64,000 bases of DNA from Acidobacteriota bacterium (GTDB lineage: Bacteria > Acidobacteriota > Vicinamibacteria > Fen-336). Below, one piece after another: positions 1 through 64,000 of the stretch. The stretch spans positions 1 to 64,000 of the forward strand of contig JAJDNS010000044.1 of the NCBI GenBank assembly GCA_022340585.1, read 5' to 3'. A program made the position numbers and the translations under genes. Every line of letters starts with the position of its first letter. Position 1 is the first letter of the stretch. Under the pieces are notes generated by a model. That model saw nothing but the letters and a program-made list of their open reading frames with translations. It did not search any database and was not told the origin of the DNA.

Positions 1-649
1 GGGCTGCTGATTCTGGGTCTTGGGATGTCCCTCGCGGCGGCTCCTCGCGTGGCGGAGGGCCAGAGCGAGGAAGAGCCGCACGACGGCTCTCCGACACCGA
101 GATGGCTGCACTCGGTCGCCGTGGTGGACGGGAAGGTCTACCTCATGGGCGGCGTGGCGAGGGGCGGACGTTCCCACACCTCGCGGGCTCCTGGCCCTCG
201 CGGTCGTCAAGGGGAAGATCTACGCCATCGGCGGTGGGCTTCGGGGGGCAGGCCAGGACGAGCCGTCTGCCCTCGTGGAGGTGTACGACACCGAGAAGGA
301 TCGCTGGGAGCCCGGCGTCCCCATGCCGACTCCACGCTTCGCCGCATCGGCGGAGGTGGTGGACGGACGCGTCTACGTGGCCGGGGGTGTGACGACGAGG
401 GGGAAGGCGTCGACTCAAGTCGAGCGTGAGCTGAGCCGAGTTCCGCTCTCGGTCGTGGAGGTCTTCGACCCGGAGCGGGGCGAGTGGACGAGCGCCCCCG
501 GTCTCAAGGACCCGCGGGGCTGGCACTCGAGCAGCCTCGTGAACGGCGCTCTGCACGTCATCGGGGGGCGATCCGCGCCGCCGGCCGGCGGAGTCCTCGA
601 GGTCGACGGACCGATTCCGGGGGTGGAGGAGTACGCGCCGGTTCCCTAG
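1..649 (+). pseudogene. Kelch-repeat exported protein, 5' truncated by the window and frameshifted
   Basis: The gene enters from the left edge. The first frame reads a hydrophobic signal-peptide end (LLILGLGMSLAAAPRVAEG) and then half a kelch blade (HSVAVVDGKVYLMGG). At about 155-170 the sense jumps by one frame to RGADVPTPRGLLALAVVKGK and continues with further blades (IYAIGGG, VEVYDTEKDRWEPG, VYVAGG, VVEVFDPERGEW, LHVIGG) to the stop at 647-649. In an intact blade the GG pair is followed by about 20 residues (VEVYDP..DxW) before xxMPTPR. That linker is absent at the junction, so an internal deletion rather than a single-base slip is likely. Kelch blades form beta-propellers. The protein would be periplasmic or extracellular. 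Either a pseudogene or a sequencing deletion. Confidence 0.75.
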
Positions 650-740
650 GGTCGAATCCACGTCGGCCGACGGGATCCTCAGTGCTCGGTCAAGGGGTGC
701 AGCGCCCTCCCCGGTCCCGGGATGGGCGCTCGTCCGATCG

Positions 741-797
741 CCAAACTGAGATCTGACTCCACCGCTCCTTCCCAAACTGAGATCTGACCCCACCGCT
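741..797. repeat. Two tandem 26-nt units of a GGGGTCAG-type repeat
   Basis: Positions 741-766 and 772-797 are two copies of the same 26-nt unit differing at one base (ccaaactgagatctgac, then t/c, then ccaccgct), period 31 nt. On the minus strand the core reads G(G/A)GTCAGATCTCAGTTTGG. The GGGTCAG core recurs at 45893, 45970, 53806, 53825, 54846 and, inverted, 53889. The unit sits just upstream of the promoter of the DinB gene. Confidence 0.8.
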
Positions 798-834
798 TCT
801 GGAGGTAGCTGGGAGTTCGCTCGGAGGAAAGGGC

Positions 835-840
835 TATGAT
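835..840 (+). promoter_or_regulatory. -10 box TATGAT, leaderless-type start for the DinB gene
   Basis: TATGAT ends 6 nt before the ATG at 847, and no Shine-Dalgarno can fit in between (cggcgc). This spacing would put the transcript start at or next to the A of ATG. No good -35 box is visible. The same arrangement recurs at several other genes in the window. Confidence 0.5.
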
Positions 841-846
841 CGGCGC

Positions 847-1353
847 ATGGCGAAGACAATGCTGGAAGAAGCCCTGGACGGCTGGCGCTACGCGCGCGAG
901 GGCGTCGTTGCCGAGCTCGAGAACATCCCCGCGGAATCGTTCGGCTTCCAACCCGTGCCCACGGTGAGGACGGTCGCCGAGCTGGCCCGCCACATCGTCG
1001 AGTCCAGCGCGGTGATGGTGGGCGAGCTGACCCGCCCCGACGGCGACTTCACCCGCCAGTCCTACCCGGAGCACTTGAAGGAGCACGCCGCCGGTCTCGA
1101 TCCCCGCCAGGACAAGGACGCCCTGGTCGCGCTGCTGCGCGGCACCCTCGAGGAGGGGGTCACGAGGTTCGGCGAGGCGGGCGAGCTGCGGATGCTCCAG
1201 CTGATCACGCAGTTCAACGGCGAGCCCGCCACGCGCCTGTCGTGGATGGCCCACGGGGTGGCTCACGAGGAGTATCACCGCGGCCAGCTCTGCGTCTACG
1301 CGCGCCAGCTCGGGCTGGTGCCCGCGCTGACGAAGCTGATCCACGGCAGCTGA
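847..1353 (+). CDS. DinB/YfiT-like metal-binding protein
   Basis: 168 residues, the usual length for the DinB four-helix-bundle superfamily. Two parts of the metal triad are visible: ELARHIVES in helix 2 and HGVAHEEYHRGQL near residues 137-149. Members are often metal-dependent thiol-linked transferases or detoxification enzymes, but the substrate cannot be told from sequence. A second DinB protein is encoded at 14457-14960. The gene stands alone, preceded by a tandem repeat and a TATGAT box 6 nt from its ATG, with no ribosome-binding site. Confident on fold, not on function. Confidence 0.85.
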   Translation: MAKTMLEEALDGWRYAREGVVAELENIPAESFGFQPVPTVRTVAELARHIVESSAVMVGELTRPDGDFTRQSYPEHLKEHAAGLDPRQDKDALVALLRGTLEEGVTRFGEAGELRMLQLITQFNGEPATRLSWMAHGVAHEEYHRGQLCVYARQLGLVPALTKLIHGS

Positions 1354-1416
1354 CGGCGTCGGCAGCGTCCCCCGAGCCAACGCGGGAGGTCTGGACGCCT
1401 GCGTGGCCGGGAGTCG

Positions 1417-2676
1417 CTACGCGGTCGCCGACATCTCGGAGATGGCCGTGACCAACGCGTCCAGCTCCCTGGGGAGGACGAAGACGTGCGGAGTGATGCG
1501 GCAGCCCTGCACGCCGTTGTTGTCGATGGCCACGGTCCAGATTCCGTACCTGTCGAGCAGCGTCTTCGCCATCTGGGACGGCGGCACGCCTCGGACGCCG
1601 GCGTTGGCGATGCCACACAGGCGCGCGGGGTCGGAGGGCGAGTTCAGCACCACGTTCTCCATGCCGCGCACCCTGCTCGTCCAGTACTCCGTCAGGTAGC
1701 GCAGGCGGGCCTCCTTGCGCTCGGCGCCGAGCATGTTGTGGAAGTCGATGGCGTCGGCGATGGCGAGGTCGGTGTGTACCGGGTGGGTGCCGGTGTGGTT
1801 CAGCTTCATGACGTCGTCGTCGGCCGGGTTGCTGCCGTCCCCGTAGATCGGCCACAGCGCGGGGATGCGATCCTTCCGCACGTACAGCAGGCCGGCGCCG
1901 AGCGGGACACCCAGCCACTTGTGGAGCGACGTGCCGAAGTAGTCGCAGCCGAGGTCGGGGATCCTGAAGTCGAGATGGGCGAAGGTGTGGGCGCCGTCCA
2001 CCATGACCTGGACGCCACGGGCGTGAGCCATGTCGGCGATCTTGCGCACCGGGAGGATGTGTCCGGTGATGTTGATCATGTGGCACACCATCAGGAGCCG
2101 CGTGCGCGGCGTGATGGCCTCGGCGTAGACCTCGACGACCTCCTCGTCGGACTTCGGGTCCAGCGGCACGGTGACGAGCTTGTTGACCATGCCGTGGCGC
2201 CTCGCCATGAGGCGGAACTGCGCCAGCATGTGGGGGTAGTCGTGGACGGCCATGACGGCTTCGTCTCCCGGCTCCCAGTCGAATCCGGAGATGACGGTGT
2301 CGAGGGACTCGGTGGTGTTGCGGGTGATGATGAGCTCGCCGGGCTCGCAGCCGGCCATGGCGGCGAGCTTCTCGCACGCGGCGGCCTTGTCGGGCACCTG
2401 GCTGGTGCGGAGGTAGTAGGAGCCCTGGTAGTTCTGCTCGCGAACCCGGGCGATGAAGGCCTCGAGGACGGGCTGTGACTGGATGCAGTAGTAGCCGTTC
2501 TCGAGGTTGACGTAGTCCGGCTTGAGGCGGTAGCGGGCGCGGACGGTGCCCCAGAATTCTTCGCTCTCGGCGAGTCGGGAGGCGGGGAGGCGAGCGAGCT
2601 CAGCCCAGACCTCGTCACCGAAGAGGAGTCCGAGGCCGGCGGAGGCCGAGGTGCGGAGAAAGCTTCGCTTGTTCAT
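1417..2676 (-). CDS. Exported class V aminotransferase-like PLP enzyme
   Basis: 419 residues. The N-terminus MNKRSFLRTSASAGLGLLFG resembles a Tat signal with KR in place of RR, so export is probable but not certain. The PLP fold is clear: TRNTTESLDTV in the phosphate-binding region, VDGAHTFAHLDF with the cofactor-contacting Asp, and TSLHKWLGVPLGAG with the Schiff-base Lys. The nearest relatives by motif are isopenicillin-N-epimerase-like and cysteine-desulfurase-like proteins (NifS/CefD group). The start at 2676 is supported by CTGGAG about 9 nt upstream. It lies 68 bp downstream of the 11-haem cytochrome gene on the same strand and may be co-transcribed. The substrate is unknown. Confidence 0.85.
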   Translation of the reverse strand: MNKRSFLRTSASAGLGLLFGDEVWAELARLPASRLAESEEFWGTVRARYRLKPDYVNLENGYYCIQSQPVLEAFIARVREQNYQGSYYLRTSQVPDKAAACEKLAAMAGCEPGELIITRNTTESLDTVISGFDWEPGDEAVMAVHDYPHMLAQFRLMARRHGMVNKLVTVPLDPKSDEEVVEVYAEAITPRTRLLMVCHMINITGHILPVRKIADMAHARGVQVMVDGAHTFAHLDFRIPDLGCDYFGTSLHKWLGVPLGAGLLYVRKDRIPALWPIYGDGSNPADDDVMKLNHTGTHPVHTDLAIADAIDFHNMLGAERKEARLRYLTEYWTSRVRGMENVVLNSPSDPARLCGIANAGVRGVPPSQMAKTLLDRYGIWTVAIDNNGVQGCRITPHVFVLPRELDALVTAISEMSATA

Positions 2677-2744
2677 CGAACTGTCTCCAGGGGATGGTTC
2701 ACCGGAGTATAGGCGATTCAAGAGAGACAGAGAGTCGACCTCGC

Positions 2745-4766
2745 TCAGTCGGGCAGGTCGGAGTCCGCCGACGAGGGCCGGGAGAGGATCTCCATCTCCT
2801 TGCGGATGTGCTCCGCCGTGTCCTTCTTCACCTGCTCGAAGTGCTCCGGGTGCTCGTGACGGTACATCTTCTCCGGCATCAGGCCCGTGAGCCAGCTCGG
2901 GTTCATGGGGTAGACATGCGGGCTGAAGACGGTCGAGTACATGTGCCAGACGAGGATCGCCAGGGTGGCGAGCCAGGCCTCGTAGTAGTGGATGACGAGG
3001 GCCACGTCGAGGACACCCTTGGGGAGAAACTGGACGACCCAGTTGTCGAACCAGAGCAGCAGCCCGGTGACGACCATGATCGCGCTGCCCCAGATGAGCG
3101 CCCAGTACTCGGCCTTCTCCACGTAGCCGAAACGTCCGAAGCGGGGACCCTCCGGCCGGCGGCCGAGGTTGTACAGGATGCGCTGGCCGAACTGGGCGAA
3201 GTCCAGTCTCGCGGGCCACATGTCGCGCAGGAACCGACGGCCCCGATCGCTGGTCGCCAGAAAGATCGCGTGCCAGATGACGGTGAGGATGAAGAGAACC
3301 GCGGCAACCCGATGCACCACGCCCCGCAGCTCGAAGCCTCCCTCCCAGCCGAAGAACAGCCGGGTGAGCCCGCTTTCGCCGAAGCGGAGGGCGAAGCCCG
3401 AGATCACCAGGACGATGAACGAGACCATGAGGAACGCGTGCTGCCAGACCTCGTTCGGCTCCATGCGACGGACCTGGGGCCTTCGGCCGAACAGGTTCTT
3501 GAGCTGGCGCATCAGGTCGATCAGCCAGTGCAGCACCATCAAGCCGATGATCACGACGATGGCGACGATGTAGATCTTCTCCACGACGTCGGCGGCGGAG
3601 GTCTGGAGGCCCTGGCCGGCGACGCCGTGAATGGGCTGGGCGGCCAGCTGCGGGGAGATCCCGGGGTGGCACTCGCCACAGGTCGACTGGAGGTTGTCCG
3701 GGTAGATCGTCGAGGTCGGGTCCGTGCTCGGCAGGATGCGATGGACACCGTGGCAGGAGGCGCAGTTGGCGACGTGGGTGTCGCCAGCGCGGCTCTTGAG
3801 GCCGTGGTAGCTGTCGATGAACGAGGTCAGGCGCCCCGCCGGCAGGCCGTACTTCTCGTTGAGGACCGCCGACTCGTGGCATGGCGCGCAGGTCTCCTCG
3901 GCCACCCGTGATCGGGAGACCGGCGAGCGGGGATCGGACGGCGAGATGATCCCGTGCTCGCCGTGGCAGTGCGTGCAGACCGGGGCGTCGGTCTCTCCTC
4001 GCTTGACCAGCTGGCCGTGGATGCCCTCCCAGAAGTCGGCCTCCACCCCCTTGTGACACCGGCCGCACGTGGCGGGGATGTTGAAGTGGTTGATCGCCGA
4101 CTCGGGGTGTCCCGGCGCGTAGATCCTGTGGGCGCTCGCCCCCGTCGAGTGGCAGTCGTTGCAGGTGGCGGCGACGTAGACGCCCCCCTTCGTCGCCCGG
4201 CCGTGGACGCTGCTCTCGTAGATCTCGATCGGGTGGTCGATCAGGATGTCGTGACGCTTGGTGAGGTTCAGGTCCTCGTGGCAGTGGCCGCAGGTGCGGG
4301 GCAGGTTCGTGGGGTGAGTCTTCGACTGCCTGACGCTCGAGGGGAGGACCTCGTGCCCACCGTGACAGTCGTTGCACAGGGGCATGTCCGCATCGGTGCC
4401 GATCGCTGCCCGACCGTGGACCTGGTACTGCTCCGCCGCATCCGTGTGGCAGCTGCGACAGCCCTCATCGAGGACGCCGAGCTCCTCCGGGTCGCGGTGG
4501 GGAACGGTTCCCAGGGCCGGGTGGCAGTCCAGGCAGTCCAGGCCGTCGTGGACGGAGTGCTCCAGGTCGGCGGTGATCGTGCTGCCCTCGCGACTCTCCT
4601 CGTGGCAGCCCACACAGGCGGAGCTGTCGATCTCCTCCAGGTCGTCCGCCGGCGCGGCTTTCGGAGGGTCCTGCCCCCGGGCCACGACGGGCACGGCAAG
4701 ACCGAGGATGGCGGCGATCGGGAGAATGAGAGCGGGAGCCGGCCAGCTCCCTCGAGAACCCGGCAT
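2745..4766 (-). CDS. 11-haem cytochrome c fused to a cytochrome b561-type membrane domain
   Basis: 673 residues. A signal anchor (PALILPIAAILGLAVPVVA) is followed by eleven CXXCH motifs between residue 51 and about 370 (CVGCH, CLDCH, CRSCH, CNDCH, CGHCH, CNDCH, CGRCH, CTHCH, CAPCH, CASCH, CGECH). From about residue 390 there are about five membrane spans with candidate haem-b ligands (LHWLID, WQHAF, VHRVA, IWHAIF, VIHYYEA, VWHMY), as in NapC/Fdh-gamma/Ni-hydrogenase cytochrome b (PF01292-like). The product would connect membrane quinone to a periplasmic haem wire. I chose ATG 4766 over 4787 because GGAGG lies 5 nt upstream of it. A split version of the same design is at 9781-12715. Confidence 0.9.
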   Translation of the reverse strand: MPGSRGSWPAPALILPIAAILGLAVPVVARGQDPPKAAPADDLEEIDSSACVGCHEESREGSTITADLEHSVHDGLDCLDCHPALGTVPHRDPEELGVLDEGCRSCHTDAAEQYQVHGRAAIGTDADMPLCNDCHGGHEVLPSSVRQSKTHPTNLPRTCGHCHEDLNLTKRHDILIDHPIEIYESSVHGRATKGGVYVAATCNDCHSTGASAHRIYAPGHPESAINHFNIPATCGRCHKGVEADFWEGIHGQLVKRGETDAPVCTHCHGEHGIISPSDPRSPVSRSRVAEETCAPCHESAVLNEKYGLPAGRLTSFIDSYHGLKSRAGDTHVANCASCHGVHRILPSTDPTSTIYPDNLQSTCGECHPGISPQLAAQPIHGVAGQGLQTSAADVVEKIYIVAIVVIIGLMVLHWLIDLMRQLKNLFGRRPQVRRMEPNEVWQHAFLMVSFIVLVISGFALRFGESGLTRLFFGWEGGFELRGVVHRVAAVLFILTVIWHAIFLATSDRGRRFLRDMWPARLDFAQFGQRILYNLGRRPEGPRFGRFGYVEKAEYWALIWGSAIMVVTGLLLWFDNWVVQFLPKGVLDVALVIHYYEAWLATLAILVWHMYSTVFSPHVYPMNPSWLTGLMPEKMYRHEHPEHFEQVKKDTAEHIRKEMEILSRPSSADSDLPD

Positions 4767-4993
4767 GGCGGCCTCCACTCGACACACGACCAGCCGCGGT
4801 GAGCGTAGGGCCGAGGCGGGCGGAAGGTCAATGGGTCAGTTGACTCAGCCTCGCGACCGGGAGAGACGGGTATCGGCATCGGTGTAAGATGGCCCGTGTC
4901 GCACCGGCCGTGGGTGCCTGGCCGTATGGGCCGGGAACCGCGCCCACCGCATCGGAAGGTCACGAAGGTACGAGCCGTGCCAGGGAGTTGACG

Positions 4994-5503
4994 ATGTCAC
5001 CACTTCGACGACACGACATGCGCCTGAGGCCCGCGACGACGAAAGAGATCGAGGCGGTGTGGAACGACCGCTGGTACGGTCTGGTGGTGGGCCTCAACAC
5101 CAACTACACACCCTCGGACGTGCACGGTCTCGCGCTCGTTGACCATCTCGACGACATCGTCGGCCTGGTGACCTATCACGTCGACGGACCATCGGGCCAG
5201 ATCGTCACCCTCGACACCATCCTCCGCGGGCGTGGCTTCGGCCGCCGGCTGCTCGAGGACGTCGAGAGCAAGTTCCACCAGCTCGGCCTCGGTCGTGCCT
5301 GGGCGCTCCTGACCAACGACAATCTTCGTGCGGCCGGCCTCTACCTGTCCCGGGGCTATCGCCTGGTCCGCATCCACCTCGACGCGGTCGACCGCGTGCG
5401 CGAGCACAAGCCCCGATTGCCGGAGAGGGGCTACGAGGGCATCCCGATCCGCGACCTCTGGGAGTTCGAGAAGATGGGGCCGCTCGGGGTGCCGGTCCCC
5501 TGA
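4994..5503 (+). CDS. GNAT family N-acetyltransferase
   Basis: 169 residues with the acetyl-CoA loop GRGFGRRLLEDVE (R/Q-x-x-G-x-G/A) near residue 75 and the C-terminal GNAT signature LTNDNLRAAGLYLSRGYRLV. Start 4994 is preferred because GGGAG lies 6 nt upstream. ATG 5018 is a shorter alternative, and the longer frame from 4889 begins inside a TAAGAT box that looks like a -10. The gene is divergent from the 11-haem cytochrome, sharing the 227-bp gap 4767-4993, in which I see no other feature. The acceptor substrate is unknown. Confidence 0.85.
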   Translation: MSPLRRHDMRLRPATTKEIEAVWNDRWYGLVVGLNTNYTPSDVHGLALVDHLDDIVGLVTYHVDGPSGQIVTLDTILRGRGFGRRLLEDVESKFHQLGLGRAWALLTNDNLRAAGLYLSRGYRLVRIHLDAVDRVREHKPRLPERGYEGIPIRDLWEFEKMGPLGVPVP

Positions 5504-5593
5504 CGCCGCACGGCACGGGCTCTCGAGGGGACCGGGACTCGAACCCGATCGAGGCCCCGGGGAGACCGGGGCCGACCGCGAGACCGAATCCGA

Positions 5594-5623
5594 TTGCCTG
5601 AACCGGCGTCTGGCGGGTAGCAT
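5594..5623 (+). promoter_or_regulatory. Sigma70-type promoter TTGCCT-N18-TAGCAT
   Basis: TTGCCT (5594-5599), an 18-nt spacer and TAGCAT (5618-5623) end 9 nt before the ATG at 5633. There is no Shine-Dalgarno between the box and the start, so a leaderless or nearly leaderless transcript is suggested. Confidence 0.5.
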
Positions 5624-5632
5624 GCGTCTGCT

Positions 5633-6277
5633 ATGAGACACATCACTACCGTTCTCTCGATCCTTCTCTTCACCACCTCGGTCGTGGAGGCGCAGGAGCG
5701 CCCCCGGCCCCGGGCGCTGGCCGCGGAGTGGCAGTCGCTGTTCAACGGCACGGACCTCTCCGGCTGGAAGAAGGTGGGCCAGGAGAAGTGGGAGGTCGTC
5801 GACGGCGCGATCTTCGGTCAGGGAATCACCGAGGAGTACGGCTATCTGGTGACGGAGAAGTCCTACCGCGACTTTCACCTGTCGCTGCAGTTCAAGTGCG
5901 AGGCCGACGGCAACAGCGGGGTCTACATCCACACGGAGTTCAAAGGCGATACGCCAGAGATCATCGCCGGGCGTCAGGTCGAGATCGATCGCACGCTGAA
6001 CCACCACACCGGAGGCATCTACGGCGACGGCAAGGGCTGGGTCGCGTGGCCGTCACCGCAGTTCGAGACGGTCATTCGGCCCTACGAGTGGAACGACATG
6101 CTGATCGAGGTCGAGGGCAACCACTACGTCGTCCACCTCAACGGCATTCAGGTCCTGGATTTCACCTATCCGTCGCCTGGTTCCGAGGAAGGACCGATCG
6201 CCCTTCAGCTGCACTCCGGCGGCCAGGGCAAGATGCGGTTCAAGAATCTGTTCGTGCGCGACCTTTCGGCACGCTAG
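5633..6277 (+). CDS. Exported DUF1080 (3-keto-disaccharide hydrolase-like) protein
   Basis: 214 residues. A signal peptide (MRHITTVLSILLFTTSVVEAQ) is followed by one DUF1080 domain of typical length: EWQSLFNGTDLSGWKK at the start, WEVVDGAIFGQG, FHLSLQFKCEADGNSGVYIH, EYxxGRQVEID-like EIIAGRQVEIDR, and WNDMLIEVEGNHYVVHLNG. The fold is a jelly-roll lectin/glucanase type. Some characterised relatives act on 3-keto sugars, so a role in periplasmic carbohydrate turnover is inferred. The gene is single and convergent with the acyltransferase at 6311. Confidence 0.9.
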   Translation: MRHITTVLSILLFTTSVVEAQERPRPRALAAEWQSLFNGTDLSGWKKVGQEKWEVVDGAIFGQGITEEYGYLVTEKSYRDFHLSLQFKCEADGNSGVYIHTEFKGDTPEIIAGRQVEIDRTLNHHTGGIYGDGKGWVAWPSPQFETVIRPYEWNDMLIEVEGNHYVVHLNGIQVLDFTYPSPGSEEGPIALQLHSGGQGKMRFKNLFVRDLSAR

Positions 6278-6310
6278 CTCCCGGACGCCGCCGCCCGGTC
6301 GGGGGGTCGC

Positions 6311-8254
6311 TCAGCGGAACATGGCGGGGAGGAGCGGCTGGAGGCGCATGGCGCCCCAGTAGGACAGGTGGTTGTCGTCCTGGTACATCGGGATGCCGGC
6401 GTCCACGGTGGGGCACTCGCGCCGGTCGCAGAACACGTCGACGGGATCGAGGAAGCGGACTCGCTCGTTGCTGTCGAGCTCGTGAAACACCGCGTTGGCG
6501 AAGGCCTGCTGCGCCAGGTAGGTCGTTCGGAGGACGGGGTCGCTCTGCAGACGGGTGGCGTTGGGAGCTCGCGGCAGCTCCGGCGCTTGAGCCACGACGA
6601 TCACCGGGATGCCCAGGTCCTCGGTGAGCTCACGCGTCGAGCGACGGATGGCGCGTTCGAGCACGATCGCGCTGGACGCCGCGTCTGCTCCTTCCGTCGT
6701 CTCGTCCGAGAGGAAGTGCGTGCCCTCCTGCAACCGGCCGTTCTTGACCCAGCCGCGTTCGTACAGGGACCAGCGGGCGACCAGGACCACGGCGTCGACC
6801 CGGTGCTCTTCGAGATAGGCCCTGACGTTGTGCCCGAACTGTCCATCGCACATGCCGAGTCGCCGCGCGGGCGCGTCACGGCGAAAGACGTCGAACAAGG
6901 GCGGACAGCCCTCGGAGACGGCCTGGATGCCGCGCCACCCGTTCTCCCGGGCGAACGCCTCGAACGCCGGCAGCACCGCGGAGCCGTGTGAGTCTCCCCA
7001 CAGCAGAAAGGTCCGGGTCGCCTCCAGGCTCCCGAAGCTGCACGCGGCCAGGGACGCCGGGGACGGCGGGGTCCTGAAGCAGCTCTCGATGGTCTCGAGG
7101 TGGGCCGTCTGCGTCTCGGCGATCCGGCGCTGCTCGTTGTAGCCGGAGCTGGCGAAGTACCCGTACAGCGCGCCTCCGACCAGCAGCATCCCCAGCGTCG
7201 ATCCCAGTGCGACGCGCCGGAAGTTCGCCTCCGTGATGAGCACGCCGCGTCGGAAGGGCGTCTCGACGTAGCGATAGGAGAGCGCCGAAAGCAGGAAGGT
7301 GGTTGCCAGGACCAGGAGCTTGTGTCCGACCGTCAGCTCCCCCACGACGTTGCTGCGCACCACGACGAGCGCCGGCCAGTGCCACAGGTACAGGGAGTAG
7401 GAGATGCGGCCGATGTAGCGCACAGCCGGCACGGACAGCAGCCAGCCCACCGTCGTTCCACCGACGCTGCCCCCGTGGATGATCAGGAGGGTGCCCACGC
7501 AGGGGCTGAGGGCGTTCCAGCCCGGAAAGACGCTGCTCCTCGTCAAGAGGAAGGCCGAGGAGAAGACCATCACCAGCCCCAGCGTCGACAACACGGATCC
7601 CACCAGGCGACTGGATGGAGCCGGGAAGGTCTGAACGGCGAGCAGGCCGCCCAGGAGCAGCTCCCACGCTCTGGCGTGGGCGAGGTAGAAGGCCGCCACG
7701 GGGTGTGACTGCGAGAGGGACACGCAGATGGCGAGGGAGAGCGCCGTCAGCACCCCGAGGGCCGCCACCAGGCGTCTCGTCGAGAGCCGCCGCACCGCGA
7801 CCATGAAGAGCGGGAACAGCAGGTAGTACTGCTCCTCGACGCTCAACGACCACATGTGCAGCAGGGGCTTCAGGTCGGCAGCGACCGAGAAGTAGTCGGT
7901 GTGACGCCAGAAGAAGACGTTGGACACGAACAGCGCGACGGCCACGACGCTCCCGGCCATCTCCTCGAGCTGGGAGACGGGAACCAGAAACGCGGCGGCG
8001 GCGGTGGTCGCGGCCACGACGACGCCGAGCACCGGAAGGATCCTGCGCACGCGACGGACGTAGAAGCCCGCGAGGGTGAAGCGTCCCTCCCGGATCTCGG
8101 AGTGGATGATCCGCGTGATCAGGAAGCCAGAGATCACGAAGAACACGTCGACGCCCACGTAGCCGCCCGACATCCCCGCGACATCGAGATGGTGGAAGAG
8201 GACCAGGAGAACGGCGATGGCCCTCAGGCCATCGACGTCGGGGCGGTACTTCAC
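6311..8254 (-). CDS. Acyltransferase-3 with C-terminal SGNH domain (OafA/YrhL type)
   Basis: 647 residues from GTG 8254. The N-terminal half begins YRPDVDGLRAIAVLLVLFHH (motif RxDGLRAxAxxxVxxxH) and has about ten membrane spans, with FFVISGFLITR and HMWSLSVEEQYYLLFP typical of PF01757. The C-terminal periplasmic part (about residue 400 onward) is an SGNH hydrolase-like domain: LLWGDSHGSAVLPAF supplies the Ser block and MYQDDNHLSYWGA the Asp-x-x-His block. Such two-domain proteins O-acetylate lipopolysaccharide, capsule or peptidoglycan sugars. The GTG start is chosen because the VKYRPDVDGLRA start matches family N-termini. The ribosome-binding site is weak. Confidence 0.92.
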   Translation of the reverse strand: MKYRPDVDGLRAIAVLLVLFHHLDVAGMSGGYVGVDVFFVISGFLITRIIHSEIREGRFTLAGFYVRRVRRILPVLGVVVAATTAAAAFLVPVSQLEEMAGSVVAVALFVSNVFFWRHTDYFSVAADLKPLLHMWSLSVEEQYYLLFPLFMVAVRRLSTRRLVAALGVLTALSLAICVSLSQSHPVAAFYLAHARAWELLLGGLLAVQTFPAPSSRLVGSVLSTLGLVMVFSSAFLLTRSSVFPGWNALSPCVGTLLIIHGGSVGGTTVGWLLSVPAVRYIGRISYSLYLWHWPALVVVRSNVVGELTVGHKLLVLATTFLLSALSYRYVETPFRRGVLITEANFRRVALGSTLGMLLVGGALYGYFASSGYNEQRRIAETQTAHLETIESCFRTPPSPASLAACSFGSLEATRTFLLWGDSHGSAVLPAFEAFARENGWRGIQAVSEGCPPLFDVFRRDAPARRLGMCDGQFGHNVRAYLEEHRVDAVVLVARWSLYERGWVKNGRLQEGTHFLSDETTEGADAASSAIVLERAIRRSTRELTEDLGIPVIVVAQAPELPRAPNATRLQSDPVLRTTYLAQQAFANAVFHELDSNERVRFLDPVDVFCDRRECPTVDAGIPMYQDDNHLSYWGAMRLQPLLPAMFR

Positions 8255-8488
8255 GCGAGGACCGATCTGGCACCACCGCGGGCGCCTCGCTCTGTCGCTC
8301 GCTTCAGGGCTTCCTCTCTCTCCACCACTGTAGCATCGAGTCCGAGCGCCTGGCCGGCATGCCGCCTCGATCGCCACTCTTGTGGCCGTCCGGTGACAAC
8401 TCGACTAGAATCAGCGACCCAGGAGTGGGGTGGTGCGGGTTCGGGTCCCAGGGCCAGCACCAGGGAACCGCGAAGCAACGGAGGAGCC

Positions 8489-8854
8489 ATGCGAGTGATT
8501 GCCGCCGCCGCCGTCGCCCTGCTGCTCACACTGGTCCCGCTCGTCGCGGAGGCCCAGGTACCCAGCCCCTTCATGGACGGCGAAGAGCTGCTGGAAGGTC
8601 TCGAGGCCTGGGAGAGCAGCTGGCGCTCGTTGCTCAGCGACCGGACGCTGGACTCGGCCGTCGCGTTCGGCTTCGTGGCGGGCGTGGCTGACGCCCTCGA
8701 CGAGGAGGCATTCTGCCTTCCCCGGGGTGTGACGCGAACACGGATCAAGGACGTCGTGCTGCAGTACCTGAGGGAGCAGCCGGACGCCGGTGATCGTCGT
8801 GCCTCTCGTCTGACCATCGACGCACTCCAGGCGGCGTTTCCCTGCAAGCCCTAG
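8489..8854 (+). CDS. Rap1a/Tai-like secreted protein
   Basis: 121 residues with a signal peptide (MRVIAAAAVALLLTLVPLVAEAQ). The C-terminal half (GFVAGVADA ... FCLPRGVTRTRIKDVVLQYL ... ASRLTIDALQAAFPC) matches the Rap1a/Tai domain pattern, including the paired cysteines FC and PC that can form a disulphide. Characterised Rap1a/Tai members are periplasmic immunity proteins against type VI amidase effectors, but no effector or T6SS gene is present here, so immunity function is only a possibility. GGAGGAG immediately upstream fixes the start. The PilZ gene begins 5 nt after the stop. Confidence 0.7.
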   Translation: MRVIAAAAVALLLTLVPLVAEAQVPSPFMDGEELLEGLEAWESSWRSLLSDRTLDSAVAFGFVAGVADALDEEAFCLPRGVTRTRIKDVVLQYLREQPDAGDRRASRLTIDALQAAFPCKP

Positions 8855-8859
8855 AAGCG

Positions 8860-9633
8860 ATGGATCGCATCCCGGTCGCTCCCATCGCTGGCCCGGCCAT
8901 CCGCCTTCACTCCTGGTACGGCTCGGCCACCGCGCTGCTGCGTGAGCTCTCGAGGGCCCTGGACCAGGGGCAGACCCTGCTCCGCGCCGACAGCGGCCTG
9001 CCGGTGGGCACGCACCTCGTGCTGGTCATGAGCGCGGACTGCCTGTCGAAGCCGCTCGAGGTGCAGGGCACGGTCACCGCCTGGAGCGTGCGCGGGGCTC
9101 GCCACGAGATGACACTGCGGTACGACTTCGACCCCGGGCCGCAGCGCCGGCAGCTCGACGAGGCCTTTGCCGAGCTGCGGCGACTGAACTACCGCCCCCG
9201 CGTGGCCCCGCGGGTGCCGCTCCGGCTCGCCGCCGACGGCGCGGCCCTCGCCGCGGACCTGGAGGTGGCGGTGGTCGACGCGAGCCGCAGCGGGGCACGC
9301 CTGCGTCTCGCGGGGGACTCGCTGCCCCCGGTCGCCGTGGGCTCACGTCTCGTGATGCGGCACCAGGGCGTGTGCCCGGGGACGCGAAGGCCCCTGCGCC
9401 TGATCCTCGAGGTGCGTTGGATCGGGCCCACGCGCCGATTCGGAGGGCGTCGCACTCGGGCCGTGGGGGGGCGATTCGTCCACCTGAGCGACGCCATGCG
9501 GAAGAGGCTCCAGGCCCTGCTGAGATTCGAGGAGGCGCGGCCACAGCTGAGCCTCCTGGCCATCGACGCCCCCCGTGCAAGCCGAGCCACGGGGAAGACC
9601 CGGGCGCGCCGTCGCCGCGGCTTGAAACGTTAG
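8860..9633 (+). CDS. PilZ-domain protein, probably two PilZ-like modules
   Basis: 257 residues. The second module carries the c-di-GMP signature: RVAPR (RxxxR) near residue 112 and VVDASRSGARLRL (D/NxSxxG) near residue 140. The first module (about 35-90: LPVGTHLVLVMSADCLSKPLEVQGTVTAW) has the PilZ beta-barrel pattern without the arginines, as in two-PilZ proteins where the first is degenerate. A basic C-tail (KTRARRRRGLKR) follows. It starts 5 nt after the Rap1a-like gene, so the two are probably one transcript. A c-di-GMP-responsive role is inferred; the output is unknown. Confidence 0.75.
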   Translation: MDRIPVAPIAGPAIRLHSWYGSATALLRELSRALDQGQTLLRADSGLPVGTHLVLVMSADCLSKPLEVQGTVTAWSVRGARHEMTLRYDFDPGPQRRQLDEAFAELRRLNYRPRVAPRVPLRLAADGAALAADLEVAVVDASRSGARLRLAGDSLPPVAVGSRLVMRHQGVCPGTRRPLRLILEVRWIGPTRRFGGRRTRAVGGRFVHLSDAMRKRLQALLRFEEARPQLSLLAIDAPRASRATGKTRARRRRGLKR

Positions 9634-9639
9634 GTTTCA
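9623..9639. terminator. Weak hairpin at the PilZ gene stop
   Basis: TGAAAC, a 5-nt loop that includes the TAG stop, and GTTTCA form a 6-bp hairpin. No T tract follows, so this is at best a weak terminator. Confidence 0.3.
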
Positions 9640-9780
9640 GACCCTCGCCTGGATCTGTCCAAAGGGGGCGAACGATCTATTGCCGATGATCCCGCTGCAG
9701 CAGTAGCCTTGGGTCTCTCGAGGCGGCGGCGGTCAAATCCGAACGGCCGCCCGCGTGAAGGCGTAAGGGGGAGCCGATCG

Positions 9781-11862
9781 ATGTCTCGCAATGGAGCGTT
9801 CAGGAGGTGCTCGGGCGCCGGGGTGCTCGCGCTTCTGGGGGGCCTGACTCTCCTCGCCGCCCTGCCCGGCGCGCCGGCCCGGACCCAGGAGAACGAGGAC
9901 TGCCTGGCCTGTCACGGCGACCGCGACCTCACGACCGAGCGCAACGGCCGGGAGGTGTCGCTCTACGTGTCTGAGAGGGGCTTCGGGGAGTCGATCCACG
10001 AGCCATTGACCTGCGTCGGCTGCCACATGGACACCGCGGGGATGGAGGGCTTCCACGACACGCCCCTCGAGAAGGTCGACTGCGGCAACTGCCACGACGA
10101 GATCCAGGAGCAGCACGCCGCATCCCTGCACGGACGGGCCCTGGCGCGGGGAGACCGCCTCGCCCCGAGCTGCACGGACTGTCACGGCTTTCACACCATC
10201 AAGCCGGTGGCGGACCACGACTCGCCGGTCTCTCCGCTGCGGATCCCCTACACCTGCGGGAAGTGCCACCAGGAGGGGAGTCCCGTCACCCAGGCGCGCA
10301 CGATCCACCAGGACCACATCCTCGAGAACTTCTCGGAGAGCATCCACGGCGAGGGACTGCTGAAGAAGGGCCTCATCGTGGCGCCGAACTGCGCGTCGTG
10401 CCACACCGCCCACAACATCCTTCCCCACACCGATCCCGCGTCGTCGATCGCCCGGTCCAACATCGCCAGGACCTGCACGCAGTGCCACGCGGAGATCGAG
10501 TCGGTGCACCAGAAGGTGATCCGCGGCGAACTCTGGGAGAAGCAGGCCCACGTGCTCCCGGCCTGCGTCGACTGCCATCCGCCCCACAAGATTCGCAGGG
10601 TCTACTACGACCAGGGGATGTCCGATGCCCAGTGCATCGGCTGCCACGGGGAGCCGGGCCTCGAGGCGGCAGACGGCCGGTCCCTCCACGTGGCCGTCGA
10701 GGAGGTCCGCCAGTCGCGCCACGCGCAGGTCTCCTGCGCTCAGTGCCACTCGGGGGTCAACGTCTCACGCAAGCGCCCGTGCGAGACCCTCACCCAGAAG
10801 GTGGACTGCGAGGCGTGCCACGCCGAGGTCGGACAGCAGTACGAGGCCAGCATTCACGGCCAGCTTCTGTCCCGCAACGACCCCAACGCCCCGAGCTGCA
10901 AGGAGTGTCACGGGCGCCACGACGTGCTCGGACGCCTCAATCCCTCCTCGCCCATCTTCGCCCTCAACATCCCGAACCTGTGCGCGCGGTGCCACCGCGA
11001 GGGCGAATCGGCGGCCGTGCGTTACACGGGCGCCGAGCACGACATCGTCGCCGACTACACCGAGAGCATTCACGGCAAGGGGCTGCTCAAGAGCGGCCTG
11101 ACCGTCACCGCGACCTGCACCAACTGCCACACTCCCCACCGGGCCCTGCCGCACGCCGACCCCGCCTCCAGCGTCAACCGCGCGAACGTGCCCCAGACCT
11201 GCGGGAACTGCCACCACGGGATCCAGGAGGAGTTCGAGCAGAGCATCCACCACACGCTCGTGGGGGAGACCGACAAGGATCTGCCCGTCTGCAACGACTG
11301 CCACAGCGCTCACACCATCCAGAGAGCGGATGTCGACGGCTTCAAGCTCGAGATCATGCAGAAGTGCGGCCGCTGCCACGCCGAGATCGCTTCCACCTAC
11401 TTCGACACCTATCACGGGAAGGTGTCCCAGCTCGGGTACACGAAGACCGCCAAGTGCTACGACTGCCACGGGGCCCACGACATCCTGAAGGTGTCCGATC
11501 CCCGCTCCCACCTCTCGCGCGACAACGTGGTCGAGACGTGCCAGAAGTGCCACCCCGGGGCCACCCGGCGCTTCGCCGGGTACCTGAGCCACGCCACGCA
11601 CCACGACCCCGACAAGTATCCCTGGCTGTTCTGGACGTTCTGGGGCATGACCGGCCTGCTGGTGGGGACCTTCGTGGTGAGCGGGGTCCACACGCTGCTC
11701 TGGCTCCCGCGCGCGCTGCAGATGCGACGAGAGCTCAGGGAAGCCGAGGCGGAGGAGCAGAAGGCCCTCGAGGCGGAGGCGGCCCAGCTGGACGAGTCGA
11801 AGATGAACCACGAGGAGGCGGTCGGACGCGGCGAGATCGAGGAGCCCGAGGGCGGGGAGTAG
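9781..11862 (+). CDS. 19-haem exported cytochrome c with C-terminal membrane anchor
   Basis: 693 residues. After a signal peptide there are nineteen CXXCH motifs, the first at 41-45 (CLACH) and the last near 590 (CQKCH). One membrane span follows (LFWTFWGMTGLLVGTFVVSG, about 620-640), then an acidic cytoplasmic tail rich in Glu. Residues 101-262 and 343-504 are a duplicated block: haem motifs keep a constant offset of 242 residues, with shared phrases such as ESIHGxGLLKxGL and PHxDPASSxxRxN. The start is fixed by AAGGGGGAG 7 nt upstream of ATG 9781. It is followed after 4 bp by a cytochrome b gene; together they match the fused protein at 2745-4766. Periplasmic electron conduit, partner unknown. 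Confidence 0.92.
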   Translation: MSRNGAFRRCSGAGVLALLGGLTLLAALPGAPARTQENEDCLACHGDRDLTTERNGREVSLYVSERGFGESIHEPLTCVGCHMDTAGMEGFHDTPLEKVDCGNCHDEIQEQHAASLHGRALARGDRLAPSCTDCHGFHTIKPVADHDSPVSPLRIPYTCGKCHQEGSPVTQARTIHQDHILENFSESIHGEGLLKKGLIVAPNCASCHTAHNILPHTDPASSIARSNIARTCTQCHAEIESVHQKVIRGELWEKQAHVLPACVDCHPPHKIRRVYYDQGMSDAQCIGCHGEPGLEAADGRSLHVAVEEVRQSRHAQVSCAQCHSGVNVSRKRPCETLTQKVDCEACHAEVGQQYEASIHGQLLSRNDPNAPSCKECHGRHDVLGRLNPSSPIFALNIPNLCARCHREGESAAVRYTGAEHDIVADYTESIHGKGLLKSGLTVTATCTNCHTPHRALPHADPASSVNRANVPQTCGNCHHGIQEEFEQSIHHTLVGETDKDLPVCNDCHSAHTIQRADVDGFKLEIMQKCGRCHAEIASTYFDTYHGKVSQLGYTKTAKCYDCHGAHDILKVSDPRSHLSRDNVVETCQKCHPGATRRFAGYLSHATHHDPDKYPWLFWTFWGMTGLLVGTFVVSGVHTLLWLPRALQMRRELREAEAEEQKALEAEAAQLDESKMNHEEAVGRGEIEEPEGGE

Positions 11863-11866
11863 CGTC

Positions 11867-12715
11867 ATGAAGGCCAGCAAGGTCCGGGCCCTGCAGTTCC
11901 GGCGGTTCACGAGGTTGAACCGCACCCTCCACATCCTGATGATCATCAGCTTCATCAGCCTCGCGCTCACCGGGATGACGCTGAAGTTCTCGTACACCGG
12001 GTGGGCGTCGGCGCTCTCTCGGGCCCTCGGGGGCTTCGAAGGTGCGGGGTTCATCCACCGCGCGGCGGCCACGGTGATGTTCGGTCTGTTCGTCGTGCAC
12101 CTGTGGGACCTGAACCGGATTCGCCGCAAGGAGTACGGCGGCTCGCTCTGGAAGATGCTCACCGGGCCCGACTCCATGCTGTTCACGAAGAAGGACCTGA
12201 CAGAGTTCATCGGCAGCCTGAAGTGGTTCGTGGGGGCGGGGCCTCGGCCGCACTACGGGCGGTGGACGTACTGGGAGAAGTTCGACTACTTCGCGGTGTT
12301 CTGGGGGATCTTCGTGATCGGGTCCACCGGGTTGATGCTGTGGTTCCCGGTGTTCTTCACCCGGGTCCTGCCGGGCTGGCTCATCAACGTGGCCACCATC
12401 ATCCACAGCGACGAGGCGCTCCTCGCCACCGGGTTCATCTTCACCGTCCACTTCTTCAACACTCACCTGCGGCCAGAGAAGTTCCCCATGGACCTCGTGG
12501 TGTTCACCGGGCGGATGCCGCTGGTCGAGTTCAGGCGCGACAAGCCGGCCGAGTACGAGGGCCTCGTGGTGGCCGGCAAGCTCGAGGAGAACCTCGTCTG
12601 GCCCTACCAGCGGGTGGTGATCCGGACCTTCCGCGTCTTCGCGTGGACCGCCCTCGCCCTCGGCACCTTTCTGGTGCTCCTGATCATCTACGCGATGGTG
12701 TTCGCGTACCGGTAG
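11867..12715 (+). CDS. Cytochrome b561/Fdh-gamma-type membrane subunit
   Basis: 282 residues with four or five membrane spans and candidate haem-b histidines in NRTLHILMIISF, FIHRAAATVM, VVHLWDLNR, IIHSDEALLATG and FTVHFFNTHL. It starts 4 bp after the 19-haem gene, whose GGGGAG at the stop codon also serves as ribosome-binding site. By family (PF01292-like) it would exchange electrons between the quinone pool and the 19-haem protein. It corresponds to the C-terminal half of the 2745-4766 protein. Confidence 0.9.
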   Translation: MKASKVRALQFRRFTRLNRTLHILMIISFISLALTGMTLKFSYTGWASALSRALGGFEGAGFIHRAAATVMFGLFVVHLWDLNRIRRKEYGGSLWKMLTGPDSMLFTKKDLTEFIGSLKWFVGAGPRPHYGRWTYWEKFDYFAVFWGIFVIGSTGLMLWFPVFFTRVLPGWLINVATIIHSDEALLATGFIFTVHFFNTHLRPEKFPMDLVVFTGRMPLVEFRRDKPAEYEGLVVAGKLEENLVWPYQRVVIRTFRVFAWTALALGTFLVLLIIYAMVFAYR

Positions 12716-12805
12716 CCGCCCGTCGGGCCGGAGCGCTTCCCCGGAGCAGGAACGGGGCCCGCCCGGCGGAAGGCCGAGGGGGCCCGAGATGGGCTGGCCG
12801 GGGCC

Positions 12806-13138
12806 CTACTTGAGGCTGACCAGGTAGGCGGCGAGGGCTTCGAGATCCTCGTCGGAGATCTTCTTCGCGGAGTAGGCCGGCATCATGCCCTTCGTGCCGG
12901 TCTTCTCGAGCATCTCCTTCGGCGTACGGATCCAGGCCTTGGCGTCCTCGGCCGTTCCGGTGGCTCCGTACTTGTCCAGCGGGTTCTTCTTCTCGTTGTG
13001 GCACGCCGTGCAGGCGGGCTTGGCTGCGTCGAAAACCGCCTTGCCCTTCTCGAGCACCTCGGCGTCTTGAGCAACGGCCACTCCTGCACAGAGCAGGGCG
13101 GCCGCCGCGACGGACAGGACGAGCAGACGACGAATCAT
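12806..13138 (-). CDS. Small class I cytochrome c
   Basis: 110 residues: signal peptide (LLVLSVAAAALLCAGVAVAQ), one haem site CTACH near residue 43, and a probable axial Met in TKGMMPAYSAKK. The C-terminal ISDEDLEALAAYLVSLK is the usual last helix of cytochrome c. A perfect AAGGAGG lies 4 nt upstream of ATG 13138. It is convergent with the cytochrome b gene and probably acts as a soluble periplasmic electron carrier for the neighbouring haem proteins (inference from position). Confidence 0.92.
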   Translation of the reverse strand: MIRRLLVLSVAAAALLCAGVAVAQDAEVLEKGKAVFDAAKPACTACHNEKKNPLDKYGATGTAEDAKAWIRTPKEMLEKTGTKGMMPAYSAKKISDEDLEALAAYLVSLK

Positions 13139-13495
13139 GGAACCTCCTTAGGGTGGCGTTCCCGGGACTTCACGCAACGCGTGTGTCCCATTCTCATTCC
13201 AGGCGCGGCGCGACGCAAGGATCGCCCGACAAGGAGAGATGGAGCGTTCGTATCAGGGCCGCGGTCCCGCGGTCCTCGAGCCCGGCCCGGTCGCGGCGTC
13301 AAAGCATTTCCGCTGAGTCGTTTAGTTGATTGGGGGCGGCCCCCAGGCTCGAGGCAGCCGGGCCAGGTTGTGGTCTTTCCCGGGGGCAGCCCCATCGCTG
13401 CGGGCCGGCGGCTGGTCGGGAGTGAGCCTGAGAGACTACTTTCTGAAACATCTGATCCATTTATCCAAGCCAAAACGACCAAGTACTCTGCTCCT
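13139..13495. other. 357-bp divergent intergenic region
   Basis: Between the cytochrome c (minus) and BldC-like (plus) genes. It holds the SD of the cytochrome gene at the left, a 7-bp GC hairpin (TGGGGGC/GCCCCCA, 13331-13345), a GCAGC/GCTGC hairpin near 13392-13407 and, at the right end, the TACTCT box (13484-13489) that precedes the GTG start. The stretch 13436-13495 is AT-richer than its surroundings. No gene is seen. Confidence 0.5.
13484..13489 (+). promoter_or_regulatory. -10 box TACTCT, leaderless-type start
   Basis: TACTCT ends 6 nt before GTG 13496; TTATCC lies 17 nt upstream of it as a poor -35 candidate. No Shine-Dalgarno is present, so the box is the main support for this GTG as the true start. 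Confidence 0.4.
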
Positions 13496-13738
13496 GTGAA
13501 AAACGCTGTAGAAGAACCCGAAGCCGAGGTCGGTGCAACCGAGTTCCTCACCCGATCGGAAGTCTCGAAGCTGCTCGGCGTGTCGCCGAACACGGTGACC
13601 CGCTGGGCGCGGGAGGGCCGGCTGGCGTGCCTGGTGACGTTGGGTGGCCACCACCGGTTCGACCGCGAGGTCGTCGAGCAGCTCCGCAAGGAGCAGTATC
13701 GGGAGAAGCAGGATCGAGACGACGTCCGGGCCCGCTGA
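13496..13738 (+). CDS. BldC-like small MerR-type helix-turn-helix regulator
   Basis: 80 residues, beginning GTG-AAA-AAC. Residues about 16-65 (FLTRSEVSKLLGVSPNTVTRWAREG, then LVTLGGHHRFDREVVEQL) are a winged HTH of the MerR/excisionase superfamily. The pattern TVTRWAxxGxL...TLGGHxRF is that of BldC, the single-domain DNA-binding protein known from Actinobacteria. There is no effector domain. A strong terminator follows at 13807. The target is unknown; the cytochrome c gene is the divergent neighbour. Confidence 0.75.
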   Translation: MKNAVEEPEAEVGATEFLTRSEVSKLLGVSPNTVTRWAREGRLACLVTLGGHHRFDREVVEQLRKEQYREKQDRDDVRAR

Positions 13739-13806
13739 TCGCGGACGATCGCCTGCCGTCCAGCTCTAGAGGAGCCGGCTCCTGGCCGGGCTCCAACCCG
13801 GTTCGC

Positions 13807-13855
13807 CGCCCCCACCGCCGAGACCGGTGCGTCGGGGGCGTTTCGGCTTTCTTCC
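13807..13855 (+). terminator. Intrinsic terminator of the BldC-like gene
   Basis: CGCCCCC (13807-13813) pairs with GGGGGCG (13834-13840), with an inner CACCG/CGGTG stem, followed by the T-rich run TTTCGGCTTTCTT. About 70 nt after the gene's stop. Confidence 0.6.
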
Positions 13856-13990
13856 TCCGTCACCCCGCGGTGCGTGAGGCGCGTGGCGGGCCCGCGTGCC
13901 CCATGCCGGTCCGACGTCTCGGGCGGTGCGAATCCTCTTGACCCGCAGGGGCGTTGAGAGTCAAGGTGGGGGCCAGCAGAGGACGGAAGA

Positions 13991-14407
13991 GTGGCCCGGG
14001 CAAAGCGCTCAATCAGGGGAACGACGGTGCGAGGTGGGGACGTCTTCGTGCGCCACGCCCCGGTCGAGGACACTCCGAGGTCCCCGTCGGTCACGGGGGT
14101 GGCCGTCGAGGCGCTGCGCAGCGGCTTCATCCCCACGGCCCGTCGTCGCCCGGAGCCCATTCCCCACGAGGTCGAGACGATCTGCGCGGGCGATCCCGAC
14201 GACGACGCTCTGGCCAACGAGTACGTGGGGGAGAACACCCCCGGGGGCTCCACGTCCACGCCCGACCAGGGCAACGTGGACGACATCGGCCGGGCCTACG
14301 GTCTGCAGGAGGAGGACACGGGTGCGCTCCGCAGCGGCGCCGAGGTCCTCGCGCGCCGCGATCGGCGTCGGTCGGAGCTCCGGGCTCCCCGCGGTCCACG
14401 TCGCTGA
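13991..14407 (+). CDS. Small protein, possibly DUF6335-like
   Basis: 138 residues from GTG 13991 with a purine-rich GAGGACGGAAGA upstream. The centre (about 60-110: ETICAGDPDDDALANEYVGE, then NTPGGSTSTPDQGNVDDIGRAYGL) resembles the conserved part of DUF6335 proteins (a glycine-serine-threonine-PDQ motif followed by a short amphipathic helix). The N-terminus is basic; no signal peptide or membrane span. Function unknown. Convergent with the DinB gene at 14457. Confidence 0.5.
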   Translation: MARAKRSIRGTTVRGGDVFVRHAPVEDTPRSPSVTGVAVEALRSGFIPTARRRPEPIPHEVETICAGDPDDDALANEYVGENTPGGSTSTPDQGNVDDIGRAYGLQEEDTGALRSGAEVLARRDRRRSELRAPRGPRR

Positions 14408-14456
14408 TCTTCCGACCGGACGCCCTGGCGCGGCCTGATCGCGTCCGAAGGGTAGC

Positions 14457-14960
14457 CTAGACCTTGGGCGCCGGCATCCCGTGCGTCGCCCACTCCTCGC
14501 GCGCGGGGCCGTAGACCCCGGGGACCGCGAGCCCGGCCTGGCGCATGAGGACCGTCATCTGTCCCCGATGGTGCGCCTGATGGACGACGAGGGCCTGAAG
14601 AGTCTGGCCCCGGGGCCACCTCTCCCCGTACATGTCGTCCTCGACCTCGAGGGTGGCGTCCGTCCACGTCGATGCGATCTCCTCGGCAACGGCCTTCGAG
14701 GCCGCCTCGTAGGTCGCGACGATGGTCGTCGCCTCGGTGGGAACGGGGGCGTCCGCAGCGGGGTCGGCCACCGAGAGCCCGGTTCGCGGCATCATCTCGC
14801 TGATGGTCTGAGCGAGATGCCACGCCATGCGCCCGAGCGTACGGTCGTCGTCGGTCACCGCCTGGGAGAGCGAAGAATCGGTGAGCCCTCGCAGGATCTT
14901 GAGAGTCCCCTCCCGCTCCCGCTCCCAGGCCTCCTGGAAATCGGCCACCCGGCGAAACAT
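14457..14960 (-). CDS. DinB family metal-binding protein (second copy)
   Basis: 167 residues. The DinB metal triad is visible as MAWHLAQTISEM (His in helix 2) and VVHQAHHRGQMTVLMRQAG near residue 135. A GAGGAGG sequence 6 nt upstream fixes ATG 14960. It is not a close copy of the DinB protein at 847-1353. Substrate unknown. It may be transcribed with the hypothetical gene at 15070-15924 on the same strand, but the 109-bp gap leaves this open. Confidence 0.85.
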   Translation of the reverse strand: MFRRVADFQEAWEREREGTLKILRGLTDSSLSQAVTDDDRTLGRMAWHLAQTISEMMPRTGLSVADPAADAPVPTEATTIVATYEAASKAVAEEIASTWTDATLEVEDDMYGERWPRGQTLQALVVHQAHHRGQMTVLMRQAGLAVPGVYGPAREEWATHGMPAPKV

Positions 14961-15069
14961 GCCGCACCTCCTCAAAAGAGACTCCGGGAGGTTACCACGC
15001 GAGGGGACCCCGACGAACGAGCGGCCGTGACCCCGCGCCACGGCCGCTCGCGCGGAGCAGGACCGAGGG

Positions 15070-15924
15070 TCACCACTTCGGCGGCTGGGCGAAGCCGGGC
15101 TCCCCCAGGTCGCGCTGATGCAGGCGGTCGTGACGGGCGTGGGGCGACGGGAGGACGCCGAGATCGACGAGGGCTCGCCGGTACTCGTAGCGCAACGTCG
15201 TGCGCTCCGCCGGCGAACGCTCGGGCTCGAAGTCGACGACGACCACCGGATCGTGAGCCCGCGACCCCCAGCCGGTGCCGGGGTAGGAGCGCTTCCGGGC
15301 GCCGGCCTGGCTCTTGCCGAGGGGACCGGCCTCGGACCCGGCGGCGTCCGCGGTCGGCGCGGGAGCGGGCTCGGCCCGGCCGGATTCCTCGAACGGCTCG
15401 CCCGCGCGGCCGGCGTCGTCGTCGCGCTCCCCGATCCGGGTGCGGGGGCGCCGCTCCCGGAAGACGCTCACCTCGATCCACCCCATGCGGGAGTTGGCCT
15501 TGCCGGAGCGGGCGGCGTACGAGGACCTCTCGTCGACGAAGGTGAAGCGACGCACCTCCTGGAGGGAGGTGCGCCACCCCCGGACCGTCGCCTCCCGCCA
15601 CGGGTCGAGGATGTACATGCGTCCCCGCCCGCGGTCGCGCTCGCCGCTGATGGCATTGAGGCCGTCCACGGCGAGGACGACGCCCAGGCGCTCCGAGGTG
15701 CGGTTCGAGAGGTGGATCAGGTAGGACGCGCCCTCGCGTGCCTCCAGGTAGTAGCGGCCGGACCCGTCCGGCGCCGGGTGCAGAGGGGCGTGACGGCCAC
15801 CCACCTCGACCGACACCCCGACGAGCGACCCCGGTTCCCGGTGGAGGTGTCCGGTGTGCGCGGAGGCCGCGCCCGCCACCATCAGGACGGCCAAGGCCCA
15901 TCCCGCGATTCGATTCCTGCCCAT
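15070..15924 (-). CDS. Exported protein of unknown function
   Basis: 284 residues. ATG 15924 is chosen for GGGAGGG 6 nt upstream and for the signal peptide it gives (MGRNRIAGWALAVLMVAGAASA). The mature N-terminal domain (about 20-160: LVGVSVEVGGRHAPLHPAPD, YYLEAREGASYLIHLSNRT, VVLAVDGLNAISGE, RMGWIEVSVFRE) looks beta-rich. After residue 165 comes an Ala/Pro/Glu-rich low-complexity linker, then VVVVDFEPERSPAERTTLRY and a His/Asp/Arg-rich tail. I do not recognise the family. Divergent from the TonB receptor, 149 bp away. Confidence 0.7.
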   Translation of the reverse strand: MGRNRIAGWALAVLMVAGAASAHTGHLHREPGSLVGVSVEVGGRHAPLHPAPDGSGRYYLEAREGASYLIHLSNRTSERLGVVLAVDGLNAISGERDRGRGRMYILDPWREATVRGWRTSLQEVRRFTFVDERSSYAARSGKANSRMGWIEVSVFRERRPRTRIGERDDDAGRAGEPFEESGRAEPAPAPTADAAGSEAGPLGKSQAGARKRSYPGTGWGSRAHDPVVVVDFEPERSPAERTTLRYEYRRALVDLGVLPSPHARHDRLHQRDLGEPGFAQPPKW

Positions 15925-16033
15925 CTGTGTCCCTCCCTTTCTGGAAGCCGGCACCACCCTCGCCCCGGCCCTCGCCGGTGGTACGGGGCGCGCCCCCGGG
16001 CTATTCCCAACGGTCGCGGGAGGGGAGCGTCGC

Positions 16034-16062
16034 TTGAAGGGTCGGCAGCACCGGTCTACGCT
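16034..16062 (+). promoter_or_regulatory. Sigma70-type promoter TTGAAG-N17-TACGCT
   Basis: TTGAAG (16034-16039), 17-nt spacer, TACGCT (16057-16062), 11 nt before ATG 16074 of the TonB receptor. No Shine-Dalgarno in the 11 nt. Confidence 0.45.
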
Positions 16063-16073
16063 GGGCGGCGCAC

Positions 16074-18269
16074 ATGGCGATCGTCCACGAGCCCCGCCCC
16101 TTCCTCGTTGCTCTCCTGCTCGCGGCGACGCTGGGAGGTACCGCCCAGGCCTTCGAGGCGATCGTCCAGCTCCCGGACGGACGCCCGGCCGCGGACGCCC
16201 AGATCCTCCTCCTGGGCCACACCGGCGCGGCCCGCACCGGGCCGGACGGACGCTTCTCGTGGGTTCCCGAGCCCCGGCCTCCCTTCCAGGTCCTGATCGT
16301 GCTGCCCGGCGACGTCTACACCTTCCCGTTGCTCGTGGAGAGCCTGCCCGGGGACGGCTCCCCGCTGGTCCTCACCGTCGTCCTCGCGGCCGCCGAGTCG
16401 GTGACGGTCGAGGCGGGGGCCACGCCGCACACCGAGGCCCCGCCGGCCAACGCGTCGACGCTCCTTCTCCGCGAGAGCATGGAGCAGCACCGGCCGCCGA
16501 ACCTCACCGGCGCGATCGCCGGCGTTCCGGGGGCGGGACGAGTGGGCGAGGGGGTGGCGGCGGTTCCGTCTCTTCGCGGTCTGGCCCGCGGCCGGACCCT
16601 GGTCCTCATCGACGGGGCCCGGGTGACCTCGGAGCGTCGGGCGGGGCCGAGCGCGACCTTCCTGGATCCCGCGACGCTGGAGGCGGTGGAGATTGCCCGG
16701 GGCCCCGGATCGGTGGCCTGGGGAGCGGACGCGTTCGGCGGGGTGATCCACGCGCGGACGCGCAAGGCCCCCCTGGGCGGTCCCTGGTCGGGTCGCCTCG
16801 ACGCCTCCCTGGGGGCCGGCGAGCCCCAGCGAGCCGTCCTGGCGGAAGTGGGGCGGGGCTTCGGAGACGGCGGGGTCCTCGCCCAGGGCCGGTATCGGGA
16901 TTTCGACGACTACCACAGCCCGGCGGGAGAGGTGCCGGGCTCGGGCTTCCGCGACGGCGGCTTCCGGGTGCAGGGCCACCACGAGGCGGGGCCCGGCCGC
17001 CTCCGGGCCGGCTGGCAGAGCGACTTCGGCCGGGACATCGGCAAGCCCTCGTCCGAGTGGGACCTGGAGCGCACGGTCTACCCCGTCGAGGATTCCCACC
17101 GTCTCACCGTCGGGTACGACGGGGACCCCGCGGGGCCGCTGCGGCGCTGGTGGGTCGACGCCTTCGCCGGGTCCTCTCGCCTCGTCACCGTCCGCGACAA
17201 AGGGGGCGAGACGGTGGACGAGCGCCGGCAGTCCGATATCCGTGCCCGCGACTACGGGCTCCGGGCCACCGGAGCGGGGTCGGCGGGAAGCGTCGCCTTG
17301 CGGGGCGGAGTCGACCTCAACGGACGGGTCGGGCTCGAGGCGCGGGAGGCCGTCGATCGCCGCGCCGCCGAGGGCGGCGGGATGACTCACGGGGAGAGCG
17401 TGGCCATCGAAGACGCCTCGCGTCACGACCTCGGGACGTGGCTCACCGTCGAGGGGCGAGCGCTCCGATGGCTGCTGGTGTCCGGAGGCCTCCGCTACGA
17501 CCACGTCGCGACCCGGAACGCGGGGGGCTACTTCGGAGACCGGAAGACGCGGAACGACTCGGCCTCGGGTGCGCTGGCCGTCACCGTCGGGCCGACCCTG
17601 GGCGTCACCCTGACCGGGCAGGTGAGCCGCGGGTTCCGTGACCCCACTCTCTCGGAGCGGTACTACCGGGGCGTGACCGGTCGCGGCTTCGTCACCGGCA
17701 ACCCGGACCTCGAGCCCGAGCGGAGCCGGCAGTACGACCTGGCCTTCCGGCGTCCCGGGCGGGTGCGCCTCGGCCTCTTCCTCTACCGCTACGAGATCCG
17801 CCAGCTCGTCGAGCGCTACCGCGAGGGCCCCGACTTCTTCTTCCGCAACCGGGGGCGCGCCCTCCTGCGCGGGATCGAGCTCGAGGTCCAGGCCGACCTC
17901 GGGGGCCAGCTCACCGCGGGGCTCGGACTCCAGGCGGCCGAGGGGCGGGCCCTCGACGACGGGACGCCGCTCGGGGACGTGCCGGCGGAGGGCCTCACGC
18001 TCACCGTGCGCCGCGGATTCGGGGGCGGGGGGGCGGTGTGGGCGCGCGCCCTTCTCCGGGCTCGCCGCGACGACCCCGGTCCGGTGGAGCAGGTGGTTCC
18101 CGGCCACGCCGTCCTCGATGTGGGAGGCGTCTGGCGGGTGAGCGGGGGGCTCGAGGCCCGTCTCCTCGCCGGCAACCTCCTGAACGAGGAGTACCTCGAC
18201 AGCCCCGACGAGCTGTCGGTGCCGGGCCCCGGTCGACACGTCGTTCTCACCGTTTCCGCGAGTTTCTGA
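16074..18269 (+). CDS. TonB-dependent outer-membrane receptor
   Basis: 731 residues. A signal peptide (FLVALLLAATLGGTAQA) is followed by a carboxypeptidase-regulatory-like domain (about 27-110). A plug domain follows (about 115-235: PSLRGLARGRTLVLIDGARV, EIARGPGSVAWGADAFGGVI), then a beta-barrel with the late signature RGFRDPTLSERYYRG and NPDLEPERSRQYDLAFR, ending NLLNEEYLDSPDEL and a terminal Phe. The layout is that of vitamin B12, siderophore or carbohydrate receptors; the substrate cannot be assigned. No tonB/exbBD or ABC importer is nearby. A palindromic repeat begins at the stop codon. Confidence 0.93.
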   Translation: MAIVHEPRPFLVALLLAATLGGTAQAFEAIVQLPDGRPAADAQILLLGHTGAARTGPDGRFSWVPEPRPPFQVLIVLPGDVYTFPLLVESLPGDGSPLVLTVVLAAAESVTVEAGATPHTEAPPANASTLLLRESMEQHRPPNLTGAIAGVPGAGRVGEGVAAVPSLRGLARGRTLVLIDGARVTSERRAGPSATFLDPATLEAVEIARGPGSVAWGADAFGGVIHARTRKAPLGGPWSGRLDASLGAGEPQRAVLAEVGRGFGDGGVLAQGRYRDFDDYHSPAGEVPGSGFRDGGFRVQGHHEAGPGRLRAGWQSDFGRDIGKPSSEWDLERTVYPVEDSHRLTVGYDGDPAGPLRRWWVDAFAGSSRLVTVRDKGGETVDERRQSDIRARDYGLRATGAGSAGSVALRGGVDLNGRVGLEAREAVDRRAAEGGGMTHGESVAIEDASRHDLGTWLTVEGRALRWLLVSGGLRYDHVATRNAGGYFGDRKTRNDSASGALAVTVGPTLGVTLTGQVSRGFRDPTLSERYYRGVTGRGFVTGNPDLEPERSRQYDLAFRRPGRVRLGLFLYRYEIRQLVERYREGPDFFFRNRGRALLRGIELEVQADLGGQLTAGLGLQAAEGRALDDGTPLGDVPAEGLTLTVRRGFGGGGAVWARALLRARRDDPGPVEQVVPGHAVLDVGGVWRVSGGLEARLLAGNLLNEEYLDSPDELSVPGPGRHVVLTVSASF

Positions 18270-18335
18270 GGACCGAGCCGGATACCCTGGCCAAAGACAC
18301 GATCCTGCCGTGGCGACCGTGTCCCTGGCAGAGTG
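18265..18335. repeat. Dispersed palindromic repeat, copy A
   Basis: An imperfect hairpin: GGCCAAAGACACG (18289-18301) faces CGTGTCCCTGGC (18318-18329). Positions 18276-18329 match 62706-62759 at 47 of 54 bases. It lies between the convergent TonB-receptor and SpoIIE-phosphatase genes and may double as a terminator. Confidence 0.75.
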
Positions 18336-18348
18336 CGCTCGTCGGGGC

Positions 18349-19941
18349 TCAGAGGGGCGTGCGCCTCAGGACGACGAAGGTGTGGTCGTCGTCGCCGGGC
18401 TTGCCGAGCGCGGCGTCCGCCGCCGACTGCAGGGCCGCCAGCAGCTCGGGGACGTCCCCGGCCCGCTGGACCTCGGTCGTGATCGCTTCCGGAGTCAGCG
18501 CCGGCCCCATGGCCTCGAGCACGCCGTCGGAGGCGACGACGAGGACGTCGCCGGGGGCAAGCTGGGTTCGTCCCTCTTCCCAGGTGGCGGAGGGGAAGGT
18601 CCCCAGGATCGACCCTCCGGTCTCCAGGCGCTCGGAGGTCCCGTCGACCCGAACCACGATGGGAGGGGCGTGGCCGGCGTTCACGTAGCGGAGGTCGCCC
18701 GAGGCCGGATCGAGCCTCGCGAGAAAGAGCGTCGCGTAGCGGTTGGAGGGCAGGGTCTGGCACAGGTTCTCGTTGATCCGGACGGCGAACCCGGGCAGCG
18801 AGCCCGGCTCCGCCCACACCGCTCGGACCGCCGCCCGGAGCGCCGCCATGAGCAGCGCCGCGGCCAGCCCCTTGCCGGCCACGTCGCCGAGGGCGACGAG
18901 GAGCCCGTCCCCCTCGTGGGCGAAGTCGTAGTAGTCGGCTCCCACCGCGCTGCAGAGTCGGCTCGAGCCCCCGACCTCCCAGCCGTCGAGGACCGGCTCC
19001 TCCTCCGGGAGCAGGCTGGCCTGGATGCGGGCGGCTCCGCGAAGGTCCTCCTCCAGCCGATGCTTGTCGGCGGTCTCGGCGCGCAGATGCACGCTCTCCA
19101 GACGGCTCGCCGCGAGGTTGACGATGGCGCTCAGGATGCCGAGGTGCTCGCTCTCGAAGGGGCTCGGCTCTGCGGAGGCCTCGATGGCCGCGAGGCCGAC
19201 CACGCGGTCGCTGCCCGCCTCCGGACCGGTGAACCAGAGGGGGGCGCAGAGCACCGAGCACACGGTTCCGTCGTCGGCGGGAACACGGGGGGCCAGGAGC
19301 GCGGTGCGTCCCCCGAGGACCCGCTGGGCCACCGCCGGGTCGATCCTCATCGGCCGCTCGCCCGGCGCGGGCCGCGTGGCCGCGATCACCGGGGTCGGGG
19401 GGGTGCCCTCCAGCAGTGCCACCGCGCCGCGGCGGGCGGGGAGGGCGGCGAGCAGGTCCCTGAGGAGCGTGTCGAAGAGCTCCTCCGCCGTGCTCGCCGT
19501 CACCAGCGCACCGGCGGCGCGGGTGAGAACCCCGAGAAGGTGGCTCTGCCGGGTGAGGTCGCCGAGATCGATGCCGGACCTCGTGGCCAGCGACGTGATG
19601 TCGTGGACCCGGACCTCGTGGCTGGGCGTGAGCTCGGCCTCCGTCGGTGCCTCGGCGTCGACGAAGGTGAGTCTCCAGCCGGCCACGGTGACGACGTCGC
19701 CGTCGGCGAGGGCACGCTCCCCCTCGAAGCGCTCGTCGTTCAGCCGCGTTCCGTTCATGCTCCCGAGGTCCCTGACCTTCCAGCCGTCGGGCGTCTTCAC
19801 GATCTCCGCGTGGCGGCGGGAGAGGAGCACGTCGGGAAGGACGAGGTCGCAGTCGCGGGAGCGCCCGACGAGCACCCGGGCGGCGTGCAGGGGAACGACC
19901 TCTCCCGGTCCCTCGATCGAGCTGAGCCGCAAGTGGGGCAC
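18349..19941 (-). CDS. FHA-GAF-SpoIIE (PP2C-type) serine phosphatase
   Basis: 530 residues from GTG 19941. Residues about 1-95 are an FHA domain (LVGRSRDCDLVLPDVLLSRR, then GSMNGTRLN) that binds phosphothreonine. About 135-290 is GAF-like. A short coiled linker leads to a SpoIIE/RsbU phosphatase domain (about 315-530: RIQASLLP, GADYYDFAHEGD, VALGDVAGKGLAAALLMA, YVNAGHAPPI, LVVASDGVLEAM, DDHTFVVLRR) with the metal-binding Asp residues present. It starts 8 nt after the stop of the GGT-like gene, so the two are probably one operon. It would feed a partner-switching (anti-sigma antagonist) pathway; the RsbRD-like domain at 33870-35471 is another hint of such circuits. Confidence 0.9.
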   Translation of the reverse strand: MPHLRLSSIEGPGEVVPLHAARVLVGRSRDCDLVLPDVLLSRRHAEIVKTPDGWKVRDLGSMNGTRLNDERFEGERALADGDVVTVAGWRLTFVDAEAPTEAELTPSHEVRVHDITSLATRSGIDLGDLTRQSHLLGVLTRAAGALVTASTAEELFDTLLRDLLAALPARRGAVALLEGTPPTPVIAATRPAPGERPMRIDPAVAQRVLGGRTALLAPRVPADDGTVCSVLCAPLWFTGPEAGSDRVVGLAAIEASAEPSPFESEHLGILSAIVNLAASRLESVHLRAETADKHRLEEDLRGAARIQASLLPEEEPVLDGWEVGGSSRLCSAVGADYYDFAHEGDGLLVALGDVAGKGLAAALLMAALRAAVRAVWAEPGSLPGFAVRINENLCQTLPSNRYATLFLARLDPASGDLRYVNAGHAPPIVVRVDGTSERLETGGSILGTFPSATWEEGRTQLAPGDVLVVASDGVLEAMGPALTPEAITTEVQRAGDVPELLAALQSAADAALGKPGDDDHTFVVLRRTPL

Positions 19942-19949
19942 TCGTCTGC

Positions 19950-21827
19950 CTACCAGGCGATCCCGTAGTCCTCGCCGTGAATGGCTGACCCGCCCCGCAG
20001 GGTGCCGTGCTCACGGTCGAAGAGGATGGCGTTGATCGGCCCGGAGTTGATCGTCTCGAGCTCGAGATCGTAGCCCCGGGCGCGCAGCTCGCGGCGCACC
20101 CAGGGTGGGGTCGAGCGCGTGAGCGTCAGGTGCCCCGGGCGCGACTCGTGGCTCCCGAACGAGGACCGCATCTGGTGGCTCGTGATGTTCGCGGCCTCCG
20201 CCGCCTCCTGGACGTTCATGCCGAACTCCACCACGTTCAGGAAGAACTGGAGCAGGTTCTGGTCCTGGGTGTCGCCGCCCTGGACCGCGAAGGCCAGGTG
20301 GGGCCGCCCGTCCTTCAGGGCGAGGCTCGGGGTCAGGGTCACCCGCGGCCTCTTCCCGGGGACCAACACGTTGTAGGGGTTCTCGGCCTCGTCGAGGACG
20401 AAGCTCTGCATGCGCTGGCTGAGCCCCACGCCGGTGGGCCCCGCCACCACCGCCGGCACCCACGCCCCGCTGGGCGTCATGGACACCACCCAGCCCTCGG
20501 CGTCGGCGGCCACCACCGAGGTGGTCCCGGCCCGAAAGGCCTCCGCGTAGGGCATGACCTCGGCGGCGCGGTCGTGGGCGGGCAGGCCCGTCTCGGGACC
20601 GGGCACGGTGTGCCACCGCTCCAGGAAGGAGCGGAACGGGTTCTCTCCCCCCTGGAAGGGATAGGGGTCACCGGGCTGGACGTCGGGGTCGTTGCGGTCC
20701 CAGCGGATCTGGTCGAAGCGCTGGCGCGCGTAGTCCCTGGAGAGGAGGCCCTCCACCGGCTCCTCGGGGGGGAAGGCCGGGTCGCCGTAGTAGAAGTCGC
20801 GGTCGGCGAAGGCGAGGTTCATGACCTGGTAGAGGGTGTGGATGTAGCGGGCGGAGTTGTAGCCCATCGCCTGCAGGTCGAGGTTCTCCAGGATGTTCAG
20901 GGCCTGCAGGAGCGCCGGGCCCTGGGTCCAGACCGTGAGCTTGTAGACGTCGAGGTCCTTGTACCGGGTGTGGACGGGCTCTTCGAGCTTCACGGTCCAG
21001 CGGGCCAGGTCCTCCCGGGTGAGGAGTCCCCCCTGCTCGCGGGTGCCGCGGACGAGCTCCTCCGCGATGTCGCCCCGGTAGAAGCGGTCGTAGGCAGCCT
21101 GGAGGGCCTCCCGCCGGCCCTTTCCGGACTGGAGCGTCTCCTGCTCGGCCTCGACGAGCTTGCGCAGGGTCGCGGCGAGATCCGCCTGCACGAAGACCTC
21201 GCCCGTGGCCGGCGCCTCACGCGCCTCGCCCGGGTGGACCAGGAAGACGCTCTTCGAGTAGGGCCACTGCGCGAGGCGGTGCTTCTCGGCCTCGATCGAT
21301 CGCGCCCGCTGGGCCTCGATCGGGTAGCCGTCGGCCATCTGGATCGCCGGCTCCAGCACCTCCTTCAGGCTCAGCCGGCCGTACTCGGCGAGCATGGTGA
21401 TCAGGCCGCCCGGTGTCCCCGGCGTGACTGCCGCCAGCGGTCCATACGCGGGCGGGTACCGGAGGCCCTTTCCCTGGAACAGCTCCGGGGTCGCCCCGGA
21501 CGGGGCCACGCCGAGGGCGTTGATCCCGATCACCCTGCTCGTGCGCGGGTCGTAGACCAGGGCCTGGGTCTCTCCGCCCCAGCCGAGCGTGTCCCACATC
21601 GTGCAGGTCGCGGCCAACATGGCGCAGGCGGCGTCGACCGCGTTCCCGCCGCGGGCGAAGGTCAGGGCGCCGGCGGTGGCGGCGAGGGGCTTTCCGGTGA
21701 TGGCGACCCAGTGCCGGCCGAGGAGCTCGGGCTTGGCGGTGCGCTGGGCCCGGACCGGCCGACCGGACACCAGGGAGACCAGCGCGAGACTCGTCGCCAC
21801 GAGGAACAGTCGCCGCTTGTGCATCAT
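19950..21827 (-). CDS. Gamma-glutamyltranspeptidase-like Ntn hydrolase, exported
   Basis: 625 residues with a signal peptide (RRLFLVATSLALVSLVSGRPVRA). GGT landmarks: TFARGGNAVDAACAMLAA, VTPGTPGGLITMLAEYGRL, and the processing site FRAGTTSVVAADAEGWVVSM, in which the first residue after cleavage should be the second or first Thr of TT. The usual HYSVVD around the site is replaced by SVVAAD, so it is a divergent member (GGT-like hydrolase or acylase). ATG 21827 or 21824 follows AGGGGG. Divergent from the M20 peptidase at 21931, 103 bp apart; together they could process gamma-glutamyl or folate-type conjugates (inference). Confidence 0.88.
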   Translation of the reverse strand: MMHKRRLFLVATSLALVSLVSGRPVRAQRTAKPELLGRHWVAITGKPLAATAGALTFARGGNAVDAACAMLAATCTMWDTLGWGGETQALVYDPRTSRVIGINALGVAPSGATPELFQGKGLRYPPAYGPLAAVTPGTPGGLITMLAEYGRLSLKEVLEPAIQMADGYPIEAQRARSIEAEKHRLAQWPYSKSVFLVHPGEAREAPATGEVFVQADLAATLRKLVEAEQETLQSGKGRREALQAAYDRFYRGDIAEELVRGTREQGGLLTREDLARWTVKLEEPVHTRYKDLDVYKLTVWTQGPALLQALNILENLDLQAMGYNSARYIHTLYQVMNLAFADRDFYYGDPAFPPEEPVEGLLSRDYARQRFDQIRWDRNDPDVQPGDPYPFQGGENPFRSFLERWHTVPGPETGLPAHDRAAEVMPYAEAFRAGTTSVVAADAEGWVVSMTPSGAWVPAVVAGPTGVGLSQRMQSFVLDEAENPYNVLVPGKRPRVTLTPSLALKDGRPHLAFAVQGGDTQDQNLLQFFLNVVEFGMNVQEAAEAANITSHQMRSSFGSHESRPGHLTLTRSTPPWVRRELRARGYDLELETINSGPINAILFDREHGTLRGGSAIHGEDYGIAW

Positions 21828-21916
21828 CCCCCTGCCCGTCGCCAGTCGTGGACAGGCCGAGGCTACCATGGCCGACCCCGAGTTGCTCACTTCGGTCGGG
21901 CCTCGGGTCGGGGCGC

Positions 21917-21922
21917 TATGAT
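21917..21922 (+). promoter_or_regulatory. -10 box TATGAT, leaderless-type start
   Basis: TATGAT ends 8 nt before ATG 21931 of the M20 peptidase with no Shine-Dalgarno between (gacggccc). Confidence 0.5.
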
Positions 21923-21930
21923 GACGGCCC

Positions 21931-23052
21931 ATGGCGCGGCGCTGGCTGTCGGTCTTCGAGTCGGATCTGCCCCGCCTCTGTGCCGACCTCGAGAACCTGG
22001 TCCGTCTCGAGAGCCCCAGCGGCGAGGCGCTGCTCGTCTCGGGGCTGGCCCAGTGGGTGTGCGACCGGCTCCAGGAGCGGGGCGTCGCCGCCGAGCTGCG
22101 GCACTGCTCGCCGGCCGGAGACGCGCTCCTGGCCGCGGTGGCTCCCCGGGAGGGGGGCACGCTGCTCCTCGGCCACCTCGACACCGTGTGGCCCCGAGGC
22201 ACGCTGGCGTCCATGCCCTGGAGCCTGGACGGAGGACGGGCCACCGGTCCCGGGGTCTTCGACATGAAGGCCGGCGTGGCCATGGGAATGGCGGTGCTCG
22301 CGGCCATGGCGCGGGAGACGCGGCCCTCGCCGGTGTCGCTCCTGCTCGTTCCCGACGAGGAGACGGGCTCCGATCACTCCCGCGGGCTCCTGCTCAGCGT
22401 GGCCCGAGGCCACCGCCAGGTCCTCGTGCTCGAGCCGTCCCAGGACGGTGCCGCGAAGGTCGCGCGAAAGGGCGCTGGCGTCTTCACCGTCCGCTTTCAC
22501 GGCCGCGCCGCCCACGCGGGGCTCGAACCGGAGAAGGGTGCCTCGGCCCTGGCGGAGATGGCCCGATTCGTCGTCTTCGTCGAGGGTCGGTGCGAGCCGG
22601 GGACGGGCACGACTCTCGTCCCGACCCTGGCCCGGGCCGGGAGTGCGGACAACGTCGTGCCGGAGCGGTCCGAGGTCACCGTCGATGCCCGGGCCTGGAC
22701 CCGGGACGAGGCGGAGCGGGCCACGGAGGCCATCCGGGGCTACCGGTGCGTCGACCCCGGGGTCACGGTGCAGGTGGAGGGGGGATTCGACCGCCCGCCG
22801 CTCCAGCCCACACCGGCGGCGGAGCGTCTCTACGAGCGGGCGCGGCGGCTGAGCGCCGAGCTCGGCTTCGAGCTCGGCGCGGCGCGGGTGGGGGGCGGCT
22901 CCGACGGGAACTTCACTGCCGCCGCGGGGATCCCGACTCTGGACGGTCTCGGGGCGGTCGGGGGCGGGGCCCACGCCCGGGGCGAGCACGTTCTGATCAG
23001 CGAGCTGCCCCGGCGCACCGCTCTCGTCGCCGCCCTGTGTACCCGGGAGTGA
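21931..23052 (+). CDS. M20 family metallopeptidase, glutamate carboxypeptidase-like
   Basis: 373 residues, cytoplasmic (no signal). Metal ligands and catalytic residues are all present: LLLGHLDTVWPRGT (His, catalytic Asp), GPGVFDMKAG (bridging Asp), VPDEETGSDHS (general base Glu-Glu), VLEPSQ (metal Glu), and the last His in GGGAHARGEHVLISEL. The dimerisation domain is FTVRFHGRAAHAGLEPEKGASA. The pattern is closest to CPG2-type carboxypeptidases that remove C-terminal glutamate. It is convergent with htpX, 3 bp between stops. Confidence 0.9.
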   Translation: MARRWLSVFESDLPRLCADLENLVRLESPSGEALLVSGLAQWVCDRLQERGVAAELRHCSPAGDALLAAVAPREGGTLLLGHLDTVWPRGTLASMPWSLDGGRATGPGVFDMKAGVAMGMAVLAAMARETRPSPVSLLLVPDEETGSDHSRGLLLSVARGHRQVLVLEPSQDGAAKVARKGAGVFTVRFHGRAAHAGLEPEKGASALAEMARFVVFVEGRCEPGTGTTLVPTLARAGSADNVVPERSEVTVDARAWTRDEAERATEAIRGYRCVDPGVTVQVEGGFDRPPLQPTPAAERLYERARRLSAELGFELGAARVGGGSDGNFTAAAGIPTLDGLGAVGGGAHARGEHVLISELPRRTALVAALCTRE

Positions 23053-23055
23053 GGC

Positions 23056-23952
23056 TCAGGAAGGGCGACCCTCGAGGGCCGCGATGCGGGCTTCCAGCGG
23101 CGGGTGGGTGGCCAGGAGCTGCATCAGGCTCCGCCCCCCGGCGATCTTGAGGGTGGCCAGCTCGCGGTGGTGCGTGTCGACGGGAGCGGTGGAGGCCTGG
23201 AGACGCCTGAGGGCGGCGATCATGTTGCCCGAGCCGGTCAAGCCGGCGGCGCCGGCGTCGGCGCGAAACTCGCGGCCCCGGGAGAACCAGGCGGTGATCA
23301 TCGACCCCACCAGGCCAAACAGGATCTGAGCGGCGAAGTAGACGCCGTAGTAGACGAATCCGCCCCCGAAGCCCCCGCTCCGGTCCCGGTCCCCGGACAG
23401 GACGTTGCGAACGATGCCGGCGACGACGTGCGAGAGGTAGATCACGAACGCGTTCACCACGCCCTGGATGAGAGTCATGGTGACCATGTCGCCGTTGGCG
23501 ATGTGGGAGATCTCGTGGGCGAGGACGCCCTCGACCTCGCTCCGGTCCATGGATCGCAGCAGGCCCGTGGAGACCGCGACCAGGCTCCGCTTCTTGCTCG
23601 GGCCGGTGGCGAACGCGTTGACCTCCGGCGCGTCGTAGATGCCGACCTCCGGCATCGGGAGGTTGGCCTGCCGCGCGAGGTTGCCGACGGTGTTGTGGAG
23701 CCAGTCCGCGTCGGCGTTGCCGGTCCGGCCGTCCACGAGGCGCACTCCCGTCGCTCGCTTGGCAATCCAGCGGGACATCAGCAGCGAGGCGAAGGAGGCC
23801 CCGAAGCCCCAGACCGCGCAGTAGACCAGGAGCACTCCCTGACCGCCGGTGGCGGGGAGGATCCCGAGGGCGCCGAGAACCGCCAACACGACCGACACCA
23901 TCAGCAGGATGGCGAGGTTCGTCGCCAGAAACAGAAGGACACGCTTGGTCAC
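23056..23952 (-). CDS. htpX: Membrane zinc metalloprotease HtpX
   Basis: 298 residues from GTG 23952, which has AAGGAG 7 nt upstream. Two N-terminal membrane spans (VLLFLATNLAILLMVSVVLA; LLVYCAVWGFGASFASLLMS) are followed by GIYDAPEVNAFATGPSKK, the zinc site VEGVLAHEISHIANGD (HEXXH), two more spans, and the third ligand Glu in SRGREFRADAGAAGLTG. HtpX degrades misfolded inner-membrane proteins together with FtsH. Usual family length. Stand-alone gene. Confidence 0.95.
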   Translation of the reverse strand: MTKRVLLFLATNLAILLMVSVVLAVLGALGILPATGGQGVLLVYCAVWGFGASFASLLMSRWIAKRATGVRLVDGRTGNADADWLHNTVGNLARQANLPMPEVGIYDAPEVNAFATGPSKKRSLVAVSTGLLRSMDRSEVEGVLAHEISHIANGDMVTMTLIQGVVNAFVIYLSHVVAGIVRNVLSGDRDRSGGFGGGFVYYGVYFAAQILFGLVGSMITAWFSRGREFRADAGAAGLTGSGNMIAALRRLQASTAPVDTHHRELATLKIAGGRSLMQLLATHPPLEARIAALEGRPS

Positions 23953-24049
23953 GAGAGTTCTCCTTGAGAATGGGGCGGCGGCCTGTGGCACCGCCGTCAA
24001 TCCAGAATAGCCGGGCCGAGCCGCCGCTGACAAGGACCGGCGGGGCGTC

Positions 24050-24841
24050 TCAGTCGGGGTCGGCGGAGCGTGGAGCGGCGTGGGCGAAGCCCCTCTTCGA
24101 GCCCCGCACGAAGGCCACCATCTCGTCCACCATGGGGTCGGCCAGGGCGCGCATGCGTCCGAGAGCGGTCTCCAGGGGCAGCCCCGCCCGGAGCAACAGC
24201 CGGTAGGCCTCCTTGAGAGTGCGGAGCTGGGCCGCCTTGATCCCGGCGCGCCGGAGGCCCACCACGTTCAACCCGCGGGCCCGGGCGGGGTTGCCGTCGG
24301 TGATGACGAAGGGGAGGCAGTCCTGGACCACCTTGGAGACGCCGCCGATCATGGCCAGGCGGCCCACCCGACAGAACTGGTGCACGCCCACGCCCCCGGA
24401 GAGAAAGCACTGGTCGTCGAGGTCCACGTGGCCGGCCAGCACCACGTTGTTGGCGATGGTCACGGCGTCGCCGAGGTGGTCGTCGTGGGCGATGTGCACA
24501 TAGGCCATCAGAAAGCAGTCCGATCCCACCGTCGTGGCCCCTCCGGGGGTCGTGGAGCGGTGAATCGTGACCCCCTCGCGGATGTGGTTGCGCCGGCCGA
24601 TGACCAGCCGGCTCTCGGCGCCGGCGAAGGCCACGTCCTGGGGCTCGCCGCCCAGGACCGCCCCCTCGTGGACGGTGTTGTCCGAGCCGAGGGTGGTGAA
24701 GCGCTTGATCGTCGCGTGGGCGCGGATCTCGCACCGATCGCCGATCACGGTGCCCTCCTCGACGACCGCGCCGGGGCCGACCTCGACGTCGTTGCCCAGG
24801 CGTGCGCCCGGGGCGACGATCGCGGCGGGATGGACAGCCAT
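24050..24841 (-). CDS. lpxA: UDP-N-acetylglucosamine acyltransferase LpxA
   Basis: 263 residues, the standard LpxA length. Hexapeptide repeats from residue 1 to about 185 (IVAPGARLGNDVEVGPGAVV ...), catalytic His in AYVHIAHDDHLGD, and the C-terminal helical domain (GLRRAGIKAAQLRTLKEAYR). First step of lipid A synthesis: it transfers a 3-hydroxyacyl chain from ACP to UDP-GlcNAc, showing a lipid-A-bearing outer membrane. Unusually it is not with lpxD, fabZ or lpxB. TAAGAT lies 6 nt upstream of ATG with no SD. Confidence 0.95.
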   Translation of the reverse strand: MAVHPAAIVAPGARLGNDVEVGPGAVVEEGTVIGDRCEIRAHATIKRFTTLGSDNTVHEGAVLGGEPQDVAFAGAESRLVIGRRNHIREGVTIHRSTTPGGATTVGSDCFLMAYVHIAHDDHLGDAVTIANNVVLAGHVDLDDQCFLSGGVGVHQFCRVGRLAMIGGVSKVVQDCLPFVITDGNPARARGLNVVGLRRAGIKAAQLRTLKEAYRLLLRAGLPLETALGRMRALADPMVDEMVAFVRGSKRGFAHAAPRSADPD

Positions 24842-24847
24842 GGCCGC

Positions 24848-24853
24848 ATCTTA
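24848..24853 (-). promoter_or_regulatory. -10 box TAAGAT for lpxA, leaderless-type
   Basis: On the minus strand TAAGAT is followed by 6 nt (gcggcc) and ATG. No SD is present. Confidence 0.45.
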
Positions 24854-24865
24854 ACGTCGCTGGCC

Positions 24866-24894
24866 TTGACCGGGGAAGGCGGCCCGCGTAGCCT
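24866..24894 (+). promoter_or_regulatory. Sigma70-type promoter TTGACC-N17-TAGCCT
   Basis: TTGACC (24866-24871), 17-nt spacer, TAGCCT (24889-24894), 8 nt before ATG 24903. It is the best consensus promoter in the window and again leaves no room for an SD. It shares the 61-bp gap with the divergent lpxA promoter. Confidence 0.6.
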
Positions 24895-24902
24895 CGGCCG
24901 GC

Positions 24903-27170
24903 ATGCCTGGCACCGAGTCCGTCGCCGTCCCCTCCGGGGAACGGCGCGCCACGAGCGAGACTCCACGGGTGATCTTTGCCGGGCTCCTGTTTCTGGTGAG
25001 TGGGGTGGCCGCGCTCGTCTACCAGGTCACCTGGCAGCGGCTGCTGGCCCTGCACAGCGGCGTGGGCCTCTACTCGGTGGCGATGATCGTCGCCGCGTTC
25101 ATGGCTGGCCTCGGCATCGGAAGCCTCGTCGGAGGCTGCCTCAGCGCCCGGGTGGGCCCGGCGGCCGCGCTGCGAGCCTTCGCGCTCCTCGAGCTGCTCA
25201 TCGGCGCCTTCGGGGCCGCGAGCTCCTGGATCTACTACGACTGGCTCTACCCCTGGGCCGTTCACCTGCCGAGCCCCTCGTGGTCGGCGGGGCTGCTGCA
25301 CTTCGCCGCCCTCCTCCCTCCCACGGTCCTGATGGGGATGTCGCTGCCGTTCCTGGTCCGGGCCGTGGTGACCGATGTGGAGGGAGCCGGGCGCCGCATC
25401 GGCTGGCTCTACGGCGTCAACGTCCTCGGTGCGGCGGCCGGGGCCCTCGCCACGCCCTGGGTCCTCCTGCCCCGGGGGGGGATCCTCGGTGGCGTCCTCG
25501 TCGCGGCCGCCGCCAACGGGCTCGTCGGGCTCGGCGCCCTGGTCCTGGGATCGCTGCCGGCGGTGCCGTCGCGGGGGGACGCCGCGCCCGCTGCGGCGCC
25601 CGCGGCGACGGGAAGGGAGCCTCCGGGGGCCCGGCCCTTCGCCCTGTGGGTCGGCCTCTACGCCCTGTCCGGCTTCGTGGCCCTCTCTCTCGAGGTCGTG
25701 TGGTTTCGGCTGCTGGACGTGGCGGTGAAGTCGACTGCCTTCACCTTCGGGACGGTCCTCTCCGTCTACCTCCTCGGCTCCGCGCTGGGCAGCCTCGCCG
25801 GCGCCCCCCTCGTGGCGCGCCTCCGGCACCCCCTGCGGGTCTTTCTGGTCACCCAGTGCGCTCTCGTGGGCCTGTCCGCGGCGGCGGTGATCGCCCTCGT
25901 GGCGCTTCCCGCGCACTGGCCGCTGGTCGACTGGTACCTGGAGTACTGGGCCTCCTACGACTTCTTCAAGTTCGGCCACGTGTCTGACTCGACCCACGTG
26001 ATCCGTCTGTACGTCGTCCTTCCCTTCGCGCTGCTCTTCCTCCCCACCGTGCTGATGGGGTTCTCGTTCCCGGTGCTGCAGCGCGCGGTCCAGGACAACC
26101 CGGCGACGAGCGGCCGCCGGGTGGGGACGCTCCAGGCCGCGAACATCGCCGGCTGCACGGCGGGGAGCCTGCTCGTGGGCCTGGTCACCCTGGCCCTTCT
26201 CGGGACCCCCGGCACCCTCCGGCTGCTGCTCGCCTGCGGGGTCGCGTTCGCGCTGGTGGGCCTGCGCTACTACGGCGTCTCCTTCGTGGTGCCGGCGACG
26301 GTGCTCGCCCTGCTGGCGGCGTGCGTCCCCGGCCCGGATCGGCTCTGGATGAGGCTTCACGGGATGACGAGGGAGGTGCCGGTCGCCATCTTCGACGAGG
26401 ACGGCACAGCAGTGGTGGCGCTCACGCCGGAACAGGGGGACTGGCGGCTCTCGATCAACGGGAGGGGCAACAGCTGGCTGCCCTACGGCAGCGGCCACAC
26501 CCTTCTGGGAGCGCTCCCGGCCTCGGTCCATCCCGCTCCCCGGCGGGTGGCGGTGGTGGGCCTGGGGTCGGGGGACACCGCGTCGGCGGCGTCGTACCGG
26601 TCCGAGACCCTGTCGACCACGGTGTTCGAGATCGCCCGCCCTCAACCGCGAGCCCTCTGGCGACTGGTCGGCTTCGTCGACATCCCCGACCTGAGGCGCC
26701 TGCTCGAGGACTCCCGGCTCCGGATCCGCCTCGCGGATGGCCGCAAGGCCCTCGAGGCCGCCACCGACACCTACGACCTCATCGAGACCGACGCGACGTT
26801 TCCGGAGACCGCGGGCAGCGGGAACCTCTACTCACTCGAGTTCTTCCGGGCCGCGGGCCGGCGGCTGGAACCGGGAGGGGTCATGTGCACGTGGTCGCCC
26901 ACGCCGCGAGTGTACCGGACGTTCCGGACCGCCTTCCCCCACGTCCTCGAGGGCGAGGAGCGGGGGGTCCTCATCGGAAGCCTCGATCCCATCTCCTTCG
27001 AGCCCGAGGTCTGGCGGGCGCGGGCCCGGGAAGGGGCGTCTCGCCTCGGGGCCGCCCGCTCGCTGGAGGTGGTCGAGGCCCTCGGTCGCCTCCGGCCGGC
27101 GTCGGGGTCGATCGAGGGGACCCTCAACCGGGACCTCTTTCCCCGCGACGAGCTCGCGGTCGAGCAGTAG
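24903..27170 (+). CDS. Membrane protein fused to a spermidine synthase-like domain
   Basis: 755 residues. Residues about 20-480 hold some twelve membrane spans in two halves that repeat the same opening (FLVSGVAALVYQVTWQRLLA; YALSGFVALSLEVVWFRLLD) and PTVLMGxSxP motif. The C-terminal part (about 500-755) is a Rossmann-type spermidine-synthase-like domain: VAVVGLGSGDTASAASY for the nucleotide loop, YDLIETDATFPETAG at the active-site position and NLYSLEFFRAAGRRLEPGGV. Such fused proteins are common in environmental bacteria. Polyamine synthesis is not shown: aminopropyltransferase specificity residues are poorly kept. Confidence 0.9.
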   Translation: MPGTESVAVPSGERRATSETPRVIFAGLLFLVSGVAALVYQVTWQRLLALHSGVGLYSVAMIVAAFMAGLGIGSLVGGCLSARVGPAAALRAFALLELLIGAFGAASSWIYYDWLYPWAVHLPSPSWSAGLLHFAALLPPTVLMGMSLPFLVRAVVTDVEGAGRRIGWLYGVNVLGAAAGALATPWVLLPRGGILGGVLVAAAANGLVGLGALVLGSLPAVPSRGDAAPAAAPAATGREPPGARPFALWVGLYALSGFVALSLEVVWFRLLDVAVKSTAFTFGTVLSVYLLGSALGSLAGAPLVARLRHPLRVFLVTQCALVGLSAAAVIALVALPAHWPLVDWYLEYWASYDFFKFGHVSDSTHVIRLYVVLPFALLFLPTVLMGFSFPVLQRAVQDNPATSGRRVGTLQAANIAGCTAGSLLVGLVTLALLGTPGTLRLLLACGVAFALVGLRYYGVSFVVPATVLALLAACVPGPDRLWMRLHGMTREVPVAIFDEDGTAVVALTPEQGDWRLSINGRGNSWLPYGSGHTLLGALPASVHPAPRRVAVVGLGSGDTASAASYRSETLSTTVFEIARPQPRALWRLVGFVDIPDLRRLLEDSRLRIRLADGRKALEAATDTYDLIETDATFPETAGSGNLYSLEFFRAAGRRLEPGGVMCTWSPTPRVYRTFRTAFPHVLEGEERGVLIGSLDPISFEPEVWRARAREGASRLGAARSLEVVEALGRLRPASGSIEGTLNRDLFPRDELAVEQ

Positions 27171-27426
27171 GCGGTCCGCCGGTCTCAGCTCACGAGTCCG
27201 CGGGCGGCGACCGGGAGTGAAACGGTCGCGGGCGAAACAATACAGTTCCGGCAGAGCCGGTAGATCGCCCAGGACGACCGAACGAGCCCGTCCTGCCCCA
27301 GGATGAATGGATCATCGGGTGCATTTACGGGACTCGGGTGTTGCAGGCATGGTGGGCCACACTGCCCGGACCGCGTGACGCCCGGGCCGGCGCACTGATC
27401 GAGCACGAGCGGGGAGGCGACGAGCA
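27171..27426 (+). promoter_or_regulatory. Upstream region of the hydrogenase operon
   Basis: 256 bp. Contains GCGACC/GGTCGC (about 27208-27230) as a 6-bp inverted repeat around a GGGAGTGAAAC loop, a CCGGC-AGA-GCCGG hairpin (about 27247-27260) and the SD GGGGAGG 8-9 nt before ATG 27427. I see no convincing sigma70 or sigma54 promoter. Confidence 0.4.
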
Positions 27427-28569
27427 ATGGACGACCTCCGGTCTTTCGCGAGTCCCGACACGGCTGAGGGCGGTCTGGACCGCCGCAGCTTCGTCAAGGT
27501 GATCACCATGGCCGCCGCCGCGGTCGGCCTCAACGCGAGCGCCGCGGCCCGGGTCGCGGAGGCGGCCGCCGCCGGGGTCAAGCCTTCGGTGATCTGGCTG
27601 CACTTCCAGGAGTGCACGGGGTGCACGGAGTCGCTCCTCCGCACCTCGCACCCGGACATCGCCAAGCTGATCCTGGACCTCGTCTCCCTGGACTACCACG
27701 AGACGCTGATGGCGGCGTCGGGGAACCAGGCCGAGGACGCGCTCCACGCGGCCATGAAGGCCAACGAAGGGAAGTACATCTGCGTGGTCGAGGGCGCGAT
27801 CCCCACCAGGGACGACGGGATCTACTGCATGATTGGCGGCAAGACCGCGCTCCAGCTGGTCGAGGAGGTCGCGGACAAGGCGGCGGCGGTCATCGCCATC
27901 GGCTCGTGCGCGTCCTGGGGCGGCATCCCCTCGGCCGACCCGAACCCCACCGGGGCCACCGGGGCCCCCACGGTCCTCAAGGACAAGGCGGTGGTGACCC
28001 TGCCGGGCTGTCCCGCCAACCCGTACATCTTCCTGGGCACCGCGCTGCAGTTCGTGGCCCTGGGTACGCTCCCGGCGCTGGACGACAAGGGGCGCCCGAT
28101 GTTCGCCTACGGTCGCACCATCCACGAGCACTGCCCGCGGCGGGCGCACTTCGACGCCGGTCGCTTCGTGCAGCAGTTCGGGGACGAGGGACACCGTCAG
28201 GGCTGGTGCCTCTACAAGACGGGCTGCAAGGGGCCGGCGACCCACGCGAGCTGCTCGACGCTGCAGTTCGGGGAGACGGTGGACGCCTGGCCCATCGGGC
28301 TCGGCCATCCCTGCTTCGGGTGCACCGAGCAGAAGGTGGCCTTCCGGGTGCCGCTCCACGACACCGTGGAGATCGACCGTCCGACTCCGCCCGACACCTA
28401 CCCGCCCATCGAGGCGTCGCAGGGCAAGGTGGGCGCCGTCGCCACCGGGCTCACCGGCCTCGTGGTGGGCGGGGCGCTGGGCGCCGGGTACAGGTTCGCG
28501 AAGAAGCTGAGCGCGGAGAACGAAGGCGATCCGCCGCCCCCCCCCGACGACAAGGAGGTGACGTCGTGA
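27427..28569 (+). CDS. hybO: [NiFe]-hydrogenase small subunit, Hyb type (group 1c)
   Basis: 380 residues. Tat signal DRRSFVKVITMAAAA. Iron-sulfur ligands: proximal cluster QECTGCTESLLR (C63, C66), GSCASWGG and PGCPANP; medial and distal clusters from IHEHCPRR, CLYKTGCKGP, CSTLQFGE and HPCFGCTE. The proximal motif is CTGC, as in E. coli HybO, not the CTCC of oxygen-tolerant membrane hydrogenases, so a standard [4Fe-4S] proximal cluster is expected. A C-terminal span (GLTGLVVGGALGAG) anchors it with a periplasmic catalytic face. Its stop overlaps the GTG start of the next gene. Confidence 0.95.
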   Translation: MDDLRSFASPDTAEGGLDRRSFVKVITMAAAAVGLNASAAARVAEAAAAGVKPSVIWLHFQECTGCTESLLRTSHPDIAKLILDLVSLDYHETLMAASGNQAEDALHAAMKANEGKYICVVEGAIPTRDDGIYCMIGGKTALQLVEEVADKAAAVIAIGSCASWGGIPSADPNPTGATGAPTVLKDKAVVTLPGCPANPYIFLGTALQFVALGTLPALDDKGRPMFAYGRTIHEHCPRRAHFDAGRFVQQFGDEGHRQGWCLYKTGCKGPATHASCSTLQFGETVDAWPIGLGHPCFGCTEQKVAFRVPLHDTVEIDRPTPPDTYPPIEASQGKVGAVATGLTGLVVGGALGAGYRFAKKLSAENEGDPPPPPDDKEVTS

Positions 28570-29513
28570 ATCCCGGCCGGCGGCGCGCCCTGCGCGTGCT
28601 CGCCGGGACGGGGGCGGCCACCGCGGCCGCGGCCTCGCCGGTTGCGGCAAGCCGCGCCTCCGGAGTGGTTCCTCCCGAAGCGGTGGGCATGCTCTACGAC
28701 ACCACGCGATGCATCGGCTGCAAGGCCTGCGTCTCGGCCTGCCTGAGGGCCAACGACCTGGAGCCCGACCGCAGCCCGGACGGCCTGTACCAGGCCCCTC
28801 TGGGCCTGAACTCCAGGACCAAGAACGTCATCAAGCTCTACAAGGACGAGCAGCAGACCTCCTACGTGAAGATGCAGTGCATGCACTGCGTGGACCCGGC
28901 GTGCGCCAGCGCGTGCATGCTGGGCTCGCTCCACAAGGACGAGACCACCGGCATCGTCAGCTACGACCCCAGCTACTGCGTCGGGTGCCGCTATTGCCAG
29001 ATGGCCTGCCCGTTCGAGGTGACGAAGTTCGAGTTCGACAAGGCGGTCCCGAAGATCGTGAAGTGCGAGCTGTGCCGGCACCGGGTGCAGGACGCCACCT
29101 TCACGCAGACCGACAGCGGCTTCAGCCGCTACCCCCGGGGCCACGGCCCCGCGTGCTGCGAGGTCTGTCCTCGAGAGGCCGTCATCTACGGCAAGCGCAG
29201 CGAGCTGTTGGCCGAGGCGAAGAGGCGTCTCGACGCGAATCCCGACGCCTACGTGCCGAAGGTCTACGGCGAGACCGAGGCCGGCGGCACCCAGGTGCTG
29301 TACCTGTCCCACGTGGACTTCGAGAAGCTGGGCCTTCCCGACTACGGCGACCAGGGCATTCCCCACGTGGCCTACGCGGTCCAGGAGGGGATCTACAAGG
29401 GCTTCATCGCCCCCGTGGCCCTCTACACCGCGCTGGGCCTCGTGATGCTGCGCAACCGGAAGAAGGAGGACGGCCCCGATGCGGCCGATTCAGGGAAGGG
29501 GGTGGCGCCGTGA
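28566..29513 (+). CDS. hybA: Hydrogenase ferredoxin-like subunit HybA
   Basis: 315 residues from GTG 28566, overlapping the hybO stop (GTGA). Tat-like leader NPGRRRALRVLAGTGAAT. Four ferredoxin-type Cys groups: CIGCKACVSAC; CMHCVDPACASAC; CVGCRYCQMAC; and CELCRH plus CCEVCP, giving up to four [4Fe-4S] clusters. A C-terminal span (GFIAPVALYTALGLVML) anchors it. It would relay electrons from the small subunit to HybB. Confidence 0.93.
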   Translation: MNPGRRRALRVLAGTGAATAAAASPVAASRASGVVPPEAVGMLYDTTRCIGCKACVSACLRANDLEPDRSPDGLYQAPLGLNSRTKNVIKLYKDEQQTSYVKMQCMHCVDPACASACMLGSLHKDETTGIVSYDPSYCVGCRYCQMACPFEVTKFEFDKAVPKIVKCELCRHRVQDATFTQTDSGFSRYPRGHGPACCEVCPREAVIYGKRSELLAEAKRRLDANPDAYVPKVYGETEAGGTQVLYLSHVDFEKLGLPDYGDQGIPHVAYAVQEGIYKGFIAPVALYTALGLVMLRNRKKEDGPDAADSGKGVAP

Positions 29514-30694
29514 GCCACGACACCGTCCACTCCCCGGTGGGAGGGTCGCTCTGGACCCGTCCCGTCCGCATCCTCCTGGTCTTCGTGGCCCTCGGCGCCA
29601 TCATGACCGTGTGGCGCTTTGCCGCCGGTCTCGGCGCGGTGAGCAACCTCAACGACGGCTACCCCTGGGGTGTCTGGATCGCCTTCGACGTGGTGACCGG
29701 CACCGCCCTGGGCTGCGGGGGCTACGCCGTCGCCCTCCTCGTCTACATCCTGAACAAGGGCGAGTACCACCCCCTGGTGCGACCGGCCATCCTGACCAGC
29801 CTCCTCGGCTACGGGCTCGCGGTCCTGGCGGTGACCATCGACCTGGGCCGGCCCTGGTCGCTGTGGAAGGTGCCCGTCTTCTTCTGGCGCTGGACGGGGT
29901 CGCCTCAGCTCGAGGTCGCGCTGTGCGTGGCGGCCTACGTCGCGGTGCTCCTGGTGGAGCTGTCGCCAGCCTTCTTCGAGAAGTGGTCTCAGAGCCCGGA
30001 CACGGGCCTCGGCCGCTTCGCCGAGAAGGGGCTCCGTTTCGTCACGCGCTGGCAGGTCTGGATCATCGCCCTCGGGCTGCTCCTGCCCACGATGCACCAG
30101 TCCTCGCTCGGCACGATGATGCTCCTGACCGGGCCCAAGCTCGACCCCCTGTGGTTCACCCCGTGGCTGCCGTTCCTGTTCCTCGTCAACTGCGTCATCA
30201 TCGGCTACGGGGTCGTGGTCCTCGAAGGCCACCTCGCCTCGAGCGCCTTCGGCCGTCCCCGGGAGACGGAGATGCTCGGGCGCCTGGCGAGGGTCGTCAT
30301 GTGGGTCGCCTGGTTCTTCTTCGCCTTCCGCCTGATCGACGTCGGCCTGCGCGGGCAGCTCGGGCGCGTCTTTGCCGATCTTCGCGGATTCGCGTTCCTG
30401 GTCGAGATGCTGCTGCTGGCCGGCGGGGCGTTGATCTTCACCTCGGAAACCCGCCGCCGCGATCCGGGGCAGCAGTTCCTCGGCGGCATGGTGCTGATCA
30501 CCGCCGGCGTCGTCTACCGGTTCAATGTCTACCTGGTGGGCTTCGCCCCCGGGGACGAGTGGAGCTACTTCCCGGCCGTCCCGGAGCTGCTCATCACCTT
30601 CGGTATCGTGGCCCTCGAGGTCGTCCTCTACGTGGCCGCGGTGACGGTGTTCCCGATCCTGGCCGGCCCCCGGGAGGAGCCGGCCCGCGCCTGA
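29510..30694 (+). CDS. hybB: Hydrogenase integral membrane subunit HybB (NrfD/PsrC family)
   Basis: 394 residues from GTG 29510, overlapping the hybA stop (GTGA). Nine or ten membrane spans, including WGVWIAFDVVTGTALGCGGY and MHQSSLGTMMLLTGPKLDPL, which are hallmarks of HybB. No haem is expected in this family. It passes electrons between the HybA clusters and the quinone pool, and in E. coli Hyd-2 couples this to proton movement. The hybC start is 26 nt after its stop. Confidence 0.93.
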   Translation: MSHDTVHSPVGGSLWTRPVRILLVFVALGAIMTVWRFAAGLGAVSNLNDGYPWGVWIAFDVVTGTALGCGGYAVALLVYILNKGEYHPLVRPAILTSLLGYGLAVLAVTIDLGRPWSLWKVPVFFWRWTGSPQLEVALCVAAYVAVLLVELSPAFFEKWSQSPDTGLGRFAEKGLRFVTRWQVWIIALGLLLPTMHQSSLGTMMLLTGPKLDPLWFTPWLPFLFLVNCVIIGYGVVVLEGHLASSAFGRPRETEMLGRLARVVMWVAWFFFAFRLIDVGLRGQLGRVFADLRGFAFLVEMLLLAGGALIFTSETRRRDPGQQFLGGMVLITAGVVYRFNVYLVGFAPGDEWSYFPAVPELLITFGIVALEVVLYVAAVTVFPILAGPREEPARA

Positions 30695-30719
30695 CGGCGG
30701 CGAGGAGAGGAAGAGAGAC

Positions 30720-32417
30720 ATGACCAGAATCGTCATCGACCCGATCACGCGGATCGAAGGTCACCTGCGCATCGACGTGGAGGTGGACGGAGGCTCGGTA
30801 CGCAACGCCTGGGCATCGGGGCAGATGTGGCGGGGAATCGAGAACATCCTCGTCGGCCGCGACCCGCGAGAGGCCTGGATCTTCACCCAGCGCATCTGCG
30901 GGGTCTGCACCACCGTGCACGCCATCACCTCGGTGCGGGCGGTGGAGAACGCCCTGCAGCTCGAGATCCCGAAGAACGCGCAGTACATCCGGAACCTCAT
31001 CGTGATCGCCCACGCCCTCCACGATCACATCGTGCACTTCTACCACCTCTCGGCCCTCGACTGGGTGGACGTGGTGTCCGCGCTGAAGGCCGACCCAGCC
31101 AAGGCCTCGGCCCTCGCCGAGAGCCTGTCGCCGTGGCCGATGAACGGCACGGTGGCGCTCCAGGCCACCCGGGACAAGCTGAAGTCCTTCGTGGACGCCG
31201 GTCAGCTGGGAATCTTCGCCAACGGCTACTGGGGCCACCCGGCGATGAAGCTGCCCCCGGAGGTGAACCTGCTGGGCGTGCACCACTACCTGCAGGCCCT
31301 CGACTACCAGCGCAAGGCCAACGAGGTGGTGACGACCCTGGGGTCGAAGACGCCGAACATCCAGAACCTCGCGGTGGGCGGGGTGGCCAACGCCATCAAC
31401 CTCGACAACCAGGCCACCCTCAACATGGAGAAGCTGTACCGGGTGAAGAGCCTCCTCGACGAGGTCGTCGGCTTCGTACAGCAGGTCTACGTCCCGGACG
31501 TGTGCGCCATCGGGGCGATGTACCCGGAGTGGCTGGGCCACGGCGCCGGAGTCACCAACTACCTCGCGGTCCCGGATCTCCCGGTGGACACCACCGGGAC
31601 CGAGTGCGACCTGCCCGGCGGGACGATCATGAACGGTGACTTCTCGACGCACAAGGCGATCACCAGCTTCAACGACGACTACTTCCGGGACGGCGTCGAG
31701 GAGTCGATCGCCCACTCGTGGTACGACGGCGACTGGCAGAGGCATCCCTACGAGGAAGAGACCGTCCCGAACCACACCGAGTACGACGAGAAGGGCAAGT
31801 ACTCCTGGGTGAAGGCCCCCCGCTTCCAGGGCCAGCCCATGCAGGTGGGTCCGCTGGCCCAGGTGCTGGTGGGATACGTCGCGGGGCACGAGCCCACCAA
31901 GCGGTGGGCGGACGCGGCCCTGGGGAAGGTCTCGGCGGTGGCCGGGGTGAAGGTGACGCCGGCCATGCTCCACTCCACCCTCGGGCGGCACGCGGCGCGG
32001 GCGGTGCGTACCGCGGTCATCTCCGAGCTGGGGCAGAAGCACTGGCAGCTCCTGGTCGAGAACATCGCCAGCGGCGACACCGACATCTTCAACCCCCCGT
32101 CGTTCCCCAGCGGGGAGGTGCGGGGCTACGGCTTCCACGAGGCTCCGCGGGGCACCCTCTCGCACTGGGCGGTCATCCAGGGCGGGAAGATCAAGAACTA
32201 CCAGGCGGTGGTTCCCACCACGTGGAACGCCAGCCCCCGCGATTCGAAGGACCAGAAGGGCCCCTACGAGGCCTCGCTCGTCGGAAACCCCATCGCCGAC
32301 CCGGAGCGCCCCCTCGAGGTGCTGCGGACCATCCACTCCTTCGACCCCTGCCTGGCCTGCGCCATCCACACCCTGGACCTCGAGGGAAGAGAGGTCGCGC
32401 GGGTGAAGGCGCTATAG
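30720..32417 (+). CDS. hybC: [NiFe]-hydrogenase large subunit HybC
   Basis: 565 residues. Nickel ligands: RICGVCTTVHA (C60, C63) and DPCLACAIH (C544, C547). Maturation cleavage is expected after H550, releasing a 15-residue tail (TLDLEGREVARVKAL). N-terminal ITRIEGHLRIDVEVDG and HDHIVHFYHLSALDWVD are typical of group 1. It holds the Ni-Fe(CN)2CO active site for H2 oxidation or evolution. SD GAGAGGAAGAG lies just upstream. The C-terminal peptide shows that the HybD protease downstream is needed. Confidence 0.96.
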   Translation: MTRIVIDPITRIEGHLRIDVEVDGGSVRNAWASGQMWRGIENILVGRDPREAWIFTQRICGVCTTVHAITSVRAVENALQLEIPKNAQYIRNLIVIAHALHDHIVHFYHLSALDWVDVVSALKADPAKASALAESLSPWPMNGTVALQATRDKLKSFVDAGQLGIFANGYWGHPAMKLPPEVNLLGVHHYLQALDYQRKANEVVTTLGSKTPNIQNLAVGGVANAINLDNQATLNMEKLYRVKSLLDEVVGFVQQVYVPDVCAIGAMYPEWLGHGAGVTNYLAVPDLPVDTTGTECDLPGGTIMNGDFSTHKAITSFNDDYFRDGVEESIAHSWYDGDWQRHPYEEETVPNHTEYDEKGKYSWVKAPRFQGQPMQVGPLAQVLVGYVAGHEPTKRWADAALGKVSAVAGVKVTPAMLHSTLGRHAARAVRTAVISELGQKHWQLLVENIASGDTDIFNPPSFPSGEVRGYGFHEAPRGTLSHWAVIQGGKIKNYQAVVPTTWNASPRDSKDQKGPYEASLVGNPIADPERPLEVLRTIHSFDPCLACAIHTLDLEGREVARVKAL

Positions 32418-32421
32418 AGAG

Positions 32422-32466
32422 GTGCTCGCCGCCTATCTCGCCGAGCACGGCCCCTGTCCGCAATGA
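32422..32466 (+). other. 14-codon mini-ORF overlapping the hybD start
   Basis: GTG 32422 opens a frame VLAAYLAEHGPCPQ that ends with TGA at 32464-32466, overlapping the hybD ATG as ATGA. GAGAG lies directly upstream. In an operon where other junctions are coupled this way, it could carry ribosomes from hybC to hybD; it could equally be chance. Confidence 0.25.
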
Positions 32467-33014
32467 ACGCCCCCCCGATCGGGGTCGTTGGCCTGGGCAA
32501 CGTCCTGATGGGAGACGACGCCTTCGGTCCCTGGGTGATCCAGGTGCTGCTGGCGGAGCACGTCTTTGCCGAGGGGGTGGCGGTGAGCGACCTGGGGACC
32601 CCGGGGCTCGACCTGGTGCCCTGGGTGACGAACGTCGGGGCCCTGATCCTCGTCGACACCGTGCGTGCGGACGCGCCTCCGGGGACCATCCGGCTCTACC
32701 GTCGTGACGAGATCCTGAAGCACCCCCCCCAGGCCCGCCTGACCCCTCACGACCCCGGGCTCAAGGAGGCGCTGCTCACCGCCGAGTTCGCGGGACAGGC
32801 GCCCGCAGAGGTCCTGCTCGTGGGGGCGGTGCCGGAGCGCACGGAGATGGGTGTAGGCTTGAGCCCGGCCGTCCGGGGCGCGGTGGGGCCCGCTGTCGTC
32901 GAGGTGCTCCGTGAGCTCGAGCGCCTGGGTCGGCCCGCCACGCGGCGGGACACGCCCTTGACGCCGCAGACCTGGTGGGAGGAGCCCGGGGCCGAGGAGC
33001 GTCCGGAGAGCTGA
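32463..33014 (+). CDS. hybD: Hydrogenase maturation endopeptidase HybD
   Basis: 183 residues. Family motifs: VVGLGNVLMGDDAFGP with the nickel-sensing Glu position replaced by Asp-Asp (GDD; E. coli HybD has GDE), DLGTPGLDLVPWV, and LTPHDPGLKEAL with the His ligand. It removes the C-terminal tail of the large subunit after nickel insertion. The C-terminal 25 residues are an extra hydrophilic tail. Its stop overlaps the next start (TGATG). Confidence 0.92.
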   Translation: MNAPPIGVVGLGNVLMGDDAFGPWVIQVLLAEHVFAEGVAVSDLGTPGLDLVPWVTNVGALILVDTVRADAPPGTIRLYRRDEILKHPPQARLTPHDPGLKEALLTAEFAGQAPAEVLLVGAVPERTEMGVGLSPAVRGAVGPAVVEVLRELERLGRPATRRDTPLTPQTWWEEPGAEERPES

Positions 33015-33457
33015 TGGCCAGCCGAGAGAGCATGGTGGCGTCGGACCCGCCGGGGCCAGGTGTCGCCCGCGCCGAGCGGGCGCTCGTGGTCCTCATCGCC
33101 GTGCACAGCATCGCGGTCGGCCTGTTCCTGGTCCTCGCTCCCGAATGGGGGGCCCGTTTCGGCGGCTTCGGCCCGGTTCAGCCCCTCTTCTTCGCCCGCC
33201 AGGCCGGGGCCTTTCATTTCGTGGCGGCCACGGCGTACCTGGTCGAGTACTTCCGCTACCGGGGCGTGCTGCTGCTCGTCGTCACGAAGTCGGTGGCCGT
33301 CGTGTTCCTCCTGCTCACGTCCGCCGTCGACTCGGTCCCCTGGGTCGTTCCCCTCTCCGGGGTGGCGGACGGCCTCATGGGCCTCGCCGTCGTCCTTGTC
33401 CGGAGGGTCGAGGGGAGGGATCTCGCCGGTCCCTGCGGGTGGAGGAGCGCGCCATGA
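33014..33457 (+). CDS. Small membrane protein inside the hydrogenase operon
   Basis: 147 residues with four predicted membrane spans (ALVVLIAVHSIAVGLFLVLA; FFARQAGAFHFVAATAYLVE; VLLLVVTKSVAVVFLLLTSA; VVPLSGVADGLMGLAVVLV). No cofactor motif, though two His (HSI, HFV) lie in spans. It resembles general DUF4345-like small membrane proteins; I do not recognise a hydrogenase family. ATG 33014 overlaps the hybD stop and its own stop overlaps the Rieske start (ATGA), so expression is tied to the hydrogenase. Confidence 0.8.
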   Translation: MASRESMVASDPPGPGVARAERALVVLIAVHSIAVGLFLVLAPEWGARFGGFGPVQPLFFARQAGAFHFVAATAYLVEYFRYRGVLLLVVTKSVAVVFLLLTSAVDSVPWVVPLSGVADGLMGLAVVLVRRVEGRDLAGPCGWRSAP

Positions 33458-33873
33458 GCGGAGCCCGATCCGGGGGGGGGCCCTCGTCCCGTGTCCGGCG
33501 GCGCACGCTGGCCGTCCTCGGGGCCGGGCTCGGCGCCCCTCTGGTGAATGCCTGTGCCCCGGCGCCGCCGCCCGACCGCCGGGTTCGCGTTCCGCTCCGG
33601 GAGCTCTCCTCCGGGAAGCGGGTGATCGTGGACTACGACGACACCCCGGTGGAGCTGGTGCGCACTGATGCCGGCATCGTGACCCGGAGCCTGCTGTGCA
33701 CCCACTTCGGGTGCCGGGTGCGCTGGAGCGAGGAGGACGCTCGCTACGTCTGCGCGTGCCACGGAGGCGCCTTCGACGCCGAGGGGCAGCCCGTGGCCGG
33801 GCCTCCGAATCGCCGGCTGGCGCCGGTCCGGTTCGAGCTCGCCGGCGACGAGGTCGTGGTGGGGGAGCCATGA
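33454..33873 (+). CDS. Rieske [2Fe-2S] protein, probable Tat-exported lipoprotein
   Basis: 139 residues. The leader RVRRRTLAVLGAGLGAPLVNAC combines twin arginines with a lipobox-like VNAC, which suggests Tat export and lipid anchoring at about Cys34. The cluster motif is complete: LLCTHFGCRVRW (C-x-H-x-G-C) and VCACHGGAFDAEG (C-x-C-H). The spacing is short, as in QcrA/arsenite-oxidase-type small Rieske subunits. No cytochrome b of a bc complex is adjacent. It begins ATGA-overlapped with the membrane protein and ends ATGA-overlapped with the SDR gene. A periplasmic electron carrier for the hydrogenase is inferred. Confidence 0.88.
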   Translation: MSGARSGGGPSSRVRRRTLAVLGAGLGAPLVNACAPAPPPDRRVRVPLRELSSGKRVIVDYDDTPVELVRTDAGIVTRSLLCTHFGCRVRWSEEDARYVCACHGGAFDAEGQPVAGPPNRRLAPVRFELAGDEVVVGEP

Positions 33874-35471
33874 GCCTCCCGCGTCTCGTGGTGACCGGGG
33901 CCTCCGGCTTCGTGGGTCGCCACCTCCTCGAGGAGCTCAAGGAGGACCACCGCATCGTCGGCCTCGCCCGTCGCTCGCAGGCGCGGTCCGGGGCCCCGGT
34001 GCACCCGAACATCACCTGGCACCAGGCCGACATCGGCGACCGTGCGGCCATCGCCCCGATCTTCGCGGAGATCGAGCGCGCCGGCGGCGCCGACCAGCTC
34101 ATCCATCTCGCCGCTCACTACGACTTCACCGGCGAGGACCATCCGGAGTACTGGCGGACCAACGTGGACGGGCTGCGCCACGTGCTCGAGCTGTCGAAGG
34201 GGCTCGGGCTGAAGCGCTTCGTCTTCTCCAGCTCGACCGCCGCGTGCGCCTTCCCGGCCGAAGGGAGCGCTCTCACCGAGGAGACTCCCCCCGATGGAGA
34301 CCACCTGTACGCCCGCACCAAGGCCATCGGCGAGCGGATGCTCGTCGAGTACGAGGAGCACTTCCCGTCGACCATCCTCCGCTTCGCCGCGCTCTTCTCG
34401 GACTGGTGCGAGTACCCGCCGCTGTTCATGTTCCTCGAGACGTGGCTGTCGAAGGCCTGGAACGCCCGGGTCCTCGGCGGGCGGGGGCACTCGGCGATCC
34501 CGTACCTCCACGTCGACGACCTCACCCTCTTCTTCCAGGAGCTTCTCCACCACGGCGGCGAGCTTCCCCCGGGGGTGGTCCTGCAGGCGAGCCCGGACGG
34601 CGCCACCTCCCACCAGGAGCTGTTCGACGAGGCGACGAGGATCCACTTCGACGGGCCCCGGAAGGCGATCCACATGCCCCGTCCGCTGTGCGGGCCCGGC
34701 ATGTGGGCCCTCGACGTGGCGGGCCGGCTGGTCGGTCGACGCCCGTTCGAGCGCCCCTGGATGGCGCGCTACATCGACAAGGCGATGACCATCGACGCGA
34801 GGCGGACCCGCGAGCTACTGGGCTGGGAGCCGCGGCCGCGCCTCCACGTCCTCCAGCGGCTGCCGTTTCTCCTGGAGAACCGCCGCACCGACGCCATCGA
34901 GTGGATGCGCGCCAACCGGGAGGCGATGAAGGAGGGGCACGTCGAGACCAACCTCCTGATCCACCGGCTCCTGAAGAAGCACGCGTCGGAGATCGCGGCC
35001 GAGTTCACCGGGGTCCTGATGGGCCCCGAGGGGCAGGAGCGGTTCCCGAGCTACCAGGACGTCAGCGACGACGACCATCGGTGGAACCACACCCTGATCC
35101 TCCGACACCTCATGAACGCGGTGCGGACGCGCGAGCGGGGCATCCTGGTCTCGTACTGCCGAGACCTCGCGGAGCGGCGCTTCGAGCAGGGCTTCGAGGC
35201 CCGGGAGGTCTGCGACGCCCTGCGCGAGCTCAACCGGATCGCCTTCAAGCACCTGCGCCGTGACCCGGAGTCCAGGGGTCTCCGCGAGGACATCAAGCAA
35301 CACGTCACCATGACCCTCACGTGGGGCTGTGACGAGGCGCAGCAGGTGTTCGAGCACCTCGAGGTGCGGTGCCGGAACAGCCACCTCCGACCGAGCTGTC
35401 GGAAGCGCCGCGAGGCCACCGCCCAACGGGCCGCCCTGGTCTCCGCGGGCGAGGACGAGTCGGCCCCGTAG
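33870..35471 (+). CDS. SDR (NAD-dependent epimerase-like) fused to an RsbRD-N-like helical domain
   Basis: 533 residues. Residues 1-335 are an extended SDR: VVTGASGFVGRHL (GxxGxxG), LIHLAAHYDF, FSSSTAACAFP and YARTKAIGE (YxxxK catalytic pair). Residues about 355-505 (VETNLLIHRLLKKHASEIAA ... LAERRFEQGFEAREVCDALR) look like the four-helix N-terminal domain of RsbRD-type RsbT co-antagonists, which serves as a signal input module. I do not know this fusion from hydrogenase operons. ATG 33870 overlaps the Rieske stop, and hypF starts 21 nt downstream. The substrate is unknown; a sugar-nucleotide or redox-sensing role is open. Confidence 0.75.
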   Translation: MSLPRLVVTGASGFVGRHLLEELKEDHRIVGLARRSQARSGAPVHPNITWHQADIGDRAAIAPIFAEIERAGGADQLIHLAAHYDFTGEDHPEYWRTNVDGLRHVLELSKGLGLKRFVFSSSTAACAFPAEGSALTEETPPDGDHLYARTKAIGERMLVEYEEHFPSTILRFAALFSDWCEYPPLFMFLETWLSKAWNARVLGGRGHSAIPYLHVDDLTLFFQELLHHGGELPPGVVLQASPDGATSHQELFDEATRIHFDGPRKAIHMPRPLCGPGMWALDVAGRLVGRRPFERPWMARYIDKAMTIDARRTRELLGWEPRPRLHVLQRLPFLLENRRTDAIEWMRANREAMKEGHVETNLLIHRLLKKHASEIAAEFTGVLMGPEGQERFPSYQDVSDDDHRWNHTLILRHLMNAVRTRERGILVSYCRDLAERRFEQGFEAREVCDALRELNRIAFKHLRRDPESRGLREDIKQHVTMTLTWGCDEAQQVFEHLEVRCRNSHLRPSCRKRREATAQRAALVSAGEDESAP

Positions 35472-35492
35472 CCCTCGGGCTCCTCCATCCCC

Positions 35493-37781
35493 ATGCCAGA
35501 CGAGGGTCGCCGCATCGAGGTCCGGGGCACGGTACAGGGAGTGGGCTTCCGGCCGTGGGTCTACCGGCTCGCCCGCGACGGGGGCGTCGCCGGGCGCGTG
35601 CGCAACGATGCCGCGGGGGTGACCATCGAGGCCTTCGGCCCGACCGAGGTCCTGGACCGGTTCGTGGCGCGGCTCCGAGCCGAGTCCCCTCCCCCCGCGG
35701 TTCTCGACGAGGTGCGTGTGGCCACGATCCCGGCGGAGACGGTGGCGGGTTTCGAGATCACGACCAGCGAGAGGGGGGAGCGTCGACGGGTGTCGATCCC
35801 TCCGGACCTCGCCACGTGTGGAGCCTGCCTGGCCGAGGTGCTCGACCCCGCCGACCGGAGACACCGCTACCCCTTCACCAACTGCACGGCGTGCGGCCCT
35901 CGGTACACGATCGCCCGCGACGTCCCGTACGACCGGGCGCACACGACCATGGCCGGGTTCGCCCTGTGCTCCCGCTGCTTCAATGAGTACGGGGACGCCG
36001 GGGACCGACGCTTCCACGCCCAGCCCAACGCCTGTCCGGACTGCGGCCCCCGGCTGCGGCTGGTCGACGGGGAGGGCTGGACGCTCGCCCCCGACTCGGC
36101 CGCCGGGGGGGCGGTCGAGGCGGCCGCGGCGCGCCTGCGTGCCGGTGCCATCGTCGCGGTGAAGGGCCTCGGAGGCTTCCACCTTGCCTGCGACGCCACC
36201 AGTCCCGGCGCCGTCCGCCTCCTCCGCGAGCGCAAGCGGCGGGACGAGAAGCCCTTCGCGGTGATGGTGCGCGACCTGGCCGAGGCGGAGCGATGGGCGG
36301 TGCTGGAGACGGAGGAGCGTCGTCTGCTGGAGGCGGTCGAGCGTCCCATCGTCCTCGTGCGTCGTCGGGAGGGGGAGGGACTCGCCGACGCGGTGGCGCC
36401 CGGGAACCCCCTCGTCGGCCTGCTCCTCGCTTACACCCCGCTCCACCACCTGCTCCTGGCGGAGACGGATCGGCCCCTGGTCATGACCTCGGGGAATCTG
36501 TCCGAGGAGCCCATGGCGGCCGGAGACGCGGAGGCGCGCGAGCGCCTGGCCGGGATCGCCGACCTGTTCCTCTCCCACGACCGGGAGATCGAGAACCGCT
36601 GCGACGACTCGGTGGCCCGGGTGATCGCCACCCGGCCCACGGTGCTGCGGCGGGCCCGCGGCTACGTGCCCCGGGCCGTGCCCCTCGTCCGCCCCGTGCG
36701 CCGGCCGGTGCTGGCGTGTGGCGCTCACCTCAAGAACACGTTCTGCTTCGCCGCCGGCGACCAGGCGTGGCTGGGGCCGCACGTGGGGGACCTGGACAAC
36801 CTCGAGGCGTGCCGGCACTACGAGGAGCAGATCGAGCGGTTCCAGCGCTTCCTGGGGATCCGCCCCGAGGTCGTGGCCCACGACCTGCACCCGGACTACT
36901 TCTCCACGATGCACGCCGAGCAGCGCCCCGAGCCGGTCAAGGTCGGGGTGCAGCACCACCATGCCCACGTGGCCAGCGCGATGGCCGAGCACGGTCTCGA
37001 AGGGCCGGTCCTGGGCCTGGCCTGGGACGGAACCGGTCTCGGGACCGACGGGACGGCGTGGGGCGGCGAGCTGCTGCTCGCCACCTTCGAGGGCTTCGAG
37101 CGCCTGGCGACGCTGCGGCCGTTGCGTCTGGCCGGTGGCGACGAGGCGATCCGGCAGGTCTGGCGGCTGGCCCTGGCCGCCCTCGACGACGCGTTCGACG
37201 GGGCCCCTCCCCTCGAGGAGCTCTCGCTGTTCCGCGAGGTCCCGGCGCGCGAGCGGTCCGTGGTCCGTCAGATGATCGCCAAGGGGGTGCAGGCGCCGCT
37301 GGCCCACGGGGCCGGGCGCTACTTCGACGCGGTCGGGGCTCTCGGCCTCGGCCGGCGCCGTGCGACCTACGAGGGGCAGGTCGCCCTGGAGTGGAACCTG
37401 GTGGCGGACGAGGGCGAGGCGGGGGCCTATCCCTTCTCCCTCCAGCGCGTGGGAGAGATGTCGGAGATCGACCTCCGGCCCACGGTGCGGGGAGTGGTCG
37501 ATGACCTGCTCGCCGGAGTCCCCGCTCCTGGGGTCTCCGCCCGCTTCCACAATGCCCTCGCCGAGGCCGCGGCGGCGGCGGTTGCCGAGGCCGCCGAGCG
37601 TCACGGGCCGCTCCCCGTGGTGCTGACCGGAGGGTGCTTCCAGAACGAGCGGCTCGTCGTCGACGTGCGGCGGCGACTCGAGCCCGCCCACGTGGTGTGG
37701 CAGCACGGCGAGGTGCCGCCAGGGGACGGAGGGCTCGCCCTGGGCCAGGCGCTGGTCGCCGATGCCGTGGGCAGGGCATGA
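35493..37781 (+). CDS. hypF: Carbamoyltransferase HypF
   Basis: 762 residues, full length. Acylphosphatase domain (1-90: VQGVGFRPWVYRLARDGGVA), two zinc-finger pairs (CGACLAEV ... CTACGPRYT; CSRCFNEY ... CPDCGPRL, about 107-180), YrdC-like domain (about 190-380: AIVAVKGLGGFHLACDAT, KRRDEKPFAVMVRD) and Kae1-like domain (KNTFCFAAGDQAWLGPHVGD, VQHHHAHVASAMAEHGLEGP, AWDGTGLGTDG). It converts carbamoyl phosphate and ATP to carbamoyl adenylate and loads HypE, the source of the active-site cyanides. Confidence 0.96.
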   Translation: MPDEGRRIEVRGTVQGVGFRPWVYRLARDGGVAGRVRNDAAGVTIEAFGPTEVLDRFVARLRAESPPPAVLDEVRVATIPAETVAGFEITTSERGERRRVSIPPDLATCGACLAEVLDPADRRHRYPFTNCTACGPRYTIARDVPYDRAHTTMAGFALCSRCFNEYGDAGDRRFHAQPNACPDCGPRLRLVDGEGWTLAPDSAAGGAVEAAAARLRAGAIVAVKGLGGFHLACDATSPGAVRLLRERKRRDEKPFAVMVRDLAEAERWAVLETEERRLLEAVERPIVLVRRREGEGLADAVAPGNPLVGLLLAYTPLHHLLLAETDRPLVMTSGNLSEEPMAAGDAEARERLAGIADLFLSHDREIENRCDDSVARVIATRPTVLRRARGYVPRAVPLVRPVRRPVLACGAHLKNTFCFAAGDQAWLGPHVGDLDNLEACRHYEEQIERFQRFLGIRPEVVAHDLHPDYFSTMHAEQRPEPVKVGVQHHHAHVASAMAEHGLEGPVLGLAWDGTGLGTDGTAWGGELLLATFEGFERLATLRPLRLAGGDEAIRQVWRLALAALDDAFDGAPPLEELSLFREVPARERSVVRQMIAKGVQAPLAHGAGRYFDAVGALGLGRRRATYEGQVALEWNLVADEGEAGAYPFSLQRVGEMSEIDLRPTVRGVVDDLLAGVPAPGVSARFHNALAEAAAAAVAEAAERHGPLPVVLTGGCFQNERLVVDVRRRLEPAHVVWQHGEVPPGDGGLALGQALVADAVGRA

Positions 37782-37847
37782 TGGAGGGGACACACGTCCC
37801 GGCCGGGGAGAGGACGGAGGACGGGACAGGAGAGGGGGACGACAGAC

Positions 37848-38138
37848 ATGTGCCTTGCGGTGCCGGGGAAGGTGATCCAGATCGACGGGGACGGTGAGCT
37901 GCGGATGGGGCGGGTGGACTTCTCCGGGGTGCAGCGTCAGGCCTGTCTCGCCTACGTGCCGGAGGTGCAGGTCGGGGACTACGTCCTGGTGCACGTGGGC
38001 TTTGCCATCTCCCGGATCGACGAGGAGGCGGCCCACGAGACCCTGGCCGCCCTGAAGGAGATGGGGGAGCTGGCCGAGCTGGGCCCCCCCCCCGACACCT
38101 CGGCGACGCCGGCGGCCGATGGCTCCGAGAGCTCCTGA
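37848..38138 (+). CDS. hypC: Hydrogenase maturation chaperone HypC
   Basis: 96 residues. Starts [13 protein letters not shown] with the essential Cys2, followed by [27 protein letters not shown] as in the HypC/HybG family. With HypD it carries the Fe(CN)2CO unit to the large-subunit precursor. GGAGAGGGGG lies upstream; the 66-bp gap after hypF is G-rich and without another gene. Its stop overlaps the hypD start (TGATG). Confidence 0.95.
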
Positions 38139-39262
38139 TGCGCCACGTCGACGAGTACCGCGATCCCGAGGCGGTCCGGGCCGTCGCCGATCGGATCCGC
38201 GAGACCGTCACGCGGCCGTGGACCCTCATGGAGGTCTGTGGGGGGCAGACTCACTCGATCCTCAAGTTCGGCCTCGACGAGCTCCTGCCCGCCGGGCTGA
38301 GCCTGGTGCACGGTCCCGGCTGCCCGGTCTGCGTCACCCCCCTGGAGATGATCGACCGCGCGGTGGCCATCGCCTCGCGGCCGGACGTCATCTTCTGCTC
38401 CTTCGGCGACATGCTCCGCGTGCCCGGCTCGCACACCGATCTCCTGAAGGTGAAGGCCGGTGGCGGTGACGTGCGGATCGTCTACTCGCCCCTGGACGCC
38501 CTCCGCCTGGCCCGGGAGAACCCCGGGCGGAAGGTCGTCTTCTTCGCGGTGGGCTTCGAGACCACTGCCCCCGCCAACGCCATGGCCGTGAGCCGGGCGG
38601 CGAAGGAGGGCCTCGAGAACTTCTCGGTCCTCGTGGCCCACGTTCTCGTGCCGCCGGCCCTCGAGGCCCTGCTGTCGAGCGAGGACGTGAGGATCCAGGG
38701 GCTGTTGGCCCCGGGGCACGTCTGCGCGGTCACCGGGTACCGGGACTACGAGCCGGTGGCCGAGAGACACGGGGTGCCCATCGTGGTCACCGGCTTCGAG
38801 CCGCTGGACCTGCTCGAGGGCGCCCTCGCCGCCGTGACCCAGCTCGAGAGTGGGCAGGCCCGGGTCGAGAACCGCTACCCCCGGGCGGTGGTCCGCGAGG
38901 GCAACCCCGCGGCCCTCAGGATGATCGACGACGTCTTCGTCGTCTCGGACCGGAGCTGGCGGGGAGTGGGAGAGATCCCGAGAAGCGGCTACACCCTCGC
39001 CCCGAAGTACTCCCGCCTCGACGCCGCCGAGGTGTTCGACGTGGGTGGGATCGAGGTGAACGAGCCCGAGGAGTGTCAGAGCGGGCTCGTGCTCCAGGGA
39101 CGGCTCCGGCCCAGCGAGTGCCCCGAGTTCGGCACCCGGTGCACCCCCGAGCACCCCCTGGGGGCCACCATGGTCTCGACCGAGGGGGCCTGCGCCGCGT
39201 ACTTCCACTACGGGCGGGCCCGCCAGGACGGGTCCAGCGCCCGGGCGGAGGGCACCGGGTGA
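38138..39262 (+). CDS. hypD: Hydrogenase maturation protein HypD
   Basis: 374 residues. Conserved motifs: [11 protein letters not shown] (Cys), [11 protein letters not shown] (Cys pair), [21 protein letters not shown], and the C-terminal [4Fe-4S] ligands around [20 protein letters not shown] and EGACAAY. It is the scaffold on which the Fe(CN)2CO group is built with HypC. Overlaps at both ends (TGATG with hypC, GTGA with hypE). Confidence 0.96.
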
Positions 39263-40314
39263 CGAGGAGGGTCGACGGGCTCCTCAGCTGCCCGACGCCG
39301 CTGGACCACGGCGACATCGTCCAGCTCGCCCACGGCGGCGGGGGGACCCTCACCTCCCGGCTCATCGACCGGCTGTTCGTCCCCGCGTTCCGCAATCCCC
39401 ACCTCGACTCACTCGGCGACGGCGCCGTCGTCACCGTGGGGGACACCCGCCTGGCCTTCACCACCGACAGCTTCGTGGTGAAGCCGGTCTTCTTCCCGGG
39501 AGGCGACATCGGCTCCCTGTCGGTGCACGGCACCGTGAACGACCTGGCCATGTGCGGAGCGGAGCCGCTCTATCTGAGCGCGGGTCTGGTGATCGAGGAA
39601 GGCTTCCTCATGAGCGACCTGGAGCGGGTCGTGGCAGCAATGGCGGAGGCCTGCGGCCACGTGGGGGTGACGCTGGTGACCGGCGACACCAAGGTGGTGG
39701 ACCGGGGCAAGGGTGACGGGATCTACGTGAACACGTCGGGGGTGGGCCGGGTCCGCGAGGGGGTGAGCGTCGGTCCGGCCCGGGCTGCCGCCGGAGACGC
39801 GGTACTGGTGTCGGGGCCGGTCGGGGACCACGGAATCGCGGTGATGGCGGCCCGGGAGGGCATCGACCTGGAGACCGAGCTCGTCTCCGACTCGGCCCCG
39901 GTCGTGGCCCCGGTGGGGGCTCTCCTCGAGGCGGTGCCCGAGACCCACGTCCTGCGCGATCCCACCCGGGGGGGGCTGGCCACCGCCCTCAGCGAGGTCG
40001 CGGTCGCGTCGAAGGTGGGCATTCGGCTGGAGGAGGCCCACATCCCGGTGCGGGACGAGGTGCGGGGCGCGTGCGAGCTGCTGGGGTTCGATCCTCTCTA
40101 CGTGGCCTGCGAGGGACGCTTCCTCGCGGTGGTGCCGGGGGAGCAGGCCGAGGAGGCGCTCCTCGCGGTCCGGTCCCAGCCCGGGGGGGAGGGGGCCCGG
40201 CTCATCGGCCGGGTCGTTGCCGAGGACCCGGGTCGCCTCGTGCTCCGCACCCGGATCGGCAGCCACCGTCTCCTGGAACGGCTCTCCGGGGAGCAGCTGC
40301 CGAGGATCTGCTGA
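39259..40314 (+). CDS. hypE: Carbamoyl dehydratase HypE
   Basis: 351 residues from GTG 39259. ATP-binding and PurM-like motifs: [48 protein letters not shown] and [17 protein letters not shown]. It ends PRIC, the conserved C-terminal Cys that is carbamoylated by HypF and dehydrated to thiocyanate. Its stop overlaps hypA (TGATG). Confidence 0.96.
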
Positions 40315-40652
40315 TGCACGAGTACTCGCTGGTGCGCGCGCTGGCCGACCGGGTGGAGGAGGAGGCCCGCTCCCGTCAGGCGGTGGCCGTGCACCGGCTC
40401 ACGGTGGCCATCGGAGCCGTCTCCGGCGTGGAGCCCGCGCTCTTCGAGACCGCGTTCTCGCTGTGTCGCGAGGGGATCCTCGCGGACGCCGAGCTCGAGA
40501 TCCGGCGCGTCGACGCCGCGTGGTCCTGCCCTTCCTGCGGCCGCGCGGTCCCCTCGGACCCCCCCCTCCGGTGCGCAGTGTGCGGGGAGGCCGCCCGGCT
40601 CAGCGGGGGAGACGAGCTCATCCTCGAGCAGATCGAGATGGAGGTGCCTTGA
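40314..40652 (+). CDS. hypA: Nickel-insertion protein HypA
   Basis: 112 residues. [10 protein letters not shown] gives the N-terminal nickel-binding His2. The zinc site is WSCPSCG and RCAVCG. It delivers nickel to the large subunit with HypB. Stop overlaps hypB (TGATG). Confidence 0.95.
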   Translation: MHEYSLVRALADRVEEEARSRQAVAVHRLTVAIGAVSGVEPALFETAFSLCREGILADAELEIRRVDAAWSCPSCGRAVPSDPPLRCAVCGEAARLSGGDELILEQIEMEVP

Positions 40653-41434
40653 TGTGCGACACCTGTGGGTGTGGCGACCCCAACGTGGTTTCGGTCGACG
40701 TGCACGAGAACATCCTCGCCGTCAACGACCGCACGGCGGCTCACAACCGGGAGCACCTGGACCGCCAGGGAATCCTCGCGGTCAACCTCATGGGCTCGCC
40801 CGGCGCCGGGAAGACCGCGGTCCTCGAGGCCACCGCGCGGGCCCTCTCGGGTCGGCGGCGCCTGGGAGTCATCGCCGGGGACCTGGAGACCGAGCGCGAC
40901 GCCGACCGCCTGCGGGCAGTGGACGTCCCGGCCGTCGCCATCACCACCGGGACCGCCTGCCACCTGGACGCGGAGATGGTTCACCGTGCGCTCCACGGGT
41001 TTCCCACCGGCGGTCTCGACTATCTCTTTGTCGAGAACGTGGGGAACCTCGTGTGCCCCGCCGTCTACGACCTGGGCCAGGCGGTGAGCGTGGTCGCCCT
41101 CTCGGTGACCGAGGGAGAGGACAAGCCGCTCAAGTACCCGGTGATGTTCCGCAAGGCCGACCTCGTCCTCCTCACCAAGGTCGACCTGCTGCCCCACCTG
41201 GAGCTGGACGTCTCCGCTCTGGAGGCGGGCCTCGCCCGGGTGGCCCCGGCGGCGTCCCTGCTCCCGCTCTCGGCCCGGACCGCCGAGGGCGTGAGCGTGT
41301 GGGTGGACTGGCTCGAGGCTCGGGCCGCGTCGCGACCGAAGCCGTCCGGCGAGGGACTGGGCCACCACCACGAAGATGGCCGTGGCATGATAGATGCGGC
41401 CGCCGGGAGCGGCGGGAGATCGAGGGATCGATGA
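40652..41434 (+). CDS. hypB: Hydrogenase nickel-incorporation GTPase HypB
   Basis: 260 residues. N-terminal MCDTCGCGD is the high-affinity nickel CxxCxC motif. GTPase motifs: LMGSPGAGKTAVLE (P-loop), ENVGNLVCP, and LTKVDLL (guanine specificity NKxD-like). A short His-containing stretch (GLGHHHEDG) lies near the C-terminus rather than the N-terminus. Stop overlaps the permease-like gene (ATGA). Confidence 0.95.
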   Translation: MCDTCGCGDPNVVSVDVHENILAVNDRTAAHNREHLDRQGILAVNLMGSPGAGKTAVLEATARALSGRRRLGVIAGDLETERDADRLRAVDVPAVAITTGTACHLDAEMVHRALHGFPTGGLDYLFVENVGNLVCPAVYDLGQAVSVVALSVTEGEDKPLKYPVMFRKADLVLLTKVDLLPHLELDVSALEAGLARVAPAASLLPLSARTAEGVSVWVDWLEARAASRPKPSGEGLGHHHEDGRGMIDAAAGSGGRSRDR

Positions 41435-42087
41435 CGAACGACGCCGTCTTCTGGGCTCTGGCCGGCACCGCCGCGGTGGTGGGGGCGCTGCACTCCATGG
41501 CCCCGGATCACTGGGTCCCGTTCATGGCGGTGGGACGAGCCCGCGGGTGGTCGGCGGCGCGGACGGCCCAGGTGACTCTCCTGTGCGGCTTCGTCCACGT
41601 CACCGTCTCCGTGGTCCTGGGCCTCCTGGCCCTGCGGCTGGGGCAGGAGATGCTCGAGGCCTTCGGGACCCGCCTGGAGTCGGTGGCCGGGATCCTCCTG
41701 ATCGGCTTCGGTCTCGCCTATGGCCTGTGGGGGCTGCGCCGGGGCCTGGCCGGCAAGCTGCACGGCCACGCCCACCCTCACTTCGATCACGTCCACGATC
41801 CGTCCCGAGCCACGGTGCTCGGCCTGGTCCTGCTCTTCAGCGTCGATCCCTGCGTGCGGCTGATCCCCATCATCCTCGCCGCGGCTCCCCTCGGTCCGGC
41901 GCGGCTGGTCGGGCTCATCGCCATCTACGAGGTCGCCACCATCGCGACGATGGTCGCCCTCGTGCTCGTGGCCCGCAGCGGGGCGGTGAAGGTTCTCCAG
42001 GCGCCCTGGCTCGACCGCTACGGGGACGCCCTGGCCGGGGCCCTGATCGTCGTTACCGGGGTGGCGGTGGCGGCCCTCGGCTGGTAG
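41431..42087 (+). CDS. Nickel/urease-accessory-type permease (UreH/NicO-like)
   Basis: 218 residues, six membrane spans. ALHSMAPDHWVPF at the start is the metal-transport signature of the NicO/UreH/HupE-like group, and a His-rich cytoplasmic loop follows (LHGHAHPHFDHVHD). VDPCVRLIPII is the second conserved motif. ATG 41431 overlaps the hypB stop. Nickel uptake or export in support of hydrogenase assembly is inferred from family and position. Confidence 0.8.
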   Translation: MTNDAVFWALAGTAAVVGALHSMAPDHWVPFMAVGRARGWSAARTAQVTLLCGFVHVTVSVVLGLLALRLGQEMLEAFGTRLESVAGILLIGFGLAYGLWGLRRGLAGKLHGHAHPHFDHVHDPSRATVLGLVLLFSVDPCVRLIPIILAAAPLGPARLVGLIAIYEVATIATMVALVLVARSGAVKVLQAPWLDRYGDALAGALIVVTGVAVAALGW

Positions 42088-42097
42088 GTCCCGGGGA

Positions 42098-43819
42098 ATG
42101 ACCGACCCGAAGGTCGACCCGCGCGCCCGGCTCCGTCACGATCTCCGGACCCCCCTCTCCCAGATCATCGGGTACGCGGAGCTGCTGCGAGACGAGGCGC
42201 GAGACCACGGCGACACGGGGTACGTCGCGGACCTCGAGAAGATTCGAACCGCCGCCCGGCGGGCCCTCGAGGTTGCCGACGAGGCGGTTCCCCCCACTCC
42301 GTCGCCGTCCGGGACCGCCAGCCCGTTCCTCGAGTCCCCGTCGCCGGGGACTCCCTTCGTCGCCGCCCCCGGTCCGCGCCCGCCCACGCCCCCTCTCGAC
42401 GCTTCCGCGGTGCGGCTCCTCGTCGTCGACGACAACGAGCTGAACCGGGACATGCTCACCCGGCGCCTCGGCGCCCGCGGGTTCCAGGCCGAGGGCGCCG
42501 CCGACGGCGAGGGGGCCCTGCGGCGACTGGACGAGGAGCGCTTCGACGTGGTCCTCCTCGACGTGATGATGCCGGGGCTCAGCGGCCTCGACGTCCTCCG
42601 GGGCGTGCGCCGTCGCTGGCCGGAGTCCGACCTGCCGGTGATCATGGTCACCGCCCGCGACGCCACCGAGGACGTGGTGGAGGCCCTCCAGGCCGGCGCC
42701 AACGACTACGTGACCAAGCCGCTGGACTTCCCGGTGGTGCTGGCCCGCGTCGAGACCCAGCTCACCCTGAAGCGCCAGAAGGAGGAGATCCGGCGCCTGG
42801 CCGAGGACCTCGAGCTGCGGAACGCCTTCATCCGGAGCCTGTTCGGCCGCTACGTGAGCGAGGAGGTGGTGACCGGCCTCCTCGCGTCGCCGGAGGGGCC
42901 GAAGCTGGGGGGAGAGCACCGGCGGGTGACGCTGCTGATGTCGGACCTCCGCGGATTCACCCCTCTCACCGAGGGGCTCTCCCCGGAGCAGGTGCTGAGG
43001 CTCCTGAACTCCTACCTGGCGACCATGGCCGACGTGATCCTGGCCCATCAGGGGACGATCGACGAGTTCGTGGGCGACGGGATCCTCGCCATCTTTGGAG
43101 CGCCCCTGGCCCGTCCCGACGACGCCCGGCGGGCGGTCTCCTGCGCGGCGGCCATGCAGGCGGCCATCGTGGGACTCAACGAGCGAAACGCCTCCGAGGG
43201 CCTGCCCCGCCTCGAGATGGGGGTGGCGGTCCACACCGGTGAGGTCATCGTCGGGAACATCGGATCGGAGCGACGCACGAAGTACGGCGTGGTGGGGAGC
43301 GCGGTGAACCGGGCCGGACGCATCGAGTCCTTCACGGTGGGGGGGCAGGTGCTCATCTCGGACGCGACGCGCGAAGAAGCCGGCGAGGGGGTGCGCGTGG
43401 GGGCGCGGCTCGCCATCGACGCCAAGGGCACCCGGGAGCCCATCGTGGTGTTCGACCTGCGCGGCCTCGGCGACCAGAGCCTGCCCGACGCCGCCGACGA
43501 GGTCGTCCCCCTGCCCGTGCCCATGAGCGCGGTCGGCCACGTCGTGGAGGGAAAGAGGGTCGAGGCCCAGGCCTTCGAGGCCGCGCTCACCGAGCTGTCG
43601 GCCCACGGCGCGACCATCGCCTCCCCTCGACGGCTGCGGCCGCTCTCGAACCTGAAGCTGGAGCTGCGGCCGGAGGGACGCGATCCGGTGGAGATCTACG
43701 CCAAGGTCCTGGCGCCTGCCCCCGAGGGGGCGGTTTCGGTCCGCTTCACGTCGCTGCCCGCGGAGATCGACCGCTGGGTCCGCGGCCTCGTGGCCGAGGC
43801 CCGGCGTCGGCAGCAATGA
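42098..43819 (+). CDS. HisKA-receiver-class III nucleotidyl cyclase, possible C-terminal PilZ-like domain
   Basis: 573 residues. About 10-60: a HisKA dimerisation helix with the H-box (RLRHDLRTPLSQIIGYAELL) but no ATP-binding kinase domain. About 103-220: receiver domain (LLVVDDNELNRDML, phospho-acceptor D155 in VVLLDVMMPG, VTKPLDF). About 265-440: class III cyclase catalytic domain with both metal Asp (LMSDLRGFTPLTEG; EFVGDGILAIFGAP). The last 90 residues (SPRRLRPLSNLKLEL ... VSVRFTSLPAEIDRWVRGL) look like a PilZ-type barrel. It starts 10 bp after the permease gene and may be on the hydrogenase transcript. Product cAMP or cGMP cannot be told. Confidence 0.85.
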   Translation: MTDPKVDPRARLRHDLRTPLSQIIGYAELLRDEARDHGDTGYVADLEKIRTAARRALEVADEAVPPTPSPSGTASPFLESPSPGTPFVAAPGPRPPTPPLDASAVRLLVVDDNELNRDMLTRRLGARGFQAEGAADGEGALRRLDEERFDVVLLDVMMPGLSGLDVLRGVRRRWPESDLPVIMVTARDATEDVVEALQAGANDYVTKPLDFPVVLARVETQLTLKRQKEEIRRLAEDLELRNAFIRSLFGRYVSEEVVTGLLASPEGPKLGGEHRRVTLLMSDLRGFTPLTEGLSPEQVLRLLNSYLATMADVILAHQGTIDEFVGDGILAIFGAPLARPDDARRAVSCAAAMQAAIVGLNERNASEGLPRLEMGVAVHTGEVIVGNIGSERRTKYGVVGSAVNRAGRIESFTVGGQVLISDATREEAGEGVRVGARLAIDAKGTREPIVVFDLRGLGDQSLPDAADEVVPLPVPMSAVGHVVEGKRVEAQAFEAALTELSAHGATIASPRRLRPLSNLKLELRPEGRDPVEIYAKVLAPAPEGAVSVRFTSLPAEIDRWVRGLVAEARRRQQ

Positions 43820-43826
43820 GGCGGGC

Positions 43827-44807
43827 TCACCCGCGGGCGGACGAGCGGCGGAGCCGATCCATGATGGCGAGGCCGAGGCCGCGCTCCGGGCAGGGCTCGG
43901 CCACGATGGTGTCGAGGCCGGCGGCGTCGAGACGGCGCAGCGCGGCGAAGAGCCCGGCGGCGGCGGTGGTGGGGCGCCCGTCGGGGGCCAGGATCTCCAC
44001 CGCGGCGTAGCCCCTTCCGCGGGGGGCGGCGCTCCACGCCAGAAGGCCGACGCGGCCCGCCCCCGCGGGGAGGGGAGCGGCGGGACCGGGGAGGATGCGG
44101 AGCGGCGTCCGCGTGGCGTAGTGCCGCTCGAGCTGCCCCGGTGCCAGCGGGCGTTCGGCGGGAGCAGCGGCTCGGACCAGCGACGCCCCGAGAGCGTCCT
44201 CGAGCTCCTCCCGGGACACACCCCCGGGTCGCAGGAGCGTGGGCTCCGGCGCGGCCAGCGAGACGATCGTGGACTCGAGCCCCACCCCGCACGGTCCCCC
44301 GTCGAGGATCAGGTCCACCGCCTGGCCCAGGAGCTCGACGACGTGCTCGGCGGTCGTCGGGCTCACGTAGCCGAAGGGATTCGCCGAGGGCGCCGCCACC
44401 GGCGTCCCCGCGGCTCGGATGAGGGCGCGTGCCGCCGGGTGCGCCGGCACCCGCACGCCCACCGTGTCGAGGCCCGCGGTGACGATATCGGGCAGGTCGG
44501 GCCGGCGGGGCAGGACGAGGGTGAGGGGGCCTGGCCAGAACCGGGCGCCGAGTCGCTCGACCCGGGCGTCGTCGCCGGCCACCACTCGACCGAGATCCGA
44601 GCCCTCGGAGAGGTGGACGATGAGCGGGTCGAAGGACGGGCGGGCCTTGACCTCGAAGACCCGGGCCACGGCCCGGGCGTCGAAGGCGTTTGCCCCCAGG
44701 CCGTAGACGGTCTCGGTGGGGAAGGCCACGAGACCGCCGTCGCGCAGCGTCCGCGCGCCCGCCTCGATGGCGGCGGGGTCATCGGCGCGGAGGAGGCGGC
44801 TGCTCAC
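43827..44807 (-). CDS. L-threonylcarbamoyladenylate synthase (Sua5/YwlC type)
   Basis: 326 residues from GTG 44807, overlapping the rlmN-like stop (GTGA). YrdC domain (1-205): GGLVAFPTETVYGLGANA, FEVKARPSFDPLIVHL, FWPGPLTLVLPR, PVAAPSANPFGYVSPTTAEH. A C-terminal Sua5 domain (about 230-326) distinguishes it from short TsaC. Makes the TC-AMP intermediate for the t6A37 modification of ANN-decoding tRNAs. Confidence 0.93.
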   Translation of the reverse strand: MSSRLLRADDPAAIEAGARTLRDGGLVAFPTETVYGLGANAFDARAVARVFEVKARPSFDPLIVHLSEGSDLGRVVAGDDARVERLGARFWPGPLTLVLPRRPDLPDIVTAGLDTVGVRVPAHPAARALIRAAGTPVAAPSANPFGYVSPTTAEHVVELLGQAVDLILDGGPCGVGLESTIVSLAAPEPTLLRPGGVSREELEDALGASLVRAAAPAERPLAPGQLERHYATRTPLRILPGPAAPLPAGAGRVGLLAWSAAPRGRGYAAVEILAPDGRPTTAAAGLFAALRRLDAAGLDTIVAEPCPERGLGLAIMDRLRRSSARG

Positions 44808-45865
44808 GCCGTCCCCGCCGCCGGCGCGTGCGGCTCGCCCCCCCGCGTGCACGATGCCAGCATTCCGCAGGCGGCGTGGATGTCGGCCCCGCCGGAGTAG
44901 CGCCGGACGAAGGCGATGCCGTTGTCGGAAAGCGCGGACAGGAAGCCTCGACGCTCGGCGTCGGGCGCTCGGAGGTGGGCTCCCGTCGGGTCGTTGACGT
45001 CGATCACCGACACTCGGAGGGGCACGCCCCGGAAGAGGCGGCCCAGCTCCCGGGCCTCGTCGCCGCCGGTGTTGTAGCCCGCGATCAGGACCCAGGCCAG
45101 GCTCACCGGCCCCCCGCGGACCTTCGCGTGGTGGCGCATCGCCTCGGCCAGCTCCGGGACCCCGTGGCGGGCGGTGAGGGGCACCAGGCGCTCGCGCTTC
45201 TCGGAGAAGGCGGAGGTGAGGGAGAGCATCAAGCGGTAGGGGTGACCCTCGTCGGTGTAGCGCCGGATCTGGGGGACGAGGCCCACGGTGGAGATCGTGA
45301 TCCGGTCCGAGCCGATCCGGGGCCCGGAAGGCTGCCGCAGCACGTCGGCGGCCCGGATCACGTTGTCGTAGTTCTGAAGGGGCTCGCCCTGCCCCTGGAA
45401 CACAACCCCGGTGAGCGGCCGCTCCGGCGACTCGCGCCGCACGGTGAGGACCTGCTCGACCATCTCCCAGGCCTCGAGATTCCGGGTGAAGCCCAGGCGT
45501 CCGGTCTCGCAGAAGCGGCAGCCCAGGGCGCACCCCACCTGCGACGAGACACACACGCTCCACCGCGGCTTCTCCAGGGGGATGCGCACGGTCTCCACGA
45601 GCTGTCCGTCGGGGGTGCGGAGGAGGTACTTCACGAAGGGGTCGACGAGGCTGCGGCGGCGATCGACGATCTCCAGGCGGTCGAGGCTCCCTCCGGCCAG
45701 GACCTCGGCGGCACGCGCCCGGCCGAGACCCCGCACCCCCTCCAGGTCTTCGCCATCTTCGCCGATCAGGCGCCGCACGACCTTGCGGGCGAGGGGCAGG
45801 CCCAGGCCGGGGAAGGCCTCGGCGAGGCTCTCGGGCGTCTGGCCGCGCAGGTGGAGGGAGGGCAT
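44804..45865 (-). CDS. RlmN-like radical SAM rRNA/tRNA adenine-C2 methyltransferase
   Basis: 353 residues. Radical-SAM cluster CALGCRFCETGRLGF, N-terminal helical domain (ARKVVRRLIGEDGEDLEGV) and the C-terminal methyl-acceptor Cys in SGGADIHAACGMLAS. The motif usually MGMGEP reads QGQGEP (VVFQGQGEPLQNYDNV), which is unusual for RlmN. Expected to methylate A2503 of 23S rRNA; a related RNA target is possible. TACCAT lies 6 nt upstream of ATG 45865 as a leaderless-type -10. Translationally coupled to the Sua5 gene. Confidence 0.88.
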   Translation of the reverse strand: MPSLHLRGQTPESLAEAFPGLGLPLARKVVRRLIGEDGEDLEGVRGLGRARAAEVLAGGSLDRLEIVDRRRSLVDPFVKYLLRTPDGQLVETVRIPLEKPRWSVCVSSQVGCALGCRFCETGRLGFTRNLEAWEMVEQVLTVRRESPERPLTGVVFQGQGEPLQNYDNVIRAADVLRQPSGPRIGSDRITISTVGLVPQIRRYTDEGHPYRLMLSLTSAFSEKRERLVPLTARHGVPELAEAMRHHAKVRGGPVSLAWVLIAGYNTGGDEARELGRLFRGVPLRVSVIDVNDPTGAHLRAPDAERRGFLSALSDNGIAFVRRYSGGADIHAACGMLASCTRGGEPHAPAAGTA

Positions 45866-45892
45866 CGGGAGATGGTAGCAGGGGGAGCGAAA

Positions 45893-46040
45893 GGGGTCAG
45901 GTCTTGCTCTTCTGCGTTGGGACTCGGGCCAGCTCAGCGCGGGGCGAATGGGGGAGGGAACAGCGGAATGGGGTCAGGCCCCATTCATTGCACCGCGGGC
46001 GTAGCGGGGGCTGCGGCGCAACAAACGGGGCCAGACCCCG
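45893..46040. repeat. Cluster of GGGGTCAG-type repeats
   Basis: GGGGTCAGGTCTTGCTCTTC at 45893; AATGGGG-tcagg-CCCCATT hairpin (45967-45985) followed by CATTGCACC; CGGGG-ccaga-CCCCG hairpin (46026-46040). They fill the 194-bp gap between rlmN-like and gspB genes. The same core occurs near 741, 53800-53898 and 54846. REP-like elements are the best explanation. Confidence 0.7.
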
Positions 46041-46059
46041 AGATCAGGAGATCCTGGGC

Positions 46060-46722
46060 TCAGAAGCCGACGGTCTGGCGCTTGCCCCTGACTTCGATCT
46101 CGACGGAGGTCTCGTTGATCCTGAGGATGGTGACCTCGTCGAAGCGGTCGCCTTCGCGGACCAGGCGGTCGTTGAGGAGGGCGATGGGGTGGCCGTCGCG
46201 GGAGCTGATGGCGGTGAGGCGAAACTCCGGTTGGGGCGGCGTGTCCGTTGGGGAGGCGGGATCCCCGGGAGGGGCGTCGGAACGGAACGCTTCGACCAGC
46301 GCCGCTTCCGGCGTCAGCGGAGCGGTGGGGTCACCGGGGTGGAGCGCTCGGGGGGGAGGCGGGGTCACGTCGATCGGCGGAGGGGGCATTGTCTGTCCCG
46401 GCCCGTCGGGGCGCCGGGCCTCCGGCACCGGTGCCGCGGGCAGCTGAGCTGACCCGGGGAGGGTCGGCGTCTCCGCCTCGTCGGCCGACGACGAGGGCTC
46501 GCCGCTCTCGTTGGGCGCAGCGGGGCGATCGCCGCCGGAGCGGAGCCACAGGAAGGACCCGGCGAGGACGAGCACGAGCACCGTCCCGGCCACCGCGAGG
46601 CCCGGTCCCCAGCGGCGGCGGTCGCTCTCGCCCCACGGCACCGGTCGGACCATGACCAGTCCCGGCTCGCGCGCCTCCTTCTCACGCTCGAGCTTCTTGA
46701 GGGCGTCGAGGATGAAGCTCAT
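46060..46722 (-). CDS. General secretion protein B-like (GspB)
   Basis: 220 residues. N-terminal MSFILDALKKLEREKEA is the GspB/ExeB cytoplasmic signature, followed by one span (GLAVAGTVLVLVLAGSFLWL), a Pro-rich periplasmic linker (about 70-155) and a C-terminal domain (FRLTAISSRDGHPIALLNDR, VREGDRFDEVTILRINETS) like the GspB/PilP beta domain. ATG 46722 overlaps the gspA stop (ATGA). With GspA it helps place the secretin in the cell wall. Confidence 0.85.
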   Translation of the reverse strand: MSFILDALKKLEREKEAREPGLVMVRPVPWGESDRRRWGPGLAVAGTVLVLVLAGSFLWLRSGGDRPAAPNESGEPSSSADEAETPTLPGSAQLPAAPVPEARRPDGPGQTMPPPPIDVTPPPPRALHPGDPTAPLTPEAALVEAFRSDAPPGDPASPTDTPPQPEFRLTAISSRDGHPIALLNDRLVREGDRFDEVTILRINETSVEIEVRGKRQTVGF

Positions 46723-48254
46723 TGGGCACTTCTCGCGTGGGTCAGGCGGGGGCCTTCGGCGGAGGAGAGCGCGAAGAGAGCCAGGCGGGTGCGGGGGCCA
46801 GCCACGCCGTCGGGGACCAGGCCCGCGTCCTGCTGGAACCGGGCCACCGCCGCGCCCGGGTCTTCGGCCTCGTAGCCCAGTCCGCGGAGAGTGTCCTGGG
46901 TCCAGGCCACCTGGGCCGCGGGGTCGGCGGGCAGCGCGCGCGCCCGGGGCCAGGGGATCACCGCCTCCCGCGTCCACAGGGCGTCCACCTGGGAGGCGGG
47001 GACCTCCGCGGGACCGTCGGCGCCGATGGTGACGGTGGCCGTCTCGCCCTCGAGACCGAGGAGGGCCAGGAAGCAGGTGTCCCGCCGCGACGGGTGGAAC
47101 ATCTCCAGCACCGCGGGAAGACCGAGGCGCCGGAGCTGGGACAGGTGGGTCCGCAGGGTCGTTATCTCCAGGCCGGATCCGCCCCACGTCGACTCGACGC
47201 GACGGACCGCGGCCCGGAAGGACTCGTCACGGGGCACGGTTCTCAGGAGGGCCTCGAGCCGCTCGCTGCGCCGAGGCCCGGGCGCCTCGGCGGCTGGTGC
47301 GGGGACTGCCTCGATCCCGTCGGGAGCGGTCGAGTCCCCCCCGGGGGCGCGGGCGAGGCCGGGAGCGAGGCCGAAGGCGACGACGGCCAGCCCCACGGTG
47401 AGGGCGGTGGCGATCAGGCCGTGGTGCCAGTCGAGGCTCCATCCCCGCCGCGAGCCCGTCACCTCGGTGGCGGCCTCCTTGACCATGTCCGCGGAGATCG
47501 ACCGCACGTTCTTCACATACCCCGCCAGGAGTGCCCGGTCGCAGATGAGGTTGATGAGGCGGGGGACACCGCCGGAAAGGCGTTGAACCTCCCGGAGCGC
47601 GTCGCCGGTGAAGCCGACCTTGCCCTCCCCTCCGGCGACCGTGATCCGGTGCCGGACGTACTCGTCGGTCTCGGCGCGGTCCAGGGGCGCCAGGTGGTAG
47701 CGAGCGGTCACTCGCTGCGCCAGCTGCCGCAGCTCGTGGCGGGCCAGGACGTCGCGGAGCTCTGACTGGCCCATGAGGACGATCTGGATCAGCTTCTCGG
47801 TGTCTGTCTCCAGGTTGGAGATGAGGCGGACCTGCTCCAGGACCTCGGCCGAGAGGTCCTGCGACTCGTCGATGAGGAGGACCACGTTTCGACCCGCCGC
47901 TCGGGCCTCGAGGAGAAAACGGTGCAGCGCGTCCACCCGGCTCTTCAGGGACTCGCCCTCCGACTCGATGTGGAGGTCGTCGAGGATGCTGCCCAGGAGC
48001 TCGGAGGCGGTGAGGGCAGGGTAGAGCACCACCGCGGTGTGGGTGTCGGGCGAGAGCCGGGAGAGGAAGTAGCGGGCGAGCGTCGTCTTGCCCGTCCCCA
48101 CCTCTCCGGTGATGAGGATGAAGCCGCCTCTCTCGCGGTGGCCAAACTCGAGGTGAGCGAAGGCCTCCGCGTGCCTCTGGGAGAGATAGAGGTACTTGGG
48201 GTCCGGCGTCAGGTTGAAGGGCTTCTCGGTGAAGCCGTACCAGGACTCGTACAA
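46719..48254 (-). CDS. General secretion ATPase A-like (GspA/ExeA)
   Basis: 511 residues from TTG 48254 (LYESWYGFTEKPFNLTPDPKY matches ExeA N-termini, so TTG is preferred; no ATG or GTG is in frame nearby). AAA domain: ITGEVGTGKTTLA (Walker A), VVLLIDESQDLS (Walker B), RLINLICDRALLAG. Span near 270-290 (LIATALTVGLAVVAFGLAPG), then a periplasmic domain ending in a peptidoglycan-binding module (TLRGLGYEAEDPGAAVARFQ). No other type II secretion genes are in the window. Confidence 0.9.
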   Translation of the reverse strand: MYESWYGFTEKPFNLTPDPKYLYLSQRHAEAFAHLEFGHRERGGFILITGEVGTGKTTLARYFLSRLSPDTHTAVVLYPALTASELLGSILDDLHIESEGESLKSRVDALHRFLLEARAAGRNVVLLIDESQDLSAEVLEQVRLISNLETDTEKLIQIVLMGQSELRDVLARHELRQLAQRVTARYHLAPLDRAETDEYVRHRITVAGGEGKVGFTGDALREVQRLSGGVPRLINLICDRALLAGYVKNVRSISADMVKEAATEVTGSRRGWSLDWHHGLIATALTVGLAVVAFGLAPGLARAPGGDSTAPDGIEAVPAPAAEAPGPRRSERLEALLRTVPRDESFRAAVRRVESTWGGSGLEITTLRTHLSQLRRLGLPAVLEMFHPSRRDTCFLALLGLEGETATVTIGADGPAEVPASQVDALWTREAVIPWPRARALPADPAAQVAWTQDTLRGLGYEAEDPGAAVARFQQDAGLVPDGVAGPRTRLALFALSSAEGPRLTHARSAQ

Positions 48255-48313
48255 GGAGGCGCCCTCGCGGCGAGTGTACCACCCGCCACCGGCCGGCCGG
48301 CGGGGGGATCGGT

Positions 48314-48319
48314 TATGCT
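48314..48319 (+). promoter_or_regulatory. -10 box TATGCT, leaderless-type start
   Basis: TATGCT ends 9 nt before ATG 48329 (ccgaccgc plus preceding t); no SD. The divergent gspA start is 60 bp away on the other strand. Confidence 0.45.
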
Positions 48320-48328
48320 TCCGACCGC

Positions 48329-48976
48329 ATGCGTGAGCTGCCGCTGCCCTCCGCCCACACCAGCGCCTCGCTCCACGGCGCCGGCCGTACCGTCGTCGTG
48401 CTGGGGCACGGCGCCGGGGGCAACCGGCGCACCCCCATGCTGTTGGAGCTCGCCGAGGCGCTCGCGGCCTCGGGGCGCGCCGCCCTCCTCTACAACTTCC
48501 CCTACGCGGAGCGAGGTGCCCGGCGCCCCGATCCCCCGCGGGTGCTCGAGGCCACCGCCCGGGAGGCCGCCGAGCTCGCCGTGGCTCGGACGGGGGCGAC
48601 CTCCGTCGTCTGGGGCGGCCGGTCCATGGGGGGGCGGATCGCCTCCCAGGTGGTGGCCGGGGGGGCCCCGTGCGCGGCCCTCGCCTTCCTGGCCTACCCC
48701 CTCCACCCCCCGGGCCGGCCCGAGAAGCGCCGTGAAGCCCATCTTCCGGACATCGCCGCTCCCATGCTGTTCCTGCAGGGCACCCGCGACGCCTTCGCCC
48801 GCGAGGACCTGCTCCACGCCCTCGTCCATCGCCTCGGAGACCGAGCGGTGCTCCACCCCGTGGAGGGCGCCGACCACTCCTTCCGGGTGCTGAAGCGCTC
48901 CGGCCGCACGCCGGAAGACGTGCAGGAGGAGGTGCGTGCGGCCCTCCTCGACTTCCTGGAGCAGAACGACCTCTGA
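48329..48976 (+). CDS. Alpha/beta hydrolase (KANL3/Tex30 or dienelactone hydrolase-like)
   Basis: 215 residues. VVVLGHGAGGNRRTPML forms the oxyanion region, WGGRSMGGRIASQV the nucleophile elbow (GRSMGG, Ser near 93), LFLQGTRDAFA the acid Asp, and VEGADHSFRVLKRSG the catalytic His. Cytoplasmic, no signal. The pattern (GHGAGGN, GGRSMGGR, ADHSF) is that of the KANL3/Tex30-like bacterial hydrolases. Substrate unknown. Confidence 0.88.
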   Translation: MRELPLPSAHTSASLHGAGRTVVVLGHGAGGNRRTPMLLELAEALAASGRAALLYNFPYAERGARRPDPPRVLEATAREAAELAVARTGATSVVWGGRSMGGRIASQVVAGGAPCAALAFLAYPLHPPGRPEKRREAHLPDIAAPMLFLQGTRDAFAREDLLHALVHRLGDRAVLHPVEGADHSFRVLKRSGRTPEDVQEEVRAALLDFLEQNDL

Positions 48977-49034
48977 ACGTCGAGCCCCGCCGGCGCCGGC
49001 GCCGCGACATCGCTGAAACCTCGAGGAGAGACCC

Positions 49035-51659
49035 ATGATCACGTCCCTGGCCGTCGCCGCCCTCCTGGCCTCCGTGTCGCCGGTGAGCCCCGGCACGTCC
49101 TACGACTCCCGCATTCCCACGCTCGAGCAGGTGGTCGGGCACGCCGCCGGAGCGCAGATCTCGAGCCCCGAGCAGATCACCGAGTACCTGAAGGCCCTCG
49201 CCGACGCGGCCCCCGACCGCACGAGGCTCGTCCAATACGCCACCAGCGAGGAGGGGCGACCGCTCCACGTTCTGGCCATCGGGAGCCCGGAGCGGATGGC
49301 CCGCCTGGAGGAGGCGAAGGCCGGCCTCGCCCGGCTCGCCGACCCCCGGGTCCTGGACGGAGGCGAGGCCGACGACCTTCTCTCTCGCCTGCCCGTGGTC
49401 GTCTGGCTGTACCACGGGGTGCACGGGAACGAGATCTCGTCCCCCGAGGCGGCTCTCGCTCTGGCTCACCACCTCCTGGCCGCGGAGGGTGACGCCGACG
49501 TGGACCTCGTCCGGCGGGAGGCCATCGTCCTCGTCGACCCGCTCCAGAACCCCGACGGCCGGGCGCGGTTCGTGGCCTCCAACCGTCTCGCCCAGGGGCC
49601 CTGGCCCGACCCCGAGCCGGCGTCGGCCGAGCACGTGGAGCCCTGGCCGCGGGGACGGTCCAACCACTATCTCTTCGACATGAACCGTGACTGGTTTGCC
49701 CAGACGCAGCCCGAGACCCGGGGCCGTCTCCGCGTGGCCCTGGAGTGGCACCCCCAGGTGGCCGTCGACCTCCACGAGATGGGCGGCGACGCCACCTACT
49801 ACTTCGCTCCGCCCGCGGCGCCGGCCAATCCCCATTTCGCGGAGTCGCAGCACGCCTGGCACGACCGCATCGGCCGGGCCATCGCGGCGAAGTTCGACGA
49901 GCAGGGCGTCGCCTACTTCGTGCGCGAGGTCTACGACTCCTTCTACCCCGGCTACGGCGAGACGTGGCCCATGCTGCACGGGGCGGTGGGGATGACGTTC
50001 GAGCAGGCCTCGGCCCGCGGCCTCGTCTACCGCCGGACCGACGAGACGACGCTGACCTACCTCGACGGGATCCGCCACCATTTCACCGCCGGCCTCGCGA
50101 CCACCGTGACCGCGGCCCGGGCCCGGGAGACGATGCTCCGCGACTACCTCGAGTTCCGGCGCGCCGCGGTGCGCGCCGGAGAGGTGGGGGTGCGGCACTA
50201 CGTGCTCCTGCCCGGCCGCGACCCGGCCCGGGCCCGCCGTCTCGCCGAGCTCCTCGCGCGGCAGGACATCGAGGTCCTCGTTGCCGACGAGGAGCTGCAT
50301 GCGGGGGAGCTTCGATTCCCGGCCGGGAGCTTTGTCGTGCCCCTGGCCCAGCCCGCGGGCCGGCTCGTGCGGAACCTGCTCGACCCGCGGGTCGACATGC
50401 CCAGGGAGTTCCTGGAGGAGCAGGAGCGGCGCCTCGAGAAGCGGCTCCGCGGCGAGATCTACGACGTCACCGCCTGGAGCCTTCCTCTCGTCTTCGACGT
50501 CGAGTGCGTCGGGATCGAGACCGCGGCCACGGGCCGGACGAGCGCCTGGGCCCCGCTCGCCCCCTCGGCCTCCGCTCTCGACGACGCGAAGGTGGCATGG
50601 CTCCTGCCCTGGGGGACAGGCACGGCCGGGGCGGTGGTGGAGGCCCTGGAGGCCGGCCTGAAGGTCCGCGTCGCCGAGGAAGGGACGACGATCGGCGACC
50701 AGACGTTCCCGGCCGGGACCGCCATCGTCCGTCGCGCGGAGAACGGGGACGACGCGCGAGCAACGCTGGGTCGCATCGCGGCCCGCCACCACGCCGAGGT
50801 GACCGCCCTGGACTCGGGGTATCCCGAGCGAGGCGTCTCCCTCGGCAGCTTCAAGGTCCGCCCGCTCAAGGCTCCCCGGGTCCTGCTGGCCTGGGACACG
50901 CCCACCTCCAGCCAGTCCGCGGGGTGGGCGCGCTGGGTGCTGGAGCGGCGCTACGGCCAGAGGGTGAGCGTCGTCCGGGTCTCGTCGCTGTCTCGGGTGG
51001 AGCTCGACCGCTTCGACGTCGTCGTCCTCCCCTCCGGCGACTACGGCGAGGCGCTGGGAAAGAGGGCAGTGGGCCGCCTGAGGGCCTGGGTCCAGGAAGG
51101 GGGCACCCTCGTCGCGCTGGCCGAGGCCGCCCGCTGGCTGACGACCGCGGACGTGGGGCTCCTGGCCACCACCACCGAGCTGCGCAGCGGCTGTCCCGAC
51201 CGGGAGCCGGACGATGAGGAGGCCGGCGCGCGCCCGGAGACGTGCGGGGCCCAGAAGGACGAGCCGTACGATCTCGAGGCCGCGGTCCTGCCGGAGAGGG
51301 AGCGCCCCGAAGCGATCCCGGGGGCCCTGCTGCGCGTGCAGCTGGACGGGGAGCACTGGCTGGCGGCCGGCACCGACGGGCAGATCCAGGCCATCGTGGA
51401 TAGCCGCCGGGTCTTCAGCCCCCTCAAGCTGGACGAGGGTCGCAACGTGGGTGTCTACGAGGGGGCGGACGACGTGGTCGCCAGCGGCTTCGTCCCCGAC
51501 CCCGCCCGCGATCTCCTGGCCCAGAAGGCCTTCCTCATGCACCAGCCCCTGGGCCGCGGCCACGTGGTGGCCTTCGCCGAGGACCCCAACTACCGCGGCT
51601 ACGCCGAGGCCACGGAGCTGCTCTTCATGAACGCGGTCCTCCTGGGGCCGGCCTACTGA
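49035..51659 (+). CDS. M14 family zinc carboxypeptidase-like exported protein
   Basis: 874 residues. Short signal peptide, then the M14 domain: WLYHGVHGNEISSPEAALAL (HxxE zinc ligands), LVDPLQNPDGRARFV, NRDWFAQTQPETRG, VAVDLHEMGGDATYYF (third ligand His) and GMTFEQASARG (catalytic Glu). The region after about 400 has no known catalytic motif and probably includes a class I glutamine amidotransferase-like fold (VLLAWDTPTSSQSAGWARWV ... VVVLPSGDYGEALG). Such large M14 proteins are common in Bacteroidetes, Acidobacteriota and Gemmatimonadota; specificity is unknown. SD GAGGAGAG upstream. Confidence 0.88.
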   Translation: MITSLAVAALLASVSPVSPGTSYDSRIPTLEQVVGHAAGAQISSPEQITEYLKALADAAPDRTRLVQYATSEEGRPLHVLAIGSPERMARLEEAKAGLARLADPRVLDGGEADDLLSRLPVVVWLYHGVHGNEISSPEAALALAHHLLAAEGDADVDLVRREAIVLVDPLQNPDGRARFVASNRLAQGPWPDPEPASAEHVEPWPRGRSNHYLFDMNRDWFAQTQPETRGRLRVALEWHPQVAVDLHEMGGDATYYFAPPAAPANPHFAESQHAWHDRIGRAIAAKFDEQGVAYFVREVYDSFYPGYGETWPMLHGAVGMTFEQASARGLVYRRTDETTLTYLDGIRHHFTAGLATTVTAARARETMLRDYLEFRRAAVRAGEVGVRHYVLLPGRDPARARRLAELLARQDIEVLVADEELHAGELRFPAGSFVVPLAQPAGRLVRNLLDPRVDMPREFLEEQERRLEKRLRGEIYDVTAWSLPLVFDVECVGIETAATGRTSAWAPLAPSASALDDAKVAWLLPWGTGTAGAVVEALEAGLKVRVAEEGTTIGDQTFPAGTAIVRRAENGDDARATLGRIAARHHAEVTALDSGYPERGVSLGSFKVRPLKAPRVLLAWDTPTSSQSAGWARWVLERRYGQRVSVVRVSSLSRVELDRFDVVVLPSGDYGEALGKRAVGRLRAWVQEGGTLVALAEAARWLTTADVGLLATTTELRSGCPDREPDDEEAGARPETCGAQKDEPYDLEAAVLPERERPEAIPGALLRVQLDGEHWLAAGTDGQIQAIVDSRRVFSPLKLDEGRNVGVYEGADDVVASGFVPDPARDLLAQKAFLMHQPLGRGHVVAFAEDPNYRGYAEATELLFMNAVLLGPAY

Positions 51660-51748
51660 TCGATGCGCGAATGATCCCGTTGTGCGTCATTCGCGCATCC
51701 TTCCGTTTCCGTGTCCGTTGCCGTTGTCCGCTTGGAGAGGAGGCCGCC

Positions 51749-52300
51749 GTGCCGAGAGAGACAAGAGGCATCGTGCTGGTCCTGGCCGTGGCCGCGCTGG
51801 GTCTTGCCGGCTCGGTCGCGCTGGCCCAGGACGGGTATGCGGAGGACCGGGCGAAGATCGAGGACCTGCAGGCGCGCTACATGTTCGCGCTGGACTTCGG
51901 TGACGCCGAGACCTACGCGGCGACCTTCGCCGAGGACGGGGTGCTCGACTTCGGCATGGGAGAGACCCTCGGGCGCCAGGCCATCCGCGACCTCATCGCG
52001 AGCATGCCGCGGACCGACGAGGTCACCGAGGCCCCCGACGGTTCGAAGCTGCGGCCCGCCGCCGGACGCCACAACATCACCAACATCGTCCTCAGGATCG
52101 AGGGCAACCGCGCGGTCGGAAGGGCCTACTGGTTCCACATGGGGAATGACAACGCGGAGCGGAGCGCGGTCCTCGACTCTTTCGGCCACTACGAGGACGA
52201 GCTGGTCAAGGTGAACGGCGAGTGGCTGTTCAGCCGCCGGAAGATCTACAACGAGCAGATGCCCAACTGGGCTGCGAAGGGCGGGAACCCGGCCTGGTAG
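51749..52300 (+). CDS. Exported SnoaL-like (NTF2-fold) protein
   Basis: 183 residues from GTG 51749, preferred for GGAGAGGAGG 5 nt upstream and the signal peptide it yields (RGIVLVLAVAALGLAGSVALAQ). The mature part (AKIEDLQARYMFALDFGDAETYAATFAEDG, LGRQAIRDLIASM, HNITNIVLRIEGNRAVGRAYWF, WLFSRRKIYNEQ) is a SnoaL_4-type domain. Members are enzymes (cyclases, dehydratases) or binding proteins. Function unknown. Confidence 0.85.
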   Translation: MPRETRGIVLVLAVAALGLAGSVALAQDGYAEDRAKIEDLQARYMFALDFGDAETYAATFAEDGVLDFGMGETLGRQAIRDLIASMPRTDEVTEAPDGSKLRPAAGRHNITNIVLRIEGNRAVGRAYWFHMGNDNAERSAVLDSFGHYEDELVKVNGEWLFSRRKIYNEQMPNWAAKGGNPAW

Positions 52301-52304
52301 ACGC

Positions 52305-53500
52305 CGGCCTCACGCGCAGGGGCAGCGCGGAGGCGGCCATGAGCGCGTTGTCGGGGTCGGACAGGTAGAAGATCTCCCGCCCGTCGCCCCGCCACCGCGG
52401 AGCCCAGCCGCCGCCCACGGAGATCGGAACCTTCGGTCCGGGTCCCGGGAAGGGGACCACGTACACCTCCCAGCTCCCGCTCTCTCGCTCCGTCTCCCGA
52501 CCTTCTCGGTCGAGCCACGCGATCCTGGTGTCGGCGGGCCCGGGTCGAACGGCTGGGCCAGCAGGGTGCCCTGCCGCAGGAAGAGGACGTGCCCCTCGCT
52601 GTAGAGGACGGGCCCCGTGTCGACCGGGCCCACGACGGACTCCACCTCGCCCGACTCGACCGAGCGAACCACCGCACGGCCGGTGTCGTCATCCGGGTCG
52701 AACGCGAAGTCCAGGAAGTGCCGCCCGCCCGGGAGGAATGCCAGCTGGCTGGGCATCCGGGAGGATGCCGTCGGCGCCGCCGACCGAGGCCGTCCGCCGG
52801 ACTGAGACGGCAATGGGGACTATCCCTCCGTCTCGTTCGTAGCCTCCCGGGGCCAGGGTCCAGCCCTCGGGGGGGGCACCGTGAACAGCGTCGGGAGGGC
52901 AGGAGCCGGCGGGGTCCGGAGGAAGGCGAAGGCGCCCCAGGCGAGAGCCGCAAAGGCGACGGCCACAGCTGCGACCACCATCAGGAGGCGCTCGCGATTC
53001 CTCGCCGGCGACACGGGGGATGCGCCTCCCGGTGCCCCATCCGGTCGCTCGAGGGCGATCCGGGCCTCCCCGATGTGCTGGAGCCGCTGTCGACGGTCCT
53101 TGTCCAGGCAGCGGCGCAGGAGGTGTCGGATCCCAGGCGGGGTCCCGGAAGGGAGCCGGTCGAGTGGGGGAGCCTCCTTAGATGACGCCGGCGAGCGTCT
53201 CGGCCACGGAGTCACCCCTGTGCAGCCGCTCGCCCGTCAGCATCTCGTACAGCAGGGCGCCGAAGGAGAAGACGTCGCTACGGGCGTCGACGGCCTTTCC
53301 CTTCGCCTGCTCCGGGCTCATGTTGGCGGCGGTGCCCAGGATGACGCCGGCCTGGGTCCCGGACTGGGCGAGGGTGGGGGACTGGGACAGGTCGCTGGCA
53401 GAGCCTCCGTCCGGCTCGCCCGCCCACGCCTTGGCGAGGCCGAAGTCCAGGACCTTGACCTTGTCGTCCGGGGCGAGCTTCACGTTCGCGGGCTCGACCG
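52305..53500 (-). pseudogene. Remnant of a Ser/Thr protein kinase with PD40/TolB-like C-terminal repeats
   Basis: The homology starts abruptly near 53495 at EPANVKLAPDDKVKVLDFG (HRDLKPAN expected), so the N-lobe and the catalytic HRD are gone. It continues through GTAANMSPEQAKGKAVDARS and LLYEMLTGERLHRGDSVAET to TAA at 53178. The next frame resumes with KEAPPLDRLPSGTPP and LLRRCLDKDRRQRLQHIGEA, a membrane span (LLMVVAAVAVAFAALAWGAF), then another frame with LAFLPGGRHFLDFAFDPDDD and LLAQPFDP, then a third with VVPFPGPGPKVPISVGGGWA and GREIFYLSDPDNALMA. At least three frame changes plus a 5' truncation. Intact relatives are abundant in Acidobacteriota. Confidence 0.85.
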
Positions 53501-53552
53501 ACAGAGCCACGTGCGGCCGTCCTCCTGAGGTGATGCTATTGGGTGGGAGTAT

Positions 53553-53597
53553 GGCCGCTCGGCGAGACCGACGAGACGTCAAACGTGAAACTGGATT
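53553..53597. repeat. Repeat block alpha, copy 1
   Basis: Starts TGGCCGCTCGGCGAGA and matches 54915-54961 at about 38 of 47 positions with one gap. Same orientation as copy 2; the two lie on either side of the DUF4397 gene. Confidence 0.65.
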
Positions 53598-53601
53598 CCA
53601 C

Positions 53602-53625
53602 GTGACTCGGTCCGGACCGAGTCAC
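53602..53625. repeat. 24-bp perfect palindrome
   Basis: GTGACTCGGTCC followed directly by its exact reverse complement, no loop; CA and TG two bases further out also pair. A related palindrome (CTCCGTCC and its complement) lies at 54804-54819. Confidence 0.85.
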
Positions 53626-53794
53626 ATGAACATGAATGCCAATGTCAGGATGGCATGCGGTTCGGAGCGTCGCGAGGTGGCGGGGCAACCGCTGAGGCAA
53701 GGGGGTCGAGTCCGACGGCCCGACGCCGAACTGCCAACGAACCCCGCGCTCGGGTCCCAGACATCAGATCCCTCGCGCGACGACCATACGATGG

Positions 53795-53898
53795 AGAACG
53801 AAACGGGGGTCAGAGAACGAAACGGGGGTCAGGTCTCAGAATGGTGATTCGCGCGTGCGAGCGGCGCGGCGAAGCAGCATTCGTGGACCTGACCCCGT
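53795..53898. repeat. GGGGTCAG repeat: tandem pair plus inverted copy
   Basis: GAGAACGAAACGGGGGTCA occurs twice in tandem (from 53795 and 53814). The second continues into GGTCTCAGAATG, and an inverted, slightly diverged copy (CATTCGTGGACCTGACCCCGT, 53878-53898) faces it across about 33 bp, giving a REP-pair-like hairpin. Confidence 0.7.
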
Positions 53899-53947
53899 GT
53901 CCGCGCCTGGAGGCAACGAGCCAAGCGGCAGACATTGTCCTCCCTGA

Positions 53948-54637
53948 TCAGGGAGCGTCCACGAGCGGGAGAGCGCCGAGCGACCCGTCCGACGCCAGCC
54001 CGGTGGCGAACACCGTGTAGTTCGTGCCGCCGGCGAGGTCGACACCCGGGAGGGGCAGCGCCACCGTCGACGTGCCGGCCAACCGCACCTCCAGGTCGTA
54101 GGTGCCCCCGTCGACCTCGGCGTACTGGGTGGCCGCCCGGAACGCCACCCCTCCGAAGATCACCGGACCGTCGGTCACCGCCACACTCACCTCGGGCGCG
54201 TCGGGGCTGGTGTGGACGAACCGCACCTTGGCCTGTCCGTTGGGCGAGCGGTTGTCCAGCAGGACCAGGGGCTGAATGTCGGCGAGCAGGCCGGTGGCGG
54301 CGATGGTGTACGAGGCATCCGCTCCGAGAGGGACGGTGGCGTCGATCACCACCGGAGAGCTCTGGCCGGCCGGGGTCACGGTGATCCGGACATCGCCGGC
54401 GGGGACCGGCAGGTAGCCGGTGGCGTCCAGGTAGGCCGCGCCCGCGACCGCGACCTCTCCGTTGACCGCCACGTCGACGGCCGGCGCGTCCGGGGAGAGG
54501 TGGACCACCCGGACCTGGGCGATCCCGACTTCCCCCGGACCGGTGACGGCGTCGTCGTCGTCGCTGCACGCAGCGGCGAGGAAGGGCACGGCGAGAACGG
54601 CGAGGAGTCGTCCGGAACGGCGCAGTCTATTCATCAT
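53948..54637 (-). CDS. DUF4397 lipoprotein
   Basis: 229 residues. MMNRLRRSGRLLAVLAVPFL then AAACSDDDD: a lipobox with acidic residues after the Cys, predicting a lipid-anchored exported protein. Two similar beta-sandwich repeats follow, each opening VRVVHLSPDAPAVDVAVNG (about 40-130) and VRFVHTSPDAPEVSVAVTDG (about 132-225), the DUF4397 pattern. AAAGGAGG 6 nt upstream of ATG 54637 is a strong ribosome-binding site. Function unknown, probably envelope or adhesion-related. Direct repeats lie on both sides. Confidence 0.88.
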   Translation of the reverse strand: MMNRLRRSGRLLAVLAVPFLAAACSDDDDAVTGPGEVGIAQVRVVHLSPDAPAVDVAVNGEVAVAGAAYLDATGYLPVPAGDVRITVTPAGQSSPVVIDATVPLGADASYTIAATGLLADIQPLVLLDNRSPNGQAKVRFVHTSPDAPEVSVAVTDGPVIFGGVAFRAATQYAEVDGGTYDLEVRLAGTSTVALPLPGVDLAGGTNYTVFATGLASDGSLGALPLVDAP

Positions 54638-54686
54638 CTCGAGCCTCCTTTCGGGCTGTGGGTAGAGACGGTGTGGGCCGATGATT

Positions 54687-54704
54687 TGTTCCAGATTTTG
54701 AACA
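54687..54704. promoter_or_regulatory. TGTTC-N8-GAACA dyad, possible operator
   Basis: Inverted repeat about 50 bp upstream of the DUF4397 ATG in an AT-rich tract, where an operator would be expected. No protein can be named. Confidence 0.3.
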
Positions 54705-54803
54705 GGTTTTGGATCAGAGAATCCCCGATTGGCCACAAGCTTCGTGGAATGAGTTGTTTCGGGCCGTCGTCAGAGAGACCCGGGGCGTGCTGAGGGCGGC
54801 GGA

Positions 54804-54819
54804 CTCCGTCCGGACGGAG
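54804..54819. repeat. 16-bp perfect palindrome
   Basis: CTCCGTCC followed by its exact reverse complement. It shares the GACTC-x-GTCCGGAC-x-GAG layout with the palindrome at 53602-53625. Confidence 0.75.
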
Positions 54820-54845
54820 GTGGCGTGCGCGTTCCGCGCCCAGGT

Positions 54846-54961
54846 GGGGTCAGGTCTCAGAATGCCGAGTCGCGCGTGGGAGCGGAGCCCACGGCCACCA
54901 TCAGCGGAAGGGGTGGCCGCTCGGCGAGAACCGGCGAGACGTCGAACATGAACCTTGATTA
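54846..54961. repeat. Repeat blocks beta and alpha, copy 2
   Basis: GGGGTCAGGTCTCAGAATG (54846-54864) plus a diverged GTCGCGCGTGGGAGCGG tail repeats 53826-53869. TGGCCGCTCGGCGAGA and onward (54915-54961) repeats 53553-53597. Order is alpha-beta left of the DUF4397 gene and beta-alpha right of it, same orientation. Confidence 0.65.
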
Positions 54962-55000
54962 CCGGGATGACGCCGGGGGCGCTGCTGCCTGCGCCGGTGA

Positions 55001-55096
55001 GCAGGTCGCCGCCGTCCCCACGACATCGAGTCGGAGCGGCTGGCTCCGGGTGGGGAGCGGGACACCCTGGACTACCTGCCTCGGCTACAGATCTAG
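55001..55096 (+). other. Possible 3' remnant of a lost gene
   Basis: A short frame without a start reads HDIESERLAPGGERDTLDYL and ends PRLQI-stop at 55094-55096. The composition is protein-like and it directly abuts the repeat block. It overlaps the 3' end of the ABC-F gene on the other strand by 4 bp. No family recognised; could be chance. Confidence 0.25.
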
Positions 55097-57279
55097 CGGG
55101 CCCCTCGGGCCGCGGGGGAGGGGGTGATCTCGGCCAGACGCGCCGCCCGCTCGTCGACCTCGGCCTGTAGGGCCTCCCACTGGCCCATGAGGTCGCCGGC
55201 CTCCCACATCAGCTTCTGGTGCTTCTCCGCGGCCTCGGCGGCTCGGGCCCGATCGTCGTAGAAGCCGGGGGAGGCCATCTCCGCCTCGGTGTCCTTCACC
55301 GCCTGCTCGGCTTCCGAGACCCGCGTCTCGAGCTCGCTGAGGCGCTTCCGCATGCGCTTGAGCTCCCGCTCGAGGACCTGACGCTCGGGTTGTGCCCCCG
55401 GCTGGCGCAAGCGGGGGGCCATGGGGTCCACCGGCGCGGAGGTGGCCGGCTGGCCGTTCGAGCGGGAGGTCTTGCGCTTCGCGGCCTTCCCCCTCTTCGA
55501 GGTCTTCCCCGAGGCGGCGGTGGACCGGCCTCCGGCCGCGCCGGCGGCCTGCGCTCCCGAGGCGGCGCTGGCCTGGGCCACCGTGGCCGCCAGGGCCCCC
55601 GAGGCCACGCCGTCTTCCTCCTGGCTTCGCGCCGCAAGCGGCGTGACGGGGAAGGGCGTGTCCTCTCCCAGCTCTCTCCGCTTCTTCCAGTAGATGAAGT
55701 CCTCGTATCCCCCGGGGTACAGAGGCGCCTCGCCCCCGCCCACCTCGATGACCTTCTCGGCGAGGCGGTCCACGAAGTAGCGGTCGTGAGAGACGAAGAT
55801 GAGGGTGCCCTTGTACTCGGCGAGGGCCTCGAGGAGGACGTCCTTGGAGTCGAGGTCGAGGTGGTTGGTGGGCTCGTCGAGGAGCAGCACGTTGGACGGG
55901 CGCAGGAGCATGGACGCCAGCGCCAGGCGGTTGCGCTCGCCGCCGGAGAGGACCGCCACCTTCTTGTAGACGTCGTCCCCCTCGAACAGGAAGCCACCGA
56001 GGATGGTGCGGATCATGGGCACCATCGTCGTCGGGCTCGAGGCGGTCATCTCCTCGTAGACGGTCCGGGTCGGGTTCAGCTCCGCGGCCTGGTCCTGGGC
56101 GAAGTAGTCGAGGACCACCCGGTGGCCCTCTCTCCGGATGCCTTCGGACGGGCCGTCGACCCCGGCGAGGATGCGCATGAGCGTGGTCTTGCCCGCCCCG
56201 TTGGGGCCCACGAGGGCAATGCGGTCGCCTCGCTCGATCAGGAGGTCCACGTGGCGGAGGACGACGTTGTCGTCGTAGGCGCGTCGGACGCCCTTCGCCT
56301 CCAGGACCACCCGTCCGGGGCGCGGGGCCTCCGGGAAGCGGAACCGGATCTTCTTGCGCTCCGGGGGGATCTCGATGCGCTCGACCTTGTCGAGCATCTT
56401 GATCCGGCTCTGGACCTGCCTGGCCTTGGTGGCGGTGTACCGGAACCGGTTGATGAAGACCTCGGCCTTCTCGATCTCGTCGGTCTGCCGCTTCCAGGCC
56501 GCCCTCAGCCGCTCCATCCGGCCCTGGTGCTCGACCACGTACTTCGAGTAGTTGCCGTGATAGTCGGTGAGGGTCTTGAGCCCCACCTCGGTGATGCGCT
56601 TGATGGTGGAGTCGAGGAAGAAGCGGTCGTGGGAAACGAGGACGACCGAGCCCGGGTAGTCCCCGAGGTACTCCTCGAGCCAGTTGCGCGCCGGCAGGTC
56701 GAGGTGGTTGGTGGGCTCGTCCATGAGCAGCAGGTTGGGGCGGGCCAGCAGCAGCTTGGCCAGGGCGATCCGCATCTGCCAGCCGCCGGAGAACTCCTCG
56801 GTGTTCCGCTCCTGGTCGGCGAGGCTGAACCCGAGCCCCTTCAGGACGGCGGCCACCCGGGCGTCGATCTCGTAGCCGCCCCGCTCCTTGAACCGGTCGG
56901 TGACGTCGGCGTAGCGCTCGAGGAGCCGGGCGAGGTCGGCGTCCTCCTCCGAGGCGCCGGCCAGGGACTCCTCGAGACGGTGCTGCTCCTCCTTGAGGGC
57001 CAGGAGCTCCTCGAAGGCCAGGAGGACCTCATCGCGCACCGTGCGCCCGTGGTGGACGATCCCGTCCTGGGGCAGGTAGCCGATGGTGGTGCCAGTGGCC
57101 ATCCGGATCGAGCCGTGGTCGGGCTCTTCCAGCCCGGCGAGCATCTTCAGGAGGGTGGTCTTCCCGGCGCCGTTGGGGCCGGTGAGCCCGATGCGGTCGC
57201 GCTTCTTGACGTGCCAGGAGACGTCCTCGAAGAGGATCCGCTCCCCGTAGCGCTTGGAGAGGTTTTCGACGTGGATCAT
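55093..57279 (-). CDS. ABC-F family ATPase (Uup/YheS-like)
   Basis: 728 residues, soluble. Two ABC cassettes: Walker A GLTGPNGAGKTTLL and ALVGPNGAGKTTLM; signatures EFSGGWQMRIALAKL and VLSGGERNRLALASM; Walker B LLLMDEPTNHLDL and LLLLDEPTNHLDL. A linker with KARQVQSRIKMLDK (P-site tRNA-interaction motif region) lies between them. An Ala/Lys-rich linker (about 560-640) leads to a C-terminal coiled coil (about 645-720, ELKRMRKRLSELETRVSEAE) as in Uup. It acts on ribosomes or DNA structure, not transport. ATG 57279 overlaps the upstream gene's stop (ATGA). Confidence 0.93.
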   Translation of the reverse strand: MIHVENLSKRYGERILFEDVSWHVKKRDRIGLTGPNGAGKTTLLKMLAGLEEPDHGSIRMATGTTIGYLPQDGIVHHGRTVRDEVLLAFEELLALKEEQHRLEESLAGASEEDADLARLLERYADVTDRFKERGGYEIDARVAAVLKGLGFSLADQERNTEEFSGGWQMRIALAKLLLARPNLLLMDEPTNHLDLPARNWLEEYLGDYPGSVVLVSHDRFFLDSTIKRITEVGLKTLTDYHGNYSKYVVEHQGRMERLRAAWKRQTDEIEKAEVFINRFRYTATKARQVQSRIKMLDKVERIEIPPERKKIRFRFPEAPRPGRVVLEAKGVRRAYDDNVVLRHVDLLIERGDRIALVGPNGAGKTTLMRILAGVDGPSEGIRREGHRVVLDYFAQDQAAELNPTRTVYEEMTASSPTTMVPMIRTILGGFLFEGDDVYKKVAVLSGGERNRLALASMLLRPSNVLLLDEPTNHLDLDSKDVLLEALAEYKGTLIFVSHDRYFVDRLAEKVIEVGGGEAPLYPGGYEDFIYWKKRRELGEDTPFPVTPLAARSQEEDGVASGALAATVAQASAASGAQAAGAAGGRSTAASGKTSKRGKAAKRKTSRSNGQPATSAPVDPMAPRLRQPGAQPERQVLERELKRMRKRLSELETRVSEAEQAVKDTEAEMASPGFYDDRARAAEAAEKHQKLMWEAGDLMGQWEALQAEVDERAARLAEITPSPAARGAR

Positions 57280-57512
57280 GCGTCGAGCTGCAGGAACTCC
57301 AGGCAGCTGCGCTGCAGCATGTCCCGATGCTGGGGGTCCATGAAGTTGAGGCGGTACTCGTTGATGACCTTGACCTCCATCTGCTCCCATTCCTTCCAGC
57401 AGCTGGCGCAGATGGAGCCGAGCACCTTCGCCTTCGCCTCGGGGGTGAAGGGAACACGGTGGGCGGGGGGAGCCTCGCCCGGCTGGGAGCAGCGGCTGCA
57501 CTTCAGGGCCAT
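57276..57512 (-). CDS. YggX-like Fe(2+)-trafficking protein with CxxC pairs
   Basis: 78 residues. The C-terminal part (SCWKEWEQMEVKVINEYRLN, FMDPQHRDMLQ) matches the YggX/Fe(2+)-trafficking family core (W..W...INE.RLN.MDP.HR.FL). Unlike E. coli YggX it has KCSRC near the N-terminus and CASC before the core, which together could bind zinc or iron. SD GGAGAG 4 nt upstream. Promoter TATAAT at 57534-57539 (minus). Co-transcribed with the ABC-F gene through an ATGA overlap. Confidence 0.75.
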   Translation of the reverse strand: MALKCSRCSQPGEAPPAHRVPFTPEAKAKVLGSICASCWKEWEQMEVKVINEYRLNFMDPQHRDMLQRSCLEFLQLDA

Positions 57513-57525
57513 GGTCTCTCCGTCG

Positions 57526-57594
57526 AAACCCTCATTATAGCGGCCGGGCCCGGGAGTTGCGAGGACGGCAGAAGTGCCGTGATAATGAGGGGTT
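57526..57594. promoter_or_regulatory. Divergent promoters built on an inverted repeat
   Basis: Plus-strand GCCGTGATAATGAGGGGTT (57576-57594) and the minus-strand reading of 57526-57544, GCCGCTATAATGAGGGTTT, agree at 16 of 19 positions. Each contains a -10 (GATAAT plus, TATAAT minus). TTGCGA at 57557-57562 is an 18-nt-spaced -35 for the plus promoter, which ends 8 nt before ATG 57595 with no strong SD. Confidence 0.6.
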
Positions 57595-59082
57595 ATGGAA
57601 ATCACCACCCCGAGCCGCAGCTTCGGTGCCTTTCATCTTTCGGTCGACACTCTCCGGAGCCTCGAGGCGAAGGGCTATCGCACCCCCACCGACGTCCAGC
57701 ACGAATCCATCCCCCTCGCCCTCGAGGGCAAGGACCTGGTCGTCCAGTCGCGCACGGGGACCGGGAAGACCGCGGCCTTCGGCGTCCCCATCGTGGAGAA
57801 GGTCGACCTGGAGCAGGAGGGCGTCCAGGCGGTGGTCCTCACCCCCACCCGCGAGCTGGCCATCCAGGTCGCCCAGGAGATCACCGAGCTCGGGCAGGGC
57901 CGCGGCGTCAAGGTCGAGACCATCTACGGCGGCGATTCCATGGAGCGCCAGCTCGAGGGCATCCGGGCCGGGGCCCACGTGATCGTCGGGACCCCGGGCC
58001 GTGTCCTCGATCACCTCCGCCGGGGCACCCTGGACTTCAGCGGGGTGAAGACCCTGGTCCTCGACGAGGCGGACCGGATGCTCGACATGGGCTTCGCCGT
58101 CGAGATGGGGCAGATCATGGCCTACGTGCCGGAGGAGCGGCAGACGTTCCTCTTCTCGGCGACCGTGCCGGTGGGGATCCGCGGCCTCATCTACCACTAC
58201 CTGACCGAGCCGGAGTGGGTGCTTCTCTCCGAGGACGAGATCTACGTCAAGGAGGTCGAGCACGTCTACTGCCTGACCACCCGCCTGCAGAAGGACGCCA
58301 CCCTCTACAAGCTCATCGAGTACGAGCACCCGACGTCCTCGATGATCTTCTGCAACACCCGGGAGGAGACGCGCAAGGTCAGCACCTTCCTGGGGAACAA
58401 GGGGCTGGCGGTGGCCATGCTGTCCTCGGACCTGCCCCAGAAGAAGCGGGAGAAGGTCATGGGCCGCTTCCGGAACGGGGAGATCCGGCACCTGGTGACC
58501 ACCGACGTGGCCTCCCGGGGCATCGACATCGAGGACCTGTCCCACGTGTTCATCTTCTCCACCCCCGACTCACCCGAGCAGTACATCCACCGGGCGGGGC
58601 GCACCGGGCGGGTGGGGAAGACGGGACGCGCCATCAGCCTCCTGTCGGCCATGGACCTGATGAACTTCAACCGTCTCGTGAAGCGCTACCACGTGGACGT
58701 GAAGGAGATCCCGGTTCCCACCGACGAGGACGTCCAGGCCCGAAAGGCCGAGCGGGTGGTGGAATCGCTGGTCGAGGCGGGCCGGGCCCTGTCGCTCGAG
58801 GACTTCGCCGACCTGGGCCCGGTGGCTCGGGTGGTGGTGGAGCACGAGAGCCGCGAGCGGATCGTGGCCGCGCTGCTGAAGGGGCGCCTGGCCAAGGCCC
58901 CGGTGGTGGTCGACGAGGACGACGAGGAGGAGGGCTCGCTGCCGCCGCGGCGACGCTACGACAGTGGGGGGGGGCCAGGGCGGGGCGGCGGCGGTCGGAG
59001 AGACGGAGGACGGCGGGACGGCGGGCGTCGCGACGGAGGACGGCGGAACGGACGGGGCGGCCGGCGGGGGCCGCGGGGGTAG
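57595..59082 (+). CDS. DEAD-box RNA helicase with RGG-type tail
   Basis: 495 residues. FGAFHLSVDTLRSLEAKGY (Q-motif region), SRTGTGKTAAF (I), TPTRELAIQVA (Ia), VGTPGRVLDHL (Ib), LDEADRMLDMGF (II), FSATVP (III), SMIFCNTREET (IV), TTDVASRGIDI (V) and HRAGRTGRVG (VI). A short domain (about 350-440) resembles the start of a DbpA/CsdA RNA-binding module. The C-terminus is RDGGRRDGG-type repeats, usual for RNA binding in cold-shock DEAD proteins. Role: RNA unwinding in ribosome assembly or mRNA decay. Confidence 0.95.
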   Translation: MEITTPSRSFGAFHLSVDTLRSLEAKGYRTPTDVQHESIPLALEGKDLVVQSRTGTGKTAAFGVPIVEKVDLEQEGVQAVVLTPTRELAIQVAQEITELGQGRGVKVETIYGGDSMERQLEGIRAGAHVIVGTPGRVLDHLRRGTLDFSGVKTLVLDEADRMLDMGFAVEMGQIMAYVPEERQTFLFSATVPVGIRGLIYHYLTEPEWVLLSEDEIYVKEVEHVYCLTTRLQKDATLYKLIEYEHPTSSMIFCNTREETRKVSTFLGNKGLAVAMLSSDLPQKKREKVMGRFRNGEIRHLVTTDVASRGIDIEDLSHVFIFSTPDSPEQYIHRAGRTGRVGKTGRAISLLSAMDLMNFNRLVKRYHVDVKEIPVPTDEDVQARKAERVVESLVEAGRALSLEDFADLGPVARVVVEHESRERIVAALLKGRLAKAPVVVDEDDEEEGSLPPRRRYDSGGGPGRGGGGRRDGGRRDGGRRDGGRRNGRGGRRGPRG

Positions 59083-59195
59083 AGAGGCGAGGCTGCGGGG
59101 CGGAGAAGCGGGGAAGGCGCGGGCGGGAGAGAGCAGGAGGCCGCGGGGGCAGGCGGCGGGACGGAGAACCGGGGTCGGAGGTCGGAGGGGGAGAG

Positions 59196-59224
59196 GTTCA
59201 GAGTTCGCTGCGCGAACTCTGAAC
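59196..59224. terminator. 13-bp perfect hairpin between convergent genes
   Basis: GTTCAGAGTTCGC and GCGAACTCTGAAC flank a 3-nt loop. Its right end touches the stop codon of the AAA ATPase gene. No T tract on either side, so it is a hairpin barrier rather than a classic intrinsic terminator. The 113 bp before it (59083-59195) are purine-rich and hold nothing else. Confidence 0.6.
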
Positions 59225-60255
59225 TACAGGCGCCGGCGGAGCCAGCGCTCGAAGAGCCAGCTGGTCAGCCGGTAGCTGTCGCCGTCGCGGGTGAGGTAGC
59301 CCAGCATGGTCAGGCCGTAGAGGGGCACCTCGAGGGCCTCCTCACCCTGACCCGTGCCCGAGGCCAGCTCCCGCCGGGACCGGGTCCCCTCTCGCGCCAC
59401 CTCGGTGAGGAGGGCACGCTCCTCCTCGGCGAGCGTCTGGAAGTCCACCGAGAAGAAGTTGGCCACCATCTCGTCGGCGGCGAGCTGCTCGAGCGTGGCC
59501 GCGAGGTCCCGGTTCTCGAAGAGTCGGCTGGCGAGGAGCTGGACGAGAAAGGGGTGGCAGGCGGTGCGCTCGATGATCGTCTCCACCTCGTCGGGGGCGA
59601 AGGAGCCGCGGGCGAGGAGCGCGCGGCACTCGTCGGCGGCCAGGGGAGTCAGGTAGACGGGCGGGATGAACCCGTGCAGGAAGGGCGACGTTGCCAGGGG
59701 CACCTCGTCGTCGAGGCGGGCGAGGAGGCGCGTGGCGGTCACCACCGAGCGGACGTCCCCCCCCCGGGAGAGGACCCGCCGCATCCGGGCCAGGGTCGCG
59801 GGGTCGGAGCGGCCGACGACGAGAAGCTCTTCCGCCTCGTCCACGAGGAGCAGGAGACGCCACCCGCTGCGCACGGTCCGCCGGACGAGGTTCGCGAGCA
59901 TCTCCGCGATCGGCAGGCTCTCCAGCTCGTCCACGGTCACGTCGGTCGACCGGCGGAACGTCTCCGAGTCCTCGATGCTCGAGAGAAGGGTCTCGCCGAG
60001 CCCCCGGGCGTCGCCACTCCCCTGGAGATCCCAGTAGAGCGCGACGAAGGGGGTCTCCCGGCTTCGCTGGACCCGGTGCTCGATCTCCTTGAGCAGGCTG
60101 GTCTTGCCGAGTCGGCGGGCGCCGAGCACCCAGATGGAGTGGCGCTCTCCCTCCAGAACGTCCCGCATGATGGTGGACCGTCCGAAGAAGTCCTCGCCTC
60201 GGACCCAGCTTCCGACGATGAAGGGGTTGCGCTGCGCCGGCGTCGAAGTGGCCAT
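59224..60255 (-). CDS. AAA/STAND-type ATPase, soluble
   Basis: 343 residues. RNPFIVGSWVRGEDFFGRST precedes the P-loop VLGARRLGKTSLLKEIE; Walker B is RLLLLVDEAEELLV; sensor-like VVTATRLLARL. The C-terminal part (about 255-343) looks like a winged helix (TSRRELASG ... LTMLGYLTRDGDSYRLTSWL). This is the MSP/ATPase_2-like group. It starts 7 bp after the stop of the larger ATPase gene and shares the NP(F/Y)I-x-G-x-x-V ... FGR lead-in, so the two look paralogous and co-expressed. SD AGGGAG upstream. Confidence 0.8.
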   Translation of the reverse strand: MATSTPAQRNPFIVGSWVRGEDFFGRSTIMRDVLEGERHSIWVLGARRLGKTSLLKEIEHRVQRSRETPFVALYWDLQGSGDARGLGETLLSSIEDSETFRRSTDVTVDELESLPIAEMLANLVRRTVRSGWRLLLLVDEAEELLVVGRSDPATLARMRRVLSRGGDVRSVVTATRLLARLDDEVPLATSPFLHGFIPPVYLTPLAADECRALLARGSFAPDEVETIIERTACHPFLVQLLASRLFENRDLAATLEQLAADEMVANFFSVDFQTLAEEERALLTEVAREGTRSRRELASGTGQGEEALEVPLYGLTMLGYLTRDGDSYRLTSWLFERWLRRRL

Positions 60256-60262
60256 GGGCTCC

Positions 60263-62683
60263 CTAGTCTGCCACAGCCACGCCGCTGTCGGGGGGGGCCT
60301 CCGGCTCGCTCTCCTCCGTCTCCGCCTCGACCACCACTCTCGCGGCCTCCACGTCCTCGAGGCGGACGGTGAAGCGGCCCTGTTCGAGCATGTGGTTGAG
60401 GGAGTGGACGCAGTACTTCTGGACCAGGTAGGGCCGGAGCCGTGAGAGGTCGAGAATGCGTTCCACCGCCTCCGCCTTCCAGCGGAAGATGCCGGCCACC
60501 GGCTCGCGGATCAGGGCCTCGGCCTCCTCGCGGCTGAACGGCGAGAGCTGGATCTCGTCGAAGAAGTTGTACCAGGGGCTGACCTCGCTCTTCCAGCGTC
60601 TTCGTATCCCGACCCCGCTCATCACCGCCACGAGGTTCTCGGAGAAGCTCTTCATGAAGATGCCGCGCAGCCGCTGGTTCACGCTCTCCGAGTACTCGTT
60701 GAGGACGTCGACCTCGTCGAGCAGCAGGGCAAGCTTCACCCGGCGGCTCGTCCGCGTCTTCAGCTCCTCGATGACCTGCTTGAGGTCGTGGCTGAAGTCG
60801 CGCGCCTCGTAGCCGTCGGGCTCGGGTCGGAGCCGGAGCGACGCCCGCGTTTCGGCGGAGAGGTCGATGGTATCCGCGACCTCGGCCATCAGGGCGTGGA
60901 AGAACGTCTCCTCGGGAACTCCCTGGAGGTCGACGAACACCGGGAAGAACTGCCACTCGCCGGCCTCGTCCGAGGCGAGCACCTTGGACAGGTGGTGCAG
61001 GAAGGTGGTCTTCCCGATGCGCCGCTCGCCGGTGATCATCAGGCTGTTGCGGTGGAGCGTGCTCAGCATGCGGGCGGTGAGCTTCTCCCGTCCGTAGAAC
61101 ATGTGCTCGTCGAGGACGGGGGCTCCGGCAATGTAGGGATTGAACCGGCGACGCATGGCGCGACGCCGACGAAGACGGTGAGCCACCCAGCCCATGCCGA
61201 CCAGGCCCAGGGCGACCGCTCCCGCCGAGGGGAGGAACAACGGGGTCTCGTAGAAGAGCAGGCGCCGCTCGACGTTGATGGCCAGCGTGTGGGAGAGGCC
61301 GCCGGAGTCGGTCACGGTGACGGCGATCTCGTTCGGGCCCGGGTTGAGGGGCAGCTCCTGGACGAACGTCTGCACGCGCTTGGGGTTCACCGGGTCGTCC
61401 TCGGGGACGATCTCGGACACCAGCTGGCCTCCCACGTAGAACACCAGCTTCGCGATGGCCCGGTCGTCGGTGGCCACACCCCGCAGCGCCAGGGTGTCGG
61501 TCTCCACGATCGGCCCCTCCGACTCGAAGAAGAAGAGGTCCGGGCGCCGGTTCGGAAACCACCGGGCGAAGAGCTCCTCGCTGGTGCGCCGCTCCGCGGC
61601 GGCGAGGCGCTCGGCGGCCCGGGCGTGCCCGGGATCGAGCTGGAGGAGGCTCTCGAAGGCGACCTGGGCCTCGGGGAAGCGCCCCTCGGCCATGAGCTCC
61701 TCACCCCGGGCGGCCAGGCGCTCGATCTCGGCCCGCAGCTCGCGCTGGCCACGGAGGCGCTCGAGGATCTGCCGGTTCTCGGCAAGGAGCTTCCTGGCTT
61801 CGGCGTGGTCGGCGGCGGCCGCTTCGGTGAGTGGCCCGACCGCTTCCTCGTACTGGCCCGCGTCGAAGAGCTCGCGGCCTCGCGCGTACGCGGCCTGGAC
61901 CTGGGCCCGGGTCCGCGAGGCCTGGATCCGCTCGTCGGCCACCCGCTGGCCCTCGAGTGCCCGGGCGTTGCCCGGGTCGAGCTCGATCACCTCGTCGTAC
62001 GCCACCCTGGCCTCGGTCCACTGGCCCTCGGCGAGAAGCCGGTCCCCGTCGGCGAGGCGCTGGCGGATCCGGCGCGCCCGCGCGGTGTTCTCCCGTTCCG
62101 CCCGCTGGGCCTCCTGCAGTCGCTCCTGGTCGCGGGTGATGGCCTGCAGCGTCTCGGTATCGAGGTCCCCGGCCAGGATCGCCGCCTGGGCGAGGAGCGC
62201 CAGCGCCTCCTCCCACTCCCGTCGGCGCTCCAAGGCCCGGGCCTCGTTGCGCAGGCGCTGCATCTCCGCCCGAGCCAGCCGGCTCAGCCGCGCCCGGTGC
62301 GCGTTCTGGGCCTCGCTCCTCAGGCGCGCCAGCTCGGCGTGCTCGCTGCTCTCCGTCACCGCGCCGGCGTTCTCGGCCCGGTTGAAGGCCTCGATGGCCT
62401 CCAGGTACTTCTTCTGCCCCAGGAGGCAGCGTCCCATCTGGAAGTGGGGGAGGTAGTCCAGGAACTGCAGCCCGTAGGTCTGGATGTTCACCCCCGCCCG
62501 CGGGCGGAGTCGGAGCGCCTGGTCGAGGTTCTCCACGCAGGCGTCCCACTGCTCGGCGGGGATGTCCCGGTCCCGGGCCTGGAGGTAGAAGTCGTACCAC
62601 TCGTCCACGGCCCGGGCCGGCCCGGGGCCGAAGACGAGGAGAAGAAGGCAGACGACGCCGGCTCGCGTGGGCGCACCCGTCAC
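60263..62683 (-). CDS. Transmembrane ATPase: signal peptide, TPR-like array, Ig-like domain, membrane span, AAA domain
   Basis: 806 residues from GTG 62683. Signal peptide (VVCLLLLVFGPGPARA). About 30-370: helical TPR-like and coiled repeats (e.g. LLAEGQWTEARVAYDEVIEL, LMAEGRFPEAQVAFESLLQL). About 375-470: a beta domain with a bacterial Ig-like ending (LNPGPNEIAVTVTDSGGLSH). Span about 483-500, then RLRRRRAMRRR. About 508-790: ATPase (FNPYIAGAPVLDEHMFYGRE, P-loop ITGERRIGKTTFLHHL, Walker B VKLALLLDEVDVLNEYSE). Topology places the array outside and the ATPase inside, like a sensor. Function unknown. Confidence 0.8.
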   Translation of the reverse strand: MTGAPTRAGVVCLLLLVFGPGPARAVDEWYDFYLQARDRDIPAEQWDACVENLDQALRLRPRAGVNIQTYGLQFLDYLPHFQMGRCLLGQKKYLEAIEAFNRAENAGAVTESSEHAELARLRSEAQNAHRARLSRLARAEMQRLRNEARALERRREWEEALALLAQAAILAGDLDTETLQAITRDQERLQEAQRAERENTARARRIRQRLADGDRLLAEGQWTEARVAYDEVIELDPGNARALEGQRVADERIQASRTRAQVQAAYARGRELFDAGQYEEAVGPLTEAAAADHAEARKLLAENRQILERLRGQRELRAEIERLAARGEELMAEGRFPEAQVAFESLLQLDPGHARAAERLAAAERRTSEELFARWFPNRRPDLFFFESEGPIVETDTLALRGVATDDRAIAKLVFYVGGQLVSEIVPEDDPVNPKRVQTFVQELPLNPGPNEIAVTVTDSGGLSHTLAINVERRLLFYETPLFLPSAGAVALGLVGMGWVAHRLRRRRAMRRRFNPYIAGAPVLDEHMFYGREKLTARMLSTLHRNSLMITGERRIGKTTFLHHLSKVLASDEAGEWQFFPVFVDLQGVPEETFFHALMAEVADTIDLSAETRASLRLRPEPDGYEARDFSHDLKQVIEELKTRTSRRVKLALLLDEVDVLNEYSESVNQRLRGIFMKSFSENLVAVMSGVGIRRRWKSEVSPWYNFFDEIQLSPFSREEAEALIREPVAGIFRWKAEAVERILDLSRLRPYLVQKYCVHSLNHMLEQGRFTVRLEDVEAARVVVEAETEESEPEAPPDSGVAVAD

Positions 62684-62684
62684 G

Positions 62685-62760
62685 CTGAGGAGCGAACCGG
62701 CCCGCGGCCGGATGCCCTGGCCAAGGACACGATCCCGCCATGGCGAACGTGTCCTTGGCC
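62685..62760. repeat. Dispersed palindromic repeat, copy B
   Basis: GGCCAAGGACACG (62719-62731) and its exact complement CGTGTCCTTGGCC (62748-62760) make a perfect 13-bp hairpin with a 16-nt loop. 62706-62759 matches copy A (18276-18329) at 47 of 54 bases. Both copies are preceded by CTGAGGA(C/G)CGA(G/A)CCGG. Confidence 0.8.
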
Positions 62761-62778
62761 GGAGCTTCGTCCCCGGGC

Positions 62779-62965
62779 GTGCGACGAAGAATCTCTCGGT
62801 GGGAGTGCGAAGGGCACTTCGTCGCACGTCTAGACCGGCCTCCTCAGGACAGCGGCGCTGCTCCCGCAGGGGGTGCGATCGGTTCGAAAGGACCGGGGCC
62901 CGGGAGTGTGGCGAGATCCTTCGTCGCACGTCCAAGCCGGGCTCCTCAGGATAGCGGCGCTGCTC
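62779..62965. repeat. Direct 47-nt repeat and 11-bp inverted repeat
   Basis: 62817-62863 and 62919-62965 match at 42 of 47 positions (offset 102). GTGCGACGAAG (62779-62789) is the exact complement of CTTCGTCGCAC (62817-62827), which opens the first direct repeat. Together with copy B of the palindromic repeat this fills the whole 296-bp gap 62684-62979. Confidence 0.8.
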
Positions 62966-62979
62966 AATGACGAACGCCG

Positions 62980-64000
62980 CTACTTCTCGAACATCGCGGC
63001 GATGTGCGCGCCGCGGGCGGTGGATGTGAGGGGATCCGCGGACATCCGGATCTCGGAGATCTCGACGGGGAACCGGCGGCTGCGCAGGGCCCGTTCGAAG
63101 AGCTCCCGGAAGCCCCTGGGCTTGGCGGTGCCGCCGGAGAGAACGATGGGCAGAGCGCGATCGGTCTTGGGCAGGCTGTCCACCTGGGAGATGGCCCCGC
63201 GCAGGGTTTCCACCAGCGTCTCCACGACGTCCTCGTAGTAGATGTGGAGCGCCTTCTCGAGCTTGTCCCGGGGGCTGCGGGTCAGGTCGAGACCCTCCTC
63301 CTTGATGACCTTCACGCGGGTGGCGTGCTCGCCCACGGCCTCGCCCACCGAGCGGTCGATGAAGTCGCCGGCCTTGGGAAGCGAGACCATGATCGAGGGA
63401 ATCGACAGGAAGGCCAGGGTGGCGTTGCACATGCCGCCCCCGCAGGAGACGCCGATGCCGCTGAAGTTGTGATCCTCGAGCTCGGAGAAGATCACGGCCA
63501 GGCCCTCGTTGATCGCCATGGCCCGGTATCCCATGGACTGCAGGAACTTGCGCAGCGTCGCCTCGTGATACGTCAGCTGGGCCTCGCGCCCCGGGGGGGC
63601 CGCGGGCACGGAGAAGGCCAGCACCTCGTTGGCGGCGGTCGGCTTGGGGACCAGGGTCTTGAGGATCTGCTCCAGCACCGGCCACGCCAGCTTCTCGTTG
63701 GGGTTGATGAGCCCATCGGCCATCGTGCGGCGGGTCTCGGCGTTGAACATGTTCGCGAAGCGGTCCGTGGCCGAGCCGAAGATGACGATCTCGCCCCCGT
63801 CGCGAAAGTGGTGGATCTCGCTCTGCTGCGCGATCGTCCTCTCCGTCACCGGGGAGTAGGGGACGGGGATGAACGCATTCAGCTGGAACGAGCAGGCCAC
63901 GTCCTTGCTGTCCCGACGCGCGGCGACGACCTTGCTCGTCCCGACGTCGAGCCCCAGCGGGTGAGCCCCGGTCTTGACCAGGTCCTCGAGGGGCTCCGGA
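62980..64000 (-). CDS. Actin-like ATPase, N-terminus beyond the window
   Basis: About 340 residues visible. Actin-fold motifs: HPLGLDVGTSKVVAARRDSK (phosphate 1) near the right edge, MGYRAMAINEGLAVIFSE (connect 1), GIGVSCGGGMCNATLAF (phosphate 2, with Cys-Gly-Gly-Gly in place of Gly-Gly-Gly-Thr) and PIVLSGGTAKPRGFRELFE (adenosine). It is not a clear MreB, FtsA, ParM or MamK; a divergent actin-like/Hsp70-fold ATPase is the safe call. The codons before 63900 continue in frame past position 64000, so the true start is outside. It lies upstream of, and on the same strand as, the two AAA ATPase genes. Confidence 0.75.
   Translation of the reverse strand, partial: PEPLEDLVKTGAHPLGLDVGTSKVVAARRDSKDVACSFQLNAFIPVPYSPVTERTIAQQSEIHHFRDGGEIVIFGSATDRFANMFNAETRRTMADGLINPNEKLAWPVLEQILKTLVPKPTAANEVLAFSVPAAPPGREAQLTYHEATLRKFLQSMGYRAMAINEGLAVIFSELEDHNFSGIGVSCGGGMCNATLAFLSIPSIMVSLPKAGDFIDRSVGEAVGEHATRVKVIKEEGLDLTRSPRDKLEKALHIYYEDVVETLVETLRGAISQVDSLPKTDRALPIVLSGGTAKPRGFRELFERALRSRRFPVEISEIRMSADPLTSTARGAHIAAMFEK

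Follow-up and report, generated by a model that had tools for sequence, protein, structure and literature searches.

Hyb-type hydrogenases are usually taken as complete once their structural and maturation genes are in place. In a 64,000-nucleotide stretch of Acidobacteriota DNA (hereafter the window), a hyb operon carries three further genes between hybD and hypF, which raises the question of whether these genes belong with the hydrogenase and what they might do there.

A Hyb locus with three additional genes

The locus is a run of genes on the forward strand (27427–41434) in the order hybO-hybA-hybB-hybC-hybD-orf1-Rieske-SDR-hypF-hypC-hypD-hypE-hypA-hypB. The small subunit gene hybO (27427–28569) encodes a Tat-type leader with Oxidored_q6 and NiFe_hyd_SSU_C domains and scores 437 bits against the hydrogenase 2 small subunit model; hybA (28566–29513) encodes a ferredoxin-type iron-sulfur subunit (Fer4_11, Fer4_7 and others) whose translation ends in a C-terminal hydrophobic stretch, and hybB (29510–30694) an NrfD-type membrane subunit (PF03916, 8.5e-10). 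The large subunit encoded by hybC (30720–32417; PF00374, 3.6e-220) has E. coli hydrogenase-2 as its top PDB match (1.5e-216), and together with HybO, HybA and the NrfD-type HybB this assigns the enzyme, as judged by similarity, to group 1c (Hyb). The maturation protease gene hybD (32463–33014; HycI, 2.7e-21; TIGR00072) follows hybC after 45 bases. Further maturation genes lie downstream, beginning with hypF (35493–37781; HypF domains) and continuing with hypC, hypD, hypE, hypA and hypB (37848–41434), which were assigned from their ORFs and translations and from tblastn conservation with other hyb/hyp loci.

The three additional genes encode a 147-residue predicted four-helix membrane protein (orf1, 33014–33457), a Rieske [2Fe-2S] protein (33454–33873), and an extended SDR fused to a helical RsbRD_N-like domain (33870–35471; hereafter SDR). 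A sequence-only reading of the window had described these genes as linked by overlaps, and the overlaps are present as described: TGATG at the hybD/orf1 junction (33012–33016), ATGA at orf1/Rieske (33454–33457) and ATGA at Rieske/SDR (33870–33873), with a spacer of 21 bases from SDR to hypF. From these overlaps we infer that the three genes are probably translated together with the hydrogenase. The E. coli hybOABCDEFG operon, whose hydrogenase-2 is the best match of HybC, resembles the window in the order hybO, hybA, hybB, hybC, hybD and in its hyp genes, but the three additional genes set the window apart: to our knowledge, the E. coli operon contains no gene of the orf1, Rieske or SDR type.

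orf1 and SDR form a conserved pair, separable from the Rieske gene

We surveyed 396 Acidobacteriota genomes, mostly fragmented assemblies with several MAGs among them, in which related genomes are not independent; a close hybC was defined by at least 60% identity, genes of the relatives were called with a simple script, and many neighbor functions were read by eye. SDR is present in 24 of these genomes, a close hybC in 33 and orf1 in 19. Co-occurrence with hybOABC, which the sequence-only reading had put up for checking, is supported: SDR is found in 18 of the 33 genomes with a close hybC versus 6 of the 363 others (Fisher p = 1.8e-17, an optimistic value as relatives count several times). Similarly, 18 of the 24 SDR genomes also have orf1, which is otherwise present in a single genome (p = 4e-25, optimistic for the same reason).

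Of the 24 genomes that encode SDR, 18 have it next to hyb or hyp genes. At least four arrangements occur: SDR may follow hybD, converge with hyb, diverge from hypA, or end the series hypD-hypE-orf1-SDR. In four genomes (G383, G322, G288 and G260), orf1 remains beside hyb genes while SDR is on a separate contig. In G178 and G396 the orf1-SDR pair follows hypDE; here a close hybC is absent, and other group 1 and group 3 type hydrogenases are present. These data show that in Acidobacteriota orf1 and SDR make up a conserved accessory unit of two genes that belongs to [NiFe]-hydrogenase loci, mostly those of the Hyb type.

SDR is absent from 15 of the 33 close-hybC genomes, including two with full hyb and hyp clusters (G308 and G056), and is thus inessential to Hyb. 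It also occurs away from hyb and hyp genes in G260, G288, G346, G074, G310 and G347, where its neighbors include an oxidase operon (which precedes the copy at L110), multihaem cytochromes (beside the copy at L106) and an ATP synthase operon. SDR is rare in Desulfobacterota (2 of 247 genomes); one genome of that phylum, G422, carries four SDR copies in other contexts, with an SQR-like oxidoreductase and Hdr-like genes as neighbors. Across the tree, gene contexts group together more than under label shuffling, and no single origin is seen. The sequence-only reading had named hyb operons free of these genes, and occurrence of the genes elsewhere, as the marks of a chance insertion. Both are found, but they carry this refutation only halfway: the linkage to hyb and hyp genes holds up when the gene order is rearranged, and this speaks against chance. 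Together with the co-occurrence statistics, it leads us to reject a chance insertion.

In the Desulfobacterales MAG G422, hybC contains an in-frame TGA exactly at the second Cys of the N-terminal RxCGxC motif (L149 8096; G422:C142). This genome encodes SelB, so selenocysteine may be incorporated at this position, and a sequencing error is also conceivable; we saw no convincing SECIS fold for this TGA.

The Rieske gene is distributed differently. It adjoins hyb or hyp genes in G007, G012, G013, G024, G219, G308, G354 and G233, none of which has a DsrM match in a protein search. In two of these, G308 (where it lies between hypB and hypF) and G233, it occurs in hyb/hyp loci that have no SDR; G354, G233 and genus g7 have a copy on the opposite strand, upstream of hybO. 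Conversely, it is missing from most genomes that have hyb, SDR and dsrM. The genome of the window combines all three of Rieske, SDR and dsrM. The single three-gene module first proposed for this locus therefore does not hold: Rieske segregates from orf1 and SDR, and is a separable, optional addition, independent of the pair.

Sequence features of the three proteins

The Rieske protein contains a Rieske domain (PF00355, 5.9e-10) as its only Pfam domain. The cluster ligands C82, H84, C100 and H103 lie in the motif CTHFGC...CACHGG, matching the CxH...CxxH pattern shared with the Rieske subunits of b6f/bc1 complexes and arsenite oxidase, and an alignment identifies both disulfide cysteines. Its best PDB profile match is a b6f Rieske protein, although it scores below all NCBIfam cut-offs. 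The alignment also places G105 and F107 at the Ser and Tyr positions of high-potential Rieske proteins, where replacements are known from mutants to affect the potential; the Gly and Phe at these positions suggest a lower potential. As judged by eye, the protein has a twin arginine, a hydrophobic stretch and a lipobox-like cysteine (C34), and such a leader and lipobox recur in Rieske relatives linked to hyb or hyp genes. The protein is thus predicted to be a Tat-exported lipoprotein, as had been suggested for it earlier. A precedent for a hydrogenase-associated protein with a Rieske-type motif is HucE, an accessory protein of group 2a hydrogenases that has been proposed to act in electron transfer (PMC6883350). 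HucE joins this motif to a NifU-like domain, whereas the window's protein is a short Tat-type lipoprotein with a Rieske domain only. Genus g7 encodes a second Rieske-like lipoprotein upstream of hybO (L021 17793, L022 1958, L023 14109) in which Gln replaces the second cluster His (CPCQ).

orf1 matches no Pfam family in a profile search, and a fold search with its predicted model returned no usable PDB match. This model shows four helices at high confidence (mean pLDDT 85.7). Fifteen positions are invariant across 17 homologues, among them H31, Q63, H68 and K92, and both H31 and H68 are kept even in a homologue only 30% identical. H31 is ~10 residues short of the end of helix 1, and H68 is ~10 residues into helix 2; the two would therefore share a similar depth. 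This histidine pair may form a cofactor site.

Residues 1–350 of SDR form an extended SDR (Epimerase PF01370, 1.1e-28) with the TGxxGxxG motif (TGASGFVG), a catalytic serine (SSS) and YxxxK (Y147xxxK151); TGASGF, S121/S122, Y147 and K151 are invariant in an alignment of eight homologues. The predicted model (pLDDT 80.7) has UDP-sugar 4-epimerases as its nearest folds, and HpnA is the nearest NCBIfam model (65 bits versus a cut-off of 368 bits). SDR thus shares its fold, glycine motif and catalytic S-Y-K with the NDP-sugar epimerases, which would be consistent with an unremarkable epimerase acting on nucleotide sugars or lipids, placed in this operon simply for convenience of regulation. However, we consider this decidedly unlikely. 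The hyb/hyp linkage survives rearrangement, and where NAD-type relatives end beta-2 with an acidic residue, SDR has Ala followed by an invariant R34-R35-S36. This replacement sets it apart from NAD-type epimerases, as does its C-terminal helical domain, and suggests a preference for NADP(H).

The C-terminal domain (residues ~355–505) is predicted as a helical bundle with a pLDDT of ~90; searched alone, it matches no PDB sequence. RsbRD_N (PF14361) aligns to residues 365–463 at 18.1 bits, below the Pfam gathering cut-off of 24.3, and the best score among SDR copies in the genome search, 22.8 bits, is also below it; four of eight family members reach E<0.01. In hhalign comparisons, the domain matches RsbRD_N with E-values of 1.2e-4 and 2.7e-5, versus 0.48 for an unrelated control alignment, and both are helical and share an R..QGF...E motif. 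These data support a distant but real homology to RsbRD_N, sub-threshold though the match is, and the fusion of an SDR to an RsbRD_N-like domain recognized in the initial reading of the sequence stands in this form.

The same reading had connected this domain with a partner-switching regulator, such that SDR would sense redox or NAD(P) state and signal through its RsbRD-like domain. Apart from the weak RsbRD_N similarity, this idea draws on two loci in which SDR has as neighbors a histidine kinase, which in L118 contains a Cache domain, and a gene for a receiver domain only (L118 1655–7303; L107 5364–9420); G294 has two SDR copies here. Unlike a typical sensor of this kind, however, SDR has no STAS domain in a Pfam search, its full set of catalytic residues is kept, and we saw by eye no evident rsbS/rsbT-like gene in those SDR neighborhoods that were read. 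True RsbRD_N proteins in this and two other genomes, moreover, belong to dsr operons. Since it has no STAS domain, and since true RsbRD_N sits before dsrM, we do not read SDR as a partner-switching sensor, and we rate the proposal as quite improbable. More generally, RsbRD_N annotations outside Bacillota that come without a STAS domain call for caution before they are taken as stressosome sensors.

Possible roles at respiratory complexes and in maturation

In the window's genome, the gene for the true RsbRD_N protein (71 bits) immediately precedes dsrM in a dsrMKJOP operon. With this one included, a stand-alone RsbRD_N gene is found directly before dsrM in three genomes (L171, G000:C147; L172, G294:C17; L170, G422:C70), and in two of the three this gene comes after dsrC. 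By DsrM protein search, DsrM is present in 12 of 18 close-hybC genomes with SDR versus 1 of 15 without. A DsrD family search gave no match anywhere, even in the window's genome, whose dsr locus has a 78-residue ORF resembling DsrD by eye, so that this outcome carries no information. Group 1 hydrogenases occur in dsr-bearing Acidobacteria (PMC6018796), and the enrichment of SDR in dsrM-carrying hyb lineages may bear on H2-driven sulfur respiration. A Dsr-specific part as the sole reading was rejected, as SDR adjoins hyb in genomes with no DsrM match (G007, G012, G013, G024, G219 and G354). One broader idea, which we regard as unlikely, is that helical domains of the RsbRD_N type serve, in Acidobacteriota and in sulfate reducers, as adaptors on the cytoplasmic side of respiratory complexes linked to quinone. 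One form would be the stand-alone protein of dsrMKJOP; in the other, the domain would be joined to an NADP(H)-dependent SDR acting on Hyb together with a four-helix membrane protein.

Taking these data together, we favor a role for SDR at the membrane, as an NADP(H)-type accessory to respiratory complexes that are linked to quinone, in this case Hyb; a maturation role is a close rival, and a stressosome-like reading is weak. In this proposal, SDR would be an active enzyme that prefers NADP(H), and orf1 and the helical C-terminal domain of SDR itself would keep it at the cytoplasmic face of the membrane. There it would serve the quinone-linked Hyb complex, either by exchanging or adjusting reducing equivalents or by modifying a substrate that is quinone-like or a lipid. 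In lineages with periplasmic acceptors, the Rieske protein on the periplasmic face could provide a second, moderate-potential electron outlet for Hyb. The respiratory contexts that we count in favor are the RsbRD_N genes before dsrM in three genomes and the SDR copies at L110, L106 and in G422; against it we count the 15 close-hybC genomes without SDR, and the lack of a fold match for orf1. We put forward the joint proposal, comprising a conserved Hyb accessory pair, a membrane-held NADP(H)-type SDR serving Hyb and a Rieske protein as an optional outlet, tentatively and at somewhat less than an even chance.

The linkage to hyp genes would suit a maturation role equally well. Here, orf1 and SDR would help [NiFe]-hydrogenases to mature or assemble, with SDR making or reducing a component required to insert the cofactor or for assembly in the membrane. 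The pair follows the protease gene hybD, or SDR adjoins hypA-hypB-hypF, and because the pair follows hypDE in G178 and G396, which have other hydrogenases in place of a close hybC, we treat this as the main rival. It is harder to reconcile with the close-hybC genomes without SDR, above all G308 and G056 with their full clusters, and with SDR copies in respiratory contexts devoid of hydrogenase genes (L019, L106 and L110); we judge it possible, on the unlikely side. Whether as the respiratory accessory that we favor or as an assembly factor, a conserved enzyme and membrane protein pair may point to an unsuspected step in the entry of H2 electrons into the quinone pool or in hydrogenase assembly.

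Literature searches for RsbRD with hydrogenase found no paper, and those for SDR or epimerase with Hyb loci found nothing specific; a 2025 neighborhood survey includes a generic cluster of epimerases in the vicinity of [NiFe]-hydrogenases but gives no details on it. Within the literature searched, the orf1-SDR pair thus appears to be undescribed, in agreement with what had been surmised from the window itself. Our data suggest that the pair, joined in some loci by a separate iron-sulfur lipoprotein, is an uncharacterized accessory part of bacterial hydrogen metabolism. On a short contig free of hydrogenase genes, the window's own genome encodes a second SDR-RsbRD-like protein (L002; G000:C194:1-1071), which is 42% identical to the first and lies at the contig edge.
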